Origin: Candidatus Anammoximicrobium sp.
GTDB lineage: Bacteria; Planctomycetota; Planctomycetia; Pirellulales; Pirellulaceae
NCBI GenBank assembly: GCA_012515235.1
Contig: JAAYYU010000124.1
Location: 62,001 to 126,000, forward strand
Length of the DNA: 64,000 nt
Reading direction: 5' to 3'
How positions within the stretch are numbered: position 1 is the first letter of the stretch; each line of letters opens with the position of its first letter. This document shows, one piece after another, positions 1 through 64,000 of the stretch. A model generated the notes under the pieces. The model did no database searches. It saw nothing but the letters and a program-made list of their open reading frames with translations, and had not been told where the DNA came from. The translations under genes were made by a program, and so were the position numbers.

Positions 1-1
1 G

Positions 2-82
2 GTCGACTTCACCGGCCTGTATTGGCACCTGGTCGACCTGGTTTGGATTTTCCTGTTTCCGCTCTTGTACCTGATCCACTAG
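2..82 (+). CDS. Cytochrome c oxidase subunit III, C-terminal end (partial)
   Basis: Only the last 26 codons and a TAG stop are in the window. The peptide contains YWHLVDLVWIFLFPLLY, the last transmembrane helix typical of heme-copper oxidase subunit III (CtaE/CoxC family). Two further oxidase genes follow on the same strand with 14 bp between this stop and the next ATG, so this is the 5'-truncated end of an oxidase operon. Subunit III is an integral membrane protein that stabilises the catalytic subunit. The family call rests on this helix and on the neighbours. Confidence 0.8.
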   Translation, partial: VDFTGLYWHLVDLVWIFLFPLLYLIH

Positions 83-96
83 AAGGCGACGAACCG

Positions 97-492
97 ATGG
101 CTGAGACCAGCGCGGCGACGACCGACCACCCTGATGCGCACACGGGCTTGGGGCACGTCGTGCCGCTCTGGGTGCTGGCCGCGGTGTTTGTCGCGCTGCT
201 GGTCCTGACCGTGCTCACCGTGGCGGTGACGCTGGTCGACCTGGGCAACCTGAACCTGTACGTGGCCTTGGCGATTGCCGGCCTCAAAGCGGGCCTGGTG
301 GTGCTATACTTCATGCACCTCCGCTACGACCGCCCGTTCCATCTGGTCGTGTTCCTCGGTTGCCTGGGGTTCGTCGTGTTGTTTATCGCCCTGGTGTTGA
401 CCGATACGCGGGCTTATGCCCCCACCCTGCTTCCGGACCAGGCGCCGCAGATGAAGGACGTCCACACTCCGTTTGGGACCCCCCGGCCATGA
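97..492 (+). CDS. Cytochrome c oxidase subunit IV, prokaryotic type (131 aa)
   Basis: Small membrane protein with three predicted transmembrane helices at about residues 22-45, 50-75 and 82-105. The second helix ends in GLKAGLVVLYFMHLRYD, which is characteristic of the bacterial COX4_pro family (CtaF/CyoD-like). The ATG at 97 is preceded by AGAAGG at 81-86; a longer frame from 22 would overlap the previous gene and is rejected. The stop overlaps the next gene's start (ATGA), so translation is probably coupled. It is an accessory subunit of an aerobic terminal oxidase in the cytoplasmic membrane. Confidence 0.85.
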   Translation: MAETSAATTDHPDAHTGLGHVVPLWVLAAVFVALLVLTVLTVAVTLVDLGNLNLYVALAIAGLKAGLVVLYFMHLRYDRPFHLVVFLGCLGFVVLFIALVLTDTRAYAPTLLPDQAPQMKDVHTPFGTPRP

Positions 493-1094
493 GCCCAGAG
501 TCACATCTTCAAGGTGCGGAGCCGGCCGCGGACCGCCCGGCCGTTTCCGGCGACGCGGGCACGCTGGCGATGGGCCTGTTTCTCGCCTCGTTGGGGATGT
601 TGTTTGCGGCGAGTCTGGTGGCCTATGCGGTGATCCGCAGCCGGCATCAGCCTTGGCCGCCGCCGGGCTTTCCCGCGTTGCCCGGCAGCCTGTGGCTGAG
701 CACCCTGGTCATCCTGTCAGCCAGCTTCACGGTGCAGCGGGCCTGGTTGGCGGCGCGGCGCGGGTCGGACGCCGTGCTGCGCCGAAACCTCTTGGAAACG
801 CTTTTGCTGGGCCTGTTGTTTCTCGGTCTGCAGGCTTGGGCCTGGTGGGGGATCTGGAGCCAAATGACCGGCTCCCAGCAGGCGGGACCCTACATCAAGC
901 TGTTCTACACGCTGACCGGGTTGCACGCCGCTCACGTGCTCGGCGGTTTGGGACCCTTGGCCTTCGTCTTCCGCCGCGCGCGGGCCGGGGTCTACCGACC
1001 CGGCGAACATGCCGGCGTGCGCTACTGTGCGCTGTACTGGCATTTCCTCGGCGCCGTCTGGTGCGTGCTGTTCGTCGCCGTCTATCTCGTTTGA
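489..1094 (+). CDS. Second cytochrome c oxidase subunit III-like protein (201 aa)
   Basis: Five or so hydrophobic helices. The motif YIKLFYTLTGLHAAHVLGG and the ending YCALYWHFLGAVWCVLFVAVYLV match heme-copper oxidase subunit III. The start ATG overlaps the stop of the subunit IV gene by 2 bp (489-492). The operon thus carries two subunit III genes flanking subunit IV, an arrangement I recall from some planctomycete oxidase operons (memory, not checked). At 201 aa it is of the short, five-helix type. No terminator-like hairpin is visible just after the stop. Confidence 0.85.
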   Translation: MSPESHLQGAEPAADRPAVSGDAGTLAMGLFLASLGMLFAASLVAYAVIRSRHQPWPPPGFPALPGSLWLSTLVILSASFTVQRAWLAARRGSDAVLRRNLLETLLLGLLFLGLQAWAWWGIWSQMTGSQQAGPYIKLFYTLTGLHAAHVLGGLGPLAFVFRRARAGVYRPGEHAGVRYCALYWHFLGAVWCVLFVAVYLV

Positions 1095-1226
1095 CCAGGA
1101 TGTCGCTCAAGGCCTTTCCGCTCCGGCGTCGCGGTTGCTCACATCCAAGCATGCCGGCGCTGGACCGCCCGCTGGAGAAGAAGCTGCCTTGGATGCCGGG
1201 GGCGGAGGCAGTGGAACCAATTCGTT

Positions 1227-1412
1227 TCAGGCGGCCTCTTCCAGCGCGCGCAGAGTCCTCAGCGTATCGCAGGCCCGCTTGATCCGGGCGATCTCGCCGG
1301 CGCACTTCTCTGCGGCGTCCCCCTGGTCGCCCGTCAAACGGCGGCGGCTGGCGGCCAGCAGTCGAGAAACCTCCGCGGCACTCAGGTCCTGCAAGCGAAT
1401 GATCTGCGTCAT
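1227..1412 (-). CDS. Small hypothetical protein (61 aa)
   Basis: Charged, probably helical peptide (MTQIIRLQDLSAAEVSRLLA...). The ATG is preceded by an AAAGGA-type ribosome site about 6-8 nt upstream. It sits between the oxidase operon (other strand) and the hydrolase at 1657-3654 (same strand). I do not recognise a family. The Leu/Ala/Arg spacing suggests two amphipathic helices, but no enzymatic motif is seen. It could be spurious; the RBS and otherwise unoccupied space are the only support. Confidence 0.45.
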   Translation of the reverse strand: MTQIIRLQDLSAAEVSRLLAASRRRLTGDQGDAAEKCAGEIARIKRACDTLRTLRALEEAA

Positions 1413-1656
1413 GAGAGTCCTTTCCCAGATGGAACTGACGGCCGGTTCCGATCAGGACGACCGGCGCCTATCCCATTTTCGGAGGTTCAAATCCAGTCGC
1501 TGCAGCGGCCGGCGCAAAGGGCGACTTGAACCGCCTCGGCAATCGCCTCCGGGAGTGAGCATTATGCCGATCGTGCGGGAGAAGGTTCGAAACCGAGCGG
1601 GCGCCCGGTTGCTCGCAATCGCCGGGCGCTCTCGACCCGCGTCGTTCACGCAGCCG
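1413..1656. other. Intergenic, no gene recognised
   Basis: This 244-bp gap contains several GGTTCAA-type strings in both orientations (near 1481-1490 and 1524-1532) that resemble tRNA T-loops. None can be folded into a complete tRNA cloverleaf, so no RNA gene is called. Confidence 0.4.
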
Positions 1657-3654
1657 TCAGGGTTTGACTCGGTCACCCAGCAGTCCCCGCAGGTCGGGCA
1701 AGTCGTAGGCGGCCAGCGCTTCGTGGACCGCGTCGGCCAGATGCTCGCCGCACGGCTTGCCGGCGATGTCGTGCCACGCGTCGAGACCGTTTTCAAACCG
1801 GCACTCGGCGAACAGGTCGGGTTCCAGCGCGGCCGCGTGCAGGGCGGCGACCACGGCGCGGCCGCGCGCGATCAGCGCGACCTGGCCCCGCGGCGGCCGC
1901 AGTTCGTCGCCGGCCCAGCGCGCGGCGGCAAGAACTTCCTCGGCGCGGAGTCCGACCAGCGAGCGGCCCATCAGGTAGGCCAGGTAGGCTTCCTTCCATT
2001 CGGCCGACAATGTGCTGGAGGGTCTGCCGGCGGCCGTCTCGCCCAGGCCGCTCAAGTCCACGGCCAGCACCACGGCGCCTTGCCGGACCCGTTGTTGGGC
2101 CGCGCTCGGAGCGTCCGCAGTTGCCGCCGCCTGCGCCGCCTTGCCGTCGCCGTCGAACACGATCGCCACCGCGCCCGTGGGCTTTTCGGGAACGAACCGC
2201 AGACAGGCCAGGGGCAACTGTCCCTCGGCCTCGAGCGCGATCCGTTCGATGCGATAGCCGTCCTGCGGCGTGACCGCCAGCGGCCGCGCCGTTCGCGGGG
2301 GCAGCGCGGCCAGCGGCCGCGCGGTGATTCGTCGGCGGATTTCTTCGCGAATGCCCGTCGGCGGACCGTCCTTCCACGCCTGACGGCGCTGCTCCGCCAG
2401 ACGCTCGGCGCATTCCGCGTTCAGCTGGTACACCGACCGCTCGCCGGGCTCCAACAGCACCTGGCCGCGCGGCGTGCATTGCAGGTCCGTTTCCTTCCAG
2501 TACTTCAGTTCAGTCTCCGGCACGCTCTGGTCGATGCCCGCCAGCCAGCGCCGCATCCACTGGACCATGGTCCGCCGGCCGAGTGCGAAGATGCCGTGTT
2601 TGCCCGGTCCCTCGACCACGTCTACGCATTCGGGCGCGCCGAGCCATCCGTAGAAACGTTTCGCCTGCCGCACCGTGTCCCAAGTGCCCGTGATGTCGAA
2701 GAAATCCTCGGTCGTGGAGCAGACCAGGGTCGGTTTCGGAGCCCGCATCAGCAGATAGTCGGTCTGCTCCATCCCGAAGGCCAGTTGCCCGAAGATGTTC
2801 TGCTCGGCGTCTTGCGGGCCGATCGTCTGGATCAGCCGCTCAAAGGTCGTGACGTAGCAAGCCGGCGCGGCGCAAGCGATGCGGTCGTCCAGCGCCATCA
2901 GGTAGCAGGTCATCGTGCCGCCGCCCGAGCAGCCGGTGCAGCCCAGTTTGTCGGCGGCGATATCCTTGCGGCTGGCGAGATAGTCCAGGCACCGCATCCC
3001 GTCCCAGGTGCGGTAGTGGGCCGTATTGCGGCCGACCAGGATGGACCCGACGCCCATCAGGAAATGCTCGGTCGTTGTTCCGGCCTGCACGGGCCGGCCG
3101 CCGGCGTCGATCTGTTGCGACCGTTCGCCCTGGCCGATGGGGTCGTAGCACATGGCCGCGATGCCGTGCTGGACCAGCGCGATGCACATCGCCTGGTTGT
3201 AGTCGGAGGCCTTGGCGGTGCGGCTGTGCCCACAGGCCACCAGCACCGCGGGAAACGGCCCCTGGCTGGCGGGCAGGTACAGCGAGGCCGTCACGTGGTG
3301 CTGCGGACGGCTCTGCAGAAGGACTTTTTCCAAGCGATAGCCGTCGCCGTCCAGGCGGCCCACTACTCGCGGCTCCAGCTCGCAGCGTGCGGGAAACTTG
3401 CCGATCGCGGCTTCAAAACGCTGCCGCCGCTCGGCCTGCCAGGCCCGGCATTGCTCCGGGGTCTGCAGCTGGTCGAAGGCCTGCCGGCGCTGCGCCAGCA
3501 GCTGCAGCGCCTCGCGCTGCAGTTGCTCGTACAGCAACCGCGACGGCGGCGCCTCGCCGGTCTTGGGAAGCACGTTCCAGTCTTCCGCGGCCAGCGCCGT
3601 CCAGGCACTCGCGACGAGCGCGGCCACGATCAGCATCAACGGGTGGATCCTCAT
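1657..3654 (-). CDS. Exported alpha/beta hydrolase, acetyl-xylan-esterase-like (665 aa)
   Basis: The N-terminus (MRIHPLMLIVAALVASAWTALAA) is a Sec signal peptide. The core from about residue 110 to 370 is an alpha/beta-hydrolase of the large Abhydrolase_7/acetyl xylan esterase type: an LVACGH strand, then GCTGCSGGGTM with the nucleophile Ser in a G-x-S-G-G elbow, then a late Asp/His region (VVEGPGKHG). The C-terminal ~250 residues look like a second, degenerate hydrolase-like domain (VAIVFDGDGK, VDLSGLGET) without a clear nucleophile. The ATG at 3654 is chosen over an upstream frame because AGGAGG lies 9 nt before it and it begins the signal peptide. Planctomycetes carry many such secreted esterases; the substrate is unknown. 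Confidence 0.75.
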   Translation of the reverse strand: MRIHPLMLIVAALVASAWTALAAEDWNVLPKTGEAPPSRLLYEQLQREALQLLAQRRQAFDQLQTPEQCRAWQAERRQRFEAAIGKFPARCELEPRVVGRLDGDGYRLEKVLLQSRPQHHVTASLYLPASQGPFPAVLVACGHSRTAKASDYNQAMCIALVQHGIAAMCYDPIGQGERSQQIDAGGRPVQAGTTTEHFLMGVGSILVGRNTAHYRTWDGMRCLDYLASRKDIAADKLGCTGCSGGGTMTCYLMALDDRIACAAPACYVTTFERLIQTIGPQDAEQNIFGQLAFGMEQTDYLLMRAPKPTLVCSTTEDFFDITGTWDTVRQAKRFYGWLGAPECVDVVEGPGKHGIFALGRRTMVQWMRRWLAGIDQSVPETELKYWKETDLQCTPRGQVLLEPGERSVYQLNAECAERLAEQRRQAWKDGPPTGIREEIRRRITARPLAALPPRTARPLAVTPQDGYRIERIALEAEGQLPLACLRFVPEKPTGAVAIVFDGDGKAAQAAATADAPSAAQQRVRQGAVVLAVDLSGLGETAAGRPSSTLSAEWKEAYLAYLMGRSLVGLRAEEVLAAARWAGDELRPPRGQVALIARGRAVVAALHAAALEPDLFAECRFENGLDAWHDIAGKPCGEHLADAVHEALAAYDLPDLRGLLGDRVKP

Positions 3655-3834
3655 GGGTTTTGCCTCCTGGCACCAAACGGTCTTCGTTGCGTGAAGGTCA
3701 AGTCTCGAGAATGACGCTCCGCCGCCGCGGGGTCCGCCATTCATGCTATCCCTCGCCACCGCGAAATGCTAGTTGACGAACCGTCGGGTCGAATCCGCGG
3801 CGCGCGGTGGGGCGAGCGACGGGTGCGAAGCAAC

Positions 3835-3855
3835 GGGGCTGAACGCGTCAGCCCC
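3835..3855 (-). repeat. Perfect 8-bp hairpin at the end of the BBP7 gene
   Basis: GGGGCTGA and TCAGCCCC flank a 5-nt loop, directly abutting the TAG stop of the BBP7 gene (3855-3857 on the minus strand). There is no T-run after it, so it is either a weak terminator or a dispersed palindromic element at a gene end. Confidence 0.5.
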
Positions 3856-5180
3856 TAACGCGCCAGCTGCGCACCGAAGCTGATCCCCTGCGCCCAGAAG
3901 CCGGTGTCGCGCAGCAGGGGAGCGGGATGCTCGGCCGGCTGCGTCAGATCGATCGCCGTATCGATCTGGTCGCCGGTCCGCAGCACTCGATTGAAGCACA
4001 CCAGGGTGTACCCCAGAGTCAGGCTGAACTGCTCGGTGACGTTGTACTGCAGGTTCACGCCCGCTTCGGGCAGCACGGCGAACTCGTTGCGGCTGCGGTA
4101 GCCGATGTTGGTCGGCTGGCTGAGGAGTCCGCCGGCGCTTTCGTCGGTCTGGCTGTTGGGACCGGGCGTGACGATGGTAGTCGAGCCGTCGATCTTCACT
4201 TCCTGGTGTACGTTGCCCAGCGCCAGCTTGGCCACCAGATTCAGCGCCCACGGCCCTCGGTAGAATTCCGCGTTCAACCCCAGCTCGCCGCCGTGGAAGT
4301 CGTTGTCCGTGGTAAAGGAGTCCCACGAATCCTGCATCGTCCCGGCGTCCCAGTCGCCGATCCGGGCCGTCGCCTTCAGGCGCTCGGTGATCGTCAGGTC
4401 TTCACGAAAGCTGAAATAGCGATAGCCTCCCAGCAGATCGACGCGGCCACGGCTGCCGCTGCGCCAAAGCCTTCGCAACAACAGGCCGCCCGAATCCAGT
4501 TCGCTGGAACTGGTCACGGCAACGGCCCCGCTCAGGATTTCAGGAAAGGCGACCTTCGCGGCGGCCGGCTGGCCGAGCGCCGCGTCGTGGAAGGGCCGAG
4601 CCAGAATCGGAACTCCCTCCGACTCCGCGGCAAAGCGGCCTGGGCCGTGGTCATCCCCCGCCAGAAACCAATCGACCTGCAAACCCCAGGTGCGGCGGTC
4701 GTCGAGCCAATAGCCCAGCGTCAGCCAGCCTCCGCCGCGATCTTCGTTGGCGATCGTCTGACTGCCGAACAGCACGTCGAAGCCCGGCGTTCCCGGCACG
4801 CCGGCCGCATCCCAGGCGGTCCCCGAAACGCTCGAGCTGACCAACGCCGGCAGCGAATTGCCTTTGGTCCACCAGAGCAAATACTGGCCGCGCAGCCACA
4901 ACCGCGCGGAATCGCCGCACGGCCCCGTCTCCGGCCAGGCGAGGTCGCCGAAGCCGGGTTCGGCCGCTCCGCAACACGGTCCCGTTGCCGCGTCGAACGC
5001 CAGCGGCTCGGCGGCCGGCGGCTCGGCGGTCGGCGGCGTAGCGGGGCCTGGCTCCACGCGTTCCGGCTGCGGCGGCTCGCTGGAAGGCGGCGGGCCCTGC
5101 GCGGCGAGCGGATCGCCCGGTTTCAAGACCGTGGCCAGAACGACCGCCGCGATGACCCGATGACGAACGAGTGAAATCAT
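3855..5180 (-). CDS. BBP7-family outer-membrane beta-barrel protein (441 aa)
   Basis: A signal peptide (MISLVRHRVIAAVVLATVL) is followed by a Pro/Glu-rich linker to about residue 85. The beta-barrel follows: LWLRGQYLLWWTKG, then VLFGSQTIANEDRGGGW, then GGYRYFSFREDL, ending with alternating aromatic strands (LRDTGFWAQGISFGAQLAR). These are hallmarks of BBP7 (former DUF1551), a planctomycete outer-membrane porin-like family of unknown substrate. The frame is open far upstream, but the signal peptide fixes the ATG at 5180. It is transcribed divergently from the WD40 gene. Confidence 0.85.
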   Translation of the reverse strand: MISLVRHRVIAAVVLATVLKPGDPLAAQGPPPSSEPPQPERVEPGPATPPTAEPPAAEPLAFDAATGPCCGAAEPGFGDLAWPETGPCGDSARLWLRGQYLLWWTKGNSLPALVSSSVSGTAWDAAGVPGTPGFDVLFGSQTIANEDRGGGWLTLGYWLDDRRTWGLQVDWFLAGDDHGPGRFAAESEGVPILARPFHDAALGQPAAAKVAFPEILSGAVAVTSSSELDSGGLLLRRLWRSGSRGRVDLLGGYRYFSFREDLTITERLKATARIGDWDAGTMQDSWDSFTTDNDFHGGELGLNAEFYRGPWALNLVAKLALGNVHQEVKIDGSTTIVTPGPNSQTDESAGGLLSQPTNIGYRSRNEFAVLPEAGVNLQYNVTEQFSLTLGYTLVCFNRVLRTGDQIDTAIDLTQPAEHPAPLLRDTGFWAQGISFGAQLAR

Positions 5181-5412
5181 GGACTGATCCCGCTGCGGTG
5201 AACCCTGCCCGGCCGCCCCGTGCAACCATTGCCGGCGTGCTCGAAGGGCAGCCGGCGGCGCTCCGATATCGTAAGTATCGGATTTTCCGGATTTGCGGAT
5301 GAGGCGGAGTTTGCGTTCGGCGGACCGTTTGGCCGGTTGTATCTCCAGGGGGCGGCCAATTAGAATCCTGTTTCCGGGCAGGCGTAGAACTTCTTGAAGT
5401 TGGAGGACGGCC

Positions 5413-7566
5413 ATGAGGACGATCGCGCGCGTCGTTGCGTTTGGGGTTGGAGTCCTGTGCCTGACTGCCGCGGGGGCGTCAGCCAGCGAAGAGTCGCTGG
5501 CGGGCCGCGTCGAGCCGCTGCTCGTGCGCGCGGAGCCGCAGGCGATCGAGCCGGGTGCGCCGCTCAGCGCTCGGGCGCTGGTCACGCATCCCCCGTCGAT
5601 CCGCGGGCTGTTGAGTTGGACGGTGGAAAGCCGCCGCCATCGCGGGGGCCTGTACAGTCTGTCGCTCAGCCCCAACGGCAAACTGGTGGCCACGGGCGGA
5701 CTGGACGGCATGATCCGCGTGTGGCACCTGGCGGACGGCCAACTGCTCCGCTTGCTGGTCGGGCATGACAGCTACTCCGGCAGTGTGGCCTGGTCGCCCT
5801 GTGGGACCGTCATCGCCTCGACCGGCACTTGGGACGGCACCGTGCGTCTGTGGGACCCCAAGGCAGGCCGTCAGTTGCGGGTCTTCAAAGGCCTCAAGGG
5901 TCCGACGGGGCACGCGGCCTGGTCTCCGGACGGCCGCCGACTGGTCGCCTCCTCCGGCTTCAGCGGCGAATTGTGGATGTGGGACGGCTCGGCCGACACC
6001 ACCGAAACCGTCATGGAACTGGGCCACCCAATCACCGGACTCCACTGGTCCCCCAACGGCCTGACGCTGGCCGTCCAGTCCCAGCAATCCCCCGTGACGC
6101 TGCTGGATATGGAAACGATGGAGTCCAGAAAGGAGAATGTGCGGAGTGTCGGCGACGCCTCGACGACCAGCTTCGCCTGGTCCCCGGACGGCGGGCAAAT
6201 CGCCGCCGGCAGCAGCGCCCAGTGCACCATTTTTGACTTCGCGAGCGGAGACTCGGTCAAGAAACTCGACGGCGCGTGCGTCTCCGCGGCCTGGTCTCCC
6301 GACGCCACGCAACTGGCCATAGCCAACTCCCGCTACGCGGTGCAAATCTGGGATCTGGAGACCGGCAAGGTCGCGGCCCCGGTGCCGGCTTTGGCCAGTC
6401 ACTTGACCTGGGACCGGGTCAGCCAGCGACTGTTCTGCCTGTACTCGACGCAGTTCAACGTCTTCGATCCGGCGGAGAAGAAAATCGTGCTCACGAGCCC
6501 CGCCGCGCTGATCACGCCGGCGTCTTGGTCCGTCGGCCGTCCCATCCTCACGGGCTTGATGACGGACAAGCTATCCCTCTGGGACGCGACCACCGCCAAG
6601 CACCTCCGCGATCTGTCGGGCCACACCGGAGCCGTCTCCGCGGTGTCGTGGTCGAGGGACGGCAAAACGCTTGCTTCGGCCGGCTACGACAGCAGCGTGC
6701 GTCTCTGGAACGCCGACAAAGGCGAAACGGTGCATACGCTCAAAGGCCACACGGCGGCCGTGACCGACGTGGCCTGGTCGCCCAACGGCAAGTTCCTGGC
6801 CTCCGGCGGCAGTGACAAGACCGTGCGGCTGTGGGATCCCGACGACGAGACATGTCAGGTCCTCGAAGGGCACACCGCCGCGGTCCGCGCGCTGGCCTGG
6901 TCGCCGGCGAGCAACCAGCTGCTGTCCGGGAGCTCGGACCAGACGTTCATCGTGTGGGATGCGAAGTCCGCCAAGGCCCAACGCACGGTCCAGGTTTCCC
7001 GGCCCGTGCTCGCACTGGCCTGCGCCACCATTGGCAACACCATGACTCTGGCGTGCGGCACGACCGAGGACCAGATCCAGGTGTTCAACGCGAACACCGG
7101 CGAACAGATGACCATCTTGCGTTCCGGCGGCAGTCCGCCGTCGGTGACCGCGCTGGCCTGGCTGCCGACGGGCCCCCACCTGCTGGCGGGCCGCGGATGT
7201 CACAAAGCTCAGCTCTGGGACGCCGGCGCGGGCAAAATCGTCCGCAGCCTGGAGGCGATGGCGCCCGTGTCTTACCTGACGGTCGCCGGGAATGGCAACA
7301 CGCTGGTCGCGGGGAACAGCGACGGCACCGTGCGGTTTTGGGACAGCGAAAGCGGCGAACTTCGCGGCGTGCTCCTGAACTGTGGCGATCACCTTGTCCA
7401 ACTGAGCTACGACGGCCAGTATCGCGTCGATCCCGACAAGCAGCCGGACCTGGTTTTCGTGGCCTTGACGCCGGACGGCCAGGTCATGCTCACGCCGGAC
7501 GAGTTCGCCACGAAGTTCCGCGCGCGCAACAATCCGACGCGCGTCAAGCTGGTCCCCGGCCGATAG
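5413..7566 (+). CDS. Exported WD40-repeat beta-propeller protein (717 aa)
   Basis: Starts with a signal peptide (MRTIARVVAFGVGVLCLTAAGASA). Then come about a dozen WD40 repeats with recurring W-S-P-x-G and V-R-L-W-D/N motifs, for example GGSDKTVRLWD and AVSWSRDGKTLASAGYD; enough for two propellers. GGAGG at 5402-5406 precedes the ATG. The last ~60 residues (DGQYRVDPDKQPDLVFVALTPDGQ) leave the repeat pattern. It has no attached kinase or caspase domain, unlike many planctomycete WD40 proteins. It is likely a periplasmic scaffold or binding protein with unknown partner. Confidence 0.85.
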   Translation: MRTIARVVAFGVGVLCLTAAGASASEESLAGRVEPLLVRAEPQAIEPGAPLSARALVTHPPSIRGLLSWTVESRRHRGGLYSLSLSPNGKLVATGGLDGMIRVWHLADGQLLRLLVGHDSYSGSVAWSPCGTVIASTGTWDGTVRLWDPKAGRQLRVFKGLKGPTGHAAWSPDGRRLVASSGFSGELWMWDGSADTTETVMELGHPITGLHWSPNGLTLAVQSQQSPVTLLDMETMESRKENVRSVGDASTTSFAWSPDGGQIAAGSSAQCTIFDFASGDSVKKLDGACVSAAWSPDATQLAIANSRYAVQIWDLETGKVAAPVPALASHLTWDRVSQRLFCLYSTQFNVFDPAEKKIVLTSPAALITPASWSVGRPILTGLMTDKLSLWDATTAKHLRDLSGHTGAVSAVSWSRDGKTLASAGYDSSVRLWNADKGETVHTLKGHTAAVTDVAWSPNGKFLASGGSDKTVRLWDPDDETCQVLEGHTAAVRALAWSPASNQLLSGSSDQTFIVWDAKSAKAQRTVQVSRPVLALACATIGNTMTLACGTTEDQIQVFNANTGEQMTILRSGGSPPSVTALAWLPTGPHLLAGRGCHKAQLWDAGAGKIVRSLEAMAPVSYLTVAGNGNTLVAGNSDGTVRFWDSESGELRGVLLNCGDHLVQLSYDGQYRVDPDKQPDLVFVALTPDGQVMLTPDEFATKFRARNNPTRVKLVPGR

Positions 7567-7596
7567 GCAAGGAACGGCCCGCGAGCCGTGTCTCCG

Positions 7597-8055
7597 TCAC
7601 CGCGCGTCTCCGGCCACGCGGAAGATCTCCAGTCGGACTTCGCCGACCAGGCCGCCCGGCAGGCCTTCGCGTCCGGGGCGCGCTGGGGGCGGTTCGCCGT
7701 CGCGGACGCGCGGCAGTTCGACTTCGACCGTCAACTCGTTGCGCCGCCCCAGACGTCTCGTCACGTCGCACCGCCAGGCCTGTCCGCCCACGGGAATGTC
7801 CCCCAGCGGTTCGTCGTTCAGACGCACGCTGCCCAGCGCGTCGACGCGGTCGATGACCAGGTCCACCCGGTCGCCGGGCTCCAAGCCGGTCGGGCAGCCG
7901 AAGCGGCGGCGGTACGCGACGCGGCCGCGGAAATCCGGGCCGAGCGTCGAACCCCAGTCGGCGGGCAGCGTGATCCGGCCCGCCACGGCAGACGGGCTCG
8001 CCCACGCGCGATACTCCCAAGGACCTCGCAAGCGGATGACGTGATCCCTCGGCAT
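7597..8055 (-). CDS. GH2 sugar-binding-like beta-sandwich protein (152 aa)
   Basis: The sequence IRLRGPWEYRAWA...ITLPADWGSTLGPDFRGRVAYRRRF, then VDLVIDRVDALGSVRLNDEPLGDIPVGGQ, follows the galactose-binding-like jelly roll at the N-terminus of GH2 beta-galactosidases. No catalytic domain follows, so it is a stand-alone fold. The start ATG at 8055 has GGGGAGAGG just upstream; the frame is open further but then overlaps tilS. It is convergent with the WD40 gene (30 bp apart) and divergent from tilS. It lacks a signal peptide, so is probably cytoplasmic. Function unknown. Confidence 0.65.
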   Translation of the reverse strand: MPRDHVIRLRGPWEYRAWASPSAVAGRITLPADWGSTLGPDFRGRVAYRRRFGCPTGLEPGDRVDLVIDRVDALGSVRLNDEPLGDIPVGGQAWRCDVTRRLGRRNELTVEVELPRVRDGEPPPARPGREGLPGGLVGEVRLEIFRVAGDAR

Positions 8056-8140
8056 ACCTCTCCCCGTGCATTTCCCGCTGGCCGTCCCCCACACGCCGCG
8101 GCTGAATTCGGGTAGACTGAGCGGCGGATGGGAACACAGC

Positions 8141-9178
8141 ATGTCCGGTTCATCCGTGTTCGAACGGAAGTTAATTCTCGCCTGGCCGCCGCCAGTCTGG
8201 CAAGACGTGACGGTCCTGGTTGCCGTTTCCGGGGGACCGGACAGCGTCGCCCTGCTGCGCGGCCTGGCGCAGGCAGGCGGGCAGGGCGTCGGCCAGTTGA
8301 CCGCAGCCCACTTCAACCACGGCGTGCGCGGGGCCCAGGCTGCGGCGGATGAAGCGTTCGTCGTCGAGTTGTGCCGGCGGTTGCGGATCGCCTGCCAGGT
8401 GGGCCGGGCCGGGGAGCCGGGCAAGGGAGCCGGGTTGCGTGGCGAGGCGGATCTGCGGGCGGCCCGCTACCAGTTCCTGTCCGAGACGGCCCGGCAAGTC
8501 GGGGCTCGATATGTGGCCAGCGGCCATACGGCGGACGATCAAGCGGAAACCGTGTTGCACCGGATCGTGCGCGGGACGGGAATCGCCGGCCTGGCCGGGA
8601 TCCGGCAGCACCGCCAGCTGATCCCCGGCGTGTCGCTCGTCCGGCCCCTGTTGACCGTCTCGCGGCGCGAGGTGCTGGACTATCTGGCGGCGATCGGACA
8701 GCCCTATCGGGAAGACCAATCCAACGCCGACCCGCGGTTCACGCGGAATCGGATCCGGCACGAATTGTTGCCGCACCTGGCAGCCAGTTACAACCCCGGC
8801 GTGGTCGGCGCGGTGACGCGGCTGGCGGCGCTGGCGGGCGAGGCCCAGGAGCTGGTGGCCGGTCTGGCAGAGGATCTGGCCGACAAGTGCGTTACGGCGG
8901 AGGCGCCCGGCGACGTGGCGGTGGATTGTGCCGTGCTGGCCGCTGCGCCCCGTTTCCTCGTTCGCGAAGTCCTGTTGGCCGTCTGGCGGAGACAAGGTTG
9001 GACGCGGCAGGCCATGAGTTTTGAACGCTGGGAGGAATTGGCCGGACTGGTGCTGGCGCCTCCGGCCGGGTCCTTCGTTTCCAAGCAGGTCTTTCCCGGC
9101 TCGATTGCCGCGTCCAGGGAGGGACGAGTGCTGCGGCTGCTAGCGGTGCCTGCACCGCCGCCGAAAAGTTTCTCTTGA
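8141..9178 (+). CDS. tilS: tRNA(Ile)-lysidine synthase (345 aa)
   Basis: The PP-loop VLVAVSGGPDSVALLRGL near residues 25-42, AHFNHGVRG, ASGHTADDQAETVLHRIVRGTG and the later RPLLTVSRREVLDYL...EDQSNADPRFTRNRIRHELLP are diagnostic of TilS. The enzyme uses ATP and lysine to convert the wobble cytidine of tRNA-Ile(CAU) to lysidine, restricting decoding to AUA; it is cytoplasmic and normally essential. The ATG at 8141 is chosen because it starts just before the conserved domain; an ATG at 8066 would overlap the divergent gene's RBS region. The C-terminal domain is short. Confidence 0.93.
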   Translation: MSGSSVFERKLILAWPPPVWQDVTVLVAVSGGPDSVALLRGLAQAGGQGVGQLTAAHFNHGVRGAQAAADEAFVVELCRRLRIACQVGRAGEPGKGAGLRGEADLRAARYQFLSETARQVGARYVASGHTADDQAETVLHRIVRGTGIAGLAGIRQHRQLIPGVSLVRPLLTVSRREVLDYLAAIGQPYREDQSNADPRFTRNRIRHELLPHLAASYNPGVVGAVTRLAALAGEAQELVAGLAEDLADKCVTAEAPGDVAVDCAVLAAAPRFLVREVLLAVWRRQGWTRQAMSFERWEELAGLVLAPPAGSFVSKQVFPGSIAASREGRVLRLLAVPAPPPKSFS

Positions 9179-9317
9179 CCTGTCTGGTCTGCAGGCCCTA
9201 CGATCCGGCGCTGCGTTGCGCGCACGGTGCGCGCCGGGGGCTCCCTGTCGTTCGGGAGCAGGCGGGCATCTTGGTCGAACGAACTGCGGACGCCGCAGTT
9301 GGAGAGGACACGCACGG

Positions 9318-10586
9318 GTGTACGGGAAGGTTTGGTTTGGCATTCTGCTGGGCGCTTTGGCCATCCGCGTCGCGGCAGGCTGTTGGTGGGAACACCGGCT
9401 GCCCGAGGGGGCGAAGTTTGCCTTTCCAGACAGCGAAACGTACTGGGAATTGGCGCGATCGGTGGCCCGCGGCAAAGCGGTGGAAATGAACCCGGACCGC
9501 CGCGTGTTCCGCACGCCGGGATACCCCTTGGTGCTGGCCGGCGTGTTCTGCCTGGCGGACGAACCGCCGGTGCTGTGGGCGCGGTGGTTGGGCGCGCTGT
9601 TGGGCACGCTGGCCGTGGGAGGCGTTGCGGCCCTGGCCGGATTGCTGTTCGACCGGCAGACGGCGCTGATGGCGGGCGCCGTGGCGGCCGTCTATCCGGA
9701 GGCGATTTCGATGAGCACGTTTGTGTTGTCGGAGGCGCCGTTTTGTCCCCTGATGACGCTCCAGTTGTGTCTGTGGACGCTGGCTTGGCGGAGTTCGTCG
9801 CGGGGGCGGCAGGCGGGGTGGAGCCTGGCGGGCGGAGCGGTGGCCGGCTTGGCGACGTTGACGCGCCCCAGTTGGCTGTTGTTCACTCCCTGTGCGGCGG
9901 CCCTGGCTGTGTTGGCTGCGGGCGACCGGCGGAAACAGGCCCGGCTCGGCCTGTGGCTGCTCGTCGGCCTGGCCGCGGCGATGGCGCCGTGGTGGGTTCG
10001 GAACTGGCGAGTCGCCGGGTGCTGGGTGCCGACCACGTTGCAGGTCGGCGAGAGCTTGTACGACGGACTCCATCCCCAAGCGACGGGCGCCAGCGACATG
10101 CGGTTTGTGGACGGTTTTCGCCAACAGCTTCGCGAGGAAGACGCGCAACGTCTCGCGACGGCGGAGCGGGACGGTTGTTTCGAGGCGCGGCTGGACCGGC
10201 GGATGCGCGACGCCGCCATCGCCTGGGCGGTGCGGCATCCCGGCCGCGTGGCCGAATTGGCCGTCATCAAGTTTGCCCGCATTTGGAACGTGTGGCCGAA
10301 CGAGCCTGCGTTGCGGAACTGGCCGCTGCGGATTGTGTTGGCGGCGTCCTATCTGCCGGTGCTGGCCCTGGGACTGTGCGGCGTCTGGCAAACCGCCCGT
10401 CGCGGTTGGCCCTATGTCCTGTGCCTGGCGCCCGCCGTGTACTTCACCGCCTTGCACGTCGTGTTCGTCGGCTCGATCCGCTATCGCCAGCCTGCGCTGC
10501 TGGTCCTGATTGTGCCGGCAGCCGGATGTCTGGTTCGTTGGTGGCGCAGCCGCGGCGCGTCCAAGGAGGTCGCGCCGGCCGCTTGA
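9318..10586 (+). CDS. GT39/ArnT-like membrane glycosyltransferase (422 aa)
   Basis: A GT-C type polytopic membrane protein with about ten hydrophobic helices. The first periplasmic loop has FPDSETYWELARSVARG (acidic D-x-E motif) and later FRTPGYPLVLAGVF, as in dolichyl-phosphate mannosyltransferase/ArnT-like enzymes. These transfer a sugar from a polyprenyl-phosphate donor to a lipid or protein acceptor on the outer face of the membrane; the acceptor here is unknown. The start is taken as GTG at 9318, with GGAGAGGA about 10 nt before, at the onset of the first helix. It may be cotranscribed with tilS (139-bp gap) and the AsmA-like gene downstream. Confidence 0.75.
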   Translation: MYGKVWFGILLGALAIRVAAGCWWEHRLPEGAKFAFPDSETYWELARSVARGKAVEMNPDRRVFRTPGYPLVLAGVFCLADEPPVLWARWLGALLGTLAVGGVAALAGLLFDRQTALMAGAVAAVYPEAISMSTFVLSEAPFCPLMTLQLCLWTLAWRSSSRGRQAGWSLAGGAVAGLATLTRPSWLLFTPCAAALAVLAAGDRRKQARLGLWLLVGLAAAMAPWWVRNWRVAGCWVPTTLQVGESLYDGLHPQATGASDMRFVDGFRQQLREEDAQRLATAERDGCFEARLDRRMRDAAIAWAVRHPGRVAELAVIKFARIWNVWPNEPALRNWPLRIVLAASYLPVLALGLCGVWQTARRGWPYVLCLAPAVYFTALHVVFVGSIRYRQPALLVLIVPAAGCLVRWWRSRGASKEVAPAA

Positions 10587-10616
10587 AGCGTCGATGGCTG
10601 GTGAGTGGTGATTCGT

Positions 10617-10681
10617 GATCAGTCACGGGTCACGGGTCACCGATTACCGATTAACGATCACCGATTGCCGATCACCCACGG
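10617..10681. repeat. Degenerate short tandem repeats
   Basis: Between the glycosyltransferase and the AsmA-like gene the DNA is built of imperfect CACGGGT and ACCGATT-type heptamers (two CACGGGT copies, then about five ACCGATT variants). It is not part of a gene. Confidence 0.6.
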
Positions 10682-10692
10682 GCGGAGCCCGT
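10678..10692. repeat. 6-bp perfect hairpin ACGGGC-GGA-GCCCGT
   Basis: ACGGGC and GCCCGT pair around a 3-nt loop, 10 bp before the ATG of the AsmA-like gene. The string CCCACGGGC resembles the small palindromes at 27767-27925. Confidence 0.5.
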
Positions 10693-10701
10693 CGCATCAC
10701 A

Positions 10702-13700
10702 ATGCACGAACGGAAGCGTGGACCTCTGGCTCGATTCAACGCCGGTGTGCGCGGCGTCTTGTTGACGTGCGCCGTGGTCGTGGGCGGGCTGTTGGTCGCC
10801 TGGCTGGCCGTCCGGTCGCAGGTCAACGACGAGATTCGTCGCGAGGTGGAGCGGCGGTTTGCGGCGCAGTACCGCGAATTCCGCGTTTCGGTTCGGCATG
10901 CGCGGATGTTTGAAGGGCGCGGGGTAGAGATTCACGGGCTGTCCGTGGCCCGCCGCGTGGACAACCGGCCTCTGGTCTACGTCGACGAGATTTTTGCGGA
11001 ATGTCCGATTGACGCGGAAGCGCTGTTGACCGGCAAGAGACCTGCCACGGAGCGCGTTTTGGTTTCCGGGCTCAAAGTCTGGGTCCAGCGGCAGGAGGAC
11101 GGCTCGTGGGACATCCAGCGGTTGTGGCCGTTGCCCAAGCTGGGGGCGTCGAGCCCGCCGGTGACCGTCCGCGACGGGAGCGTCGAGGTGACCGATCCGC
11201 GGGGCGGCGTCCGCCGCACGCTGAACCTGCGCAGCGTGTGTCTGGAGATTGCATCGGGGCAGCGGGCAGCCAGCCCCGCGCACGACGGGGCGTCCGGCGG
11301 CCCGCCGCCGATGCGCGTCAGCGGCCGATTCGCCGGCGAGCATTTTGAATCCGTCGAGTTCCAGGCGCAGATCGACCGTGCTCCAGCCGCTTGGAGCGTG
11401 AGCGGCACCGTGCGGGGGCTGCAGTGGTCGCGTCCCCTGCACGCCTCGTTGCCGCTGGACTGGCAGCGGCCGCTGGCGTCCGCCTGTGCGGTCAGCGGCC
11501 GTTTGGACCTGGGCTTCACGGCCGACAGCGGCGCCGCGTCCGCCGGCCCGATGCGGTTTCTCGTCAAAGGCTCCCTGGCCGACGGCCAGATCCAGGACGG
11601 CCGGCTGCCGTACCGTTTGTACGACGCCCGCGCTCAACTGGAGGCGGACAATCATCACCTGCGGCTGGACCAGGGGTTTGCGCGCAACGGCGCCATGACG
11701 GTCACCCTGCAGATGGAACGTCGCGGCTGGCAAGACGACAGCCCGCTGACGCTGACGTCCGAAGCGCGGCGGCTCGAATTGGACCGCCGTTTCCTGGAGG
11801 TCTTGCCCAAGGATCTGCAGGCTCAGTGGCGGAAGTACTTTCCTGCCGGGAGCATCGACGCCCGCCTGCGGCTCGACTTTGACGGCCGCCGGTGGGCGCC
11901 CGAACTGGCGGTCGCCTGTCACGACGTCTCGTTCGCCTACCATCGCTTTCCCTACCGGCTGGAACGCGGCCGCGGCACGGTGCAGTTGCAGGACAATCGC
12001 TTGCAGATCGACTTGACCGCCGCCGCCGGCGGCCAGGACGTGACGATTCGCGGCGACGTCCACAACCCTGGCGAGCAGTTCACCGGTTGGATCGAATTCG
12101 GCTGTCAGCAACCGATCCCGCTGGACGAGAAGCTGCTGGCGGCGCTGGTCGATCCCCAGGCTCGCGACGTGGTCCGCTCGTTGCGGCCGTCCGGCATGTT
12201 GGCGGTCCAGGGGCGGCTGGAGCGGACCGATCCCGCCGATCCGGGACTGCACCGGCGGGTGCAGATCGAGCTGTTCAATTGCAGCATGAACTACGACCGC
12301 TTTCCTTATCCGCTGGGGATGATTCGCGGCCGCCTGCTGTGGGACGACCGGGGCTGGACGTTCCAGGAACTGAGCGGCCGCAACGACACCGCGTACGTGG
12401 AGGCCACGGGGTTCTGGCGGCGCGTGCCGGGCGCCGGCAGCGAACTGGCGCTGAACCTGGTCGGCGCGGACGTCCCGCTGGAAGACGAGTTGCGCGACGC
12501 GCTCCAGCCGGGCGCCCAGCTGGTGTGGAATCAACTGCGGCCGCGGGGCACCGTGGATCACGTGCAAGTCGATATCCGTTACGCCTCGGCGCCCCATCGC
12601 CTGGACGTCGAGGTCAGCGGCCAGAAATGGAAACGGCGGACCGATCACGACGAGGGCCACAGCGTCACGATCCTGCCCACGTGGTTTCCGTATCGGTTGA
12701 ACGAAGTCGCCGGCACGGTGCAGTACAGCAACGGTCGGTTCCAGCTGCGGAACCTCTCCGCCACGCATGAGGAGACGCAGGTCAGCATCAACGGCGCGTG
12801 CGGCGTCGCCCCGGACGGTTCCTGGACCGTCCAGCTGCCCAACGTGATCGCCGATCGCATCTATCTCAACCGCGATTTGCTCGCAGCCCTGCCCAAGGAA
12901 TTGGGCAAAGCCGTCGAACGGCTGAACCTCCGCGGCGACCTCTGCCTGCAGGGCTCCTTGGCCTTTTCGGGCATCGGCGGCGAGCCCCCTTCGACGGCTT
13001 GGGACGTCACGGTGGACGTCGAGGACGGCAGCCTGCAATGCGGCTTTGCCGTCGACCACCTGCACGGCGACGTCCACCTGGTGGGCAGCAGCAGCAACGG
13101 GACCTTCTCCAGCCGCGGCGAGTTGCACGTCGATTCCGCGATGTACCGCGACATCCAGTTGACCAACCTGCACGGCCCGCTGTACGTCGACGCGGCCGGC
13201 ATTCTTTTTGGATTCGAAGCGGACGCCGATGCGCAGGGCCGGCCGCCGAGGCCGCTCCTGGCCAGCGCGGTCGGCGGGCAATTGTCGGCCGACATCCGCG
13301 TGGGCTTCGAGCCGGAGATCCCGTTCCGCGTCGAGGTCCGGTTGGATCGCGGAGACTTGGCCGAGTTTTCCCGGGAAATGGCCCTCAAAGGCCAGACCAT
13401 CCGCGGTCAGGCCAATGCGCTGATTACCTTGAGCGGCAACCGGTTCGGCCGGTCGTCGTGGCGCGGCACCGGGGCCGTCCGGCTGTTCGACGCCGACATC
13501 TACGAGATCCCCGTGATGCTGGCCCTGCTGAAGCTGCTTAGCATCCGCCAGCCGGACACCACGGCGTTCACCAACAGCGAAATCGACTTTCGCGTGCAGG
13601 GCGAGCACGTCTATCTGGACCGGATCAACTTCTACGGCGACGCCATCAGCCTGAAGGGCAGCGGCGAAATGGACTTGGACCGCCGCATCGACCTCAAGTT

Positions 13701-13944
13701 CTACTCGCTGGTCGGCCGGGGCGAAGTCGATCTGCCGGTCGTCCGCGCGGTGGTGCGTCAGGCGAGCAAACAGTTGCTGCTGATTCACGTCACCGGCACG
13801 CTGGACGACCCGCAATTGACCCGCGACCCGCTGCCGCTGCTGAAAGGCACCCTGGAGCAGATCTTCCCGGAGGCCGCCGCCGGCCAAGTGTTCGCCAGCC
13901 AGCCGCCGCTCGGAATCGCGGCCCCCGCCCCGGTCCGGCGTTGA
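10702..13944 (+). CDS. AsmA/YhdP-like inner-membrane-anchored protein (1080 aa)
   Basis: One N-terminal transmembrane helix (GVLLTCAVVVGGLLVAWLAV, residues ~15-35) is followed by ~1000 residues of beta-rich sequence. The C-terminus has the AsmA_2-type pattern: INFYGDAISLKGSGEMDLDRRIDLKFY, then LLLIHVTGTLDDPQLTRDPLP. AsmA, TamB and YhdP relatives bridge the periplasm and are implicated in lipid transport or outer-membrane assembly (family knowledge). The ATG at 10702 directly precedes a basic stretch and the membrane helix. Its place after a GT-C transferase suggests envelope biogenesis. Confidence 0.75.
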   Translation: MHERKRGPLARFNAGVRGVLLTCAVVVGGLLVAWLAVRSQVNDEIRREVERRFAAQYREFRVSVRHARMFEGRGVEIHGLSVARRVDNRPLVYVDEIFAECPIDAEALLTGKRPATERVLVSGLKVWVQRQEDGSWDIQRLWPLPKLGASSPPVTVRDGSVEVTDPRGGVRRTLNLRSVCLEIASGQRAASPAHDGASGGPPPMRVSGRFAGEHFESVEFQAQIDRAPAAWSVSGTVRGLQWSRPLHASLPLDWQRPLASACAVSGRLDLGFTADSGAASAGPMRFLVKGSLADGQIQDGRLPYRLYDARAQLEADNHHLRLDQGFARNGAMTVTLQMERRGWQDDSPLTLTSEARRLELDRRFLEVLPKDLQAQWRKYFPAGSIDARLRLDFDGRRWAPELAVACHDVSFAYHRFPYRLERGRGTVQLQDNRLQIDLTAAAGGQDVTIRGDVHNPGEQFTGWIEFGCQQPIPLDEKLLAALVDPQARDVVRSLRPSGMLAVQGRLERTDPADPGLHRRVQIELFNCSMNYDRFPYPLGMIRGRLLWDDRGWTFQELSGRNDTAYVEATGFWRRVPGAGSELALNLVGADVPLEDELRDALQPGAQLVWNQLRPRGTVDHVQVDIRYASAPHRLDVEVSGQKWKRRTDHDEGHSVTILPTWFPYRLNEVAGTVQYSNGRFQLRNLSATHEETQVSINGACGVAPDGSWTVQLPNVIADRIYLNRDLLAALPKELGKAVERLNLRGDLCLQGSLAFSGIGGEPPSTAWDVTVDVEDGSLQCGFAVDHLHGDVHLVGSSSNGTFSSRGELHVDSAMYRDIQLTNLHGPLYVDAAGILFGFEADADAQGRPPRPLLASAVGGQLSADIRVGFEPEIPFRVEVRLDRGDLAEFSREMALKGQTIRGQANALITLSGNRFGRSSWRGTGAVRLFDADIYEIPVMLALLKLLSIRQPDTTAFTNSEIDFRVQGEHVYLDRINFYGDAISLKGSGEMDLDRRIDLKFYSLVGRGEVDLPVVRAVVRQASKQLLLIHVTGTLDDPQLTRDPLPLLKGTLEQIFPEAAAGQVFASQPPLGIAAPAPVRR

Positions 13945-14113
13945 GCGGGTTCGCTGGCCCGGCGGCCAGCCGCTGGCAGGGCGATGGGCGCCTGGAAAAC
14001 GAGGCCAGGGACCGTTGCACAACCGGGGGCGGAAGGATTAAAACAGCCTTTGCGGAGTTGTCGGAGTCTGCCATTGTCCACCGGGTGAAGTGAAGGGATC
14101 GGGAGACGCGCCC

Positions 14114-15769
14114 ATGCCAGGGAATCGATTACGATGGTTCGCCGTGTTCTGCGGTGTCTGCGCGGTTGCCAGCCTGCCCGCTGCCGAAGCCGAGAATCTG
14201 CAACTGCAACTGCGTTACCGTGTGGAGACGAGCGCCGGCAGTGGCCGGCACCACACGCTGGTCCGCGGCGAGACCTGGAAGCCGACGGAGACGGCGATCA
14301 TCGTGTGCGATGTTTGGGATTCGCACCACTGCTTGAACGCCGTGCGGCGCGTCGAGGAGTTCGCGCCGCGGTTGAACGAAGTGTTGAAACGGGCCCGCCA
14401 GCAGTACGTCACGATCATCCACGCCCCCAGTGATTGCATGCAGGCCTACGCCGGGCATCCGGCCCGCATGCGGGCCAGCGAAACGCCGCGGGCTGCCGTT
14501 CTGCCCCCGGACATCGGCTCGTGGTGTACGCAGATCCCGGCCGAAAAAGACGCCGTGTATCCGATCGACCAGACGGACGGCGGCGAGGACGACGATCCCG
14601 CAGAGCACGCGCAGTGGGAGGCCAAGCTGAAGAGCCTGGGCCGCAATCCGCGGGCGCCGTGGATCAAGCAGTCCGATTTGATCGAGATCGACGCCCAGCG
14701 GGATTTCCTCAGCGACCGCGGCGAAGAAGTCTGGAGCATTCTGGAACAGCGCGGGATCAAGAACGTGATCCTGACCGGCGTCCACACCAACATGTGCGTG
14801 CTGGGGCGCCCGTTCGGCCTGCGGCAGATGGCCAAAAACGGCAAGCACGTGGTGCTGATGCGGGACCTGACCGACACGATGTACAACCCGCGGCGAGCGC
14901 CGTTCGTCAGCCACTTCACCGGCACGGACCTGATCGTCGCTTACATCGAAAAGTACGTCTGCCCGACGATCACCAGCGACCAGATCCTGGGCGACAAGAG
15001 CCCGTTCCGGTTTTCCCAAGACCGCCGCCCGCAGGTGGTCGTCGTGATGGCGGAGGATGAATATCAGACGGAACTCACGTTGCCCCAGTTCGCGCTGGAG
15101 CAACTGGGCCGCGACTTCCGCGTCAGTTACGTCTTCGGCAGCGACACGGACCGGAACGATATCCCCGGCTTGGAGGTGCTCGACGAAGCCGACGTGGCCG
15201 TGATCAGCGTCCGCCGCCGCACGCCGCGCGCCGAGCAGTTGGCGCTGGTCCGCAAGTACGTCCAGGCGGGCAAGCCGGTGGTCGGCATCCGCACTGCCTG
15301 CCACGCCTTCTTCATCCGCAACCAGGCTCCGCCGGACGGCTGTGCCGAATGGCCCGAATTCGATCCCCAGGTGTTCGGCGGCAACTATACCGGCCATTAC
15401 GGCAACAAGCTGAGGCCCACCATCCGGATCGCGGAAGGCGTTGGAGATCATCCCCTGCTGAGCGGCATCGGCAAACAGCGGTTCACCAGCGGCGGGTCGC
15501 TGTACAAGGTCTCGCCGCTGCTGTCCGGCGCGACCGTCCTGATGAAAGGCCGCATCGAGGGCCAGCCCGAAGAGCCCGTGGCCTGGACCTTTCCGCGTGC
15601 CGACGGCGGCCGATCCTTTTACACCTCGCTGGGGCACGTGGAAGATTTCGAGAATGCCGCATTCGTGCGGCTTTTGCGCAACGCGATTCTCGCGGCCGCG
15701 GGCCTCGCGGACGGCAAAGGCGGGCAGGGACCGGCGTTGAAAGCGGCTCCCGGCGCGACGGGCGCGTGA
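14114..15769 (+). CDS. Exported isochorismatase-ThuA domain fusion (551 aa)
   Basis: A signal peptide (to about residue 26) leads into an isochorismatase-type cysteine hydrolase domain (~45-285): TAIIVCDVWDSHHC supplies the Asp, a Lys lies in the middle segment (PWIKQSDLIEID), and VILTGVHTNMCVLGRPFG carries the nucleophile Cys. From about residue 300 a ThuA-like (class I glutamine-amidotransferase fold) domain follows: VVVVMAEDEYQTELTLPQF, ADVAVISVRRRTP, VGIRTACHAF, and FTSGGSLYK. Fusion of the two in one exported protein is unusual. ATG 14114 is preferred over GTG 14090, with GGGAG about 9 nt upstream. Substrate unknown. Confidence 0.8.
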   Translation: MPGNRLRWFAVFCGVCAVASLPAAEAENLQLQLRYRVETSAGSGRHHTLVRGETWKPTETAIIVCDVWDSHHCLNAVRRVEEFAPRLNEVLKRARQQYVTIIHAPSDCMQAYAGHPARMRASETPRAAVLPPDIGSWCTQIPAEKDAVYPIDQTDGGEDDDPAEHAQWEAKLKSLGRNPRAPWIKQSDLIEIDAQRDFLSDRGEEVWSILEQRGIKNVILTGVHTNMCVLGRPFGLRQMAKNGKHVVLMRDLTDTMYNPRRAPFVSHFTGTDLIVAYIEKYVCPTITSDQILGDKSPFRFSQDRRPQVVVVMAEDEYQTELTLPQFALEQLGRDFRVSYVFGSDTDRNDIPGLEVLDEADVAVISVRRRTPRAEQLALVRKYVQAGKPVVGIRTACHAFFIRNQAPPDGCAEWPEFDPQVFGGNYTGHYGNKLRPTIRIAEGVGDHPLLSGIGKQRFTSGGSLYKVSPLLSGATVLMKGRIEGQPEEPVAWTFPRADGGRSFYTSLGHVEDFENAAFVRLLRNAILAAAGLADGKGGQGPALKAAPGATGA

Positions 15770-15852
15770 TCACGCGCGGTCGGTTCTCCGTTGGCGTTTC
15801 CGGTCCAGCCAGACCGGCCGCTGGACACCTGAAAATCCCCGTAGAAATCCCC

Positions 15853-15871
15853 GTTTTTCCTTGAGAAAAAC
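15853..15871. repeat. GTTTTTC-CTTGA-GAAAAAC hairpin
   Basis: A perfect 7-bp AT-rich inverted repeat lies 85 bp after the fusion gene stop and upstream of nifU. It is preceded by two direct copies of ATCCCCGT (about 15835-15854). It may terminate the upstream gene or act as an operator for the nif-type operon. Confidence 0.4.
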
Positions 15872-15918
15872 CCGCCTCGCGGCGCCCAGGGCCGGCGCGG
15901 AACAAAGGCGCCGGGCAC

Positions 15919-15946
15919 TTGTTTTCCCCGTTCGTCGCCATAAAAT
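15919..15946 (+). promoter_or_regulatory. Candidate sigma70 promoter for nifU-nifS
   Basis: TTGTTT (15919-15924) and TAAAAT (15941-15946) are separated by 16 bp, predicting a start near 15953, about 57 bp before the nifU ATG. This is a match by eye; planctomycete promoters are poorly defined. Confidence 0.4.
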
Positions 15947-16009
15947 ACGTAGTTTTCCGACACGTCGGTTCAGGTACGGGGTCGCGCGCCCGCGCGCGGG
16001 AGGATCGAG

Positions 16010-16972
16010 ATGGCGTGGGAGTACAGCGAGAAGACGAAACAGCTCTTTCTGGATGCAGTGCACGGCAAGCCGGGAACGCATTTGGGGGAGATCGAGGATC
16101 CGGACGGCTTGGGCGAGCACGGCTCGATCGCCTGTGGCGACGCCATGCGGTTCATGTTTCGGGTGGAACGCGATCCCGTGGACGCGACGCGGGACGTGAT
16201 TGTCGAGGCCCGCTACTTGACCTTCGGCTGCACCTCGGCCATCGCTGCGTCCGAGGCCCTGTGTACGCTGATCGAACAAGGCCGCTACACGCCCATTGAG
16301 GCCCTGCGGATTCGCAACACGGACATCGTCGAGTTTCTCGGCGGTTTGCCTTCGCAAAAGGTCCACTGTTCGGTGATGGGCGCCGAAGCGCTGGAGTCCG
16401 CCGTGTTCAACTGGGCTCAAAGGCGGGGCGTGGATCTGGCGCGGCTGGGAATCGACATCCATGCGAGCGAGCAGGAAGACGGCCGGATCGTGTGCAAATG
16501 CTTCTCCCTGACCGAACCGTACCTGCGGCGCAAGATCCGGGAATTGAACCTGCGCACCATCCCGGAGATCACTCATGCCGTCAAGGCCGGCGGCGCGTGC
16601 ATGTCCTGCCACCACGTGCCCGGCGGCCTGCAGGATCTGCTCGACGAAACGTGGAAGAAACCGGCCGGGAGCGTTCCGGCCCTGACGCAGATCCGTCTGC
16701 CCGCGCAGGCCGCGGCCGAAGCCGAAGAGCCGGCGATCTCGCCCTACCAGTTCAGCAAAAAGGTCGAACAGACGCTGCACGACTACATCCAGCCCATGCT
16801 CCGCCAGGACGGCGGCGACGTGGAACTGATCGACATCAAGGACCGCCTGGTCTACCTCCGGCTGGCCGGTGCCTGCCAAGGCTGCGCCGGCGCCGCCCAG
16901 ACCCTGTGTATGCTGGTGGAACAGAAGCTGAAGGAATTGGTGGATGAGCGTATCCGGGTGATCGAAGTCTGA
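16010..16972 (+). CDS. nifU: NifU iron-sulfur cluster scaffold (320 aa)
   Basis: Full three-domain NifU. The IscU-like domain has Cys42 (SIACGDAMRF), Cys74 (FGCTSA) and Cys120 (KVHCSVMGAEALE). The central [2Fe-2S] BFD-like domain has C162-x-C164 and C197-x-x-C200. The C-terminal Nfu domain has C289-x-x-C292 (CQGCAG). It receives sulfur from NifS and builds transferable Fe-S clusters in the cytoplasm. The nifS gene follows after 17 bp. No nitrogenase genes are nearby, so this is likely the general Fe-S assembly route of the organism, as in other non-diazotrophs with NIF-type machinery. Confidence 0.95.
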   Translation: MAWEYSEKTKQLFLDAVHGKPGTHLGEIEDPDGLGEHGSIACGDAMRFMFRVERDPVDATRDVIVEARYLTFGCTSAIAASEALCTLIEQGRYTPIEALRIRNTDIVEFLGGLPSQKVHCSVMGAEALESAVFNWAQRRGVDLARLGIDIHASEQEDGRIVCKCFSLTEPYLRRKIRELNLRTIPEITHAVKAGGACMSCHHVPGGLQDLLDETWKKPAGSVPALTQIRLPAQAAAEAEEPAISPYQFSKKVEQTLHDYIQPMLRQDGGDVELIDIKDRLVYLRLAGACQGCAGAAQTLCMLVEQKLKELVDERIRVIEV

Positions 16973-16989
16973 ACGGAAAGAAGCGGACG

Positions 16990-18249
16990 ATGCGAGTCAT
17001 TTACGCCGACAATAACGCCACGACTCAGGTCGCGCCGGAAGTCTCCGAGGCGATGACGCCGTTTTTCACCACGGAATACTTCAATCCCAGTTCGATGTAC
17101 GAACCGGCGCGGCGCACGGCCGCGGCGATCGAGCAGGCCCGCCGGCGGATCGCCGGCTACCTGGGGATTGCTGATCCGAAACAGATCCTGTTCACTTCGT
17201 GCGCCACGGAAAGCAACAACACGGCCCTCTTTGGGACGGTCAAGGCTAACCCCCAACGCCGCCACATCATTACCACGGCCGTGGAGCACCCCGCGGTGAT
17301 CGAGGTGTGCAAGGACCTGGAACGGAGCGGCTGCGAGGTGACCTTTCTGGCCGTCGACCGCCAGGGCAATCTGGACCTGGACCAGTTCGTGCGCGCCCTC
17401 CGGCCGGACACCCTCCTGGTCAGTATCATGCACGCGAACAACGAGACCGGCGTGATCTTTCCGGTCCCTCAACTGGCGCGGATCGCCAAGGAGACCGATC
17501 CGTCGATCGTCTTCCACACCGACGCGACTCAATCCGTGGGCAAACTGCCGATCGATCTGGCGCAGGAGTATCGGCACGTGGATCTGCTGTCGTTCTCCGG
17601 CCACAAGCTGCACGCGCCCAAGGGCATCGGCGTGCTGTTCGTCAGGCGGGGAACTCCCTGCCGGCCCTGGCTCATCGGCGGCCACCAGGAGGAAGGACGG
17701 CGGGCAGGGACCGAAAACACGGCTTATATCGTCGGCTTGGCCAAGGCCATGGAACTGGCCGCCGAGCAGCACGAGGAAGAACAGACGCGCATCCGCGGTT
17801 TGCGCGACCGGTTGGAAGCCGCGATTGAACGGCAGATTCCCGAGATCCAGATCAACGGCCGCGGAGCGCCTCGGTTGCCCAACACCTTGAACGTGTCTTG
17901 CCATTACGTGGAAGGCGAGGCGCTGTTGTATCAGCTGAGCGACTGCGGGATTTGCGCATCCAGCGGTTCCGCCTGCACGTCCGGGTCCTTGGAGCCCTCG
18001 CACGTTTTGCGAGCCATGCAAGTCCCCTTCACCGCCGCCCACGGCTCCGTGCGGTTCAGCTTGAGTCGCTACAACACCGAAGCGGACGTGGACCGGATCG
18101 GCGAAGTTTTTCCGCAGATCGTCGCCAACTTGCGCCGGCTTTCCCCGTATTGGGACCAGCAGCACAATCGGCCTCGCAACGACGCGGCCGCCAGCTATCC
18201 GCCCGTCGCGGGGCCGGCGGCCGACGAGGCGGCTCCCCGGAGCGGTTGA
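16990..18249 (+). CDS. nifS: NifS/IscS-type cysteine desulfurase (419 aa)
   Basis: PLP enzyme that converts cysteine to alanine plus enzyme-bound persulfide for NifU. Motifs: YADNNATTQVAPEV at the N-terminus, ITTAVEHPAV, the PLP lysine in SFSGHKLHAPKGIG, GTENTAY, and the catalytic loop ASSGSACTSGSLEPSHVL of class I desulfurases. GGAAAG precedes the ATG. The C-terminal ~25 residues (Pro/Ala-rich) extend beyond the usual end, and their 55 bp are shared antisense with the 3' end of the convergent HzsA-related gene. Confidence 0.95.
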   Translation: MRVIYADNNATTQVAPEVSEAMTPFFTTEYFNPSSMYEPARRTAAAIEQARRRIAGYLGIADPKQILFTSCATESNNTALFGTVKANPQRRHIITTAVEHPAVIEVCKDLERSGCEVTFLAVDRQGNLDLDQFVRALRPDTLLVSIMHANNETGVIFPVPQLARIAKETDPSIVFHTDATQSVGKLPIDLAQEYRHVDLLSFSGHKLHAPKGIGVLFVRRGTPCRPWLIGGHQEEGRRAGTENTAYIVGLAKAMELAAEQHEEEQTRIRGLRDRLEAAIERQIPEIQINGRGAPRLPNTLNVSCHYVEGEALLYQLSDCGICASSGSACTSGSLEPSHVLRAMQVPFTAAHGSVRFSLSRYNTEADVDRIGEVFPQIVANLRRLSPYWDQQHNRPRNDAAASYPPVAGPAADEAAPRSG

Positions 18250-20759
18250 TACCAGAGCGACCGCCAGTAAGCCCGGTCCGTCTGGTAGACGTCGATCCGG
18301 TCTTTCATCCGGTCAATGTCCGGAGGCAGGACGCCGTAGCGGACCATTTCGCGGACGTAGTGCCGGGTGGGGCGGAAATCGGGCCTGTCGAACCGCTTGA
18401 GGGTCGCCAATTCGGTCTTGGCGGTCTCGACGGTCCGCAGGATGAATTGGTAGTCGGGGTCGTGGACGTCGGCAAAGACCCGCGCCGGCCGTTTGGATTG
18501 GCCGTCGGCCGGCGTCTCCTGGCACCATCCGTAGCCGCCCGCTTCCTGGGCCAGCGGCGCCAGCAGAATCATCGACTTGGCCGGCGTCGTCAGGTTGTAC
18601 AGATTCAGGCAGTAGTGCTTGGGCACGTTCAAGTAGTCCTGCTTCTTCTGAATCACGCGTCCCAGGGGCAGGTCTTTGGTATGGCATGTCAGGCAGCGGC
18701 GTTGGAGGATCGCATCGATCGACTCGCCGCCGCCGGGGCCGGCCGCGGTCCGCACCGTGCCGAACGTGATCGGATAGTCTTCCGGATCCGGCCGGGTGTG
18801 TCCGGGAGAGGGCGGCGTGCCGGGCCGCAGGCCGGCGTACGTGCCCGGATAGGTGGCGCCGGTGTCGATCCACAATTGGACCACCCGCCGCTGGGTGTCC
18901 GACAGTTTCGCGTCGTAATGGCTGCCGTCGAGCTTGCCCATCAAGGGGCTGGCCGCGGAACCGAAGCCGCGGGCCGGACGGTTGCCGTCTTCCGCATAGC
19001 CCTCGCTGTCGCTGACCTGTTGCCAGGCGAAGAGCGTAAAATAGCTGTGCGAAAACCAATCGTTGTAATCGCCCGTCAGCAGCACTCGTCCCTCGGGCTT
19101 GTCGGGGCCATGACATTTCACGCAGTGCTCGTCCCAGATCGGCTGCACGTCGCGCGAGTAGTCGATCACGTCCGGAACGTCTGCCAGCGGCTCGATCGGA
19201 CTCGGCGCGCGCGTGGTGGCCAGCAGCGAGTGGGCGGAACGCGGCGTTTCCACCCGCTTCTCATGACAGCCCACGCACGAGGTGGTTTCGCCGGGCAGCA
19301 CCGAGCAGTAGCTCTGCATCCGCTTCACCGTGCGGCCCTGCTCGTCCAAGGCCACGAAGTACAGGCTGCGCAGCGCCGGGGCTTCGAAGTACGCCGAGCC
19401 GTCGGCTTCCACGGGCACCGTGCCCAGGATCCGCTTCAAAGTAAACGTCCCGTTCACGCTGATCGTCTGTTGCACGCCGCTGAAATTGACCGGCTTGGGC
19501 AGTTGTTCCAGCACCAGCAGGCGCTTGATCTCGCCGGACTGGACGCCTTTCATGCTCCGCCCGTGATGCACGTCGGCCACCACCAGCCGTCCGGTCGTGG
19601 CGGCGGGGTCGGTGCGCGGCGGGATCAGCCGCTCGCGCGGGCGGGGCGCGATCCAAAACGGCTCGTGCAGCATCTGCTCCGCGCGGTAGACCTCCTCCAG
19701 ATTCCCTTCGTCGTCCAGGATCAACAGGCTCTTGTCCTGGGCCACCAGGAAGCAGTGCGGCGACAGCGGGTAGGGATCGCGGAAGCCGTCCGGGCCGCCC
19801 ATCCAGCCGGCGGCCATCTTCACCTTCGGACTGATCTGCCGCGGCCGGTCGGGCGAGTCGGGACCGGACTCCGCGCCCAGGACCACGATGTTGCCCGCAT
19901 GTTCGCGGTTGCCGTGCTGGGGCGAGAAGACCGCCACCATGCGGTTCGTGCCGGGTATCGCCTTGGCGTCGATCATCAGCACCCACTTGCCGGGCGGCTG
20001 CATGTTCCCGAACACGATCGCCTGGTTCGTGCCGTCCGGGTTCATGCTCCACAGGCCGTGGAACTTCTGCGGGGCGCGGTCCACGTACTCCCACCGCGTG
20101 TACAGCACGCGGCCGTCGGGCAGGACCGCCGGCGTGTTCTCGTGGACGATGTTCGAGGACAGGCAGCGGATGTTGCCCTGCCGGTCCCTCCGGTGCAGCG
20201 TGGCCACGGGCGTGTACCAGCAGGCGACGAACCGCTTGCACCGCGAGGAGGGAAAGATGATGTCGCCGTCGGGCAAGTACGCCGGCTCGACGTCGTCGAA
20301 CGGGCCGTCGGTCAGTTGCCGCAAGAGCGTGCCGTCGGCGTGGATTTCGTAAAGGTGGAAATACCGGGTCTTGCCCGGCCGGTACGAGAAGAGAATCGTG
20401 CCGCCGTCGTAGTCCACGCACGGATCGCGGATCGAACCTTCCGGATCGTCCAGCAGCACCTGCAACGCCCGCGTGCGCAAATTCAGCTTGCACAACTTCG
20501 CCCCGCCCGGAGCGTGCATCAGCTTGTTCGGATCAAGCGACCAGTGGCCGAAGTTCGCGTAGTAGTGACCGTCGCTGTACAACGCGCGCACGGCGAACAC
20601 GATTTCCTCCGCCCCGCCCATCGCCTGCAGGGCCTTGGCGACCAGCGGGGATGCGGATGTCGCGCCGGCCGCGCCGCCAGCCGGCTCTGCGCCTCGCGCC
20701 GTCGCCCCCAACATGCCGAGTATGGCCAGTCCCCAACAAGCCGCGCTGCGTTCCCGCAT
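18195..20759 (-). CDS. HzsA-related exported multiheme cytochrome (854 aa)
   Basis: A signal peptide (MRERSAACWGLAILGMLGATARGA) is followed by a beta-propeller-like region (LFSYRPGKTRYFHLYEI, EPAYLPDGDIIFPSSR) and the middle domain of hydrazine-synthase alpha-like proteins. Three CxxCH heme motifs follow: CVGCH (~496), CVKCH (~545) and CLTCH (~689). True HzsA makes hydrazine in anammox bacteria. HzsA-related proteins without the partner subunits are, as I recall, common in other planctomycetes and have no established function. No HzsB/C is seen here, so hydrazine synthesis is not supported. The start has GGGAGGAAG upstream. It probably acts in the periplasm in electron transfer or as an oxidoreductase. 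Confidence 0.8.
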   Translation of the reverse strand: MRERSAACWGLAILGMLGATARGAEPAGGAAGATSASPLVAKALQAMGGAEEIVFAVRALYSDGHYYANFGHWSLDPNKLMHAPGGAKLCKLNLRTRALQVLLDDPEGSIRDPCVDYDGGTILFSYRPGKTRYFHLYEIHADGTLLRQLTDGPFDDVEPAYLPDGDIIFPSSRCKRFVACWYTPVATLHRRDRQGNIRCLSSNIVHENTPAVLPDGRVLYTRWEYVDRAPQKFHGLWSMNPDGTNQAIVFGNMQPPGKWVLMIDAKAIPGTNRMVAVFSPQHGNREHAGNIVVLGAESGPDSPDRPRQISPKVKMAAGWMGGPDGFRDPYPLSPHCFLVAQDKSLLILDDEGNLEEVYRAEQMLHEPFWIAPRPRERLIPPRTDPAATTGRLVVADVHHGRSMKGVQSGEIKRLLVLEQLPKPVNFSGVQQTISVNGTFTLKRILGTVPVEADGSAYFEAPALRSLYFVALDEQGRTVKRMQSYCSVLPGETTSCVGCHEKRVETPRSAHSLLATTRAPSPIEPLADVPDVIDYSRDVQPIWDEHCVKCHGPDKPEGRVLLTGDYNDWFSHSYFTLFAWQQVSDSEGYAEDGNRPARGFGSAASPLMGKLDGSHYDAKLSDTQRRVVQLWIDTGATYPGTYAGLRPGTPPSPGHTRPDPEDYPITFGTVRTAAGPGGGESIDAILQRRCLTCHTKDLPLGRVIQKKQDYLNVPKHYCLNLYNLTTPAKSMILLAPLAQEAGGYGWCQETPADGQSKRPARVFADVHDPDYQFILRTVETAKTELATLKRFDRPDFRPTRHYVREMVRYGVLPPDIDRMKDRIDVYQTDRAYWRSLWYQPLRGAASSAAGPATGG

Positions 20760-21212
20760 GGCTTCCTCCCTCGTCTTCAGCCGACTCCGTCAGACCGTCG
20801 TTCCGCGGTGCGGACGACGCGAGCCGAACGCTCGCTCCCGGTTCGAGAATAACAGAGGGAACCGCTTCCGGCAAGCGCGAACCGGGCCGGGCGGTTTCGC
20901 CGTCCCGCCGGCCGTCCGCTGCCCCCGTGGTGGCGGTCCGCGCAAACACGCGGCGTCTGGACGTCCGCCTGGATCCGCCGCGTCGCACCGGCTTGCGGCA
21001 AGTCCAGCATCGGCTTGCTCTCGCGCGATCCGGCGGCGGGCGGCAGTCGTGGGGCCGCGGCCGGCTTCCACCCCACCACGCGCGCCGTTTTCACCTCGGC
21101 CCCTTTCCCACTTCGCTTGGGAACGATTATAAATGGTCGCCGGGGAGTTTGCCGGGCCGAGGGGGTTTTATCCTGCCAGCGTTGGCAGGCAGTTTCTGCC
21201 GCAGGAGGTCTT
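20760..21212. other. Intergenic region between divergent genes
   Basis: This 453-bp GC-rich spacer separates the minus-strand HzsA-related gene from the plus-strand phosphoesterase. It must hold both promoters, but I see no convincing -35/-10 pair, palindrome or small gene. Frames open through it have no RBS. Confidence 0.4.
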
Positions 21213-22283
21213 GTGGTCCACGCCATCCGTCGCACGTTGTTCCTCTTGACGGCCCTCGTCGCCACCAGCGCCACGGGAGGGTCCGGCGAAGAACGGCTGC
21301 CGCCAAGCTCCGAGGGTTCGTTCAGCATCGCGGTCATCCCCGACACGCAGGCTTATCGGGGCCGAGGTGCCAAGGCCACGCCCCTCAGTCTCGCGCCGGT
21401 GACCAACGCCATTTTCGACGCGCACACCCAGTGGATTGTGGACAACCTCGACGCGCAGCGGATCGTGTTCGTCAGCCACGTAGGCGACATCGTCGACCGC
21501 AACGAGCCGGAGCAGTGGGCTGTGGCCCGCCAGGCGATGGACCGCCTGCACGGGCGCGTGCCCTATGCGATCGCGCTGGGGAACCACGACTTGAAGGCCA
21601 GCGGCGACGCGGCGCTGTTCCAAAAGCACTTCCCGGCCGAGCGGTTTGTCGGCGTTCCCTGGTACGGCGGCACGCCGTCCGCCGGACTCGACGCCAGGTA
21701 CGGCAACAACGCCAATAGCTTTCAGTTGTTCTCGGCGGGCGGGTTGGATTTCGTCATGCTGCACCTGGAGTGCAACGCCCCCGACCCGGTGCTCCAATGG
21801 GCGGACAAGGTGCTGGCCGAACACGCGTCGCGGCGGGCCATCGTGGCCTCGCACATGAACCTGGGACCGCTCGCACAACCGAAGAAGCCGGACGATTACT
21901 TCGCCGCCCCCAAGGGCCGTATGCAATGGAAAAAGGTCCACGGCGCGGCGGGCAACACGCCGCAGCAGATGTGGGACAAGTGCTTTCGCCGACACGCCAA
22001 CGTGTTCCTGATCCTGTCGGGCGATCAGAGCCGCACGCAGGCGCTGCGCCAAGTCTCGCAAAACGACGCCGGCCGGCCGGTCCATGAAGTCCTGTCCGAC
22101 TACATGGCGACGACGGGCAGCGGGGATTGCTGGATGCGGATCTGCCGCTTCCTGCCCGCGGAGAACCGGATCGACGTGTTCACAATCGACTCCCGCACCG
22201 GCCAGTTGTGTCCCGGCACAAAGCTGGTGCCGCAGCGCGACGCGCACCAGTTCAGCCTGCCGTACCGGATGAGCGGCGCCTGA
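21213..22283 (+). CDS. Exported calcineurin-like metallophosphoesterase (356 aa)
   Basis: Metal-ligand motifs in order: VIPDTQ (first Asp), SHVGDIVDRN (GDxxD type), ALGNHDLK (GNHD), and ASHMNLGPL (His). A signal peptide (VHAIRRTLFLLTALVATSATG) begins at a GTG start (21213) with AGGAGG at 21203-21208, a short 4-nt spacing. The frame is open upstream from 21015, but nothing there looks coding. Such planctomycete proteins are secreted phosphodiesterases or monoesterases of unknown substrate. It is followed after 11 bp by a convergent hydrolase. Confidence 0.8.
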   Translation: MVHAIRRTLFLLTALVATSATGGSGEERLPPSSEGSFSIAVIPDTQAYRGRGAKATPLSLAPVTNAIFDAHTQWIVDNLDAQRIVFVSHVGDIVDRNEPEQWAVARQAMDRLHGRVPYAIALGNHDLKASGDAALFQKHFPAERFVGVPWYGGTPSAGLDARYGNNANSFQLFSAGGLDFVMLHLECNAPDPVLQWADKVLAEHASRRAIVASHMNLGPLAQPKKPDDYFAAPKGRMQWKKVHGAAGNTPQQMWDKCFRRHANVFLILSGDQSRTQALRQVSQNDAGRPVHEVLSDYMATTGSGDCWMRICRFLPAENRIDVFTIDSRTGQLCPGTKLVPQRDAHQFSLPYRMSGA

Positions 22284-22294
22284 GTCCTCGTGAT

Positions 22295-23428
22295 TTACGG
22301 TCTCTTGCCATCCCTTCCCAGCGCCCGGTCGACGAAGCGGTACGCCTCCTCGCGGGCCTCGCTGGGAAAGCCGTGTCCGCCGGGCGGGTACACGGCCACC
22401 AGCCGTTCGCCCGCGTCGAACAACGCATACACGGCCGCGGCCGCGTGGACGCAGCGTTTAACGCTGTCCAGGCGGAAGTTGCTGTCGCTCTGTGGAGCGT
22501 GAATGTACAGGTGCCGCGGGGCGATCGCGGCCAGCACCTCCGGAAAGTCGAACGGCAGTTTTGCGGGGTCCTTGCCGTACACCGTTTCGATCCTCGGCAT
22601 ATAACGCGTCTGGCACCAGCCGGTCAGGTTGCCGCCCATGTAGTCGGTAAAGGAATCGAATCCGGAACTGGTGACGACCACCTTCAGTCGCGGGTCCATC
22701 GCGGCCACGAACAACGAGTTGTGGCCGCCCAGCGAAACCCCGATGCAGCCGAGGCGGTCGGGATCGACTTCGGGGAGCGACGCGAGCAGATCGACGGCCC
22801 GCAGGTGATCCCAGATGCCCTTCATCGTGCCGCTGGCGTAACCCAGCGCAGCCGGGTCGGTCTGGTTCTCGCCCAGCAGCACATAATCAGGAGCGATCGT
22901 CACGTAGCCCCGTTCGGCCAGTTCCAGCGTATAGCGCGGATAGTCGGGGCCCAGGCCCGCCGTCCGCCCGCGCGGGCCGCTGGTCCCGTGCAGGCACAGC
23001 ATGGCCGGCGTCCGGCCTTGCAGTCCGTGGGGGATCAGCAGATAGGCGGGCACGCGGTCGCCCGGCCCGGCGGTGTACAGGATCTTCTGCCGCGTGAGCG
23101 TGGGCAGTTTTTCCGTCTCGACGACTTGCACGTCCAGCGGCACTTCGCGGCCGCGTTGGGGCAGCGGTCCCATCACCAACTGCATGTTGGCCAGGACGTG
23201 TTGGCGCCGCTGCTGCCAGGCTTGGGCGTCCTGCACGGGGTGCGCGGTCCCGGCGTCGTCGCGCCAGACGAGGAGTTCCATTTTGTCCGGATAGAACGGC
23301 GGCGATGGCGACGGCTCCGCCGCACGCACCAGCGCCCCGCAGCCGTAGCCCGTCATCAGCGCGGCGGCCGCCAGACCCAGCGCGCGGAAGTTATGCCACG
23401 GGATGCGGATGCGGCGGTTGGCGGCCAT
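22295..23428 (-). CDS. Exported alpha/beta hydrolase (dienelactone-hydrolase-like, 377 aa)
   Basis: The N-terminal hydrophobic stretch (FRALGLAAAALMTGYGCGALVRA) could be a signal peptide with a possible lipobox-like Cys. The fold motifs are PAMLCLHGTSGPRG (oxyanion strand), IGVSLGGHNSL with the nucleophile Ser, and a C-terminal YPPGGHGFP with the catalytic His. GGAGGT lies 8 nt before ATG 23428. It is an exported esterase/peptidase-like enzyme of the type common in planctomycete gene clusters. Substrate not predictable. Confidence 0.75.
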   Translation of the reverse strand: MAANRRIRIPWHNFRALGLAAAALMTGYGCGALVRAAEPSPSPPFYPDKMELLVWRDDAGTAHPVQDAQAWQQRRQHVLANMQLVMGPLPQRGREVPLDVQVVETEKLPTLTRQKILYTAGPGDRVPAYLLIPHGLQGRTPAMLCLHGTSGPRGRTAGLGPDYPRYTLELAERGYVTIAPDYVLLGENQTDPAALGYASGTMKGIWDHLRAVDLLASLPEVDPDRLGCIGVSLGGHNSLFVAAMDPRLKVVVTSSGFDSFTDYMGGNLTGWCQTRYMPRIETVYGKDPAKLPFDFPEVLAAIAPRHLYIHAPQSDSNFRLDSVKRCVHAAAAVYALFDAGERLVAVYPPGGHGFPSEAREEAYRFVDRALGRDGKRP

Positions 23429-23544
23429 TTGGGGACCTCCTCTGGAAAGCGCGGGGTTGTTTTGCGATAGTGTTCTCTGCCCAAACAAAGCTAACCGCTA
23501 GTTGTAACACCGCACCAAGATTTGTGCCAGAAAGGGCTCCTGTG

Positions 23545-24420
23545 ATGAGATGTGAAATTGGGCGTCGTCAGTTTCTGCAACTCGGTGGACTTGCCGTGAC
23601 GGGCGTTGCGCTATCGAGCCGGGCGAACTCCGCGCCCCAGGCCCGCGCGGCCGAAGCCGGCGACCGTTTCCAGAAGGCCGTCGGCTGGGCCATGATTCGC
23701 GAGTCACTCTCGGTCGAAGACAAGTTTCGGCTGTTGAAGGACGTCGGCTTCCAAGGGGTGGAGGTCAGTAGCCAGGGACTGAAGGCCAGCGGCATCGAGC
23801 TCCGCGAGATGATCCGCGCCAGCGAGAAAACCGGCGTGGCGATCCACGGCCTGTCCGGCGTCGGCCAGGGAGGGCTCCCAACGGCGCTGGACCAAGCCGC
23901 CTTGTGCGGCGCGACGTCGATCCTGTACGTCGTGCGGGCCGATCCCAACGGCTCGTACCTGGAGAACTATCGCCGCGCGCAGGAGACGCTCCGCGAGGCG
24001 ATTCCCCACGCCGAGAAAAAGCGCATTGCGATCCTGATCGAGAACGTGTGGGCCACGTTCCTGATCGAACCGCTGCTGATGGCCCGCTTTATCGACGAGT
24101 TGGACAGTCCCTACGTGCAAGCGTACTTCGACGTGGGCAACGTCATGCGCTGGGGACTGCCGCAGCACTGGATCGAGGTCCTCGGCAAGCGAATCGGCAA
24201 GATCCACGTCAAGGAGTACAGCCTGAAGACGGCCATGAGCCAAGGGATGGGCAAGGGCTTCGATTTCCCGATGGGTCAGGGCGACATCGACTGGCAGCGG
24301 GTCCGAGAGGAACTGGCCAAGATCGGCTTCCATGGCTGGGCTACTGCCGAAGTTCGCGGGGGCGACCGCCAGCGTCTGGCGGAGATCTCCGCGGAGATGG
24401 ACAAGATTCTGGCGCTGTAA
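23545..24420 (+). CDS. Tat-exported sugar phosphate isomerase/epimerase-like protein, copy 1 (291 aa)
   Basis: The Tat signal RRQFLQLGGLAVTG (residues ~6-19) is followed by an AP-endonuclease-2/xylose-isomerase-like TIM barrel: DVGFQGVEV, ILIENVWATFL, AYFDVGNVMRWG, IHVKEYS, ATAEVRGGDRQRLAE. The Glu/Asp/His/Glu pattern suits a divalent metal site. It is the first of two tandem paralogs of identical length (876 nt each); both have CCAGAAAGGGCTCC just upstream of the ATG. Likely a periplasmic keto-sugar isomerase or epimerase; substrate unknown. No clear Shine-Dalgarno other than AGAAAGG, which is 12-13 nt away. Confidence 0.8.
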   Translation: MRCEIGRRQFLQLGGLAVTGVALSSRANSAPQARAAEAGDRFQKAVGWAMIRESLSVEDKFRLLKDVGFQGVEVSSQGLKASGIELREMIRASEKTGVAIHGLSGVGQGGLPTALDQAALCGATSILYVVRADPNGSYLENYRRAQETLREAIPHAEKKRIAILIENVWATFLIEPLLMARFIDELDSPYVQAYFDVGNVMRWGLPQHWIEVLGKRIGKIHVKEYSLKTAMSQGMGKGFDFPMGQGDIDWQRVREELAKIGFHGWATAEVRGGDRQRLAEISAEMDKILAL

Positions 24421-24665
24421 AACTGCCCGGCGAACAAGGCGCAAAGTCCGCCCGGGGCGCGCTCCGCGGAGTCTGCGGCAAACGCCGCCGGCGGATTCCG
24501 CGGGAAGACCGACACGATTCGATCCTCCGGCCGTCACCTCTGGCAAGGCCGCACGTGGCCTGCGATAGTAGTGTCTCCCACCTGTCCGCTCGGCGGACAA
24601 GCGAAACCGTTTCCTCAACAACGATTCACCTCGCATCACGTTTTGCTCCAGAAAGGGCTCCAGCC

Positions 24666-25541
24666 ATGAAACCATCGATCGATCGTCGTCATTTCCTGCA
24701 ACTGGGCGGACTCGCGGTGACGGGCGCCGTCATCTCGTCCCAGGCCAGTCCCGCGCGGCCAGTCCGGGCGGCCGAGTCGGGGGGCCGCATCAAGAAGGCT
24801 GTGGGCTGGGAGATGATCCGGGAGGAACTCTCGCTGGAAGACAAGTTCCGCTTGGCGAAGGACGTCGGATTCGAAGGCGTGGAGATCAACAGCCGGCTGC
24901 TCCGGCCGGGCTCGCCGGAACCCAAGGACGTGGCCCGCGCCAGCGAGAAGATCGGGATTCCGGTCCACGGCGTGTCGGGCGCCAGCAACACGGATCTGAA
25001 AGCGATCCTCGACGAAGCCGCCATCTACGGGGCCACGTCGGTGCTGCACGTCGTGCGGACCGATCCCCAGGGTTCGTACCTGGAAAACTACCGCCGTTCC
25101 CAGGCGTTGCTCCGCGAGGCGGCCCCGCACGCCGAAAAACTCCGCATTCCGCTCCTGATCGAAAACGTCTGGGCCACGTTCCTGATCGAGCCGCTGACGA
25201 CGGCCCGCTATATCGACGAACTGAACAGTCCCTTCGTGCAAGCCTATTTCGATGTGGGCAACTGCATGCGCTGGGGCGTGCCCCAGCAGTGGATCGAAGT
25301 CCTCGGCAAGCGGATCGGCAAGATCCACGTCAAGGAGTACAGCCTGAAAACGGCCATGAGCCAAGGGATGGGCAAGGGCTTCGATTTCCCCATGGGCGAG
25401 GGCGACATCCAGTGGAACCGCGTCCGCGAGGAACTGGCCAAGATCGGCTTCCAGGGCTGGGCCACCGCCGAGGTCCGCGGCGGCGACCGCCAGCGCCTGG
25501 CGGAAATCTCCGCGGAGATGGACCGGATCCTGGGCCGATGA
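24666..25541 (+). CDS. Tat-exported sugar phosphate isomerase/epimerase-like protein, copy 2 (291 aa)
   Basis: Paralog of the preceding gene with the same Tat motif (RRHFLQLGGLAVTG) and barrel. By eye the last ~125 residues are about 90% identical between copies (for example ENVWATFLIEPL and IGKIHVKEYSLKTAMSQGMG), while residues 55-130 are much more divergent. This mosaic suggests recent duplication plus gene conversion. The upstream 245 bp contain no gene. An open frame from 23904 is only a readthrough across copy 1; the Tat signal fixes the ATG at 24666. Confidence 0.82.
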   Translation: MKPSIDRRHFLQLGGLAVTGAVISSQASPARPVRAAESGGRIKKAVGWEMIREELSLEDKFRLAKDVGFEGVEINSRLLRPGSPEPKDVARASEKIGIPVHGVSGASNTDLKAILDEAAIYGATSVLHVVRTDPQGSYLENYRRSQALLREAAPHAEKLRIPLLIENVWATFLIEPLTTARYIDELNSPFVQAYFDVGNCMRWGVPQQWIEVLGKRIGKIHVKEYSLKTAMSQGMGKGFDFPMGEGDIQWNRVREELAKIGFQGWATAEVRGGDRQRLAEISAEMDRILGR

Positions 25542-25554
25542 ACGCCGTCAGGCT

Positions 25555-26535
25555 TCACTCCGGATGCCCCGGCGAGAGAAAACCGCGGTCCAGCACGAGT
25601 TTGGCCCGCTGGTAGTTCGTCAACGGCCACTTGGGTTCGCGGGCCAGCGAGCGGACGTGGTGGACCAGGGCGGCTAATTCCTGCTCGCTGAGGTTCGGGT
25701 TGGCGACCATGGGCGTGCCGGGCAGGCCCAGCCGGATGCGCACGAAGATGGATGGCGGGTCGGTGCCGCCTTTGAATTCCTCCCACACCAGATTCCGCGG
25801 GCGCGTGGGGTAGCCTTCTTCGTTTGCCAAATACAGCCCGGTGTCGCCGCGCCCGTCGGGACCGTGGCACCGGGCGCACTGCTGTTGGATGTAGATCTCC
25901 CCGCCGCGGCGGACCAGCGCTTCCGTCGCCGGTCCCCATTTCGGAACGGCCACGGGCGCACCTGGGGTCAGTTGCAGGTCCAGGATTTCGCGCAGTTCTT
26001 CCGTGGCAATCTCGTCCTCCTGGTGCGCGTCCCCGAGCTTGAAGGCCAGGGCCGCTTGCAGGCCCTCACGGCGCAACCGCAACACCTCGTCGATCAACCT
26101 GCCTCGCGTCGCCTCGGCAAACGGCCGAAACGACGGCATCGACGCGCCCGGCACTCCGCGGACCAGGACCGCGCCCAGATCCGCTCGCGAGGGCACGCCG
26201 TTGACGGTGCTCACCAGACGGAACTTGCTGGAGCGGAAATTGTGCGGTCTGGGAAACAGGGACCGCGCGCCCTCGCCTCGGCCGCCGCCGTCGGCTCCGT
26301 GACAGGGGCCGCAGTGGTTCAGATACAACTCGCGGCCCGTCAGCGAGTCGTCAGCCGGCCGCGGCTGGACCGAGAACGTCGCAGGCAAAGCGGTTTCGGC
26401 CGCTACCGAACGGGGCGGGGGCGATGTCGCACGATGGCAGCCAATTCCCAACGCGGTCAGGATGACGATGACAGGACTCATCACGGCTACGCTGGCAGGT
26501 CTGCCGATCGTCCCGTGACCCGCGGCGTGAAACTT
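25555..26535 (-). CDS. Diheme cytochrome c, probable lipoprotein (326 aa)
   Basis: Two class-I c-type heme motifs: CGPCHGADGGG in the N-terminal half and CARCHGPDGRG about 150 residues later, each with a downstream Met-containing region (PGASMPSF, PGTPMVAN). A lipobox-like LGIGC follows a hydrophobic stretch near the N-terminus, suggesting an outer- or inner-membrane anchored periplasmic cytochrome. The start is chosen as GTG 26535 because GAGAGG lies 6 nt upstream and it gives a basic n-region; ATG 26481 is the alternative. It is convergent with the isomerase pair. It may be electron carrier for one of the Tat-exported oxidoreductases. Confidence 0.78.
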   Translation of the reverse strand, partial: KFHAAGHGTIGRPASVAVMSPVIVILTALGIGCHRATSPPPRSVAAETALPATFSVQPRPADDSLTGRELYLNHCGPCHGADGGGRGEGARSLFPRPHNFRSSKFRLVSTVNGVPSRADLGAVLVRGVPGASMPSFRPFAEATRGRLIDEVLRLRREGLQAALAFKLGDAHQEDEIATEELREILDLQLTPGAPVAVPKWGPATEALVRRGGEIYIQQQCARCHGPDGRGDTGLYLANEEGYPTRPRNLVWEEFKGGTDPPSIFVRIRLGLPGTPMVANPNLSEQELAALVHHVRSLAREPKWPLTNYQRAKLVLDRGFLSPGHPE

Positions 26536-26614
26536 CACATCGAACCTCTCGTCAGTGTCGTCGTCCACCGCGGCATTGTAACCTGCCGGCCTTCTGCCGG
26601 GCAACACCGGCGAC

Positions 26615-26821
26615 TCATTCTCCCGCGAACACCATCGCCCCAATTCGCCCATTGCCCAGCGGCAGCGACTGTTGGAACGTCCGCGCCGGCCTGTCAAACC
26701 AAAGCGCAGCAGTGGGATCGGCCGCTCCGGCCGCCATCGGCGGAGCCAGCATGAAGGCAAAGCTCAGGACTAGGCCGGCGAACCAATGCCGTTGCCATGC
26801 AGTAAGCGAGTTCGACCTCAT
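26615..26821 (-). pseudogene. GH95 alpha-L-fucosidase N-terminal remnant (68 codons)
   Basis: A signal peptide (WFAGLVLSFAFMLAPPMAAGA) is followed by LWFDRPARTFQQSLPLGNGR and IGAMVFAG, closely matching the beginning of glycoside hydrolase family 95 proteins. The frame ends at a TGA right after this, with some 700 residues of the usual enzyme missing; the cytochrome gene begins 80 bp on. This is the promoter-proximal stub of a deleted fucosidase gene. A functional small protein is unlikely. Family recognition is from memory of the motif. Confidence 0.7.
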
Positions 26822-26934
26822 CCAAGCGTCCTCCGTTCAATCCTGTTGTTACAGCGGATTACCCCTCTTGTCCTGCCGGTGTACCGAACTGCTCGCGGCG
26901 TGAGCAGCAGGGCTGCGCGGGAGTGGAATTCTGA

Positions 26935-27012
26935 TCCGTCGCCAAGCGGAACAAGGCCCTGGTCGAAATCTGCGAAAAGATCGAGACGGCGTGCGCCGCC
27001 TCGGCAGGCTAG
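26935..27012 (+). pseudogene. Possible coding fragment, unrecognised
   Basis: A short open stretch after a TGA reads AKRNKALVEICEKIETACAA before a TAG. It reads like protein but has no start or RBS; it may be debris of a deleted gene. No family is assigned. Confidence 0.2.
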
Positions 27013-27087
27013 CCGGTGCTGTTCCGGCTGGTAGAATGAATGCAGAAGGAAACTTCCGTTATTCGAGTTCGGGAGTCGATCGTGTCC

Positions 27088-27339
27088 ATGATTGCGTCTG
27101 TCCCAGCAAGTAATCGGGAATTAGCCGAGCGGATCAACGCGGAGGCTCGGCGAGATCCGCATTCGCCGTACGCCGGCAAGTTCGTGGGCATCGCCAATGG
27201 CCATGTGGTGGCGGTGGCCGACAGCTGGCGCGAGGTCTCCCGGCGATTGCGGCAAGTGGAGCCCGATCCGGGCAAGTGCTGCTGTATCGAGGCCAGCGCC
27301 GATTACGATGCAGTCCATGAGGTTTGGAGCGTCCCCTAA
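27088..27339 (+). CDS. DUF5678-like small protein (83 aa)
   Basis: The sequence SPYAGKFVGIANGHVVAVADSW followed by a REVSRRLRQVEPDPGKCCCIEAS segment resembles the DUF5678 type of small protein (a compact alpha/beta fold of unknown role). The start is uncertain: ATG 27088 gives MIASVPASNRELAERINAEA, which looks like a natural N-terminus; ATG 27040 would add 16 residues. Its TAA stop overlaps the next ATG (TAATG), so the two are translationally coupled. It lies in an accessory stretch of broken genes. It could be the regulatory or antitoxin-like partner of the following protease-like protein, but this is speculative. Confidence 0.6.
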   Translation: MIASVPASNRELAERINAEARRDPHSPYAGKFVGIANGHVVAVADSWREVSRRLRQVEPDPGKCCCIEASADYDAVHEVWSVP

Positions 27340-27749
27340 TGCCCCTTGCCGAGTGGTCACTGTACGCCGATCGGCCCATCCTGGAAATCGTGCTGGCCCT
27401 CGCGGCAGGCGGTGCCGGTCTTTCGCGCCATCTGGTTGCCGACACCGGTGCCGGTTCGCGCCGTGATGTGTTCGAGCTGATACTCGACGAGGACGATTGC
27501 CTCCAGTGCGGTGGGATCCCGATTCATGAGGTCCGTCTGAGCGGCGCATACCGCGGATCGTTCCCCGTTTATCTCGTGGACGTGCGCATTCCCGCCTTGT
27601 CGTTCGACGACTCGGTGCCCGTGGTCGGGGTATCGAGCGTCCCGCGTGGCTCTGACGGCATTGCGTGTTTCAACTTCCTCCGCCGCTTCAACTACGGCAA
27701 CTTCGGGAATCCCGATGGTTTCGGTCTTGATCCGCTGCCGCAAGGATAG
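27339..27749 (+). CDS. Retropepsin-like aspartic protease candidate (136 aa)
   Basis: A single DTG motif preceded by hydrophobic residues (SRHLVADTGAGS, about residues 30-41) and a C-terminal GIACFNFLRRFNYGNFGN resemble one lobe of retroviral-type aspartic proteases, which act as homodimers with one Asp from each chain. There is no signal peptide or membrane helix, so it is cytoplasmic. It starts within the stop of the DUF5678-like gene. The C-terminus continues (PDGFGLDPLPQG) to TAG at 27747. I know of no function for such pairs. The protease assignment rests on the DTG context and could be wrong if the flap is absent. Confidence 0.55.
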   Translation: MPLAEWSLYADRPILEIVLALAAGGAGLSRHLVADTGAGSRRDVFELILDEDDCLQCGGIPIHEVRLSGAYRGSFPVYLVDVRIPALSFDDSVPVVGVSSVPRGSDGIACFNFLRRFNYGNFGNPDGFGLDPLPQG

Positions 27750-27766
27750 GCGAAGCCGCGGGGATG

Positions 27767-27785
27767 CCCACGGCTCGCCCGTGGG
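27767..27785. repeat. Palindrome CCCACGG-N5-CCGTGGG, copy 1
   Basis: Perfect 7-bp stem with loop CTCGC, 18 bp after the retropepsin-like gene. Same arms as the copy at 27907. Confidence 0.65.
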
Positions 27786-27836
27786 AGCCTCACGTTCGTC
27801 GCTACAGTCGGACGCGCCGACCAGGAACCGCACGAT

Positions 27837-27855
27837 CCCACGGACAAGCCGGGGG
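27837..27855. repeat. Palindrome CCCACGG-N5-CCGGGGG, copy 2
   Basis: Same left arm and loop position as its neighbours, with one mismatch in the right arm and loop ACAAG. It lies 70 bp from copy 1 and 70 bp from copy 3. Confidence 0.55.
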
Positions 27856-27906
27856 CATTCGGGAGAGGCGGCGGAGGTGGCGGGGAGTAGCGCCGAGCGT
27901 AACCAT

Positions 27907-27925
27907 CCCACGGGCAAGCCGTGGG
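27907..27925. repeat. Palindrome CCCACGG-N5-CCGTGGG, copy 3
   Basis: Perfect 7-bp stem with loop GCAAG; the flanking AT/GGAT extends it weakly. The three copies have start positions exactly 70 bp apart. Confidence 0.65.
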
Positions 27926-28124
27926 GATTGGCGAGCGGCGGGAGGGGCTCCTCGGTCATGTATTCGGGCTCGAGTTCGTCGGCGATACCCGCTACTTGTA
28001 GAAGAGACCGGCGGGCATGTACACTTTCGGCTTGGTTGCACGCTGCTGCTGGATGCGGAAGTTCACGAACGCCGGGTTCGAAGGAGGCTGAACCTGGGCT
28101 TCGGAGAACGGAAGGAGCAGGTGA

Positions 28125-28873
28125 ATGGCTGAGATTACGTTCAGGAATGCCTACTACATCAAGCTTGGACGTGGTGGGATGTGGGAGGAGAACGCAATCG
28201 AAACGGGTAAACTCCGTCTCGGGTGGCGTGAGACCACAATCGAGGACATCAACGCGGGGAACGGGAAAACTATCCACCGGCAAATCCGAAGGGAGTTGAA
28301 GGGGAAGCCCGTGGGAGTCGTTACAGCTGACCTCAACGCTTTGCGACGAATCGTAGAATCTGACTTCGATGACCTGTGGGTGACGTTTCACCAGAACACT
28401 ATCCAGATCTGCTGCTACGCACCTTGAACGGCACACAGAGCCAATTTGCTGCATCCATACGAGACTGCCGTGCCACGCTGGCACAGCACCTGGCCGAAGC
28501 CATCAAAGAGCTTCACTGGAAAGACTTTGAAACACTGGTCGATCTGGTCTTTCGCGCAGCGGGCTGGATTCGCGTCAGCGTCCTCGGCCAGCATGCGAAG
28601 GGGTTGGATCTGGAACTGGTCGAGCCCATAATGGGCGATCGCTACGTCGTCCAGGTAAAATCGTGTGCCGGATTGTCGGATGTACTTTCAACCGCCGAGC
28701 AATTCTCACGACACGAGTACCGCCGAGTCTTTTTCGTCGTCCACACCCCCGATACGAGTATCACAAACGCAACGAAGATCCCAAAGCACGTCGAACTAGT
28801 CCCACCAGAACGACTCGCAGACCTTGCTGCCAATGCCGGACTGACCGGATGGATTGAGGACAAAGTTTCGTAA
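28125..28873 (+). pseudogene. Mrr-like restriction endonuclease gene split across two frames
   Basis: The first segment (28125-28427, ATG with AGGAGCAGGTGA upstream) encodes a 100-aa N-terminal domain (MAEITFRNAYYIKLGRGGMW ... FDDLWVTFHQ). The second (28376-28873, another frame) encodes LRTLNGTQSQFA, KELHWKDFETLVDLVFRAAGW, KGLDLELVEP and YVVQVKS: a PD-(D/E)xK nuclease core of the Mrr/restriction-endonuclease type, with the Asp and the Q-x-K catalytic residues present. As I recall, intact relatives join these parts through a middle segment of roughly 70 residues. That segment is missing here, so an internal deletion with frameshift is inferred near 28390-28410. No slippery sequence suggests programmed frameshifting. 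Confidence 0.6.
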
Positions 28874-28909
28874 GCTCGACCCGCGGACGCTTACTGAATT
28901 GGCGGAATG

Positions 28910-29098
28910 TCAACCGGCAGGCCCACGCGCATGAAGAACCGCGCGAACGCCTGCGAGAGGTGTTCGCGATACGGAGGCAACAGGCGAAGCCGATGAGCAT
29001 CCAGGAGCGCCCGCTTGCGCAGAAAGGCAAGCGGCGGCCGGTAGGCTCGCCGCCAGCAGCGATGACAACAACAGACCCGTGACACGGAACGAGTTCAT
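28910..29098 (-). pseudogene. Signal-peptide stub of a secreted protein (62 codons)
   Basis: GAGGAGCC precedes an ATG that starts a clean signal peptide (MNSFRVTGLLLSSLLAASLPAAA). After it the sequence becomes low-quality in this frame, while another frame (stop near 28891) reads more naturally (FMRVGLPVDIPPIQ). A frameshifted or truncated exported-protein gene is likely; the original identity is not recognisable. It lies 71 bp downstream of the GH29 gene on the same strand. Confidence 0.4.
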
Positions 29099-29169
29099 GG
29101 GTTTGGCTCCTCGCTCGATCGTAGGCCGCTCGCTGCGCGGGCGGAAATTCGTGTCGCGGAGCGAGACGC

Positions 29170-30924
29170 CTACGGTGTCTTGCGCGCGGCTGGGGCGAAC
29201 AGCTGGAACTCGAAGATCGTCGGGCCGCCCTGGCCCTCCGTGATGTTCAGGCGGACGACGCGGGCGGTGACCGGATCGAACTTCACTTCGCGGTTCTCGC
29301 CGATGGCCTGGCCGCTGTGGAAGGTCTTCCAGTCTTCGCCGTCTTTGTACTGCAGTTCGAAGGCTTTTACGCGCACCCCGAATTCCACGCACTCGCTGAT
29401 CCGGGCCCGGTCGAACGTCTCGGGCTTGCCCAGGTCCACTTCCAGCGAGCACGGGCCGGTGCCGGCGTCGGTGGCCCAGCGCGTCTGGTCGTCGCCGTCC
29501 ACCGCCATCGCGCCGGCGTAGTGGTGGTTCTTCTGATAGACGTTGGACGCAGTGGCCTTCCTGCCTTCGGTCAGCGATTGGCCGAGGCTGGAGACGGCGA
29601 TGGGGGCGAGGCCGATGGCGGGCTGGTCGAGTTCCAGCGCGACGATCGTGTCGATCTCCTGCCGGTCGGACTTGGGCACGGCGATTTCGATGCCGGCTTC
29701 CGTTTGCTTGACGGTTGCCTGTCCGCCGGTGAGCACGCGACTGGTGACGATTCTGGCCGGCAGCGCGGGAAGCGTCAGCACGTCCTCGGGCCAGGCGAGA
29801 ACATGCGCGTAGATCGTCTTGTCCTGGCGGGTCGCGACCACGTGTTTGGCCGGCTTGAAAGGGCCGCCGCGCGTGCCGTAGATGCTCTCGCCATGTTTGG
29901 CCAGCCACGCCCCCATTTCTTTCAGCCGTTCGACCTGCCGCGGTTCGATCTCGCCCGTGGGCATGGGTCCCACGTTGAACAGCAGATTGCCGTCGCCGCC
30001 CGCGGTGCGAATGAGCGTCTGCAGGCACTCGGGCAGCGTCTTCATTTTGTCGTCCGGTTTCCAGGACCATTGCCGGCAGATCGTCATGCAGGTCTCCCAC
30101 GGCCGCTGGAGGTCAAAGCCGCCGACGCGCTGTTCGGGCGTGCCGTAGTCGCCGACGCCGCCGCCCGCGCGGTTGTTCACCAGGATGTCGGGCTGCAGCG
30201 TGCGGCACAGGCGGACGTTCTCGGAGCCCTCCGTGCGATCGAACTCCTGGGGCACGTCGAACCACATCGAGTGGAACGGGCCGTAGTTGGTGATCAGTTC
30301 GGTGACCTGGGCCCGCAGGTAACGGCGGTAGGCGGCGATGTCCGACTTCTCGCGCCGGACCTTGCCGCCGGGACTGGTCAGCGGAAAGTCGGGATGGTGC
30401 CAGTCGCAAACGGAGTGGTAGGTGCCGAAGGCAATGCCGCCGCGCCGGCAGGCCTCGGCGAGTTCCTTCGTCACGTCGCGGGCGAAGGGCGACTTCATGA
30501 TGTTGTAGTCGGTCTGCTTCGTATCCCACAGACAGAAGCCGTCGTGGTGCTTGGTCGTCAGCACCATGTACTTCATGCCGGCAGCCTTCGCGACGGCCAC
30601 CCACTCGTCGGCATCGAACTTCGTCGGGTTGAACTTCTTGTACAGGTTGTCGTACACCTCGATCGGCGTCTGGGCGCCGCGAGACCAGCCGATCTCGTGC
30701 CCGGTCAGGCTGACCGGTCCCCAGTGGATGAACATGCCAAACCGCATGTCCTGCCAGCGTTTCAGCGCCGCCGGATCGGGCTTGAGCCACGGTTCCGGTT
30801 CCGCCTGCCTGGCGGCCGGAGTCTCCGGTCGTTTCGCAGCCGGTTTGTCTTCGGCCTGGAGCAGCGGGGCGATCAACAGCAACACCAAGACAGCCGGCCC
30901 ATGCCGGGATACGCGAGCGTTCAT
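29170..30924 (-). CDS. Exported GH29 alpha-L-fucosidase with C-terminal discoidin-like domain (584 aa)
   Basis: Signal peptide (VLVLLLIAPLLQA), then the GH29 (beta/alpha)8 barrel: RFGMFIHWGPVSLTGHEIGW, YMVLTTKHHDGFCLWDT, and FHSMWFDVPQEFDR with the candidate nucleophile Asp, then LLFNVGPMPTGEI. The last ~130 residues (TASNVYQKNHHYAGAMAVDG through FELQYKDGEDW) form an F5/8 type C (discoidin) carbohydrate-binding domain. AGGAGG precedes the ATG. It hydrolyses terminal alpha-L-fucose, probably from sulfated fucans or glycans in the periplasm or outside. The GH95 stub nearby suggests that fucose utilisation was once broader here. Confidence 0.88.
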   Translation of the reverse strand: MNARVSRHGPAVLVLLLIAPLLQAEDKPAAKRPETPAARQAEPEPWLKPDPAALKRWQDMRFGMFIHWGPVSLTGHEIGWSRGAQTPIEVYDNLYKKFNPTKFDADEWVAVAKAAGMKYMVLTTKHHDGFCLWDTKQTDYNIMKSPFARDVTKELAEACRRGGIAFGTYHSVCDWHHPDFPLTSPGGKVRREKSDIAAYRRYLRAQVTELITNYGPFHSMWFDVPQEFDRTEGSENVRLCRTLQPDILVNNRAGGGVGDYGTPEQRVGGFDLQRPWETCMTICRQWSWKPDDKMKTLPECLQTLIRTAGGDGNLLFNVGPMPTGEIEPRQVERLKEMGAWLAKHGESIYGTRGGPFKPAKHVVATRQDKTIYAHVLAWPEDVLTLPALPARIVTSRVLTGGQATVKQTEAGIEIAVPKSDRQEIDTIVALELDQPAIGLAPIAVSSLGQSLTEGRKATASNVYQKNHHYAGAMAVDGDDQTRWATDAGTGPCSLEVDLGKPETFDRARISECVEFGVRVKAFELQYKDGEDWKTFHSGQAIGENREVKFDPVTARVVRLNITEGQGGPTIFEFQLFAPAARKTP

Positions 30925-31193
30925 ACGTGGCCTCCTGGTTAGCGGAACGATACCAGAATGCCGCCTGCCGCCAGGCAAGTCAATCCAGGCATGGCGGATG
31001 CCTTTCCGTCTTGGCCGCAACGGGAAACGTCCCAGGCGGCCGCAAGTCGCGCCGCTGTGGTCGAATCCGCCTGCCATGTTGCGTCCCCCAGACGCGGACG
31101 CCACAATGCGGCCATCGAAATCCAAGGCACGCGCGCCCGTTGGCCGCCCGTGTCCGTTTGGCGGAACTGGTAGACTGGGAGGCCAAGGAAACC

Positions 31194-33290
31194 ATGACAA
31201 AGCGCAGCTGGATATTGATTGTCGGCATCCTGACGCTCGCCTGCCGCGGGGCGCTGGCCGCCCACCTGTTTGTCGCCGGCACGGGCAGCGACGCCAATCC
31301 CGGCACGGAGGACCAGCCGTTCGCGACGCTGGAGCGTGCGCGGGACGAAATCCGGAAGATCAAGGCTGGCGGGCCGCTGCCTGCCGGCGGGATCACCGTC
31401 GAAGTGCGCGGCGGGACGTACGAGTTGGCGCGGCCCTTCGAGTTGTCGGGCCAGGACAGCGGCGCCGCGAAGGCTCCGGTCGTGTATCGGGCTCGGCCCG
31501 GCGAAGTGGTCAGGATTTCTGGCGGCCGCGCCGTGAGTGCTTGGCAGGCCGTCTCTGATCCGGCGGTCCGGAAGCGGTTGGACCCCGCCGCTTGCGATCA
31601 GGTGCTTCAGGCAGACCTCAAGGCGCTCGGCATCACCGATCTGCAAGGCATCCACGACGCCAAGACCTACCAATCGGACCCCGGCTTGGAACTGTTTTTT
31701 CAGGATCAGCCCATGACGCTGGCCCGCTATCCGAACTCAGGATACCTGCGCATGGCCAGCGTTTTGGACGCGGACGGAAAGCCGCAGACGGGCGACGTCA
31801 CGACGGCGGAGGGCAAATTCATTTGCGACGATCCGCGTCCGGGACGGTGGGTTGGCGAGCGGGACATCTGGCTGCACGGATTCTGGGTCTGGGACTGGGC
31901 CGACCTGCGGATTCCGCTGGCCAGCGTGGACGCGGCGGCGCGCACCGTCAGTCTGGGGCCCTCGCCGGGACGCACCTTCCGTCTTCGAGCGGGGCGGTGG
32001 TTCTACGCCGAAAACGTGCTGCCGGAACTTGACCGACCCGGCGAATGGTATCTGGACCGCGACCGCGGCATCCTCTACTTCTGGCCGCCTGCCGCGCTGT
32101 CCGAGGGCCGGGCGGTCGTGTCGGTCGTGCGCGACCTGATCCGCCTGAACGACGTCTCGCACGTGACCTTCCGCGGCCTGCTGATCGAAAGCGGACGCGG
32201 CAGCGCCTTCGTCGTCCAGGGCGGCGCCGGCGTGCGCGTGATCGCCTGTACGATCCGCAACCTGGGCAACTGGGCGGTCAAGGTCTACGGCGGCGCCCAG
32301 CACGGCGTCGTCGGCTGCGATGTGTACCAGATGGGCCAGGGCGGCATCCACCTGGAAGGCGGCGACCGCAAGACGCTGACCGCGGCCGGACATTTCGCCG
32401 ACAACAACCACATCCACCACACCGCCCGCTGGGACCCGGTGTACCAGCAAGGAATCACGGTCTTTGGCGTCGGCAACCGCGCCACGCACAACCTGATTCA
32501 CCAGGTGCCCCACATCGCCATCGGCTTCACCGGCAACGACCAGACGATCGAATACAACGAGATCCACACGGCGGTCTTCCAATCCAACGACGCCGGCGCG
32601 ATCTACACGTCGCCGCCCGACGAGACTTGGTCCATGCGCGGCCACAAGATCCGCTTCAACTACCTGCACCACATCCACGGCTTCGAAGGCAAAGGCTGCC
32701 TGGGCGTGTACTTGGACGACTGCTTTTCGTCGGCCGACATTTCCAGCAACATCTTCTACGACGTCGCCACCGCCATCCTGATCGGCGGCGGACGCGACAA
32801 CCGGATGACGAACAACATGTTCCTCAAGTGCAACCGCGCCTTCAGCATCGACGCGCGGGGACTGGGCTGGGCCAAGGGTGTCGGCGTGTTCGCGACCAAG
32901 GAACTGATCGACTTGAACTACAAACAGCCGCCGTGGTCGGTCAAGTATCCGGAACTGCTGAACATCCTGGAGGACGAACCGTTGGCCCCCAAGGGCAATG
33001 TCATGGCCCGCAATATCTGCTGGGGCGGCCCGTGGGGCTGGACCGAGCCGAAGGCGTTGCCGGGGGTCAAATTCGAGGACAATTTGATCGACGTGGACCC
33101 GCGGTTTGTGGGGCCGGTGCCGACCGATTTCCGCCTGGCGGAGGACTCGCCGGCCCGGCAGCTCGGCTTCCAACCCATTCCTTTCGACAAAATCGGTGTG
33201 TACGCGAGCCAGGACCGGGCATCCTGGCCGGTGAATTCTGCGCCGCAAGCTGTCTCCACCACGCCGTCGGCGGCTGATTCGGGAAGCTGA
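31194..33290 (+). CDS. Exported right-handed beta-helix protein, GH141-like (698 aa)
   Basis: After a signal peptide the protein starts [30 protein letters not shown], the entry motif of many parallel beta-helix polysaccharide-active enzymes. Beta-helix coils follow ([62 protein letters not shown]). The architecture, with an inserted beta-sandwich (~residues 110-290), resembles GH141 fucosidase/xylanase-type proteins. AAGGAA lies just before the ATG. Divergent from the GH29 gene, so both could share regulation. Substrate is probably a plant or algal polysaccharide; specificity is not readable. Confidence 0.72.
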
Positions 33291-33379
33291 ACAGGGGTTC
33301 GCGAAGGGTCGCTTTGGCAGCGCTGGAGGAATTCCGCGCGTGCCTTGCCGGAATGCCGCACACCGCTCAGAATATCGAC

Positions 33380-34696
33380 ATGCCCCGACGAAAACGATAT
33401 CCTTGGCCGTTGCTGATCGCCGTGCTGGCCGTGGTCGTGTTGCTGCTCCTCTATGTCGTCGGTTGGCCATTGGCGGCGAGCCTGACGGCGCCGGCCCGCG
33501 AGGGCGCCCGGCGGCCCGACGTGTTCCTGGTGCCGATTGGCGAGCAAATTCCCATCCGGCTGTTCGAGTTCCTGATCTTCGCCTGGCTGTTCGTCTTCGG
33601 GTCGTGCATCGGCAGTTTCCTGAACGTCGTCATTTATCGCGTTCCGCGCGGGATGTCCTTGTGGGGTTCGTCCCACTGTCCGTCGTGCTGCGTCCGGATT
33701 CCGGCGCGGGACAACGTGCCCGTCTTCGGCTGGCTGGCGCTGCGCGGCCGTTGCCGCACGTGCCGGTTGCCGATCTCGCCGCGCTACCCGCTGGTCGAAC
33801 TGGCCGTCGGGCTGGTGGTGCTGATCCTGAGCATGCTGGAAATCCTGTTTGCGGGACTGAATTTGCCCGGTCCGGGCGAGCGGACGTTTGCGGGGCTGAG
33901 TGTCAGTTGGTTGGTGAGTCATCCCCGCTGGGATCTGATCGGCACGTGCGCCTTGCACAGCGGCCTGGTGTGCGTGCTTCTGAGTTGGGCGCTGATCCGG
34001 CATGATGGATACGCCGTGCCGCGGGGCTATACCGCCCTGGCGTTTGCTGCCGGCCTGCTGTGGACGGTCTGGACGCCGGTGCAGGGAGGCAGTCCGTGGC
34101 CGTTGAGCGATGGGAACGGCCAGGCCTGGACACAGATTGGGCTGTCTGGCGGTCGAGCCTTGGCCGGTCTCGGCGGCGGCTTGTTGCTGGGACTGATTGC
34201 CGGAGCCGGAGCCCGCCTGGCGGGACGCGACGCCGCAAGTTGGCGACCGCAGCCGGAGCATCCGCCGCCCGACAGGGCGTGGGCGGGACTGAGCGATGCG
34301 TTGGCCGGCTTGGGACTGGTCGGCGTCTGTTTGGGTTGGTCGGCAGCCGCCTCCATCGGATTGTTGGCCGCCGCTGCGAGGTTTTTGCGGGCGTTGGCCC
34401 TGGGCGTCGCGCCGACGCGCCGCGCGGCGCCGCTGTTGGCGTCCGTGTGTCTGGCGACGTTCCTTCAGATCTGCCTGTGGCGCTGGCTGGACGGGCTGCC
34501 TTTCTGGCCCAATGATTCGGCTGGCCCCGTGTCGTTCGCGGCGGCGGCGACGATCGTGTTGGTCTTGACGTGGCAAGCCGCCGTGCTCGAACGACTGGGC
34601 GCGCGAGCGGCAGCCGCAGCCGAACGTCCCGCCGGTTCGCCGCTGCCAGCGGATTCGGTCGGCACGAGTGTGCGGCAAGACCGCCAGGGCGAATGA
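33380..34696 (+). CDS. Prepilin peptidase, A24 family (438 aa)
   Basis: Polytopic membrane protein. [19 protein letters not shown] plus the zinc-type cysteines [15 protein letters not shown] and [18 protein letters not shown] form the N-terminal methylase-like domain of type IV prepilin peptidases. Two membrane aspartates sit in the expected contexts, near residue 208 ([13 protein letters not shown]) and near 306 ([18 protein letters not shown]). It cleaves prepilin leaders at G|F; the two DUF1559 proteins at 49.7 and 51.2 kb are possible substrates. An extra N-terminal helix precedes the usual start. The start at 33380 is uncertain (TTG 33314 also possible). Confidence 0.82.
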
Positions 34697-34818
34697 CGAT
34701 TCGCCCCTGACGAAAGAAGTTGGCTCCGCGACGCGATCCTGCTAGAATTCGTGCTGACCAACGGTCCCGGTTGCCCGGAACGAGGCCGGGTACTGCCACG
34801 CGATAAGGAACCGACGCC

Positions 34819-35580
34819 GTGTTTGCCGGTGAGCCCGCGCCAACTCAATTCGACTTACACTTTCGCATCGCGGGCATTCCCGTGCGCGTCCATCCGCTGT
34901 TCTGGCTGGTGGCGTTTCTGATTGGCTCCGGCTTCGGCGAGCGGTTGACGCTGCTGATCGGCGCGGCCGCCGTCTTCGTGTCGATCCTGGTACACGAGTT
35001 AGGGCATGCGTTGACGATGCGGCACTTCGGCCAGGACGCGCGCATCGTCCTGTACATGATGGGCGGACTGGCGATTCCGGATTCCTCGCCGTGGCAAGTG
35101 CGTTCTGGGAGGCGGGCGCGCGGCCCGCTGTCACAGATTCTGATCTCGGCCGCTGGTCCCGGCGCGGGTTTCCTGCTGGCCGGTTTGGTCGTGGCACTCG
35201 TCTTTGCGGCCGGCGGCTTCGTGCGGTTCCACTTGGCCTACGGCGTCATTCCGGTGCCACTTGTCACCCTGCCGGAGACCGTTAACGAAAACTGGTACCA
35301 CGTGGTCCGCAGCCTGCTTTGGGTGAACATCTTCTGGGGCCTGATGAATCTGGTGCCCGTGTATCCGTTGGACGGTGGCCAGATCGCGCGGGAAGTGCTG
35401 GTGGCCGGCGACCCGTGGGAGGGCGTGGTCAAATCCCTGTGGCTGTCGGTCTTCGTCGGCGCGGCGGTCGCGGTCTTCGGATTCAGCGTCTTGCACGACC
35501 GTTTCCTGGGAATCCTGTTCGGCTTTCTGGCATTTTCTAACTTCATGGCAATTCAGAACTTGCGCGGCAGGATGTGGTGA
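34819..35580 (+). CDS. Site-2-protease-like M50 metalloprotease (253 aa)
   Basis: Integral membrane zinc protease with HELGH in the third helix region (SILVHELGHALTMRHFG, ~residue 57) and the second ligand motif LMNLVPVYPLDGGQ near residue 180. It has about six transmembrane helices. It starts at GTG 34819 with AAGGAA upstream. No PDZ or CBS domain is fused. M50 enzymes perform intramembrane cleavage of regulators such as anti-sigma factors; the substrate is not indicated. The SGNH hydrolase gene follows after 9 bp, so the two are likely cotranscribed. Confidence 0.85.
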   Translation: MFAGEPAPTQFDLHFRIAGIPVRVHPLFWLVAFLIGSGFGERLTLLIGAAAVFVSILVHELGHALTMRHFGQDARIVLYMMGGLAIPDSSPWQVRSGRRARGPLSQILISAAGPGAGFLLAGLVVALVFAAGGFVRFHLAYGVIPVPLVTLPETVNENWYHVVRSLLWVNIFWGLMNLVPVYPLDGGQIAREVLVAGDPWEGVVKSLWLSVFVGAAVAVFGFSVLHDRFLGILFGFLAFSNFMAIQNLRGRMW

Positions 35581-35589
35581 GGCTGGGAG

Positions 35590-36408
35590 ATGGCGTCTGC
35601 GTTCGATCCGGCTTCCAGTCCCGTGGCGACGGCGATTTCGAATGTGTCGCGGCGCGTCGTCGTTCTGGGGGCCAGCAATGTGGTGCGGGCGATCTCGACG
35701 ATTGTCGAGACGGCCGAGTTGATCTGGGAATCGCCGCTGGACGTGTTGGCCGCGTGCGGGCACGGGCGGTCGTACGGTCGGACCAGTTGCGTGTTGGGAC
35801 GGTCGCTGCCGGGGATTCTCCAGTGCGGGCTGTGGGACGACTTGCTGCAGCGTCCCGCGCTGCCGACGGCGGCGTTGGTGACCGACATCGGCAACGACAT
35901 TCTCTACGGCGCCAGCGCCGGGCAGATCGCCGAGTGGGTCGAGCAGTGTCTGGAGCGGCTGCGCGAGAGGTGTGAGCGGATCGTCGTCACGGAGCTTCCG
36001 CTGGCTCGTCTGGCGTCGGTCACGCCGTGGCAGTACCGGCTCGTCCGCACGCTGCTGTTTCCAGGATCGCGAGTGACGTTTGAGGAGGCCTTGCAGCGAG
36101 TGCGCGAAGTGAACGCGCGCGTCATCGAGTTGGCGGCGCAGTATCGCGCCGTCGTGCGAACGCCGCGGCGCGACTGGTACGGACTGGACCCGATCCACCT
36201 GCGGCGCGCCGTGTGGTCCTCGGCGTGGCGGGAGATCCTGTCGGGCGTTGCCGAGGGCGCGACGGTGCACGCTGCGCGCGGTTCGTGGGGGCGCTGGTGG
36301 CAACTGCGCCGTCAGCGGCCGCAGTCGCGCCGGCTGTTCGGCATCGCGCAGCGCCGCGCTCAGCCGGCGTGTGTCCTGCGCAGCGGCAGCGCGATCTCGC
36401 TGTACTGA
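35590..36408 (+). CDS. SGNH/GDSL-like hydrolase (272 aa)
   Basis: Block I is VVVLGASNVVRAIS (near residue 25, Ser in GASN rather than GDS). Block III is the G-N-D of VTDIGNDILYG, and block V the D-x-x-H of YGLDPIHLRRAVW. This order is that of SGNH esterases/lipases. No signal peptide is seen. The C-terminal ~50 residues are Arg-rich (WQLRRQRPQSRRLFGIAQRR). GGGAG lies just before the ATG. It is probably a cytoplasmic esterase in the same transcript as the M50 protease. Substrate unknown. Confidence 0.7.
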   Translation: MASAFDPASSPVATAISNVSRRVVVLGASNVVRAISTIVETAELIWESPLDVLAACGHGRSYGRTSCVLGRSLPGILQCGLWDDLLQRPALPTAALVTDIGNDILYGASAGQIAEWVEQCLERLRERCERIVVTELPLARLASVTPWQYRLVRTLLFPGSRVTFEEALQRVREVNARVIELAAQYRAVVRTPRRDWYGLDPIHLRRAVWSSAWREILSGVAEGATVHAARGSWGRWWQLRRQRPQSRRLFGIAQRRAQPACVLRSGSAISLY

Positions 36409-36435
36409 CGCCGAGAAAAATCTTCTCTTTTTGTG

Positions 36436-36483
36436 GAAAACATGTCGAAAACATGTTGCATTATTTTGGGCGATGCGTAAAAC
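36436..36483 (+). promoter_or_regulatory. Tandem GAAAACATGT sites with promoter-like hexamers
   Basis: Two exact 10-bp direct repeats GAAAACATGT (36436-36445 and 36447-36456, period 11 bp, one helical turn) sit in an AT-rich island. They run into a -35-like TTGCAT (36456-36461), 16 bp, and TAAAAC (36478-36483). It may be a regulated promoter for the Lys-rich gene at 36681. Read by eye only. Confidence 0.4.
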
Positions 36484-36680
36484 ATTAGCTAGCATGAGAT
36501 ATGGAGATTACGTGCCACGCGTGTTTGTGCTGGCTTCATTTGGGATGAGGACAGAGGCAGACAACTCGGCAACGAGTCAGTGGCAGTCAAGCAGTTGGCG
36601 AGTGGGACTCGTCGGCTCGGGGCAACCTGGATGCCATCGGGACGGAACTCGCCGGAACCTTGTTTTACGGAGGACGTGTA

Positions 36681-36791
36681 GTGGCCACGAAGAAAGCTGC
36701 ACCGAAGAAAGCAGCCGCGAAGAAGGCGCCCGCCAAGAAGGCCCCGGCCAAGAAGGCGCCGGCCAAGAAGGCCCCGGCGAAGAAGAAGTAG
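36681..36791 (+). CDS. Lys/Ala/Pro-rich histone-H1-like peptide (36 aa)
   Basis: GTG start with GGAGG at 36669-36673. The peptide is made almost entirely of KKAPA-type repeats and has no acidic residue (15 of 36 residues are Lys, mostly as KK pairs). This composition matches the C-terminal tails of bacterial H1-like/HU-extension DNA-binding proteins. At 36 codons it falls below usual ORF cut-offs. A strong intrinsic terminator follows at 36887, supporting an independent transcription unit. It likely binds DNA or RNA non-specifically in the nucleoid. It could instead be the stub of a longer histone-like gene, but no further domain is seen in frame upstream. Confidence 0.7.
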   Translation: MATKKAAPKKAAAKKAPAKKAPAKKAPAKKAPAKKK

Positions 36792-36805
36792 CCTGCCGCG
36801 GGCAA

Positions 36806-36820
36806 CCGTTCGATGAACGG
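36806..36820 (+). repeat. CCGTTC-GAT-GAACGG hairpin after the Lys-rich gene
   Basis: A perfect 6-bp stem 15 bp after the TAG. It has no T-run and is flanked by CTGCCGCGGGC direct repeats (about 36793 and 36821). Confidence 0.45.
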
Positions 36821-36886
36821 CTGCCGCGGGCGACGGTTCGCTGACCGCCCGCGCCCGCTCATTGGACCCACCGATAACAACGAGAA

Positions 36887-36927
36887 AGGGCCGTCTCAAC
36901 AATTCGTTGGGGCGGCCCTAAGTTTTT
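36887..36927 (+). terminator. Strong rho-independent terminator
   Basis: A 14-bp stem (AGGGCCGTCTCAAC with GTTGGGGCGGCCCT, two G-U pairs), 5-nt loop AATTC, then AAGTTTTT on the plus strand. On the minus strand the stem is followed by TTTCTCG, so it may also end the convergent mrp transcript (stop at 36938). Confidence 0.85.
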
Positions 36928-36937
36928 GCGCGGCGGC

Positions 36938-38020
36938 TTAGCCGAGCACCGGCAGTTGAGGCTGTGGCGGTGCGGCCGCAGCCGACTCGGCGAGCGCCTT
37001 CACCAGCCGGTAGCAGATGCCTTCCAGGCAGGCGCCGATGGCCGGTTCGGCAAAGTTCGCCTCGGTCCGCCCCTCGTCGCCATACTCACGGATCTTCAGC
37101 TGGATCGGCACGTCGCCCAGGAACGGCACGCCCAGCTCCTCGGCCCGCTGACGCGCCCCGCCGCTGCCGAAAATGTCATGCCGTTGGCCGCAGCCTGGAC
37201 AGACGAAGCCGCTCATGTTCTCGATCACGCCCAGGACCCGGATCCGCACTTTGCGGAACATGGCGATCGCCTTGACCGCGTCCAGCAGGGCGACATCCTG
37301 CGGCGTGCAGACGACGACCGCCCCGGTCAGCGGCAGCAACTGCGACAGCGACAACGCGATATCGCCGGTGCCTGGAGGCATGTCGATGATCAGATAGTCC
37401 AGATCGCCCCAGTTGGTATCGCGAAGGAATTGCGTCACGGCCCCGTGCAGCATGGGGCCTCGCCAAATGACCGCTTCCTCTTTGGGCACCAGCAGTCCCA
37501 TCGACATCACCGGCATGCCGTCCTTTGCGATCGGCTGGATCCGCTCGTTCTCGATGGTCGGCCGGCCGCTGAGGCCCAGCAGGTGCGGGATGCTGGGGCC
37601 GTACACGTCGGCGTCCATCAACCCCACCTTGCACCCAGCCCGCTTCAGGCCGAAGGCCAGCGTGGCGGCAATGGTGCTCTTGCCCACGCCGCCCTTGCCG
37701 GAGCCGACCGCGATGACGCTCTTTGCCGTCAGCCCGACCTCGCCCCGTTTGGGAGCGGGACGCTCTTGAACCGATTGCCGGATGTCCAGCGAAGCCAGCT
37801 GAGGGAACGTCGCCCGCAGTTTTTCTTGTACGGACTCCAGGACGTCCCGCCACAGGGGCGCCGACCAGGTAGTCAGCGACAGCTCCAGCGACAGTTTGCC
37901 GTCCTGCACTTGCACATTCTTCACTTGATCCAGTTTGGTCAAGCTGCGACCGCTTTCAGGATCCTTCACTTCCGCCAAGGCAGCCTGTACCGCCGCCGCG
38001 TCCATCTGACCGTTCGCCAT
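36938..38020 (-). CDS. Mrp/ApbC-type Fe-S carrier P-loop ATPase (360 aa)
   Basis: An N-terminal MIP18/DUF59 domain (residues ~1-85, VKDPESGRSL) is followed by a ParA-like NTPase with the deviant Walker A IAVGSGKGGVGKSTIAATLA (~105-124), Switch I/II region LIIDMPPGTGD, and the CPGCG Cys pair (VCPGCGQRHDIFGSGG) that bridges an Fe-S cluster in the homodimer. Mrp proteins carry and deliver Fe-S clusters in the cytoplasm, in line with the NifU/NifS and SufS genes in the window. AGAGGAAT precedes the ATG. Confidence 0.93.
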   Translation of the reverse strand: MANGQMDAAAVQAALAEVKDPESGRSLTKLDQVKNVQVQDGKLSLELSLTTWSAPLWRDVLESVQEKLRATFPQLASLDIRQSVQERPAPKRGEVGLTAKSVIAVGSGKGGVGKSTIAATLAFGLKRAGCKVGLMDADVYGPSIPHLLGLSGRPTIENERIQPIAKDGMPVMSMGLLVPKEEAVIWRGPMLHGAVTQFLRDTNWGDLDYLIIDMPPGTGDIALSLSQLLPLTGAVVVCTPQDVALLDAVKAIAMFRKVRIRVLGVIENMSGFVCPGCGQRHDIFGSGGARQRAEELGVPFLGDVPIQLKIREYGDEGRTEANFAEPAIGACLEGICYRLVKALAESAAAAPPQPQLPVLG

Positions 38021-38080
38021 GACTCAATTCCTCTCTTACGCGGCAGTGCCGCAGTTTCGTTTCAGGTCAACCCTACCACC

Positions 38081-38536
38081 TCACGCCTGTGTCCACTCGT
38101 CCCCGGACGCCTGCCTGGCCCACGGCAGTTGCGACCGGACGTGTTCGCGAAACGTCGCGTGCGACGGAGGGATCTGTGCCAAGAACCGCTCCCACACCGG
38201 CCGCAGGCGGACGATGTCGCGCGGCGCAAACAACACGTGCGCTGCCCCGGCCTCTCGCAGCAGCCATTCGACGCCCTGCAGGCTCCGATCCGCCAGGAGG
38301 ATAACGTGCCACGGCCGAAATCGCCCGTGGAACTCCGCCAAACGCCGACAGACCGACTCCGCACTTTCCGGCAGCACCTCCACGGCCGCCAGCGCCGTGG
38401 TCCGGATTTGCAGTTCCCGCAAGCAGGCTGGCCAGCTTCTGGTTTCGCACACCCCGCAGGCCGGCCGCAGCACACGGCGGATCGCCGCGGCCCACTTGCC
38501 TGTCTTTTCGCAGACGACAATGCTCGATTCGTTCAT
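38081..38536 (-). CDS. Hypothetical protein, degenerate receiver-like (151 aa)
   Basis: The sequence IVVCEKTGKWAAAIRRVL, WHVILLADRSLQGVEWLLREAGA and AHVLFAPRDIVRLRPVWERFL gives alternating beta/alpha units reminiscent of a response-regulator receiver lacking the phospho-acceptor Asp. I do not recognise a named family. AGGCGG precedes ATG 38536; the longer frame to 38773 has no RBS. It is downstream of, and on the opposite strand to, the VWA gene's promoter region, and follows mrp on the same strand going upstream (60 bp). Confidence 0.5.
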   Translation of the reverse strand: MNESSIVVCEKTGKWAAAIRRVLRPACGVCETRSWPACLRELQIRTTALAAVEVLPESAESVCRRLAEFHGRFRPWHVILLADRSLQGVEWLLREAGAAHVLFAPRDIVRLRPVWERFLAQIPPSHATFREHVRSQLPWARQASGDEWTQA

Positions 38537-38777
38537 GGTTTCGTCCGCCTCTATGTTAGGACCTGCCGCCTCGGTCAGCAACCGCCCCGACCTGGGCGGC
38601 TCCGGCACACGGTTGGCCGCGGCAGGGCTGCCGCCTATGATGTTAACGGGAGCGGGAGGCCTGGGCCAGCAGGTTCGGTTCCCCCCAAGACCCGGCCGGC
38701 GAAGACGTCCGGCGCCTTGTACGGATCGTAGAACCCGTGCCGCTGGCGGTCGAGAAGCAGACGAAGGGATCAACTTT

Positions 38778-40478
38778 ATGGCGGGGCCTCAGCGGATCGG
38801 GGGCGTGATTCACACGTACCAGAAATACGACCCTCGGCGGTTTCCCAGCCCCACGCAGCCGCCGCCCGACATGGTGTCTGGAGCGTTCGAGCATCTGCTG
38901 GCTTTCGGCGGCATGCGCGAGTTGACCGACGACGAGTTGGCCCGTGCGGTGCGACTGGACCCCGGCCAGATCGCAGGACTCGGTCCCAGTATCGATGCGC
39001 TGATCGCCCTGCTGCTGGAACGTCAACGGAAGATCCTGGCCAAGTACGAAACGGACACGGTCCAGCAGACCGCCGCTCGCGCTTATCGCCAGATCGCCGT
39101 GCCGCTGCAGCCGCCCGCCAAGCTACGGGAACGCTTCGTGCGGGCCGTGCGGGAAGAGCAGCTGTACGACCTGGAACGCCTGTGGTACGCGGCGGGCGAC
39201 GACCGCTCGCCGTTCGCCCGCGGACTGCTGCCGCTGATGGAACGGCTGGGCGAAAAGTACCAGGTGGACGAACTGGCCGCCGAGTACGAGTTCACCGGCC
39301 GCGTGCCGCTGTCGGTGCCCGAAGCGCTGCAGCTCAAAGAGGAACTGGAGCAGATCGACCAACTGCTGAAGCAGCTGGAGCAGGCTCGCCAGACCGCGCA
39401 GATTGCGGTGATCGACATGGAGATGCTGGCCGAGTTCGCCGAGCCGGGCGATCTGGAACGGCTGCACGAATTGCAGCAGATGGTCGAGGACCACCTGCGC
39501 GAGCTGGCCGAGCGGCAGGGATTGACCAGGGAGGACGGCGTTTACCGGCTGACCCCGCAAGCCTACAAACTGTTCCAGGGCCGCCTCCTGGAACGCATCT
39601 TCAGCGAACTGGAGCCGTCCCGCACCGGCCGGCATCAAGGGCCCGTCCTGGGCGAAGGGGCAGTCGAGCAGCAGCTGACCAAGCCCTACGAATTCGGCGA
39701 TTCGATCACGCACATGGACATCCCCCAGTCGATGATCAACGCCATGTTGCGGGACGGAGCCGGGCTGCCGGTGCGGCTGAAAACGGAGGACATCGTGGTG
39801 CACCGCACGCGCAACACGCCGAAATGCGCCACGGTCGTGGTGATGGATATGAGCGGATCGATGCGGTACGACGGGCAGTACATCAACGTCAAACGGATGG
39901 GCTTGGCGCTGAACGGCCTGATCCGCAGCGAGTATCCCGGCGATTACCTGCATTTCATCGAGATGTACACTTTTGCCAAGCCGTGTCCCGGCGGCGAGAT
40001 CATCGACCTGCTGCCCAAGCCGGTGACGATCTTCGACCCGATCGTGCGATTTCGCGTCGACATGAGCCGGGACGATATCAGCGAGTTGCAGATCCCGCCG
40101 CATTTCACGAACATCCAGCACAGCCTGCTGTTGGCCCGCCGGTTCCTGACGGCCCAGGACACCCCCAATCGGCAAATCATCTTGATCACCGACGGCCTGC
40201 CGACGGCGCACTTCGACGGTCCCTGGCTGTACCTGCTGTATCCGCCGGACCGGCTGACCGAGGAAGCCACACTTCGCGAAGGCCGACTGTGCCAGCGCGA
40301 AGGCATCACGATCAATCTCTTCCTGGTGCCCAGCTGGTCGCAATCCGAAGAGGATATCCGGTTCGCTTATCGACTGGCCGAATCGACCAAGGGCCGCGTG
40401 TTCTTTACCGCGGGCTGCGACCTCGACCGCTGTGTGGTCTGGGATTACGTCCGGCAGAAACGGGAGATCCTGGCGTGA
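38778..40478 (+). CDS. CoxE-like VWA domain protein (566 aa)
   Basis: The helical N-terminal half has a coiled segment (LKEELEQIDQLLKQLEQARQTAQIA). The C-terminal von Willebrand A domain carries the MIDAS motif VVVMDMSGSMRYDGQY (~residue 355) and ILITDGLPTAHFDG. It belongs to the metal-binding VWA group that typically partners a MoxR-type AAA+ ATPase to remodel or insert cofactors in other proteins; no ATPase is adjacent here, the nearest being at 60.3 kb. AAGGGAT precedes ATG 38778. Cytoplasmic. Confidence 0.75.
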   Translation: MAGPQRIGGVIHTYQKYDPRRFPSPTQPPPDMVSGAFEHLLAFGGMRELTDDELARAVRLDPGQIAGLGPSIDALIALLLERQRKILAKYETDTVQQTAARAYRQIAVPLQPPAKLRERFVRAVREEQLYDLERLWYAAGDDRSPFARGLLPLMERLGEKYQVDELAAEYEFTGRVPLSVPEALQLKEELEQIDQLLKQLEQARQTAQIAVIDMEMLAEFAEPGDLERLHELQQMVEDHLRELAERQGLTREDGVYRLTPQAYKLFQGRLLERIFSELEPSRTGRHQGPVLGEGAVEQQLTKPYEFGDSITHMDIPQSMINAMLRDGAGLPVRLKTEDIVVHRTRNTPKCATVVVMDMSGSMRYDGQYINVKRMGLALNGLIRSEYPGDYLHFIEMYTFAKPCPGGEIIDLLPKPVTIFDPIVRFRVDMSRDDISELQIPPHFTNIQHSLLLARRFLTAQDTPNRQIILITDGLPTAHFDGPWLYLLYPPDRLTEEATLREGRLCQREGITINLFLVPSWSQSEEDIRFAYRLAESTKGRVFFTAGCDLDRCVVWDYVRQKREILA

Positions 40479-40495
40479 CGCGGCGGGCGGCGCGA

Positions 40496-40843
40496 CTACG
40501 GGTTGCGGCTGGCGCCGTCAAAGTGCAGTGCCAGCCACAGCGTGGGCTGGCGGGGATCGGTCCATTCGACCCGGTGCCGACAGTGGGCGGGGATCAGCAC
40601 GCAGTCGCCCGACTGGAGGCGGACGAGTTCGGCTTCATCCTCGAATCGCAGCTGGGCGCGGCCGCGCAACACCAAAACCCATTCATCGCGGTCCTGGTCG
40701 TACCACTGGCCCGCGGTTGTGGCGTGGCCCGTCGAGATGATCCGTTCCAGGCGAAAGTGGCCGCCGCGAATCAACTCGTCGAATCGCTCCTCCGGCAGCG
40801 GGCCGGGCACGTCGGCAAACAGGTTCTGTACGATTGGAGCCAT
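40496..40843 (-). CDS. Small cupin-domain protein (115 aa)
   Basis: Single cupin barrel: RLERIISTGHATTAGQWYDQ, EWVLVLRGRAQLRFEDE, CVLIPAHCRHRVEWTD. The metal-ligand pattern is partly retained (His of HCRH; Gln/Asp/Glu in motif 1), so metal binding is possible. ATG 40843 is preferred to the upstream frame, which overlaps sufS. It is convergent with the VWA gene (17 bp) and divergent from sufS. Function cannot be assigned beyond small-molecule or metal binding. Confidence 0.7.
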   Translation of the reverse strand: MAPIVQNLFADVPGPLPEERFDELIRGGHFRLERIISTGHATTAGQWYDQDRDEWVLVLRGRAQLRFEDEAELVRLQSGDCVLIPAHCRHRVEWTDPRQPTLWLALHFDGASRNP

Positions 40844-40958
40844 CCGCGGAACCTTGTCTGAAGCGGTCAGTGCTCCTAAAGTAGCGTGGGCGAACGTGTG
40901 GAGGAAGAGGGCGTTGCGGCGACGGCCCGGAAACGATCGTGCGGAGTTTAGCGGACTT

Positions 40959-42218
40959 ATGTCGATGACGACGGCGGATGAATTACCGTGGGATGTCGAG
41001 TCGCTCCGGGGCGATTTCCCCATTCTGGCCTCGGAGATCTACGGCGGCGTGCCCTTGACCTACCTCGACAACGCCGCGACGACCCAGCGCCCGCGGCAGG
41101 TGATCGAGGCGATGACGACGGCCTACGAGCGCCAGTACGCCAACGTCCACCGTGGCCTGCACTACTTGAGCGAGTTGAGCACCGATTTATACGAAAACGC
41201 GCGCGACACGGTGCAACGGTTCTTGAACGCCCGCCGCGTGCATGAAGTCATTTTCACGGCCGGCACGACGGCGTCGATCAACCTGGTGGCCCGCAGTTGG
41301 GGCGATGCGAATCTGCGTGCGGGCGACGAGATCCTGCTGACGGAGATGGAGCATCACTCGAACATCGTCCCCTGGCAGCAGCTGGCTTGCCGCACGGGCT
41401 GTCGCGTCAGGTTCCTGCCCGTCACAGACGGCGGGCAACTGGTCTTGGACGCCCTGGACGATTTCTTGACCGAACGCACGAAACTGGTCTCCGTCGTCGC
41501 CGTGTCCAACGTGTTGGGCACGATCAACCCCGTTTCGACGATCGTCCGGCGGGCGCACCAGGCGGGCGCTCTCGTGCTGGTTGACGCGGCGCAAAGCGTG
41601 CCGCATGGAACCACGGACGTGCAGGCCTGGGACGCGGATTTCGTCGCCTTCAGCGGTCACAAGATGCTGGGGCCTTCGGGCATCGGCGTGCTGTACGGCC
41701 GCGAGACGATCCTGGAATCCATGCCGCCGTTCCTGGGCGGCGGGAGCATGATCCGCCGCGTCACGCTGGAAGGGTTTGAGCCCGCGGATCTGCCGTCCCG
41801 CTTCGAGGCCGGCACGCCGCCGATTGTTCCCGCGATCGGACTGGCGGCCGCGGCCGACTACTTGCAGCAGATCGGGCTGGAGAACATTCACCGCTATGAA
41901 CAAGGTTTGACCGCACAGGCCCAGGCGATGATCTCGCGCCTGGACGGCGTGCGGATTCTGGGGCCGGGGCCGGACCTGCGCGGCGGCATGATCAGCTTTG
42001 TGGTCGAGGGGATTCAAGCCAACGACCTGGCGATGACCCTGGACGAACAGGGCGTCGCGGTACGGGCAGGGCACCATTGCGCGATGCCGCTGCATGCCCG
42101 CCTGGGCGTGTCCGCCAGCACGCGGGCCAGCTTCTACTTCTACAACACGCCGGCAGAAATCGAACGACTGGGCGAGGCCCTGCACAAGGCGCTGCGCGTC
42201 CTGCGGCGCAAGCCGTAG
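40959..42218 (+). CDS. sufS: SufS-type cysteine desulfurase (419 aa)
   Basis: Class II (CsdA/SufS) desulfurase: LTYLDNAATTQRPRQVIEAM, TAGTTASINLVARSWG, EMEHHSNIVPWQQLA, the PLP lysine in AFSGHKMLGPSGIGVLYG, and catalytic Cys in AVRAGHHCAMPLHARLG. It mobilises sulfur from cysteine for SUF-type Fe-S assembly or sulfur relay. No sufBCD or sufE is adjacent, so this copy is isolated. It is distinct from the class I NifS at 17 kb. Start at ATG 40959; ATG 40965 is possible. Confidence 0.92.
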   Translation: MSMTTADELPWDVESLRGDFPILASEIYGGVPLTYLDNAATTQRPRQVIEAMTTAYERQYANVHRGLHYLSELSTDLYENARDTVQRFLNARRVHEVIFTAGTTASINLVARSWGDANLRAGDEILLTEMEHHSNIVPWQQLACRTGCRVRFLPVTDGGQLVLDALDDFLTERTKLVSVVAVSNVLGTINPVSTIVRRAHQAGALVLVDAAQSVPHGTTDVQAWDADFVAFSGHKMLGPSGIGVLYGRETILESMPPFLGGGSMIRRVTLEGFEPADLPSRFEAGTPPIVPAIGLAAAADYLQQIGLENIHRYEQGLTAQAQAMISRLDGVRILGPGPDLRGGMISFVVEGIQANDLAMTLDEQGVAVRAGHHCAMPLHARLGVSASTRASFYFYNTPAEIERLGEALHKALRVLRRKP

Positions 42219-42294
42219 CGTCAGGCGGCGACCAACCGTCTGGTCTGCCGGTTGGCTTCCGCCCGGCGCTCCGGAGACGCTGCGGCGGCGCCTC

Positions 42295-43968
<1,674 letters not shown>

Positions 43969-44023
43969 GCGTGATTCTTCCTCGTGTTCCGGGCGACCGC
44001 CTGCGTGCCGTGCCGCGGTCGTG

Positions 44024-45169
44024 TCACAGGTCCACCCACTTGCCGGTCTCCGCCGCGTCGCGCGCTCGGAGGCAGACTTCGGTCAAGCGGAAGGCGTCCT
44101 CCTGGCTGATGAGGTGCTCCTTCTCGCCCGCGATTTCGGCCAGGAAATCCGCGAAGAAGTCCACCGGCTCGGGCAATTCCAGTTCGCGCGGACCGTCGGT
44201 TGCCGTGATCAGCGTGACCCGATTGTCGGCGCCCAGGACCTCCAGCAGGCCCTCGCTGCCGGCAATCCGCAAGCGGTCGTCTCCGTGGGTGGGAGCTGTT
44301 TCGGGGCGGAGGTAATCGAGGTTGGTCAGGGCCGTCCCGCCGTTGTCCAGCTTGAACAGGACGCCCGCGTGATCCTGAAATCCGGGGTACTCCGGATGGT
44401 CGTTGTTCCCGTGCCAGGCGGAAACCCGCAGGTACTTCCGCCCCGAGGTCCAGCGCATGTAGTCGATGGAGTGAATCCCGGCCCAGGGGATGGTCCCGCC
44501 GTAGGTTTTCAGGTCCTTGTAGAACCAGGGCCTGGCGGTCCCGAACCGGTACGATTTCTGAGAGGTCAGCAGAATGGGTTCGCCGATCAGGCCGTCCTGG
44601 ACCGCCTTCCTGGCCGCCCGATAAGGCGGGAAGCAGCGCATGTTCATCAACGACGTCAGGCGGACTTTGGCCCGGCCCACCGCCTCCTTCAACGCCGCCA
44701 GGTCTGCGAGGGTCGTGGCCACCGGCTTCTCGGAAACGACGTGCAGGCCGCGGCGGGCAGCCGCGATGGACGCCTCGGCGTTCCGGTAATAGGGCAGGCA
44801 GACCGCGACCACGTCCAGCTCCTCTTTTTCCAGCAGCTGCTCAAAGTGGTCGTAAACGCGCGTCTTCTCGGAAAACGCCTTGCTGCGTTTCAGGCTGGAA
44901 ACGTCGTCCTCCGGCAAGCTCTTGGCAAAGGCCGTCAATTCCACGCCGGGCAGCCGAGGAATGGTGCCCAGGATGACACCGGTGTGCCCGTCGGTGCCGA
45001 TCAGCCCGACGCGCACCCTGGCGGTTCCAGCCGGCGGTGGTTCCGCTGCCCCGACCGCGGTTGTCGCTCCCACGGCCAAACCGGCGCCCAGCGCCGATTT
45101 CAGAAAGCGACGCCTGTCCGGGCAGGGAACATCCTGGGGCTTTTCGTTGGCAGACAGTTTTCCACTCAT
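44024..45169 (-). CDS. Tat-exported Gfo/Idh/MocA-family oxidoreductase (381 aa)
   Basis: Tat signal [20 protein letters not shown], then a Rossmann N-domain ([19 protein letters not shown]; the usual G-x-G-x-x-G is altered), [20 protein letters not shown], and the conserved EKP ([14 protein letters not shown]). The C-terminal half is the alpha/beta substrate domain with [11 protein letters not shown]. The strong RBS GGGAGGTGATG precedes the ATG. It probably carries a pre-bound NAD(P) cofactor and acts on sugars or inositol-like compounds in the periplasm. It ends 100 bp upstream of... the EttA gene on the same strand and could share a transcript with the DUF4838 gene upstream. Confidence 0.82.
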
Positions 45170-45269
45170 CCGACATCACCTCCCATGACAGCTGGGCTGA
45201 CTGAAAAACGTTGAAGTCTATCGCCGTCCAGGGCCGCCAGCCAGCCGGGCGGGTCCGGGCCGACGAAGG

Positions 45270-47750
45270 CTATCGCTTACCGCCCGCATCAGTTTCCGCA
45301 GGCAGTAGGATCAGACGCACGTCGTCGATGTAGATCCGTTTTCCGGCGGGAAAGTCCCGCACCCAGACGCCGGCGCGAATGCGGGCGGCGCCAGACGGCG
45401 GGTCGCGTACGTCCATCACGGCGGCGGCCGCGTGCCATGTGCCGGGAGTCGGCGTGAGGCTGGTTGTGCTCCCGCCCTGCAGGTTGCGATGAGCCTCGTC
45501 GAGCGGCCGCAGACTCAAGTCCACGAAGCCGCCGTCGGGCTGGCCGGGGGGAACCGACAGCGAGGCCACCAGGCAGTAGCGGCCCGGCGCAAAGGCGATC
45601 GTCTGATGCGGTCCGCCGTACTGAATCCCCTCGCCCAACATCCCGTACGTCCCGCTGCGGGCCGCTTCCTCGCACCGTGTCAGGCGGCCGACCTGATCCT
45701 GGAGCCAGACGTTCCAGGCAGCGGCCTTGGCCTGATCCCCTTCCTCGAAGGACGCATTGGCGGTCAGGTGCGGAACGTGGGGATCCAGGCAAGTCTGCAT
45801 CGTGGCCGCGTGCATCTGCAGCTTTCCCGACTGTCCCTGGGCGGCCAGTTCGGCCAGCCGCGCCCGCAAGGCGTCGGACCGAGGCAGCCAATCGAACAAG
45901 GCCCAGGCGTCTTCGGCGCACCACTGGTGGCCCGCGATCGCGTCATGCCGGTCCAGGTCGCTGCCGTGCTGCAGGAAGGGATGGCCGCGGAAGGTCTGCG
46001 TGGCGAGGCGCCGCCGTTTTTCGGCGTACCCCAGGCGTTGCGCCGCCGTTTCGAGCCACGCCAGCGCATCCGTCTCCGTGGCGAGCTGCGGCGCGGGCTG
46101 GCTCTGCGAATAGGCCAGCGCCGACGCTTCATAGTACTCGAACGCCTTCAGCAGAAGTTCCGCGCGTGCCCGCTGGCTCGGACTGCCGGCGTGGCTCAGG
46201 GCCAGTTCCAGCCAGTGGCGGCACTGGGCGACCTCGGCCGCGGTCACGTCCCTGAGGTAGCTCGGCGAGTGGAACGGCAGATACTGTCTGCCTTTCGTCC
46301 ACCAGGCGGAGTCGCGGATGCGGCGCGTCCAGAAATCCTCCCAGTGGTCGTAGTACTTTTTCACGTAGGGCGCCGCCTGCGGCCCGACCGCTGCCTCGTA
46401 CCATTCCTCCAGCAGTTGGTCGACATCGCGCGTCGGATCCCATTGCAGTTTCAGCGACACGTACAGTTTTGGCCCCTCGCCGAAATTGGGATAGGCCTCC
46501 GCCGTCAGCCCGCGCACGCCGTTCTGATGGGCAAAGCGATAGTATTCCCCCATCACGTGCGGGTACACTCGCGGCACCAGGTAGGCGGCGCCGTAGATGT
46601 AGTCGTACCAGCCGACCACGGGAGAAGCCTGGGCCCAGCGCCGCGTCAGCTCTTCGCTGGCCTGCCGCGCCTCGGGGTCGATCCACTGCATCCGGTCGTA
46701 GGTCATGTACGGAATCATCCGCGGATGGATCTTCACCCGATCCGGCGGCTCGAAGATCTCGCTGTAGGCCAGACAGCCGAACCACTTGTCCGGATGCCGT
46801 TTCAGCACGCCGTCGATCACGGCGTTGACCCAGGTAAAGTAGCGGTCCGACAGGTGGTCGCGCCCGACCATGTTCTTGCGGCCGGCATCCAGCGCGCGGC
46901 AACGGTCGCACTGGCAGTGTCCGCCGCTGTCGGTCACGCCCAGCGAGTACGATTCCGCCTCCGGATGCGCGTCGAAAAAGGCCGCAATCCGCTCCACGGC
47001 GGCATCGACAATGCCCGGCGCGGTGAAGCAGGGCTGCCAGCCCGCATGGTAGCGGTCGGGGGGCGGAAGGTAACGCTCTCCGTTGCGAAGGGGGAAGAAG
47101 TCCGGGTGTTTCTGGATGTCGGAGCGAGGAAACAGGCCGTACAGCTGGTGGTGGAACTCGATCCGCGAGTGCAGCCGGTTTCGCCGCGCCCACCGTTGCT
47201 GGTCGTCCAGGCGGAGGCCAAAGTACTTGCGCGAAAAGAAGGCCGGTTGCTCGCGCACCGGTTCCCGCGGCACCGCGATGGTCGCCTGTGGCGGCACGTG
47301 CGTGCCGTCCGGGCCCGGCATCAGCCAGCGCACGCCGACGTAACGTTCCAGGAACTCGTAGATCCCGAATTCCGTGCCCCAGTCGGTCGGCCCCCGGACG
47401 ACGATCGTGCGCGCGTCAGGGAACTGGATCACAAACCCGTCGCCGTCCAGACCGGCCAGGTCGATCCCCAGCGACTCGACGGCGGGCGTGCGGCCCAGGT
47501 GGATCTCCGTCACCTCGTCCCCGCCCCGTTCGCCGAATTCGAGTTTTGCCCCGCTGGCCTGCTGGATCAGACGCTGCATTTCGCCGGCGGCTTCCTGGAG
47601 CTGCTCGGAAGCATTCGGCTGCAGCACAAGGACCGCCCGCGGCACGCCCTGGTGAACGATCTCCGTCCTCCCCTGCGCGCCGTGGACCACGCCGTGGACC
47701 ACGACCGCAGCCACGGTCCACACAACAAATCCCGCGGTTGCCGTCTTCAT
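45270..47750 (-). CDS. Exported DUF4838 / glucuronidase-like protein (826 aa)
   Basis: Signal peptide (MKTATAGFVVWTVAAVVVHG), an N-terminal GH20b/alpha-glucuronidase-like domain (ASEQLQEAAGEMQRLIQQAS to about residue 120), then the TIM-barrel-like DUF4838 region with the C-x-C-x-x-C signature (TDSGGHCQCDRCRALD), YEFLERYVGVRWLMPG, and later YGAAYLVPRVYPHVMGEYY. The C-terminus is a beta-sandwich (VDLSLRPLDEAHR...RIYIDDVRLILLP). Likely a secreted carbohydrate-active protein of unresolved activity. GGAGGGGGGC precedes ATG 47750. The frame is open to 48278, but that part is antisense to the SUMF1-type gene. Confidence 0.75.
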   Translation of the reverse strand: MKTATAGFVVWTVAAVVVHGVVHGAQGRTEIVHQGVPRAVLVLQPNASEQLQEAAGEMQRLIQQASGAKLEFGERGGDEVTEIHLGRTPAVESLGIDLAGLDGDGFVIQFPDARTIVVRGPTDWGTEFGIYEFLERYVGVRWLMPGPDGTHVPPQATIAVPREPVREQPAFFSRKYFGLRLDDQQRWARRNRLHSRIEFHHQLYGLFPRSDIQKHPDFFPLRNGERYLPPPDRYHAGWQPCFTAPGIVDAAVERIAAFFDAHPEAESYSLGVTDSGGHCQCDRCRALDAGRKNMVGRDHLSDRYFTWVNAVIDGVLKRHPDKWFGCLAYSEIFEPPDRVKIHPRMIPYMTYDRMQWIDPEARQASEELTRRWAQASPVVGWYDYIYGAAYLVPRVYPHVMGEYYRFAHQNGVRGLTAEAYPNFGEGPKLYVSLKLQWDPTRDVDQLLEEWYEAAVGPQAAPYVKKYYDHWEDFWTRRIRDSAWWTKGRQYLPFHSPSYLRDVTAAEVAQCRHWLELALSHAGSPSQRARAELLLKAFEYYEASALAYSQSQPAPQLATETDALAWLETAAQRLGYAEKRRRLATQTFRGHPFLQHGSDLDRHDAIAGHQWCAEDAWALFDWLPRSDALRARLAELAAQGQSGKLQMHAATMQTCLDPHVPHLTANASFEEGDQAKAAAWNVWLQDQVGRLTRCEEAARSGTYGMLGEGIQYGGPHQTIAFAPGRYCLVASLSVPPGQPDGGFVDLSLRPLDEAHRNLQGGSTTSLTPTPGTWHAAAAVMDVRDPPSGAARIRAGVWVRDFPAGKRIYIDDVRLILLPAETDAGGKR

Positions 47751-47889
47751 GTTGCCCCCCTCCGTGCCAGCGCGTGATGAAGTGATGGTAGCCTTCCAAA
47801 ACCAGCCAGCTCGCAAACGACTTTGCGGCCTCGTGTCATTGATTTGACATGCTCCCCATGATACCGTGATCCGCAGAGGAGAAAATAGC

Positions 47890-49065
47890 ATGCGAGTCAA
47901 CACCCCAAGAACAGAACGTAGGTCTGCAAGTTGGCCCCGGAAGAACGCGATCGCGCGGGGGCCGGGTCGAACCGGCTTGTTGTCGGCTTTGGCGAGCCTG
48001 GCGATCCTGGCGATCGCCGTCGGGACGGAGTCGCCGAGCCGCGCGGCCGAACAGGGCGAGCCGGCCCAGGGCACGGCGAAGCAAGTCGATCTGGGCGGCG
48101 GCGTGAGCTTGGAAGTCGTGTACCTTCCGCCCGGCGAATTCCTGATGGGAAGCACGCCGGAAGAGCGCGCCTGGGCCACGGGAATCGAAGGCGGCGCCAG
48201 CCCGGGGACCTCGCGCGAAAAGCCCGAGGGCGATCCGCGGCCGATGCGGGTCAAGCACGGATTCTGGATGGGACGCACGGAAGTCAGCGTGGGCCAGTTC
48301 CGGCGTTTCGTCGAGGAAACCGGTTATGTCACCGACGCCGAGAAGCCCGGTGGGTGGACGCAGTGTTTCGACCCGGAATGGGACGGATACCATTTCACAA
48401 CGCAGGTCGTGCATCCCTGGAAGAGAATGCCCGGCAAGAGCTGGCGCGATCCGAACTGGGCGTTTCCCAACGAGGATGTCTACCCCGTGGTGTGCGTGAG
48501 CTGGAATGACGACCGGGCCTTCTGTCGCTGGCTGACGAAGCGCGAGCGCGAAGCCGGCCGGCTGGCCGAAGGCCTGGAGTACCGGCTGCCTACGGAAGCC
48601 GAGTGGGCCTATGCCTGCCGCGGCGGCTGCCCGCGGGCGTTCTTCTGGTGGGGAGACGAAATCGAGGAAGGCGAAGGCAGACTGAATATCTCGGCCATCG
48701 ACTTTTTGCCCGGCCGCCAGAGAACCTGGCCGCTGGCCAAGGCGCCGTGGAGCGACGGGTACGCGTTCGTCTCGCCGGTGGACCATTACGGCGAGAAGGG
48801 CCGCAATGGCTTTGGCCTGGCAGACATGTGCGGCGGAGTGTGGGAGTTTGTCCTGGACCACTTCGATCCGCAAGGCGGACACGAGGAAGCCCATTTCGTC
48901 GAAACGGACCCGCATCCTGTCTGCCGGGGCGGCAACTATTTCGATGTGCCCGGCAACGCGCGCTGCGCCGTCCGGCTGGGAATCCAAAGTCGCACCTACT
49001 CCGACTCCCGCGACGGATTCCGCATCTGCCTGGGACGCCCCGTGCCCGGTGCGCCGGCAAATTAG
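47890..49065 (+). CDS. Exported SUMF1/FGE-domain protein lacking one catalytic Cys (391 aa)
   Basis: A signal or membrane segment (GLLSALASLAILAIAVGTES) is followed by the SUMF1 fold: VSLEVVYLPPGEFLMGSTPE, GFWMGRTEVSVGQFRRFV, VCVSWNDDRAFCRWLT, YRLPTEAEWAYACRGG, GVWEFVLDHF, CRGGNYFDVP and SRDGFRICLG. In formylglycine-generating enzymes two cysteines five residues apart (C-x4-C-A-x-R) bind copper. Here only the second is kept (NARCAVRLG), with Pro at the first position, so oxidation of sulfatases is doubtful. No sulfatase gene is nearby. GAGGAG precedes ATG 47890. Confidence 0.8.
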   Translation: MRVNTPRTERRSASWPRKNAIARGPGRTGLLSALASLAILAIAVGTESPSRAAEQGEPAQGTAKQVDLGGGVSLEVVYLPPGEFLMGSTPEERAWATGIEGGASPGTSREKPEGDPRPMRVKHGFWMGRTEVSVGQFRRFVEETGYVTDAEKPGGWTQCFDPEWDGYHFTTQVVHPWKRMPGKSWRDPNWAFPNEDVYPVVCVSWNDDRAFCRWLTKREREAGRLAEGLEYRLPTEAEWAYACRGGCPRAFFWWGDEIEEGEGRLNISAIDFLPGRQRTWPLAKAPWSDGYAFVSPVDHYGEKGRNGFGLADMCGGVWEFVLDHFDPQGGHEEAHFVETDPHPVCRGGNYFDVPGNARCAVRLGIQSRTYSDSRDGFRICLGRPVPGAPAN

Positions 49066-49656
49066 CAGCGCGGCATCACTGGAAGCCCAAAGTTGAACCT
49101 ATCAGCCGCAGGTCGCTAGCCCCGGTTCTCGGACCGCAAAAACCGGGGCTAGCGGCTAAGGGCGGATCCCATGACCTGGGTTGGACACACCCGTGGGAAG
49201 GCGGCAGCCGGCGCCGGTTGGGTTCCGCCATGGTCCTCCAGATCGGATCGTCGTCTGCTTCGAGCAGGCCTAAGCCATCTAGTTCGTTGCCGACCTGGAC
49301 GCCGCGGCCGCGCGCGCGGCATCCGTTCGTCCGGCCCCGTTTCCAGCAGTCCCCTGGCCGAAAGGGCGCCCGGAGCGATCGCCGGGACGCATGACTCCCG
49401 CGTGGCGGTAACGGGTTGGCCCAACAGCCGGACACCGTTCGGCATCCCGCGCCCCGAGCCCGGCGGGATTGTGTGACCAGCATTTTGAGCAATTCGCTGA
49501 TGGCGAAGGCTGGCGGGGCTTGTCACTGGCGGCGGTGGCGGACTAGAATGCGAACAGTCTGTGTGCTGGCAAGCGGATGCAATCGTTCGATTGTGGCGAG
49601 ATCTGGACAGCGGCTGGGTTCCTGTCAGTCTTTTTCTCTGTTCAGGAGTGGCTCCC
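49066..49656. other. Long intergenic stretch with one large palindrome
   Basis: 591 bp with no supported gene. It contains the 14-bp-arm inverted repeat at 49114-49154. The rest is GC-rich with frames that lack start contexts. The promoter of the DUF1559 operon must lie in its last part. Confidence 0.5.
49114..49154. repeat. Inverted repeat with 14-bp arms (CGCTAGCCCCGGTT)
   Basis: Left arm 49114-49127 and right arm 49141-49154 are perfect complements around a 13-nt loop (CTCGGACCGCAAA). No T-run follows. It lies 49 bp after the SUMF1-type gene. From memory, similar CTAGCCCCGG-type palindromes are scattered in planctomycete genomes. Confidence 0.75.
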
Positions 49657-50637
49657 ATGAAGTCTCGCGGGCGGACTGGCTTTACCCTCGTGGAACTGCT
49701 GGTGGTGATCGCCATCATCGGGATTCTCGTCGCCTTGCTGTTGCCGGCCATTCAGGCTGCGCGGGAAGCGGCGCGGCGGACCCAATGCACCAACAACATG
49801 CGGCAGATCGGGGTGGCGCTGCACAATTATCACGACACGAATCAGGTGTTTCCGGCGGCGGCGATGAACGCCGGAGCGCTGGGCTCCAACCTTTACATCC
49901 CGCCCGGCGGAGTCCGCAACTTTACGGGTTACATCGCGATCTTGCCCTATCTGGAGCAGCAGGCGATCTATGACCAGATCGACTTCAAGCTTGCCGTCGG
50001 CGTCGTCGATCGTGCCAGCCTGGGTGGCGGGGGTTACCAGCACGCAGCGACCAACCATCGCGTCAGCGCGTTCGAATGCCCGTCGGACCCGAAGTACGAC
50101 AACCCCCATTCGTCTTCGGGCAACGTGGCGTACGACTGCGAGAACGCCTGGCGCGCCAATTACGGTTTCGTGACGCACTCGACGGGCGTGGAGACTTCGA
50201 GCAGTTCGCCGGAGTACGCAAGGATCCGCACGGCCGCCAAAGCGATCTTTGGCGGCTTTAACGGTGCAGGCTCGATCGAGGAAATCAAGGACGGCACCAG
50301 CAACACCATCGCGATGATGGAAACGCCCAAGCAGAAATTCAACCACACGACGACGTTGGGACCTTACACCGCCTTCGGGCCCTACTGGAATCAGTACGTC
50401 TATACCCACTTGATTTCTCCGGCCACGCACGGCATCAACCGGCCGTCCTGTTACTGGTATCCCACGCTGGCGAATTGCGAGTATGTGTACGCCTGGGGGG
50501 CGGGCAGCAACCATCCGGGCGGCTGTATGATGGTCTTGGCCGATGCGTCGGTCCGCTTCATTAGTGACGCCACGCCGACCGCGACGATTGCCGCCCTGGT
50601 ATCGATGGAAGGGCTTGAATCCGTCCTGGTTCCGTAA
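49657..50637 (+). CDS. DUF1559 pseudopilin-like protein, cassette 1 (326 aa)
   Basis: A type IV prepilin N-terminus ([20 protein letters not shown], cleavage expected at G|F) is followed by [17 protein letters not shown] and the DUF1559 body, ending with SNHPGGCMMVLADASVRFIS, the family's H-P-G-G signature. CAGGAG lies before ATG 49657. DUF1559 proteins are hugely expanded in planctomycetes; after processing by a prepilin peptidase they are likely secreted or assembled as pseudopilins, but their function is unknown. A lipoprotein gene follows after 39 bp. Confidence 0.93.
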   Translation: MKSRGRTGFTLVELLVVIAIIGILVALLLPAIQAAREAARRTQCTNNMRQIGVALHNYHDTNQVFPAAAMNAGALGSNLYIPPGGVRNFTGYIAILPYLEQQAIYDQIDFKLAVGVVDRASLGGGGYQHAATNHRVSAFECPSDPKYDNPHSSSGNVAYDCENAWRANYGFVTHSTGVETSSSSPEYARIRTAAKAIFGGFNGAGSIEEIKDGTSNTIAMMETPKQKFNHTTTLGPYTAFGPYWNQYVYTHLISPATHGINRPSCYWYPTLANCEYVYAWGAGSNHPGGCMMVLADASVRFISDATPTATIAALVSMEGLESVLVP

Positions 50638-50676
50638 CTTCAACGAGGCCACTTCGAGGCAGAGGGAGAGCGCGGG

Positions 50677-51087
50677 ATGACGAGATTCGTCGGGGTCGGT
50701 TTGACGGCCGTGTTGGCGCTGACGCTGGGCTGCCAGCCTGGCATTGAGATTCCTGAGCTGGGAGAGGTCAACGGAACGGTCACGGTGGACGGCAAGCCGT
50801 TGGAGGGCGTGGCGGTGACCTTCGTGCCCGAATCCGGGGCGTTGGCGTCCGTGGCAAGAACCGGCAGCGACGGCAAGTACGAACTGCTGTATGCGGTGCC
50901 GGGCGCCAAGCAGATGATCAAAGGCGCGGCCCTCGGCCAGCACACGGTGCGGATCGATATCCTGCCCGACCCCCTGGCGCAAACGGCGTCGCAACCGCTG
51001 CCCGCCAGGTACAACATCGAGTCCGCGCTGACCGCCGACGTCAAGTCGGGTCCGAATACGTTCGATTTCCAAGTGACCAGCCGTTAG
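50677..51087 (+). CDS. Carboxypeptidase-regulatory-like lipoprotein, cassette 1 (136 aa)
   Basis: Lipobox LTLGC at residues ~15-19, then a single beta-sandwich domain with VNGTVTVDGKPLEGVAVTFVPES and SDGKYELLYAVPGAK, as in transthyretin-like/CarboxypepD_reg proteins. It is anchored to a membrane by lipidation. The gene follows a DUF1559 gene, a pairing typical of planctomycetes, suggesting that the two proteins act together at the cell envelope. Confidence 0.85.
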   Translation: MTRFVGVGLTAVLALTLGCQPGIEIPELGEVNGTVTVDGKPLEGVAVTFVPESGALASVARTGSDGKYELLYAVPGAKQMIKGAALGQHTVRIDILPDPLAQTASQPLPARYNIESALTADVKSGPNTFDFQVTSR

Positions 51088-51156
51088 CGGCTGGGAAGAA
51101 TCAGGCGTTATTTCCAAAGTCATCGCATTTTTCGGCGTTTTGAGGAGGTATCTTTG

Positions 51157-52101
51157 ATGCAATCTCGACATCGGCGCGGGTTCACGTTGGTGGAATTGTT
51201 GGTGGTCATCGCCATCATCGGGATTCTGGTTGCGCTGCTCTTGCCTGCGATCCAGGCCGCGCGTGAGGCGGCTCGGCGGATCCAGTGCAGCAACAACCTC
51301 AAACAGTTGGGCGTCGCCTTCCACAACTATCACGACACGTTCCAGAGGATTCCGCCCGGCTCGCTGCCGAAAGGCGGCTATTTCATCGGCTGGCCGGCAC
51401 GGCTGTTCCCCTTCCTGGAGCAGCAAGCGCGATGGGACGCCATGGAGGCGTTCCGCACCGATGCGCTCTGCTACTTGGCGCCCTACCGGTTCGACGTGGC
51501 GCCGCACAATGGCCGGGACGACACTTGGGGCCCGATACCGACCTTGGCCTGTCCCGGATCGTCGCTGAAGAACCGCAGTCCCGACATCACGGCCTACGCC
51601 TGGACCCACCTGCAAGGCGCGCTGCACTATCGAGGCTGTGCGGGACGCGTTGAGGACGTGACGAACCCCACCCAAGCGAGCACGGGCCATCGATGGGCCA
51701 ACAGCGGCACGCTCTACCCGCTGAGCGACACAAGTTTCCAAGACATCGTCGACGGGCTGTCGACGACGATCCTGCTGGGCGAAACCTCCTCGTCCGCAGG
51801 CTGGACATCATCGGTCAAAGCAGGTTGGGGCGGCATTCATTCCTGGGTCTGGGGATACTATTACTACAATCCTCCCACAGACGACCGCATGCTGACGCTC
51901 GACAGCAAGGTCATCCAGTTCCCGATCAACTACCGGGGCACCTTCGGCTACAACTTCACGCCCTACACGAGCAGCCATCCGGGCGGAGCCCAATTCGCAC
52001 TGTTCGACGGTTCGGCCCGGTTCATCAGCGAAAACATTTCTCTGGACCTGCTCAAGTCGCTGGGCACGCGCGAACAACGCGAAGTCATCGGGGAATACTG
52101 A
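51157..52101 (+). CDS. DUF1559 pseudopilin-like protein, cassette 2 (314 aa)
   Basis: Same prepilin motif ([20 protein letters not shown]) and [17 protein letters not shown] as cassette 1, with C-terminal [28 protein letters not shown] precedes a TTG-ATG pair; ATG 51157 is taken. It is 69 bp after the first lipoprotein gene, so both cassettes are probably one transcript. The mature middle part differs strongly from cassette 1, indicating ancient duplication. Confidence 0.93.
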
Positions 52102-52175
52102 GTCCTGATCCTCGGCCCTGGCGGATCGCTGTTTGGATTTCGCGGCCCAGAGAGAAATCTTCACGGAGAGCGACC

Positions 52176-52637
52176 ATGCGGTTACTTGAGTCCGGCTTGA
52201 CAGGTTCACGTCGATTCGTTCAGGCCCTGGCGGTGGTGGGGTTCGCGCTCATCGGCAGCGCCGGGTGCGGCGTCAAAGGCGAGTTCGAGACGGCGCGCGT
52301 GCATGGCAAGGTGACCTATGACGGACGTCCGCTGGAAACCGGTTCGCTGGTGTTCGTACCTGTGGGCGGCGGTCCGAGCGCCCAGGCGAACTTGGATTCC
52401 AGCGGCAACTACGTCCTCGGCACGTATTCCCTGAGCGACGGCGCCGTGCTTGGCGAGCACGAAGTCATGATCGTGGCGCTGACCGGCGGCGAGGGGCCTC
52501 AGGAGGCATCGGACCCGAACGCCGGTTTGAAGTCGCTGATCCCCAGCCGCTACGGCGATCTCAAGAAGTCCGGCCTGCGAGCCACGGTCCAGGCCGACAT
52601 CGACAACGAAATCAACTTCGACTTGCAGCCCCGCTAG
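52176..52637 (+). CDS. Carboxypeptidase-regulatory-like lipoprotein, cassette 2 (153 aa)
   Basis: Lipobox GSAGC after a hydrophobic stretch (ALAVVGFALI), then VHGKVTYDGRPLETGSLVFVP and SGNYVLGTYS..GAVLGEHEVMIVAL, the same single-domain fold as the lipoprotein of cassette 1. The ATG at 52176 is preceded by GGAGAG. It closes a DUF1559-lipoprotein-DUF1559-lipoprotein array. Confidence 0.85.
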   Translation: MRLLESGLTGSRRFVQALAVVGFALIGSAGCGVKGEFETARVHGKVTYDGRPLETGSLVFVPVGGGPSAQANLDSSGNYVLGTYSLSDGAVLGEHEVMIVALTGGEGPQEASDPNAGLKSLIPSRYGDLKKSGLRATVQADIDNEINFDLQPR

Positions 52638-52783
52638 CCCGGGGCGGGACACCGCCGGTTGACGTTGCGCGCGGCCTGGTGACGTTCCCTGATCCCAAGC
52701 ACGACAGCAGAACTGGCCAGCGGCGGGCAAGCCCCGGTCACGAGGATCCCGGATCGGGGCTGGGTGTTCGGCGTCACCTGGTC

Positions 52784-54139
52784 TCAGCCCAGATAAGCTT
52801 CCTGCTGCCTGAGTATCGCCTGGACCTTGGGCACTTCGACCTCGCGCGGAGTGCATCCGTCCTTGGCGGCCACTGCAGCGGCTACGCCCGCCGCGTGACC
52901 GGTGGCGAAGCACACGGGAATCAGGCGGATGTTGTCGGCGGTCTTGATCGCCGCGGAGATGCAGCGGCCCGAGGCCAGCAGGTTGTCGACCTTCTTGGGG
53001 ACGAGCGTGCCGTAGGGAATGTGCCATTCGTCGCGCTCGGGCTTCGTAAACCCGCCCACGGCGACGACGTCGGGATAGCGGGCCCCTTTGTTGACATCGT
53101 CCGCGGTCAGCGTCTTGACGCCGGCCAGGGCCCGCGTGATCCGCACGCCCAACTGCGGGCCGGTCTCCAGCAGGGACACCTTCTCGTAGCCCGGCGTCTG
53201 ACGCATCTTCTGCAGGCTCTCCCAGATGAACCGGCGATGGTTCATTTCCATCCGCGTCAGCACGGATACGTCCAGTCCGTCCGTCTCCGGGCCCAGCATA
53301 TTGACCCAGTTGACGCCGGGAATGGGGGTTGCCGAACCGAGTCCGCGCGGCGGCTTGGGATTCTGCTTGGCTCGCTCCCGGTCCACCTTGTCCAGGTTGC
53401 CGATCCGCGAGACCAGCCCGATATTGTACGTGCGGTGCTCGAACTCGGCGCCTGCGGCGGCGAACACGTCGCCGTCGCCGGTCGCGTCGATCACGGTCTT
53501 GGCCAGAATCGCCTGCCGCCCGCTCTTGCTCTCGAAGACCGCGCCGCACACTGCGTTGCCGTCCATCACGGCGTCGACGCCCCAGCAGTGCAGGAAGACC
53601 TTGACGCCCGCCTCCTCGATCATGTCCAGCATCACGAACTTGAGCGCTTCGGCGTCCACCGTCGGGCTGTTGCCGGGGCCGCGGTTCATGATCCCGCCCT
53701 CGAACTTCTCCAGCCGGCGCATCATCTCCTCGCCAATCCCCATACAGACCTGCTTGGGGCCGGAGACCAAGTGTCCGATCACGATCAGCACCAGACCGCC
53801 GGTCCACAAACCGCCGAAATGGTTGTAGCGTTCCACGAGCGTGACTTGGGCCCCGGCCCGCCGCGCGGCGATGGCCGCGGCGACGCCCGCGGAGCCTCCG
53901 CCCACCACCAGCACGTCGGTCTGATCCAGGAGCGTCAGTTTGCGTTGCGGCTGGATCACCTCGCCGTTGACCACCGTCGGGCAAGTCGCCGTTGATTGCA
54001 CCACGCCGTCCTTGATCACGCTGCCCGTAAAGGCGTTGCTCTGCGCAGGGTGAGTCGCCACGGCGGCGCCCAATCCGGCGGCCAGCCCCGAGCGGCCCAC
54101 GAGTTGCAGCAGTTCACGGCGAGAAAGTCGTTGGTTCAT
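52784..54139 (-). CDS. Tat-exported FAD-dependent oxidoreductase (451 aa)
   Basis: Tat-type leader (SRRELLQLVGRSGLAAGLGA) then the FAD-binding motif LVVGGGSAGVAAAIAARRAGAQVTLVE (GxGxxG...E), NHFGGLWTGG, TVIDATGDGDVFAAAGAEFE and a C-terminal IPYGTLVPKKVDNLLASGRCISA with ATGHAAGVAAA. This is the FAD_oxidored family seen in many planctomycete catabolic clusters. AAAGGAAC precedes ATG 54139. It probably oxidises a small organic substrate in the periplasm; the electron acceptor is unknown. Convergent with the DUF1559 operon. Confidence 0.85.
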   Translation of the reverse strand: MNQRLSRRELLQLVGRSGLAAGLGAAVATHPAQSNAFTGSVIKDGVVQSTATCPTVVNGEVIQPQRKLTLLDQTDVLVVGGGSAGVAAAIAARRAGAQVTLVERYNHFGGLWTGGLVLIVIGHLVSGPKQVCMGIGEEMMRRLEKFEGGIMNRGPGNSPTVDAEALKFVMLDMIEEAGVKVFLHCWGVDAVMDGNAVCGAVFESKSGRQAILAKTVIDATGDGDVFAAAGAEFEHRTYNIGLVSRIGNLDKVDRERAKQNPKPPRGLGSATPIPGVNWVNMLGPETDGLDVSVLTRMEMNHRRFIWESLQKMRQTPGYEKVSLLETGPQLGVRITRALAGVKTLTADDVNKGARYPDVVAVGGFTKPERDEWHIPYGTLVPKKVDNLLASGRCISAAIKTADNIRLIPVCFATGHAAGVAAAVAAKDGCTPREVEVPKVQAILRQQEAYLG

Positions 54140-54474
54140 CGAAGTTGTTCCTTTCTGAAACGGGGATGCGCGGATGATCAGCCGGGGCTCCGGCGGAGTA
54201 GTAAGCACGATAGCACGTGGGCGCCAGCGCGGAAGGCGAGGCCGGACTATCGCACCCGATTTTCGACCACGCGCCGGCCCGCGGTCAAGGTGACAAGCCG
54301 TCCAGCCGGAAAGATTTTGCTGTCCCGATTCTCAACGCGCCTGTCGTTCTGGATGTCGGACGGTGGGTTGGTGGGTTGGCCGGCGTTCCCGCTTCCGTCT
54401 ATACTGTGCAGCACGGGGGATGCCGCTTCCGGCATCGGCCGCGAAACGACCTTGGTCCACCGGGGAATCACGCC
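54140..54474. other. Intergenic region between divergent genes
   Basis: 335 bp between the FAD oxidoreductase and the ceramidase-like gene. It must contain two promoters, but I recognise no element or small gene in it. A GGTGGGTTGGTGGGTTGG tract at about 54362-54379 is the only visible pattern. Confidence 0.4.
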
Positions 54475-55836
54475 ATGAAGATCTTCGCCTCGCTCGCCTG
54501 GTGCCTGTTGGTGGTTTTCAGTTTGACAAGCGACTCGCCGGCCCAAGCGCCCTGGAAAATCGCGTCGGCCCGTGTGAAGATCACGCCCGAAAAGCCGCTC
54601 TGGATGTCCGGCTACGCGGCGCGCACTCGGCCCGCCGAAGGCACGCTGCACGATCTCTGGGCCAAGGTTCTGGTTCTGGAAGTTTCCGCCGGAGGCCGAG
54701 CCGTCGTCATCACGACGGACGTGGCCGGGTTTCCCAAATCGCTGGCCGACCAAATCTGCGGCGATCTGCAAGCGCAGTGCGGCCTGGACCGTTCGCGGAT
54801 CATGCTCACCAGTTCCCACACCCACTGCGGGCCCGTGCTGGAGGGCGATGCCTACGAAGTGTACGTGATGGACGCCGGCCAGCCGGCGCTGATCGCACAA
54901 TACTCCCAGGCTTTGCGCAAAAAGATCGTCGCCATGGTGGCCGAGGCCTGCTCGCGGCTGGTTCCGGGTACGCTTTGGGCCGGCGTGGGCACAGCCGATT
55001 TCGCCGTCAATCGGCGGAACAATGCGGAGAAGACGCTGGGCGAAGCGCTGGCTCGCGGCGAGAAGCCCAAGGGCCCGGTCGATCACGACGTGCCGGTGCT
55101 GGCGGCTCGCGATCCAGCTGGGAATCTGCTCGCGGTCGCCTTCGGCTACGCCTGCCACAACACGACGTTGGGCATCCAGCAGTGGTGCGGCGACTACGCT
55201 GGCTTCGCCCAACTTGGCTTGGAGCAGCGGCATCCGGGCGTCACGGCCCTGTTTCACATGGGCTGCGGCGCGGACCAGAACCCGCTGCCGCGGCGGACCG
55301 TCGAGCTGTGCCAGCAGTACGGCACGCGATTGGCGGCCGGCGTGGATGCCGTCCTGGCCCGCCCCATGCGGCCCCTCGCCGCCCGGCTGCAGACCCGGTT
55401 TGAGATCCTGGATCTGCCCTATGGAGAACAGCCCACGGCGGCCGAACTCAGAGAGCTGGTTGCCAAGCCGGGCCCGACGAATTACCAGAAGCGCTGGGCG
55501 GAACGACTGTTGAGCGAGTTGGAGGCCGGCCAGACGTTTGCCAAGAGCTACCCGTACCCAATCCAGGTCTGGAAGCTGGGCGAGGACCAGTTGTGGATCG
55601 TCTTGGGCAGCGAAGTCGTCGTCGACTATGCGCTGCGGCTGAAAAAGCAATACGGTCCCGCGACCTGGGTCACCAGCTATGCCAACGACGTGATGTGCTA
55701 CATCCCTTCGCACCGCGTCTGGCAAGAGGGCGGCTACGAGGCAGGCGCGTTCGCCACCTCCGGTCTGCCCGCCAACCGCTGGTGCGAGGACATCGAAACA
55801 CGGATTTTCAGCTGCGTCGAGCGGCTGGCAAAATGA
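54475..55836 (+). CDS. Exported neutral ceramidase-like protein (453 aa)
   Basis: Signal peptide (MKIFASLAWCLLVVFSLTSDSPA), then ARVKITPEKPLWMSGYAARTRPAEGTLHD and ITTDVAGFPKSL, IMLTSSHTHCGPVLEG, AFGYACHNTTLG, and FHMGCGADQNPLPR: the N-terminal catalytic-type domain of neutral/alkaline non-lysosomal ceramidases, with the zinc-binding His-containing SSHTHCGP. The C-terminal domain of true ceramidases is absent (453 aa versus ~650-700). Planctomycete relatives are generally of unknown substrate. It is the first gene of a plus-strand series. Confidence 0.8.
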   Translation: MKIFASLAWCLLVVFSLTSDSPAQAPWKIASARVKITPEKPLWMSGYAARTRPAEGTLHDLWAKVLVLEVSAGGRAVVITTDVAGFPKSLADQICGDLQAQCGLDRSRIMLTSSHTHCGPVLEGDAYEVYVMDAGQPALIAQYSQALRKKIVAMVAEACSRLVPGTLWAGVGTADFAVNRRNNAEKTLGEALARGEKPKGPVDHDVPVLAARDPAGNLLAVAFGYACHNTTLGIQQWCGDYAGFAQLGLEQRHPGVTALFHMGCGADQNPLPRRTVELCQQYGTRLAAGVDAVLARPMRPLAARLQTRFEILDLPYGEQPTAAELRELVAKPGPTNYQKRWAERLLSELEAGQTFAKSYPYPIQVWKLGEDQLWIVLGSEVVVDYALRLKKQYGPATWVTSYANDVMCYIPSHRVWQEGGYEAGAFATSGLPANRWCEDIETRIFSCVERLAK

Positions 55837-55849
55837 TCGGACGAAAATG

Positions 55850-55875
55850 GCGTCAGCGGACGCAAACGGCGTCCG
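55850..55875 (+). repeat. GGCGTCAGCGGAC motif with 7-bp hairpin
   Basis: CGGACGC and GCGTCCG (55857-55863, 55869-55875) form a perfect stem with a 5-nt loop, 20 bp after the ceramidase-like stop. The left side GGCGTCAGCGGAC recurs with one change at 58595-58607 after another gene end. Confidence 0.5.
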
Positions 55876-55907
55876 GAAGAGAGGACGCCTGAGGAAGCCT
55901 TCGTGGT

Positions 55908-56099
55908 TTGCAGCACGCGCTTTCCGGCGACTCTCCGTGGCACCGTCAGGAGGTCGTCACGTTGGCGCGGCGTTTGATCGCGCGTGGTTCCCCCGCGGTT
56001 GGGCCGATCGCCCAGGCGGTGGGAGGCGATGGCCGTCAGCAAGGGCGCGTAACACTCGACGCGCTTGGCCAGTCGTGGGGTGAACGCCCGACAACGTGA
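55908..56099 (+). pseudogene. Possible HEAT-like gene fragment (63 codons)
   Basis: A short frame with a TTG reads LARRLIARGSPAVGPIAQAV and DALGQSWGERPTT, like one or two helices of a HEAT-type repeat. There is no RBS and it is bounded by stops. Possible debris; not a confident gene. Confidence 0.25.
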
Positions 56100-56195
56100 A
56101 CGCCCGTCACACCGAGCGGAGCCGGGCCCGCCGCGCCCGGGCAAGGCCTAGAGGGCAAGGTCGAAAATCGCATCCCAAGCGTTGGAAGGAGCACC

Positions 56196-57077
56196 ATGAT
56201 GAACCGATTTGTGGCGCGGCGCGGCCGGAGATGGAGTCTGCTGTTTCTGGGGTTTGCCCTGCCAGCCGCGGTCGTAATCGCTGCCGATCCCGGCCCGTTT
56301 CCGGGTGTCAGGAGTCAGTGGAACGGATACGACCGCTACGACTTCGCGTGCGATGGGCGCAAGTGCATTCTTGTGACGCCCAAGAAAGCCGCCCCAGGCA
56401 AGCCCTGGATCTGGCGGGCCAGGTTTTTCGGCCACGAGCCGCAGGTCGATCTGACCCTGCTGGCCCGCGGGTTTCACCTGGCGTACATGGACGTCGTGGA
56501 AATGTACGGGAATCCCGCAGCGGTCGCGCATTGGAATGCCTTTTACCAGGAACTGACCACGCGGCAGGGGTTGGCCAGACGCGTGGCGTTGGAAGGCATG
56601 AGCCGAGGCGGCTTGTACATCTACAACTGGGCGGCAGCGAACCCGGAAAAGGTCGCGTGCATCTACGCCGACGCACCCGTGTGCGATATCCACAGTTGGG
56701 CCAAACGCAAAGACCAAAGCCCGGCGACTGCCCGGTTCTTCGCCGACTGGCTGAAGAGCTACGGGCTGACCGAGGACCAACTTGCCGACTACCGCGGCAA
56801 CCCGATCGATCGTCTTGAGCCCCTGTCGCGGGCCGGCGTTCCGCTGCTGCACGTCGTGGGCGATGCCGACGACGTGGTACCGGTGGCGGAGAACACCGCC
56901 ATCCTCGAGACGCGTTACAGAAAGCTGGGCGGCCACATCGAGGTGATCCACAAGCCGGAGGTAGGCCACCATCCGCATTCGCTGACAGACCCGACGCCGA
57001 TCGTGGATTTCATCGTGCGGTATGCGGAAGTCCGCGAAAAAGGGGCAGGACTCTTTTTCCGCACAAAAGAGTCCTGA
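56196..57077 (+). CDS. Exported alpha/beta hydrolase (293 aa)
   Basis: Signal peptide (WSLLFLGFALPAAVVIA), KPWIWRARFFGHEPQVDLTLL, then RRVALEGMSRGGLYIYNWAA with the nucleophile Ser (G-x-S-x-G), LLHVVGDADDVVPVAENT (acid) and VIHKPEVGHHPHSL (catalytic His). GGAAGGAGC precedes ATG 56196. The last ten or so codons (GAGLFFRTKES) and the TGA lie inside a palindromic repeat element (57036-57086), which has evidently replaced or extended the original 3' end. Exported esterase-like enzyme; substrate unknown. Confidence 0.8.
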   Translation: MMNRFVARRGRRWSLLFLGFALPAAVVIAADPGPFPGVRSQWNGYDRYDFACDGRKCILVTPKKAAPGKPWIWRARFFGHEPQVDLTLLARGFHLAYMDVVEMYGNPAAVAHWNAFYQELTTRQGLARRVALEGMSRGGLYIYNWAAANPEKVACIYADAPVCDIHSWAKRKDQSPATARFFADWLKSYGLTEDQLADYRGNPIDRLEPLSRAGVPLLHVVGDADDVVPVAENTAILETRYRKLGGHIEVIHKPEVGHHPHSLTDPTPIVDFIVRYAEVREKGAGLFFRTKES

Positions 57078-57086
57078 CCCCTTTTC
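57036..57086. repeat. Palindromic element with 22-bp arms inside a gene end
   Basis: The left arm 57036-57057 and right arm 57065-57086 are complementary with a single indel, around a 7-nt loop (TCCGCAC). The arms contain CAGGACTCTTTT and its complement and end in A/T runs. The hydrolase stop codon is in the right arm. The poly-T on both strands means it could also work as a bidirectional terminator. Confidence 0.85.
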
Positions 57087-57122
57087 GAAAAACCTGACTT
57101 AGCAACATACGGAGCGGCAAGC

Positions 57123-58523
57123 ATGACAACCATTCAACGAGCCACAAAGACAGAACGTGGCCAAGCTGTCGTAACCCGTCGGCGGTTCCTGGCCGATGCT
57201 GCCCTGGGCGTGGGCGGGGTGGCCGTCATGGCCGCCTCGGCCGGCCGAGGTCGCTCTGCCGATCAGGGCCCGACGGTTACACGCGGCACGAAGGCGACTG
57301 GATCGCCGGCGATCGACGAAGCGATTCAAGCAGCGAATACCGAGTTGTGGCGACGTTTCGTCGATCCCCGATGGCACACGATCTACAACCACGCCGACCT
57401 GGATGGCACGGTCGTCCTCCCCACGGCCGAAGAATGCCTCGCCGACAAACCGAATGCCCTCTCCTGGGACATTTCGATCAGCGATGGTGCCATGTTTGGC
57501 GGGCTCTACATGGAGGCGGCCCTTCATCGCTGGACGATCACCCGCCAAGCCGCAGACCGCCAGAAAGCAAGCCGCATCGCCGACGGCCTGATGAAGCTGG
57601 CCACCGTGGGAAACACGAAAGGGTTCATCGCCCGTGGCCTGACCGCCGACGGCAGCGCCCATTACGCCCTGAGTTCCAACGACCAGACTTTGCCCTGGCT
57701 GTACGGCATCTGGCGTTACCTGCGCAGCGATATCCCGGACGAAGTCCAGCGGCAGAGAGTGACGGCCGAGATCATCGAGGTTGCCGAAGCCCTGCACAGC
57801 CACGGGTGGCGTGTTCCCAGCGACCGGGCTCCGTTCGACTATTTCGGCGCGTTCGGCGATTTCGGCTGGAACGGTGCGCCTCGGCTCCTCTTCCTCCTCA
57901 AGATGGCAGCCAACGTGAGCGGCGACGGAAAGTGGGAGGAACGCTATCACCAGGCGATCGCAGAGAAGGTCCCCTCGGGAAGAGCAAGCCGGCTCGAGAC
58001 GTGCCGGAAAGGAATGGTCTCAGCCCTGAAAACCTACCACACCTGGACCGCCTGTCCGGGCGTCGTCGGCTTGCGCGGTTTGTGGGAAATGGAGAGCGAT
58101 CCGGCACTCAAGACCGCCTACGAGCAGGGACTCAGAGCAAGCGCCGCAGTGGCAGCGGAAAGCCTTCCCCTGGCCCGCCAGTTCGACAACGACGACCGGC
58201 AGACATTCCTTGTCGACTGGCACGCGATCAACACGCTGTGGCACCCGCAGAAATCCGTCAAAGAAACCCTCGCCCAGGCCAGGAAACAGCTCGAACTGCT
58301 CGATTCGCTCTCACCCCGGCGGCCGTACGAAGTGCGGCTGATGCGCGAACCGCTGTTCGCCGCCTGGGTGGTCACGCTTTGTCCCGATCCGGCCGTCCTG
58401 CGGCAGCACGCCCCGGCGATCCTGGACGCGATCGACCATTACCGCTGGGACCGCCTCTATCTCTCCCAGTTCTTCGCGGCGGAATCGGCCTGGTATCGCT
58501 TGAAATTGAGCGGCGTGGTTTAG
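57123..58523 (+). CDS. Tat-exported protein of unknown function (466 aa)
   Basis: A clear Tat signal (TRRRFLADAALGVGGVAVMAA) is followed by ~400 mostly helical residues with repeated aromatic/polar motifs (LYMEAALHRWTITRQ, LPWLYGIWRYLRSD, DYFGAFGDFGWNGAPRLLFLL, TFLVDWHAINTLW). The pattern fits an (alpha/alpha)-barrel as in glycosidase-like or epimerase-like proteins, but no family motif is recognised. It follows the alpha/beta hydrolase gene by 45 bp, across the palindromic element, so the two may be cotranscribed unless that element terminates. Confidence 0.65.
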   Translation: MTTIQRATKTERGQAVVTRRRFLADAALGVGGVAVMAASAGRGRSADQGPTVTRGTKATGSPAIDEAIQAANTELWRRFVDPRWHTIYNHADLDGTVVLPTAEECLADKPNALSWDISISDGAMFGGLYMEAALHRWTITRQAADRQKASRIADGLMKLATVGNTKGFIARGLTADGSAHYALSSNDQTLPWLYGIWRYLRSDIPDEVQRQRVTAEIIEVAEALHSHGWRVPSDRAPFDYFGAFGDFGWNGAPRLLFLLKMAANVSGDGKWEERYHQAIAEKVPSGRASRLETCRKGMVSALKTYHTWTACPGVVGLRGLWEMESDPALKTAYEQGLRASAAVAAESLPLARQFDNDDRQTFLVDWHAINTLWHPQKSVKETLAQARKQLELLDSLSPRRPYEVRLMREPLFAAWVVTLCPDPAVLRQHAPAILDAIDHYRWDRLYLSQFFAAESAWYRLKLSGVV

Positions 58524-58589
58524 CGCGGGCGATGCGGGGCGGGTTACGATCTTCCAGAACTCACCATTTTCGCTCGTGCCCCGGTTGCA

Positions 58590-58619
58590 GGAAAAGCGGC
58601 GTTAGCGGACACTTTTTTT
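58590..58619 (+). repeat. GGCGTTAGCGGAC motif followed by T-run
   Basis: GGAAAAGCGGCGTTAGCGGACACTTTT-type sequence (AAAAG pairs with CTTTT) between the Tat protein gene and rdgC. It shares the GGCGT(T/C)AGCGGAC core with 55850-55862. It could act as a weak terminator on the plus strand. Confidence 0.45.
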
Positions 58620-58653
58620 CCTTTCACCTGCCACGCACACACGAGGAGCGCGC

Positions 58654-59826
58654 ATGGGATTCTTGTCAGGAAGCATGACTTTCGAGTGTTTTCGTGTCGG
58701 CGGCGCGCAGCCCCGCCAGTTCGGCCCGGAACACGTGGACGTGTTGAGAAAACATGCCATCGATGGGCGTCAGCGATTCTCGAACGAGCAAGCAAGTGTC
58801 GGTTTTCTGGCGGGCAATCACCTGCTGGACAGTGACTTTGCTCTGGAAAAGAACGTCTTCGGGGACGCGTTGCATTTCGCCGTGCGGATCGACACCAACC
58901 AGGTTCCCGCCGCCATGCGCCGGGCCTGGCTGCAAATCGAACTGGCTACCCTCACGGCGGACGCGCCCGACCGCCGCCCCACCAAGGCCCAACGCCAGGA
59001 GGCCAAGGACGCCGTGGAGGCACGCTGCGAAGAAGCGGCTCGCAGTGGCCAGTTCCAACGGATGCAGCAGTTCCCTGTCTTGTGGGACGCAACGAGCGGA
59101 CGGCTTTACTGTGGCAGCACCAGTTCCTCGGCCAGCGACGTCTGCTCCGATCTTCTGTTCAAAGCGTTTTCGCTGGAGCTAAGCCGCCTGTCATCGGGAA
59201 AGCTGGCCTTGGAGTGGGCGACGGAGGCGCGGCAGCGCAAGGCGTTGCAGGACGCTGTTCCAGCCAACTTCCGCGGTGACGGGGCCCGGGCCGAAGTGGC
59301 GTGGTGGGACGGCGAAGGTGACAACTACGACTTCCTCGGAAACGAGTTCCTGTTGTGGCTCTGGTGGCGATGGGAGACGCAAGGCGACAGCATCGAACTG
59401 TCGGACGGGTCCACGGTAACGGGGATGTTCGCCAGGACGATCACTTTGGAATGTCCGCGTGGCGAATCAGGCAAGGGGACGATCTCGGCCGACGATCCAA
59501 CGTATCTTCCCGAAGCGGCTCAGGCGATCCGCTCCGGCAAGCTGCCCCGCAAAGCAGGTCTGATTCTCGTCCGCCATGGCGAACAATACGAACTGACACT
59601 CCAAGCCGAGACGTTCGCGGTCAGCGGTGCGAAGATCCACGTCGACGAGGATGCCGAAGGCCGGGGGATCCTGGATAGCCGCATCGAAGGCCTCCGCGGA
59701 CTCAGGGAGACGCTCGATCTGTTGTTCCGGGTTTTTTGTCAGCGCCGTATCGCTCAAGGCTGGTCCACCGAACTGAAACAAGTACGGGAATGGTTGACTG
59801 CGAAGCCGCGATCCAGGCGAACGTGA
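58654..59826 (+). CDS. rdgC: RdgC-like recombination-associated protein (390 aa)
   Basis: The sequence MGFLSGSMTFECFRVGGAQP, VGFLAGNHLLDSDFALEKNV, ALHFAVRIDTNQVPAAMRRA and the charged RRPTKAQRQEAKDAVEARCEE segment follow the planctomycete version of RdgC; later NEFLLWLWWRWE is the C-terminal core. RdgC forms rings around DNA and modulates RecA-mediated recombination in proteobacteria; here the role is inferred. ATG 58654 is preceded by GAGGAGCGCGC. It lies next to a decayed type I restriction gene. Confidence 0.68.
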   Translation: MGFLSGSMTFECFRVGGAQPRQFGPEHVDVLRKHAIDGRQRFSNEQASVGFLAGNHLLDSDFALEKNVFGDALHFAVRIDTNQVPAAMRRAWLQIELATLTADAPDRRPTKAQRQEAKDAVEARCEEAARSGQFQRMQQFPVLWDATSGRLYCGSTSSSASDVCSDLLFKAFSLELSRLSSGKLALEWATEARQRKALQDAVPANFRGDGARAEVAWWDGEGDNYDFLGNEFLLWLWWRWETQGDSIELSDGSTVTGMFARTITLECPRGESGKGTISADDPTYLPEAAQAIRSGKLPRKAGLILVRHGEQYELTLQAETFAVSGAKIHVDEDAEGRGILDSRIEGLRGLRETLDLLFRVFCQRRIAQGWSTELKQVREWLTAKPRSRRT

Positions 59827-60332
59827 AGTCGCTCACGATGCCGCCTTGGGAACGAGGGCGGGTCAGCTGCGCACGGCGGCCATGTTCCACGCAGGCCCCG
59901 TCGCCGTCGCCACGAGCATCGGCCGGACATGTTCGGCAATCGCCTGCTCGATCGCGGACATCGTGAAACCAGACCACTTCCCCGGTGGTCGAGTACAGAA
60001 ACGGGACGCGAAAGCCGCGCAAGTTGAACGGGGTGTTCTGCTGGCCCGTTTCTGGCACCGCAGCCTGGCGGGCATCTTGCTGACCACGGGCCAAGCCAAG
60101 TTGGCCATTCCGCAGTACGAGCAGGCCATCCAGAAGACGACCATCCAGGGTTACGTCGAAGGCTGCCCAAAACCCCTGGCCGAAGCCCGCGCCAAAGCCA
60201 GCGGGCAGGAACGCCGAGTTTCTGCTGATCGCCCCGAGGCATCGGAATGCGTGCCGATTAGCGCAGATCCGCGTGCAGCCCCAGTGTTCCGACTCTTCCC
60301 CTTGGTCACTTTTGTCTTTGACAGTTTTCTAC
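59827..60332. other. Gene-graveyard between rdgC and the MoxR gene
   Basis: 506 bp with no intact gene. On the minus strand an HsdR fragment is recognised (59890-60034). On the plus strand 60040-60200 reads HRSLAGILLTTGQAKLAIPQ followed by YEQAIQ, which looks like one TPR-type helix pair. Neither has a start or RBS of its own. Confidence 0.5.
59890..60034 (-). pseudogene. Type I restriction HsdR fragment, two frames
   Basis: On the minus strand one frame reads PFNLRG and VPFLYSTTGEVVWFHDVR (60034-59954). The adjoining frame reads AIEQAIAEHVRPMLVATATG (59955-59896). Both resemble consecutive parts of the type I restriction subunit HsdR, the second leading into the helicase Walker A (usually ATGTGKT, here ATGPAW). 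Normal HsdR has roughly 50 residues between them, so an internal deletion with frameshift is inferred exactly at 59954-59958. No methylase or specificity subunit remains. Confidence 0.55.
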
Positions 60333-61370
60333 TCACTTCGCCGCCGTTACCGTGGCCGTGACGGCTCGTTCCTCCGCCTTTTCGGGCAGCTTTTCCAAAA
60401 TGTCCAAGAGCACGTGATCGGTGTCAAGGGCTTCGGCCTGGGCCTCAAAGTTCAGGATCACTCGATGCCGCAACGCCGGCAGGTAGACGCGGCGGACATC
60501 CTCAAAGCTGACATTGTAGCGGCCTTCCAGCAGCGCCCGGACCTTGGCGGCCAGCGCCAGCGTCTGCGCGGCCCGCGGACTGGCACCCCAGCGCAGGTAC
60601 TGGTTCGTGATCGGCACGGAGAACGGCCCGTCCGGATGCGTGGCCAGGACCAGACGGACGAGGTAATCCTCGACGTGCGCGGCCAGGATCACTTCCCGCA
60701 CCAGTTGCTGCCACTTGAGAATCTCGCTGCCGTCCATCACTTTTTCCGGTTCGACGGTGATGCCGCGCGTCGTCCGCTGGACGATCGTCGCCAGTTCCTC
60801 GCGGCTGGAGTAACCGACCCGCAGCTTGAAGAAGAACCGGTCCAGTTGGGCTTCCGGCAGCGGATAGGTGCCCTCCTGTTCGATCGGGTTCTGTGTCGCC
60901 ATGACGAAGAACGGCTTCTTCAGTTCGTGGCGCGTGCCGGCCGCCGTGACGGTGCCTTCTTGCATGGTCTCCAGCAGGGCCGATTGCGTCTTGGGCGTGG
61001 CCCGGTTGATTTCATCCGCCAGGCAGATTTGCGTGAAGACCGGTCCGCGTTGGAACTCGAAGACCCGCTTGCCGTCCGCCGTTTCGAGCACCATGTTCGT
61101 GCCCAGGATATCGGCGGGCATCAAATCGGGCGTGAATTGGATTCGCGAGAAATGCAAATCCAACGCCTGGGCCAACGTGCGGACCAGGAGCGTCTTGCCC
61201 AGGCCCGGAACGCCTTCCAGCAGGCAATGCCCGCCCACGAACAGACAGGTCAGCACGCCGTGAACGATCTCGTCGTGGCCGACGATCACGCGGCCGATCT
61301 GTTCGCGCACCGCCTCGTATCGCTGCCGGAACTCTTCCGCCCGCTGCTGCATCGACTCGCCGATACTCAT
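60333..61370 (-). CDS. MoxR-family AAA+ ATPase (345 aa)
   Basis: IVGHDEIVHGVLTCLFVGGHCLLEGVPGLGKT (Walker A GVPGLGKT near residue 58), Walker B LADEINRATPKTQSALLETMQEG, and sensor MATQNPIEQEGTYPLPEAQLDRF are diagnostic of MoxR ATPases. They act as chaperones with VWA-domain partners. The neighbouring upstream gene (61495 onward, same strand) encodes a VWA protein, fitting the usual MoxR-VWA module, with a 124-bp gap that contains a large palindrome. GGAGAACCC precedes the ATG. Confidence 0.9.
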   Translation of the reverse strand: MSIGESMQQRAEEFRQRYEAVREQIGRVIVGHDEIVHGVLTCLFVGGHCLLEGVPGLGKTLLVRTLAQALDLHFSRIQFTPDLMPADILGTNMVLETADGKRVFEFQRGPVFTQICLADEINRATPKTQSALLETMQEGTVTAAGTRHELKKPFFVMATQNPIEQEGTYPLPEAQLDRFFFKLRVGYSSREELATIVQRTTRGITVEPEKVMDGSEILKWQQLVREVILAAHVEDYLVRLVLATHPDGPFSVPITNQYLRWGASPRAAQTLALAAKVRALLEGRYNVSFEDVRRVYLPALRHRVILNFEAQAEALDTDHVLLDILEKLPEKAEERAVTATVTAAK

Positions 61371-61393
61371 GGGTTCTCCTTGCAGGTCCAGGG

Positions 61394-61484
61394 GTCAGGC
61401 TTACAGAATTCAACTTTGGCCGATAGAAAGTCCGACCATGTGGAACGTCCTTGCTCGGCCAAAATTGAATTCTGTAAGCCTGAC
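61394..61484. repeat. Large palindrome with 30-bp arms (GTCAGGCTTACAG...)
   Basis: Left arm 61394-61423 and right arm 61455-61484 are complementary with one mismatch around a 31-nt loop. They start with GGTCAGGC and contain GAATTC. The GGGTCAGG edge is shared with the element at 57036-57086 (GGGG-T-CAGG). It lies between the VWA and MoxR genes and could fold into a long hairpin in the transcript. Confidence 0.9.
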
Positions 61485-61494
61485 TCCATTTTGC

Positions 61495-64000
61495 TCACTT
61501 GTCCTTCCAAGCTTTCTTTTTCGCCTCCAACAGGCGTTCGGTGTAGGACTTCTGTTGCTCCGCCGCAGGACCCTGATCGGATTGCGCAACGGTTTGCGGC
61601 GGCGCGGCCGGAGGCGGCGCGCCGCCGGCCTCCTTCAGGACTTCTTCCAGCGATGCGGGCGGAGGTCCGCCCGGTTCTTCGGCCTGCGGTTCGAAGCGGG
61701 CTGCCGCGCGCCGCTCCTCCAATTGTCCGCTGACTTCGGCCTTGCGGCTGCGCAGACGTTTCAGGCGCTCATCCGGCAGTTGCTCCAGGGGACGCCTCAG
61801 CACCCGCGCCCACAGCCAGCCGACCGCCGGACCGAGCCAATCGAAACGGATGGTCACGCGGCGGATTAGGACGTCGCAGAAGAACACGCACGCGGTCACC
61901 AGCAGCACCAGCGGCCAGATGTCTTGGCGGCTGATCGCTGGGGCCAGATTGTGCCGGAACGTGTCGAAGTCCAGCAACCGCTCCAGCCGGCCCCGCTGCA
62001 GGTCGCCCTCGATCAGCTGGCCCGGCTGGCCGCCCTGGGGCACGTGCGCCGCCAGTGTCCGCAGCAGTTCCACGTTCGTCTCGCGGTCGCGGAACTCGGA
62101 CGAGTAGGGCACGGTCACGCCGGCCAGGATCGGCGACTTGCCGGCCCCCGGCACGACGTTCACGAAGTAGCTGCCCGCCTTGTCCGCCGCGAACTCGCCC
62201 ACGTAGCGGCCGGGCGCGACCTGCTCGATCGTGACCTGGAAGTCTTTCAGATCCGGATCGACGGCCACGCCCGACATGTTCAGGAAGTTCAGGAATTGGT
62301 CGTCCTTGTCCAAGGCCGTGACCACGACCCGGACCCGGCCGTTCTTGACATCCGTGGCGACCGAGAATTTGCCTTCCTCGTTCACGGGCCGCATCGCCCA
62401 GCGGATCATTTGCGAGAACAGTTTGTCGTAGTTTTCCCACCGCGTCCAGGCGTTGGCCCAGCGCTGTCCGGCGTCGGTCGTCCAGGCCACGCTGCGGCCC
62501 AGGCCGAACGTCCAGCCGGCCAGAATGGTAGCGTTTTGAGCGTCCGGCGGATCCGGCGAGACCAGGGCGACTTCGACCAACGGGTTCTTCTTGACCGTCG
62601 TCATCACGAAACCCGACAGGGGCGGCAACGGCTCGCGAAGGCCCTGCAGCATTTCGTGCGGATACACCAGGCGCGGCGGCAGGTCCGGCAGATCCTTGAC
62701 CAGCGGCCGGGCGACGCGGCGGGCCTCGATCTGGAAGATGCGCGGCAGCGCCTTGGCGCTCTTGACCACGTAGTACTGCCCGCCCGTCGCCGAGGCGATG
62801 TCCTTCAGCGTCTGATGTCCCGCGGGCCCGTGCGCCCCGACGGCCACCGTCGAGATCTTGATCTTCTGCTGCACGAATCCGTTGACGGTGCGGAGACTCG
62901 GCGGCGACGGATCGCCATCGCTGATGATGATCATGTGCTTGACCGAGGCGTTCACCTGGTTGAAATCTCCCAGGGCCATCTTCATCGCCGGATCGAATTC
63001 CGGCATGTCGCCGGGCGTCATCCGCTCCACGGCGGCGATCAGCCGGTTGCGGCGCTGGCCGATGCGGACCAGCCCTCGATCGCCTTCCCGCCACAGCCAC
63101 TCTTCCCGGCCGGGTCCCCAATGGATCAAGCCGCAGTAATCCATCGGCCCCAGCGGTTTGATGGCCTCGCGGGCGATCACCTTCTGCCAGTAGTTGCCCT
63201 CGGCGATCTCCGAGGCGTGCATGATCATGACCAGCGCTCCGACGGCGCGGATGCGGGCGTTCTCGATGTGAAAATCGACCGGCATGGCCCGTTCCAGTCG
63301 CGTGTTCGCCCAGCCGCCGGCGCCGAAGCTGTTCTCGCCGCCCAGCATGACCAGCCCACAGCCGAACTGCTCCGTGTTCCGCACCAGCATCGTGATCTGC
63401 TCGTCGCTGAAACTGGTCACCGTGTTCGCGTCCGCCCCGCTGCTTTGCGGCACGTTGGCCAGCACCACACAGTCGTAGGCCTGCAATTCGGCCAGGCTGG
63501 TGAACAGGCTGTCGCTGCTCTGCAAGGTGACTTCGAGGTTGTTCGCCTGCAGTCGAGAAATCAAGTAGTCGAAGCCGCCCTTGTGGTCCGCGTCCTCGAT
63601 CAACAGCACGCGGCCCTTGCCGCGCACGTGGGTGAACGCCGTCGCCAAGTTGTTCTCCTGCATCCGGTCGTCCTGCGGGTTATCCGGCATCAAGGACGCC
63701 TTGTAGGTGTACACCGCCACCTCGTCGATGCGGTGCTGGAACGAGAACACGTTCTTGCCGGGCTTCAGTTCGACGTCCTGGCTGTCCGGATTCAGCAACT
63801 CCTCCTGCTTGCCCGACTGGCGCACCAGCTTCAGTTTCCCGCGGACGACGCCGGCGGGGTTTTCGGCCGTCGGCCCGGTGAGATTGTCGATCACCACGCG
63901 GGCTTCGATCGGCTGGCCGCGGCGGATGTCGCTGGGCAAGACCACCTCGTCGACCTGAACCTCGCCGCGGCCGGTCAACTGGACGGGCACGACGTCGATG
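61495..64000 (-). CDS. VWA/GATase-like large membrane protein, N-terminus outside the window
   Basis: At least 834 codons; the frame stays open to the window end, so the 5' part is missing. The first visible domain is a CARDB/Ig-like beta-sandwich. Then come a glutamine-amidotransferase-like segment (CGLVMLGGENSFGAGGWANT), a von Willebrand A-like part (HMIIISDGDPSPPSLRTV), and one C-terminal transmembrane helix (IWPLVLLVTACVFFCDVLI) with a charged coiled tail (QLEERRAAARFEPQAEE). This layout is typical of planctomycete VWA partners of MoxR ATPases. It faces the periplasm with a membrane anchor. The target is unknown. Confidence 0.8.
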   Translation of the reverse strand, partial: IDVVPVQLTGRGEVQVDEVVLPSDIRRGQPIEARVVIDNLTGPTAENPAGVVRGKLKLVRQSGKQEELLNPDSQDVELKPGKNVFSFQHRIDEVAVYTYKASLMPDNPQDDRMQENNLATAFTHVRGKGRVLLIEDADHKGGFDYLISRLQANNLEVTLQSSDSLFTSLAELQAYDCVVLANVPQSSGADANTVTSFSDEQITMLVRNTEQFGCGLVMLGGENSFGAGGWANTRLERAMPVDFHIENARIRAVGALVMIMHASEIAEGNYWQKVIAREAIKPLGPMDYCGLIHWGPGREEWLWREGDRGLVRIGQRRNRLIAAVERMTPGDMPEFDPAMKMALGDFNQVNASVKHMIIISDGDPSPPSLRTVNGFVQQKIKISTVAVGAHGPAGHQTLKDIASATGGQYYVVKSAKALPRIFQIEARRVARPLVKDLPDLPPRLVYPHEMLQGLREPLPPLSGFVMTTVKKNPLVEVALVSPDPPDAQNATILAGWTFGLGRSVAWTTDAGQRWANAWTRWENYDKLFSQMIRWAMRPVNEEGKFSVATDVKNGRVRVVVTALDKDDQFLNFLNMSGVAVDPDLKDFQVTIEQVAPGRYVGEFAADKAGSYFVNVVPGAGKSPILAGVTVPYSSEFRDRETNVELLRTLAAHVPQGGQPGQLIEGDLQRGRLERLLDFDTFRHNLAPAISRQDIWPLVLLVTACVFFCDVLIRRVTIRFDWLGPAVGWLWARVLRRPLEQLPDERLKRLRSRKAEVSGQLEERRAAARFEPQAEEPGGPPPASLEEVLKEAGGAPPPAAPPQTVAQSDQGPAAEQQKSYTERLLEAKKKAWKDK

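Follow-up and report, generated by a model that had tools for sequence, protein, structure and literature searches.

We propose, at roughly even odds (about 0.5), that a protein of the Pfam family DUF5678 serves a retropepsin-like protease effector as its dedicated, antitoxin-like regulator, and that the two overlapping genes encoding them form one module. The window, by which we mean the whole stretch of 64,000 nucleotides that was analysed, comes from contig C57 of a 9.67-Mb Planctomycetota-type genome and carries one such pair, P0001 and P0002 (Table 1). A first-pass annotation had described two small genes that overlap by TAATG, the second with a DTG in the context LVADTGAGS and a C-terminal GIACFNFL stretch, and each of these features was recovered, at residues 32-40 and 107-114 of P0002 for the two motifs. 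The hydrophobic context that accompanies a catalytic DTG is likewise present (LVADTGA, residues 32-38). The stop/start overlap makes translational coupling of the two genes likely. An in-frame ATG at 27040 provides an alternative start for P0001, which would then comprise 99 aa.

Table 1. Features of the window pair and its immediate surroundings (positions in the window)
Feature	Position	Strand	Basis or remark
P0001, DUF5678 protein, 83 aa	27088..27339	+	ATG 27088, stop TAA 27337-27339
P0002, retropepsin-like protein, 136 aa	27339..27749	+	ATG 27339, stop 27747-27749; DTG, C-terminal pattern, operon with DUF5678
TAATG stop/start overlap of P0001/P0002	27337..27341	+	sequence
Candidate catalytic DTG, Asp35-Thr36-Gly37 of P0002	27441..27449	+	sequence; Asp35 codon 27441-27443; Asp invariant in 16 partner proteins
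GIACFNFL, P0002 residues 107-114	27657..27680	+	aligns with the conserved motif LLG(R/x)(D/N)xL
Mrr-like restriction gene, two overlapping frames	28125-28873		Mrr_cat 2e-6 on 28376-28870
Truncated glycoside hydrolase gene, 67-aa fragment	26615-26821	-	Glyco_hyd_65N_2, first 28 positions only, 1.8e-9
Palindromic repeat (CCCACGGGCAAGCCGTGGG type), 42-nt inverted arms	27764-27945		directly behind the pair

The assignment of the first protein to DUF5678 was confirmed, with P0001 scoring above the curated cut-off of PF18929 (E 2.7e-5, 24.4 bits against 23.2 bits). Its structural model (pLDDT 78.5) has the order helix-strand-strand-helix-strand, and its best viral fold matches are pandoravirus proteins of the DUF5678 family (TM 0.59-0.67, E ~0.005-0.01). 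BFVD lists such pandoravirus proteins as entries A0A2U7UD66 and A0A2U7UG46. A PDB fold search with the model returned no match (best E 0.53), neither Pfam nor that search revealed a DNA-binding fold in P0001, and DUF5678 contains no recognised DNA-binding or inhibitor domain. A DNA-binding domain is not common to all type II antitoxins. P0001 is a member of a family to which no function is attached, and the literature searched does not mention its pairing with a retropepsin.

To place the pair, 392 Planctomycetota genomes were searched with PF18929, and the neighbourhoods of all sites found were read. The family occurs at 38 sites in 24 of these genomes (~6%); apart from G000, none of the eight genomes sampled from the same family contained it. 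At 24 of the 38 sites an intact retropepsin-like ORF lies directly downstream on the same strand, mostly overlapping or a few bases away, and in these pairs the small partner comes first. Two further sites (L012, L030) encode DUF5678 and retropepsin as single-ORF fusions, which Pfam confirms (for L012, PF18929 1.8e-8 and PF13650 2.6e-10), and six have an intact DUF5678 followed by a retropepsin that is disrupted or cut short (L005, L031, L167, L143, L009, L011). An adjacent, fused or broken retropepsin therefore accompanies about 30-32 of the 38 sites in this sample. The remaining six show no retropepsin trace (L006, L014, L017, L018, L022, L026), with L018 lying where its contig ends. Three DUF5678 copies are present in the window genome itself, namely the window pair, an intact pair (L019, contig C245) and a copy with a protease that lacks its central part (L143, contig C192). 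We conclude that DUF5678 and the retropepsin form a genuine conserved module: the pair recurs as intact, fused and broken versions, and the rarity of co-occurrence that would speak against the pairing was not found. A genome-wide scan with the partner protein of L020 found only itself, and because of this the survey beyond Planctomycetota is limited. At L018 (G382:C250), DUF5678 carries a C-terminal extension and adjoins nucleotidyltransferase-like and CRISPR Csm-like genes, and its downstream gene is cut off.

A profile built from 16 DUF5678-linked partner proteins, with P0002 left out, matched the FIV protease (4e-8), the HIV-1 protease, Ddi1 and Rickettsia ApRick, which indicates that the partner family is, judged by its sequence profile, retropepsin. 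Like the retropepsins of clan AA (PF13650, PF13975, PF00077), these proteins carry a DTG and one catalytic Asp per short chain. In the alignment of the 16 partners, both the catalytic Asp and the Gly of the C-terminal motif are invariant; exceptions to the DTG are DCA in L020 and DSSAG in L066. The L020 / L033 partner, in which DCAAD replaces DTGAD and the LLGRDVLN motif is intact, is perhaps a non-catalytic binder. Short retropepsins of another class (DSGATYSLLP...VTLExLGLxLxPF; L089, L090, L098, L099, L103) occur in several copies per genome and have no overlapping small partner.

The earlier description of the second window protein as retropepsin-like stands on its motifs and its operon, but P0002 has no significant match of its own. 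It matched nothing in Pfam, NCBIfam, PADLOC or the PDB, the partner profile aligned by hhalign with its first third only (E 0.005-0.009, probability <8%), and an AlphaFold model from a six-sequence alignment was uninformative (pLDDT 42.7). P0002 is thus classed as retropepsin-like by motif (the DTG and a C-terminal GIACFNFLRRF pattern) and operon, and not by statistics. It also differs from retropepsins in the C-terminal motif (LLGRD or IIGRN), whose conserved Gly is missing both from P0002 and from its relative at L034; Cys110 of P0002, within GIACFNFL, stands at the position where the other partners have an invariant Gly. Because the same IACF occurs in L034, it is not a sequencing slip in P0002, and it is ancestral in the P0002/L034 branch. 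The motif Gly is the counterpart of Gly86 of HIV-1 protease, which is needed for activity. With Cys in place of this conserved psi-loop Gly, the copy in the window may have weak catalytic activity, and might bind but cleave poorly.

We also compared how often each half of the module is lost. The protease is broken or gone at 12 of the 38 DUF5678 sites, and of the 25 best sites for the retropepsin a single one (L066) has an intact protease gene without DUF5678 (Fisher p 0.01), a comparison that involves a small sample, a retropepsin profile made from DUF5678-linked proteins and a protease gene about twice as long as its partner. The other orphan retropepsin, at L067, is itself frameshifted. Such lopsided loss of the protease would be the pattern expected of a toxin and its antitoxin, within the limits of a small sample. 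At L005, L031, L034, L143, L167, L009 and L011, separate events (frameshifts, truncations or internal deletions) have disrupted the retropepsin next to an intact DUF5678. The breaks in L005, L031 and L067 fall at similar places, and we considered programmed frameshifting; the alignment resolved them into three different indels at different points, and this idea was rejected.

Starting from the computed pairing, overlap, fusions, mobility, partner homology and preferential protease loss, we infer a course of events whose predicted elements are the binding and inhibition of the protease, its trigger, its target and its toxicity. The DUF5678 protein would be translated first, with the second gene coupled to it through the stop/start overlap, and would bind and restrain the retropepsin-like protein, as an antitoxin or a propeptide-like inhibitor does its enzyme. 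The retropepsin-like protein would act as a symmetric dimer, to which each chain contributes one catalytic Asp. Removal or loosening of DUF5678 by some signal would free the protease, which might then cleave a protein of the cell or of a phage. The cassette itself travels between genomes and phages and readily loses its protease half.

This arrangement resembles type II toxin-antitoxin systems in that two small, overlapping, co-directional genes stand with the regulator first, are patchily distributed (24/392 genomes) and mobile (four phage contigs), and lose the effector more often than the regulator. The literature searched contains no retropepsin toxin and no paper that joins a retropepsin with an antitoxin or with prokaryotic gene neighbourhoods. 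To our knowledge, few prokaryotic toxin-antitoxin effectors are proteases, and most bacterial retropepsins have no known role. The suggestion in the first-pass annotation of a toxin-antitoxin-like or regulatory module holds as far as the anatomy, which fits either a toxin-antitoxin-like or a regulated effector, the recurrence of the pair and the retropepsin character of the partner family are concerned.

The main rival, which we regard as rather improbable, is a non-toxic regulated protease, for which DUF5678 would serve as an adaptor or activator that brings in substrates or signals, for example from a two-component system, and whose loss would be ordinary decay. Response-regulator receivers are fused to DUF5678 at L165, which has a retropepsin-like gene downstream, and at L017, which adjoins a histidine-kinase-like gene. 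Because of these fusions, the gene architecture suggests that DUF5678 may carry a signal to the protease. The fusions of DUF5678 to retropepsin would suit an adaptor as well, and the six sites without a retropepsin also favour this explanation. In contrast, the patchy distribution, the carriage by phages and the repeated loss of the protease are unlike a housekeeping processing enzyme.

We also consider it unlikely that the pair in the window is now a functionless remnant in decay, although several of its surroundings and relatives are in decay. The first-pass annotation had placed the pair among broken restriction-type genes, and a broken Mrr-like gene is indeed present nearby; this is one gene only, split over two frames and apparently frameshifted or deleted. 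The GH65-like gene upstream is broken too, as are the two nearest relatives of the pair. The closest, L034, comes from a genome within the same family and has an intact DUF5678 and a broken retropepsin, and both genes are broken in L035. The replacement of Gly by Cys in the psi-loop motif would also be consistent with decay. However, both window frames are open, and comparison of P0001 with the DUF5678 of L034 over 83 codons gave a dN of 0.27, a dS of 1.76 and a dN/dS of 0.16, which indicates that P0001 is under purifying selection. Changes at the C-terminus of P0002 are biased toward synonymous ones, with 3, 3 and 14 differences from L034 at first, second and third positions of the 25 comparable codons. 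The broken retropepsin fragments of L034 retain LVADTGAG and DGIACFRFLRRFNYGNF. Because of this dN/dS pattern and the motifs kept in the fragments, the window pair is more than a chance arrangement, with both frames derived from selected genes. The flanks compared showed no synteny with L034; the sole match was a short stretch at a distance of 12 kb. Stretches similar to the palindrome behind the pair lie at ~25 other places of the same genome, as in a dispersed REP-like element.

Related pairs led us to weigh an anti-phage (abortive infection) or phage-versus-phage module, in which infection would release the protease and a phage or host protein would be cut. At L072, the small partner upstream of a short retropepsin matches the PADLOC model PDC-M52A (4.4e-7), and the locus also matches PDC-M52B (2.4e-35); the small partner of L088 belongs to both DUF5678 (4.8e-5) and PDC-M08A (7.8e-6). 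Relatives of the arrangement are thus already listed by PADLOC, as defence candidates without a published function. Like the window pair, these two-gene, unvalidated systems have a small first gene and an overlapping retropepsin-like second gene. Among the relatives, only L072 carries both the A and the B component, those of PDC-M52. Carriage by phages as cargo would also fit such a role. However, P0001 and P0002 match no PADLOC model, PDC-M08 and PDC-M52 included, and PMC12988326 describes candidates of this kind as not yet proved by experiment. Moreover, defence genes were not enriched near 20 chromosomal pairs relative to random loci of the same genomes (142 neighbour versus 146 control proteins; 47 versus 116 PADLOC families). 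We therefore judge an anti-phage role decidedly unlikely. The literature searched holds no description of PDC-M08 or PDC-M52 proteins and none of a function for DUF5678, which comes up there in a single unrelated paper; the earlier statement that no function had been described is correct to that extent, but related pairs were already on record as PADLOC candidates.

Short retropepsins also follow other overlapping small genes to which no family was assigned (L070/L077, L079, L083), and the small partners appear to be exchangeable between families. For the L070/L077 partner we considered an AbrB/AF2212-like identity, which remained a resemblance with no confirmation and was dropped. Extending the proposed regulator-effector module, we tentatively suggest, at somewhat less than even odds, a broad toxin-antitoxin or defence class with an aspartic protease effector of retrovirus type, inhibited by DUF5678 or by exchangeable partners such as PDC-M52A, in bacteria and temperate phages and in some genomes wired to a two-component receiver. 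With a retropepsin under the control of DUF5678, the kind of effector would be new, within a class that one database knows without a function. The recurrent two-gene cassette would offer a clean system in which to study protease targets and the control of a retropepsin by a protein of 70-80 residues, and a way to ask whether phages and hosts turn it on each other. For DUF5678, PDC-M08 and PDC-M52, too, there would then be a function to test.

The pair is present on four phage contigs of IMG/VR, in every case with a DUF5678 above the Pfam cut-off, and the stop/start junctions on phages read TGATG, TGATG, TAATG and TGAATG. The two that adjoin terminase or portal genes, L121 (between terminase and head-tail adaptor) and L122 (after a portal-head fusion), raise the idea of a retropepsin-type head-maturation protease that was domesticated in chromosomes; with a gap of 560 bp and a gene on the opposite strand next to L121, L123 beside an integrase and L124 on the strand opposite to all its neighbours, we rejected this idea on the variable phage position and leave it a very slim chance. 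Because that position is not fixed, the pair is better read as cargo than as a head protease, and its occurrence at four different places in four phage contigs speaks for mobile cargo. The DUF5678-linked proteins tried found no match on sequenced plasmids, nor did the DUF5678-linked partners tried in the plasmid and phage collections queried. The PDC-M52-type partner gave three cyanobacterial plasmid matches, and a Nostoc plasmid encodes a PDC-M52A small partner (6e-43).
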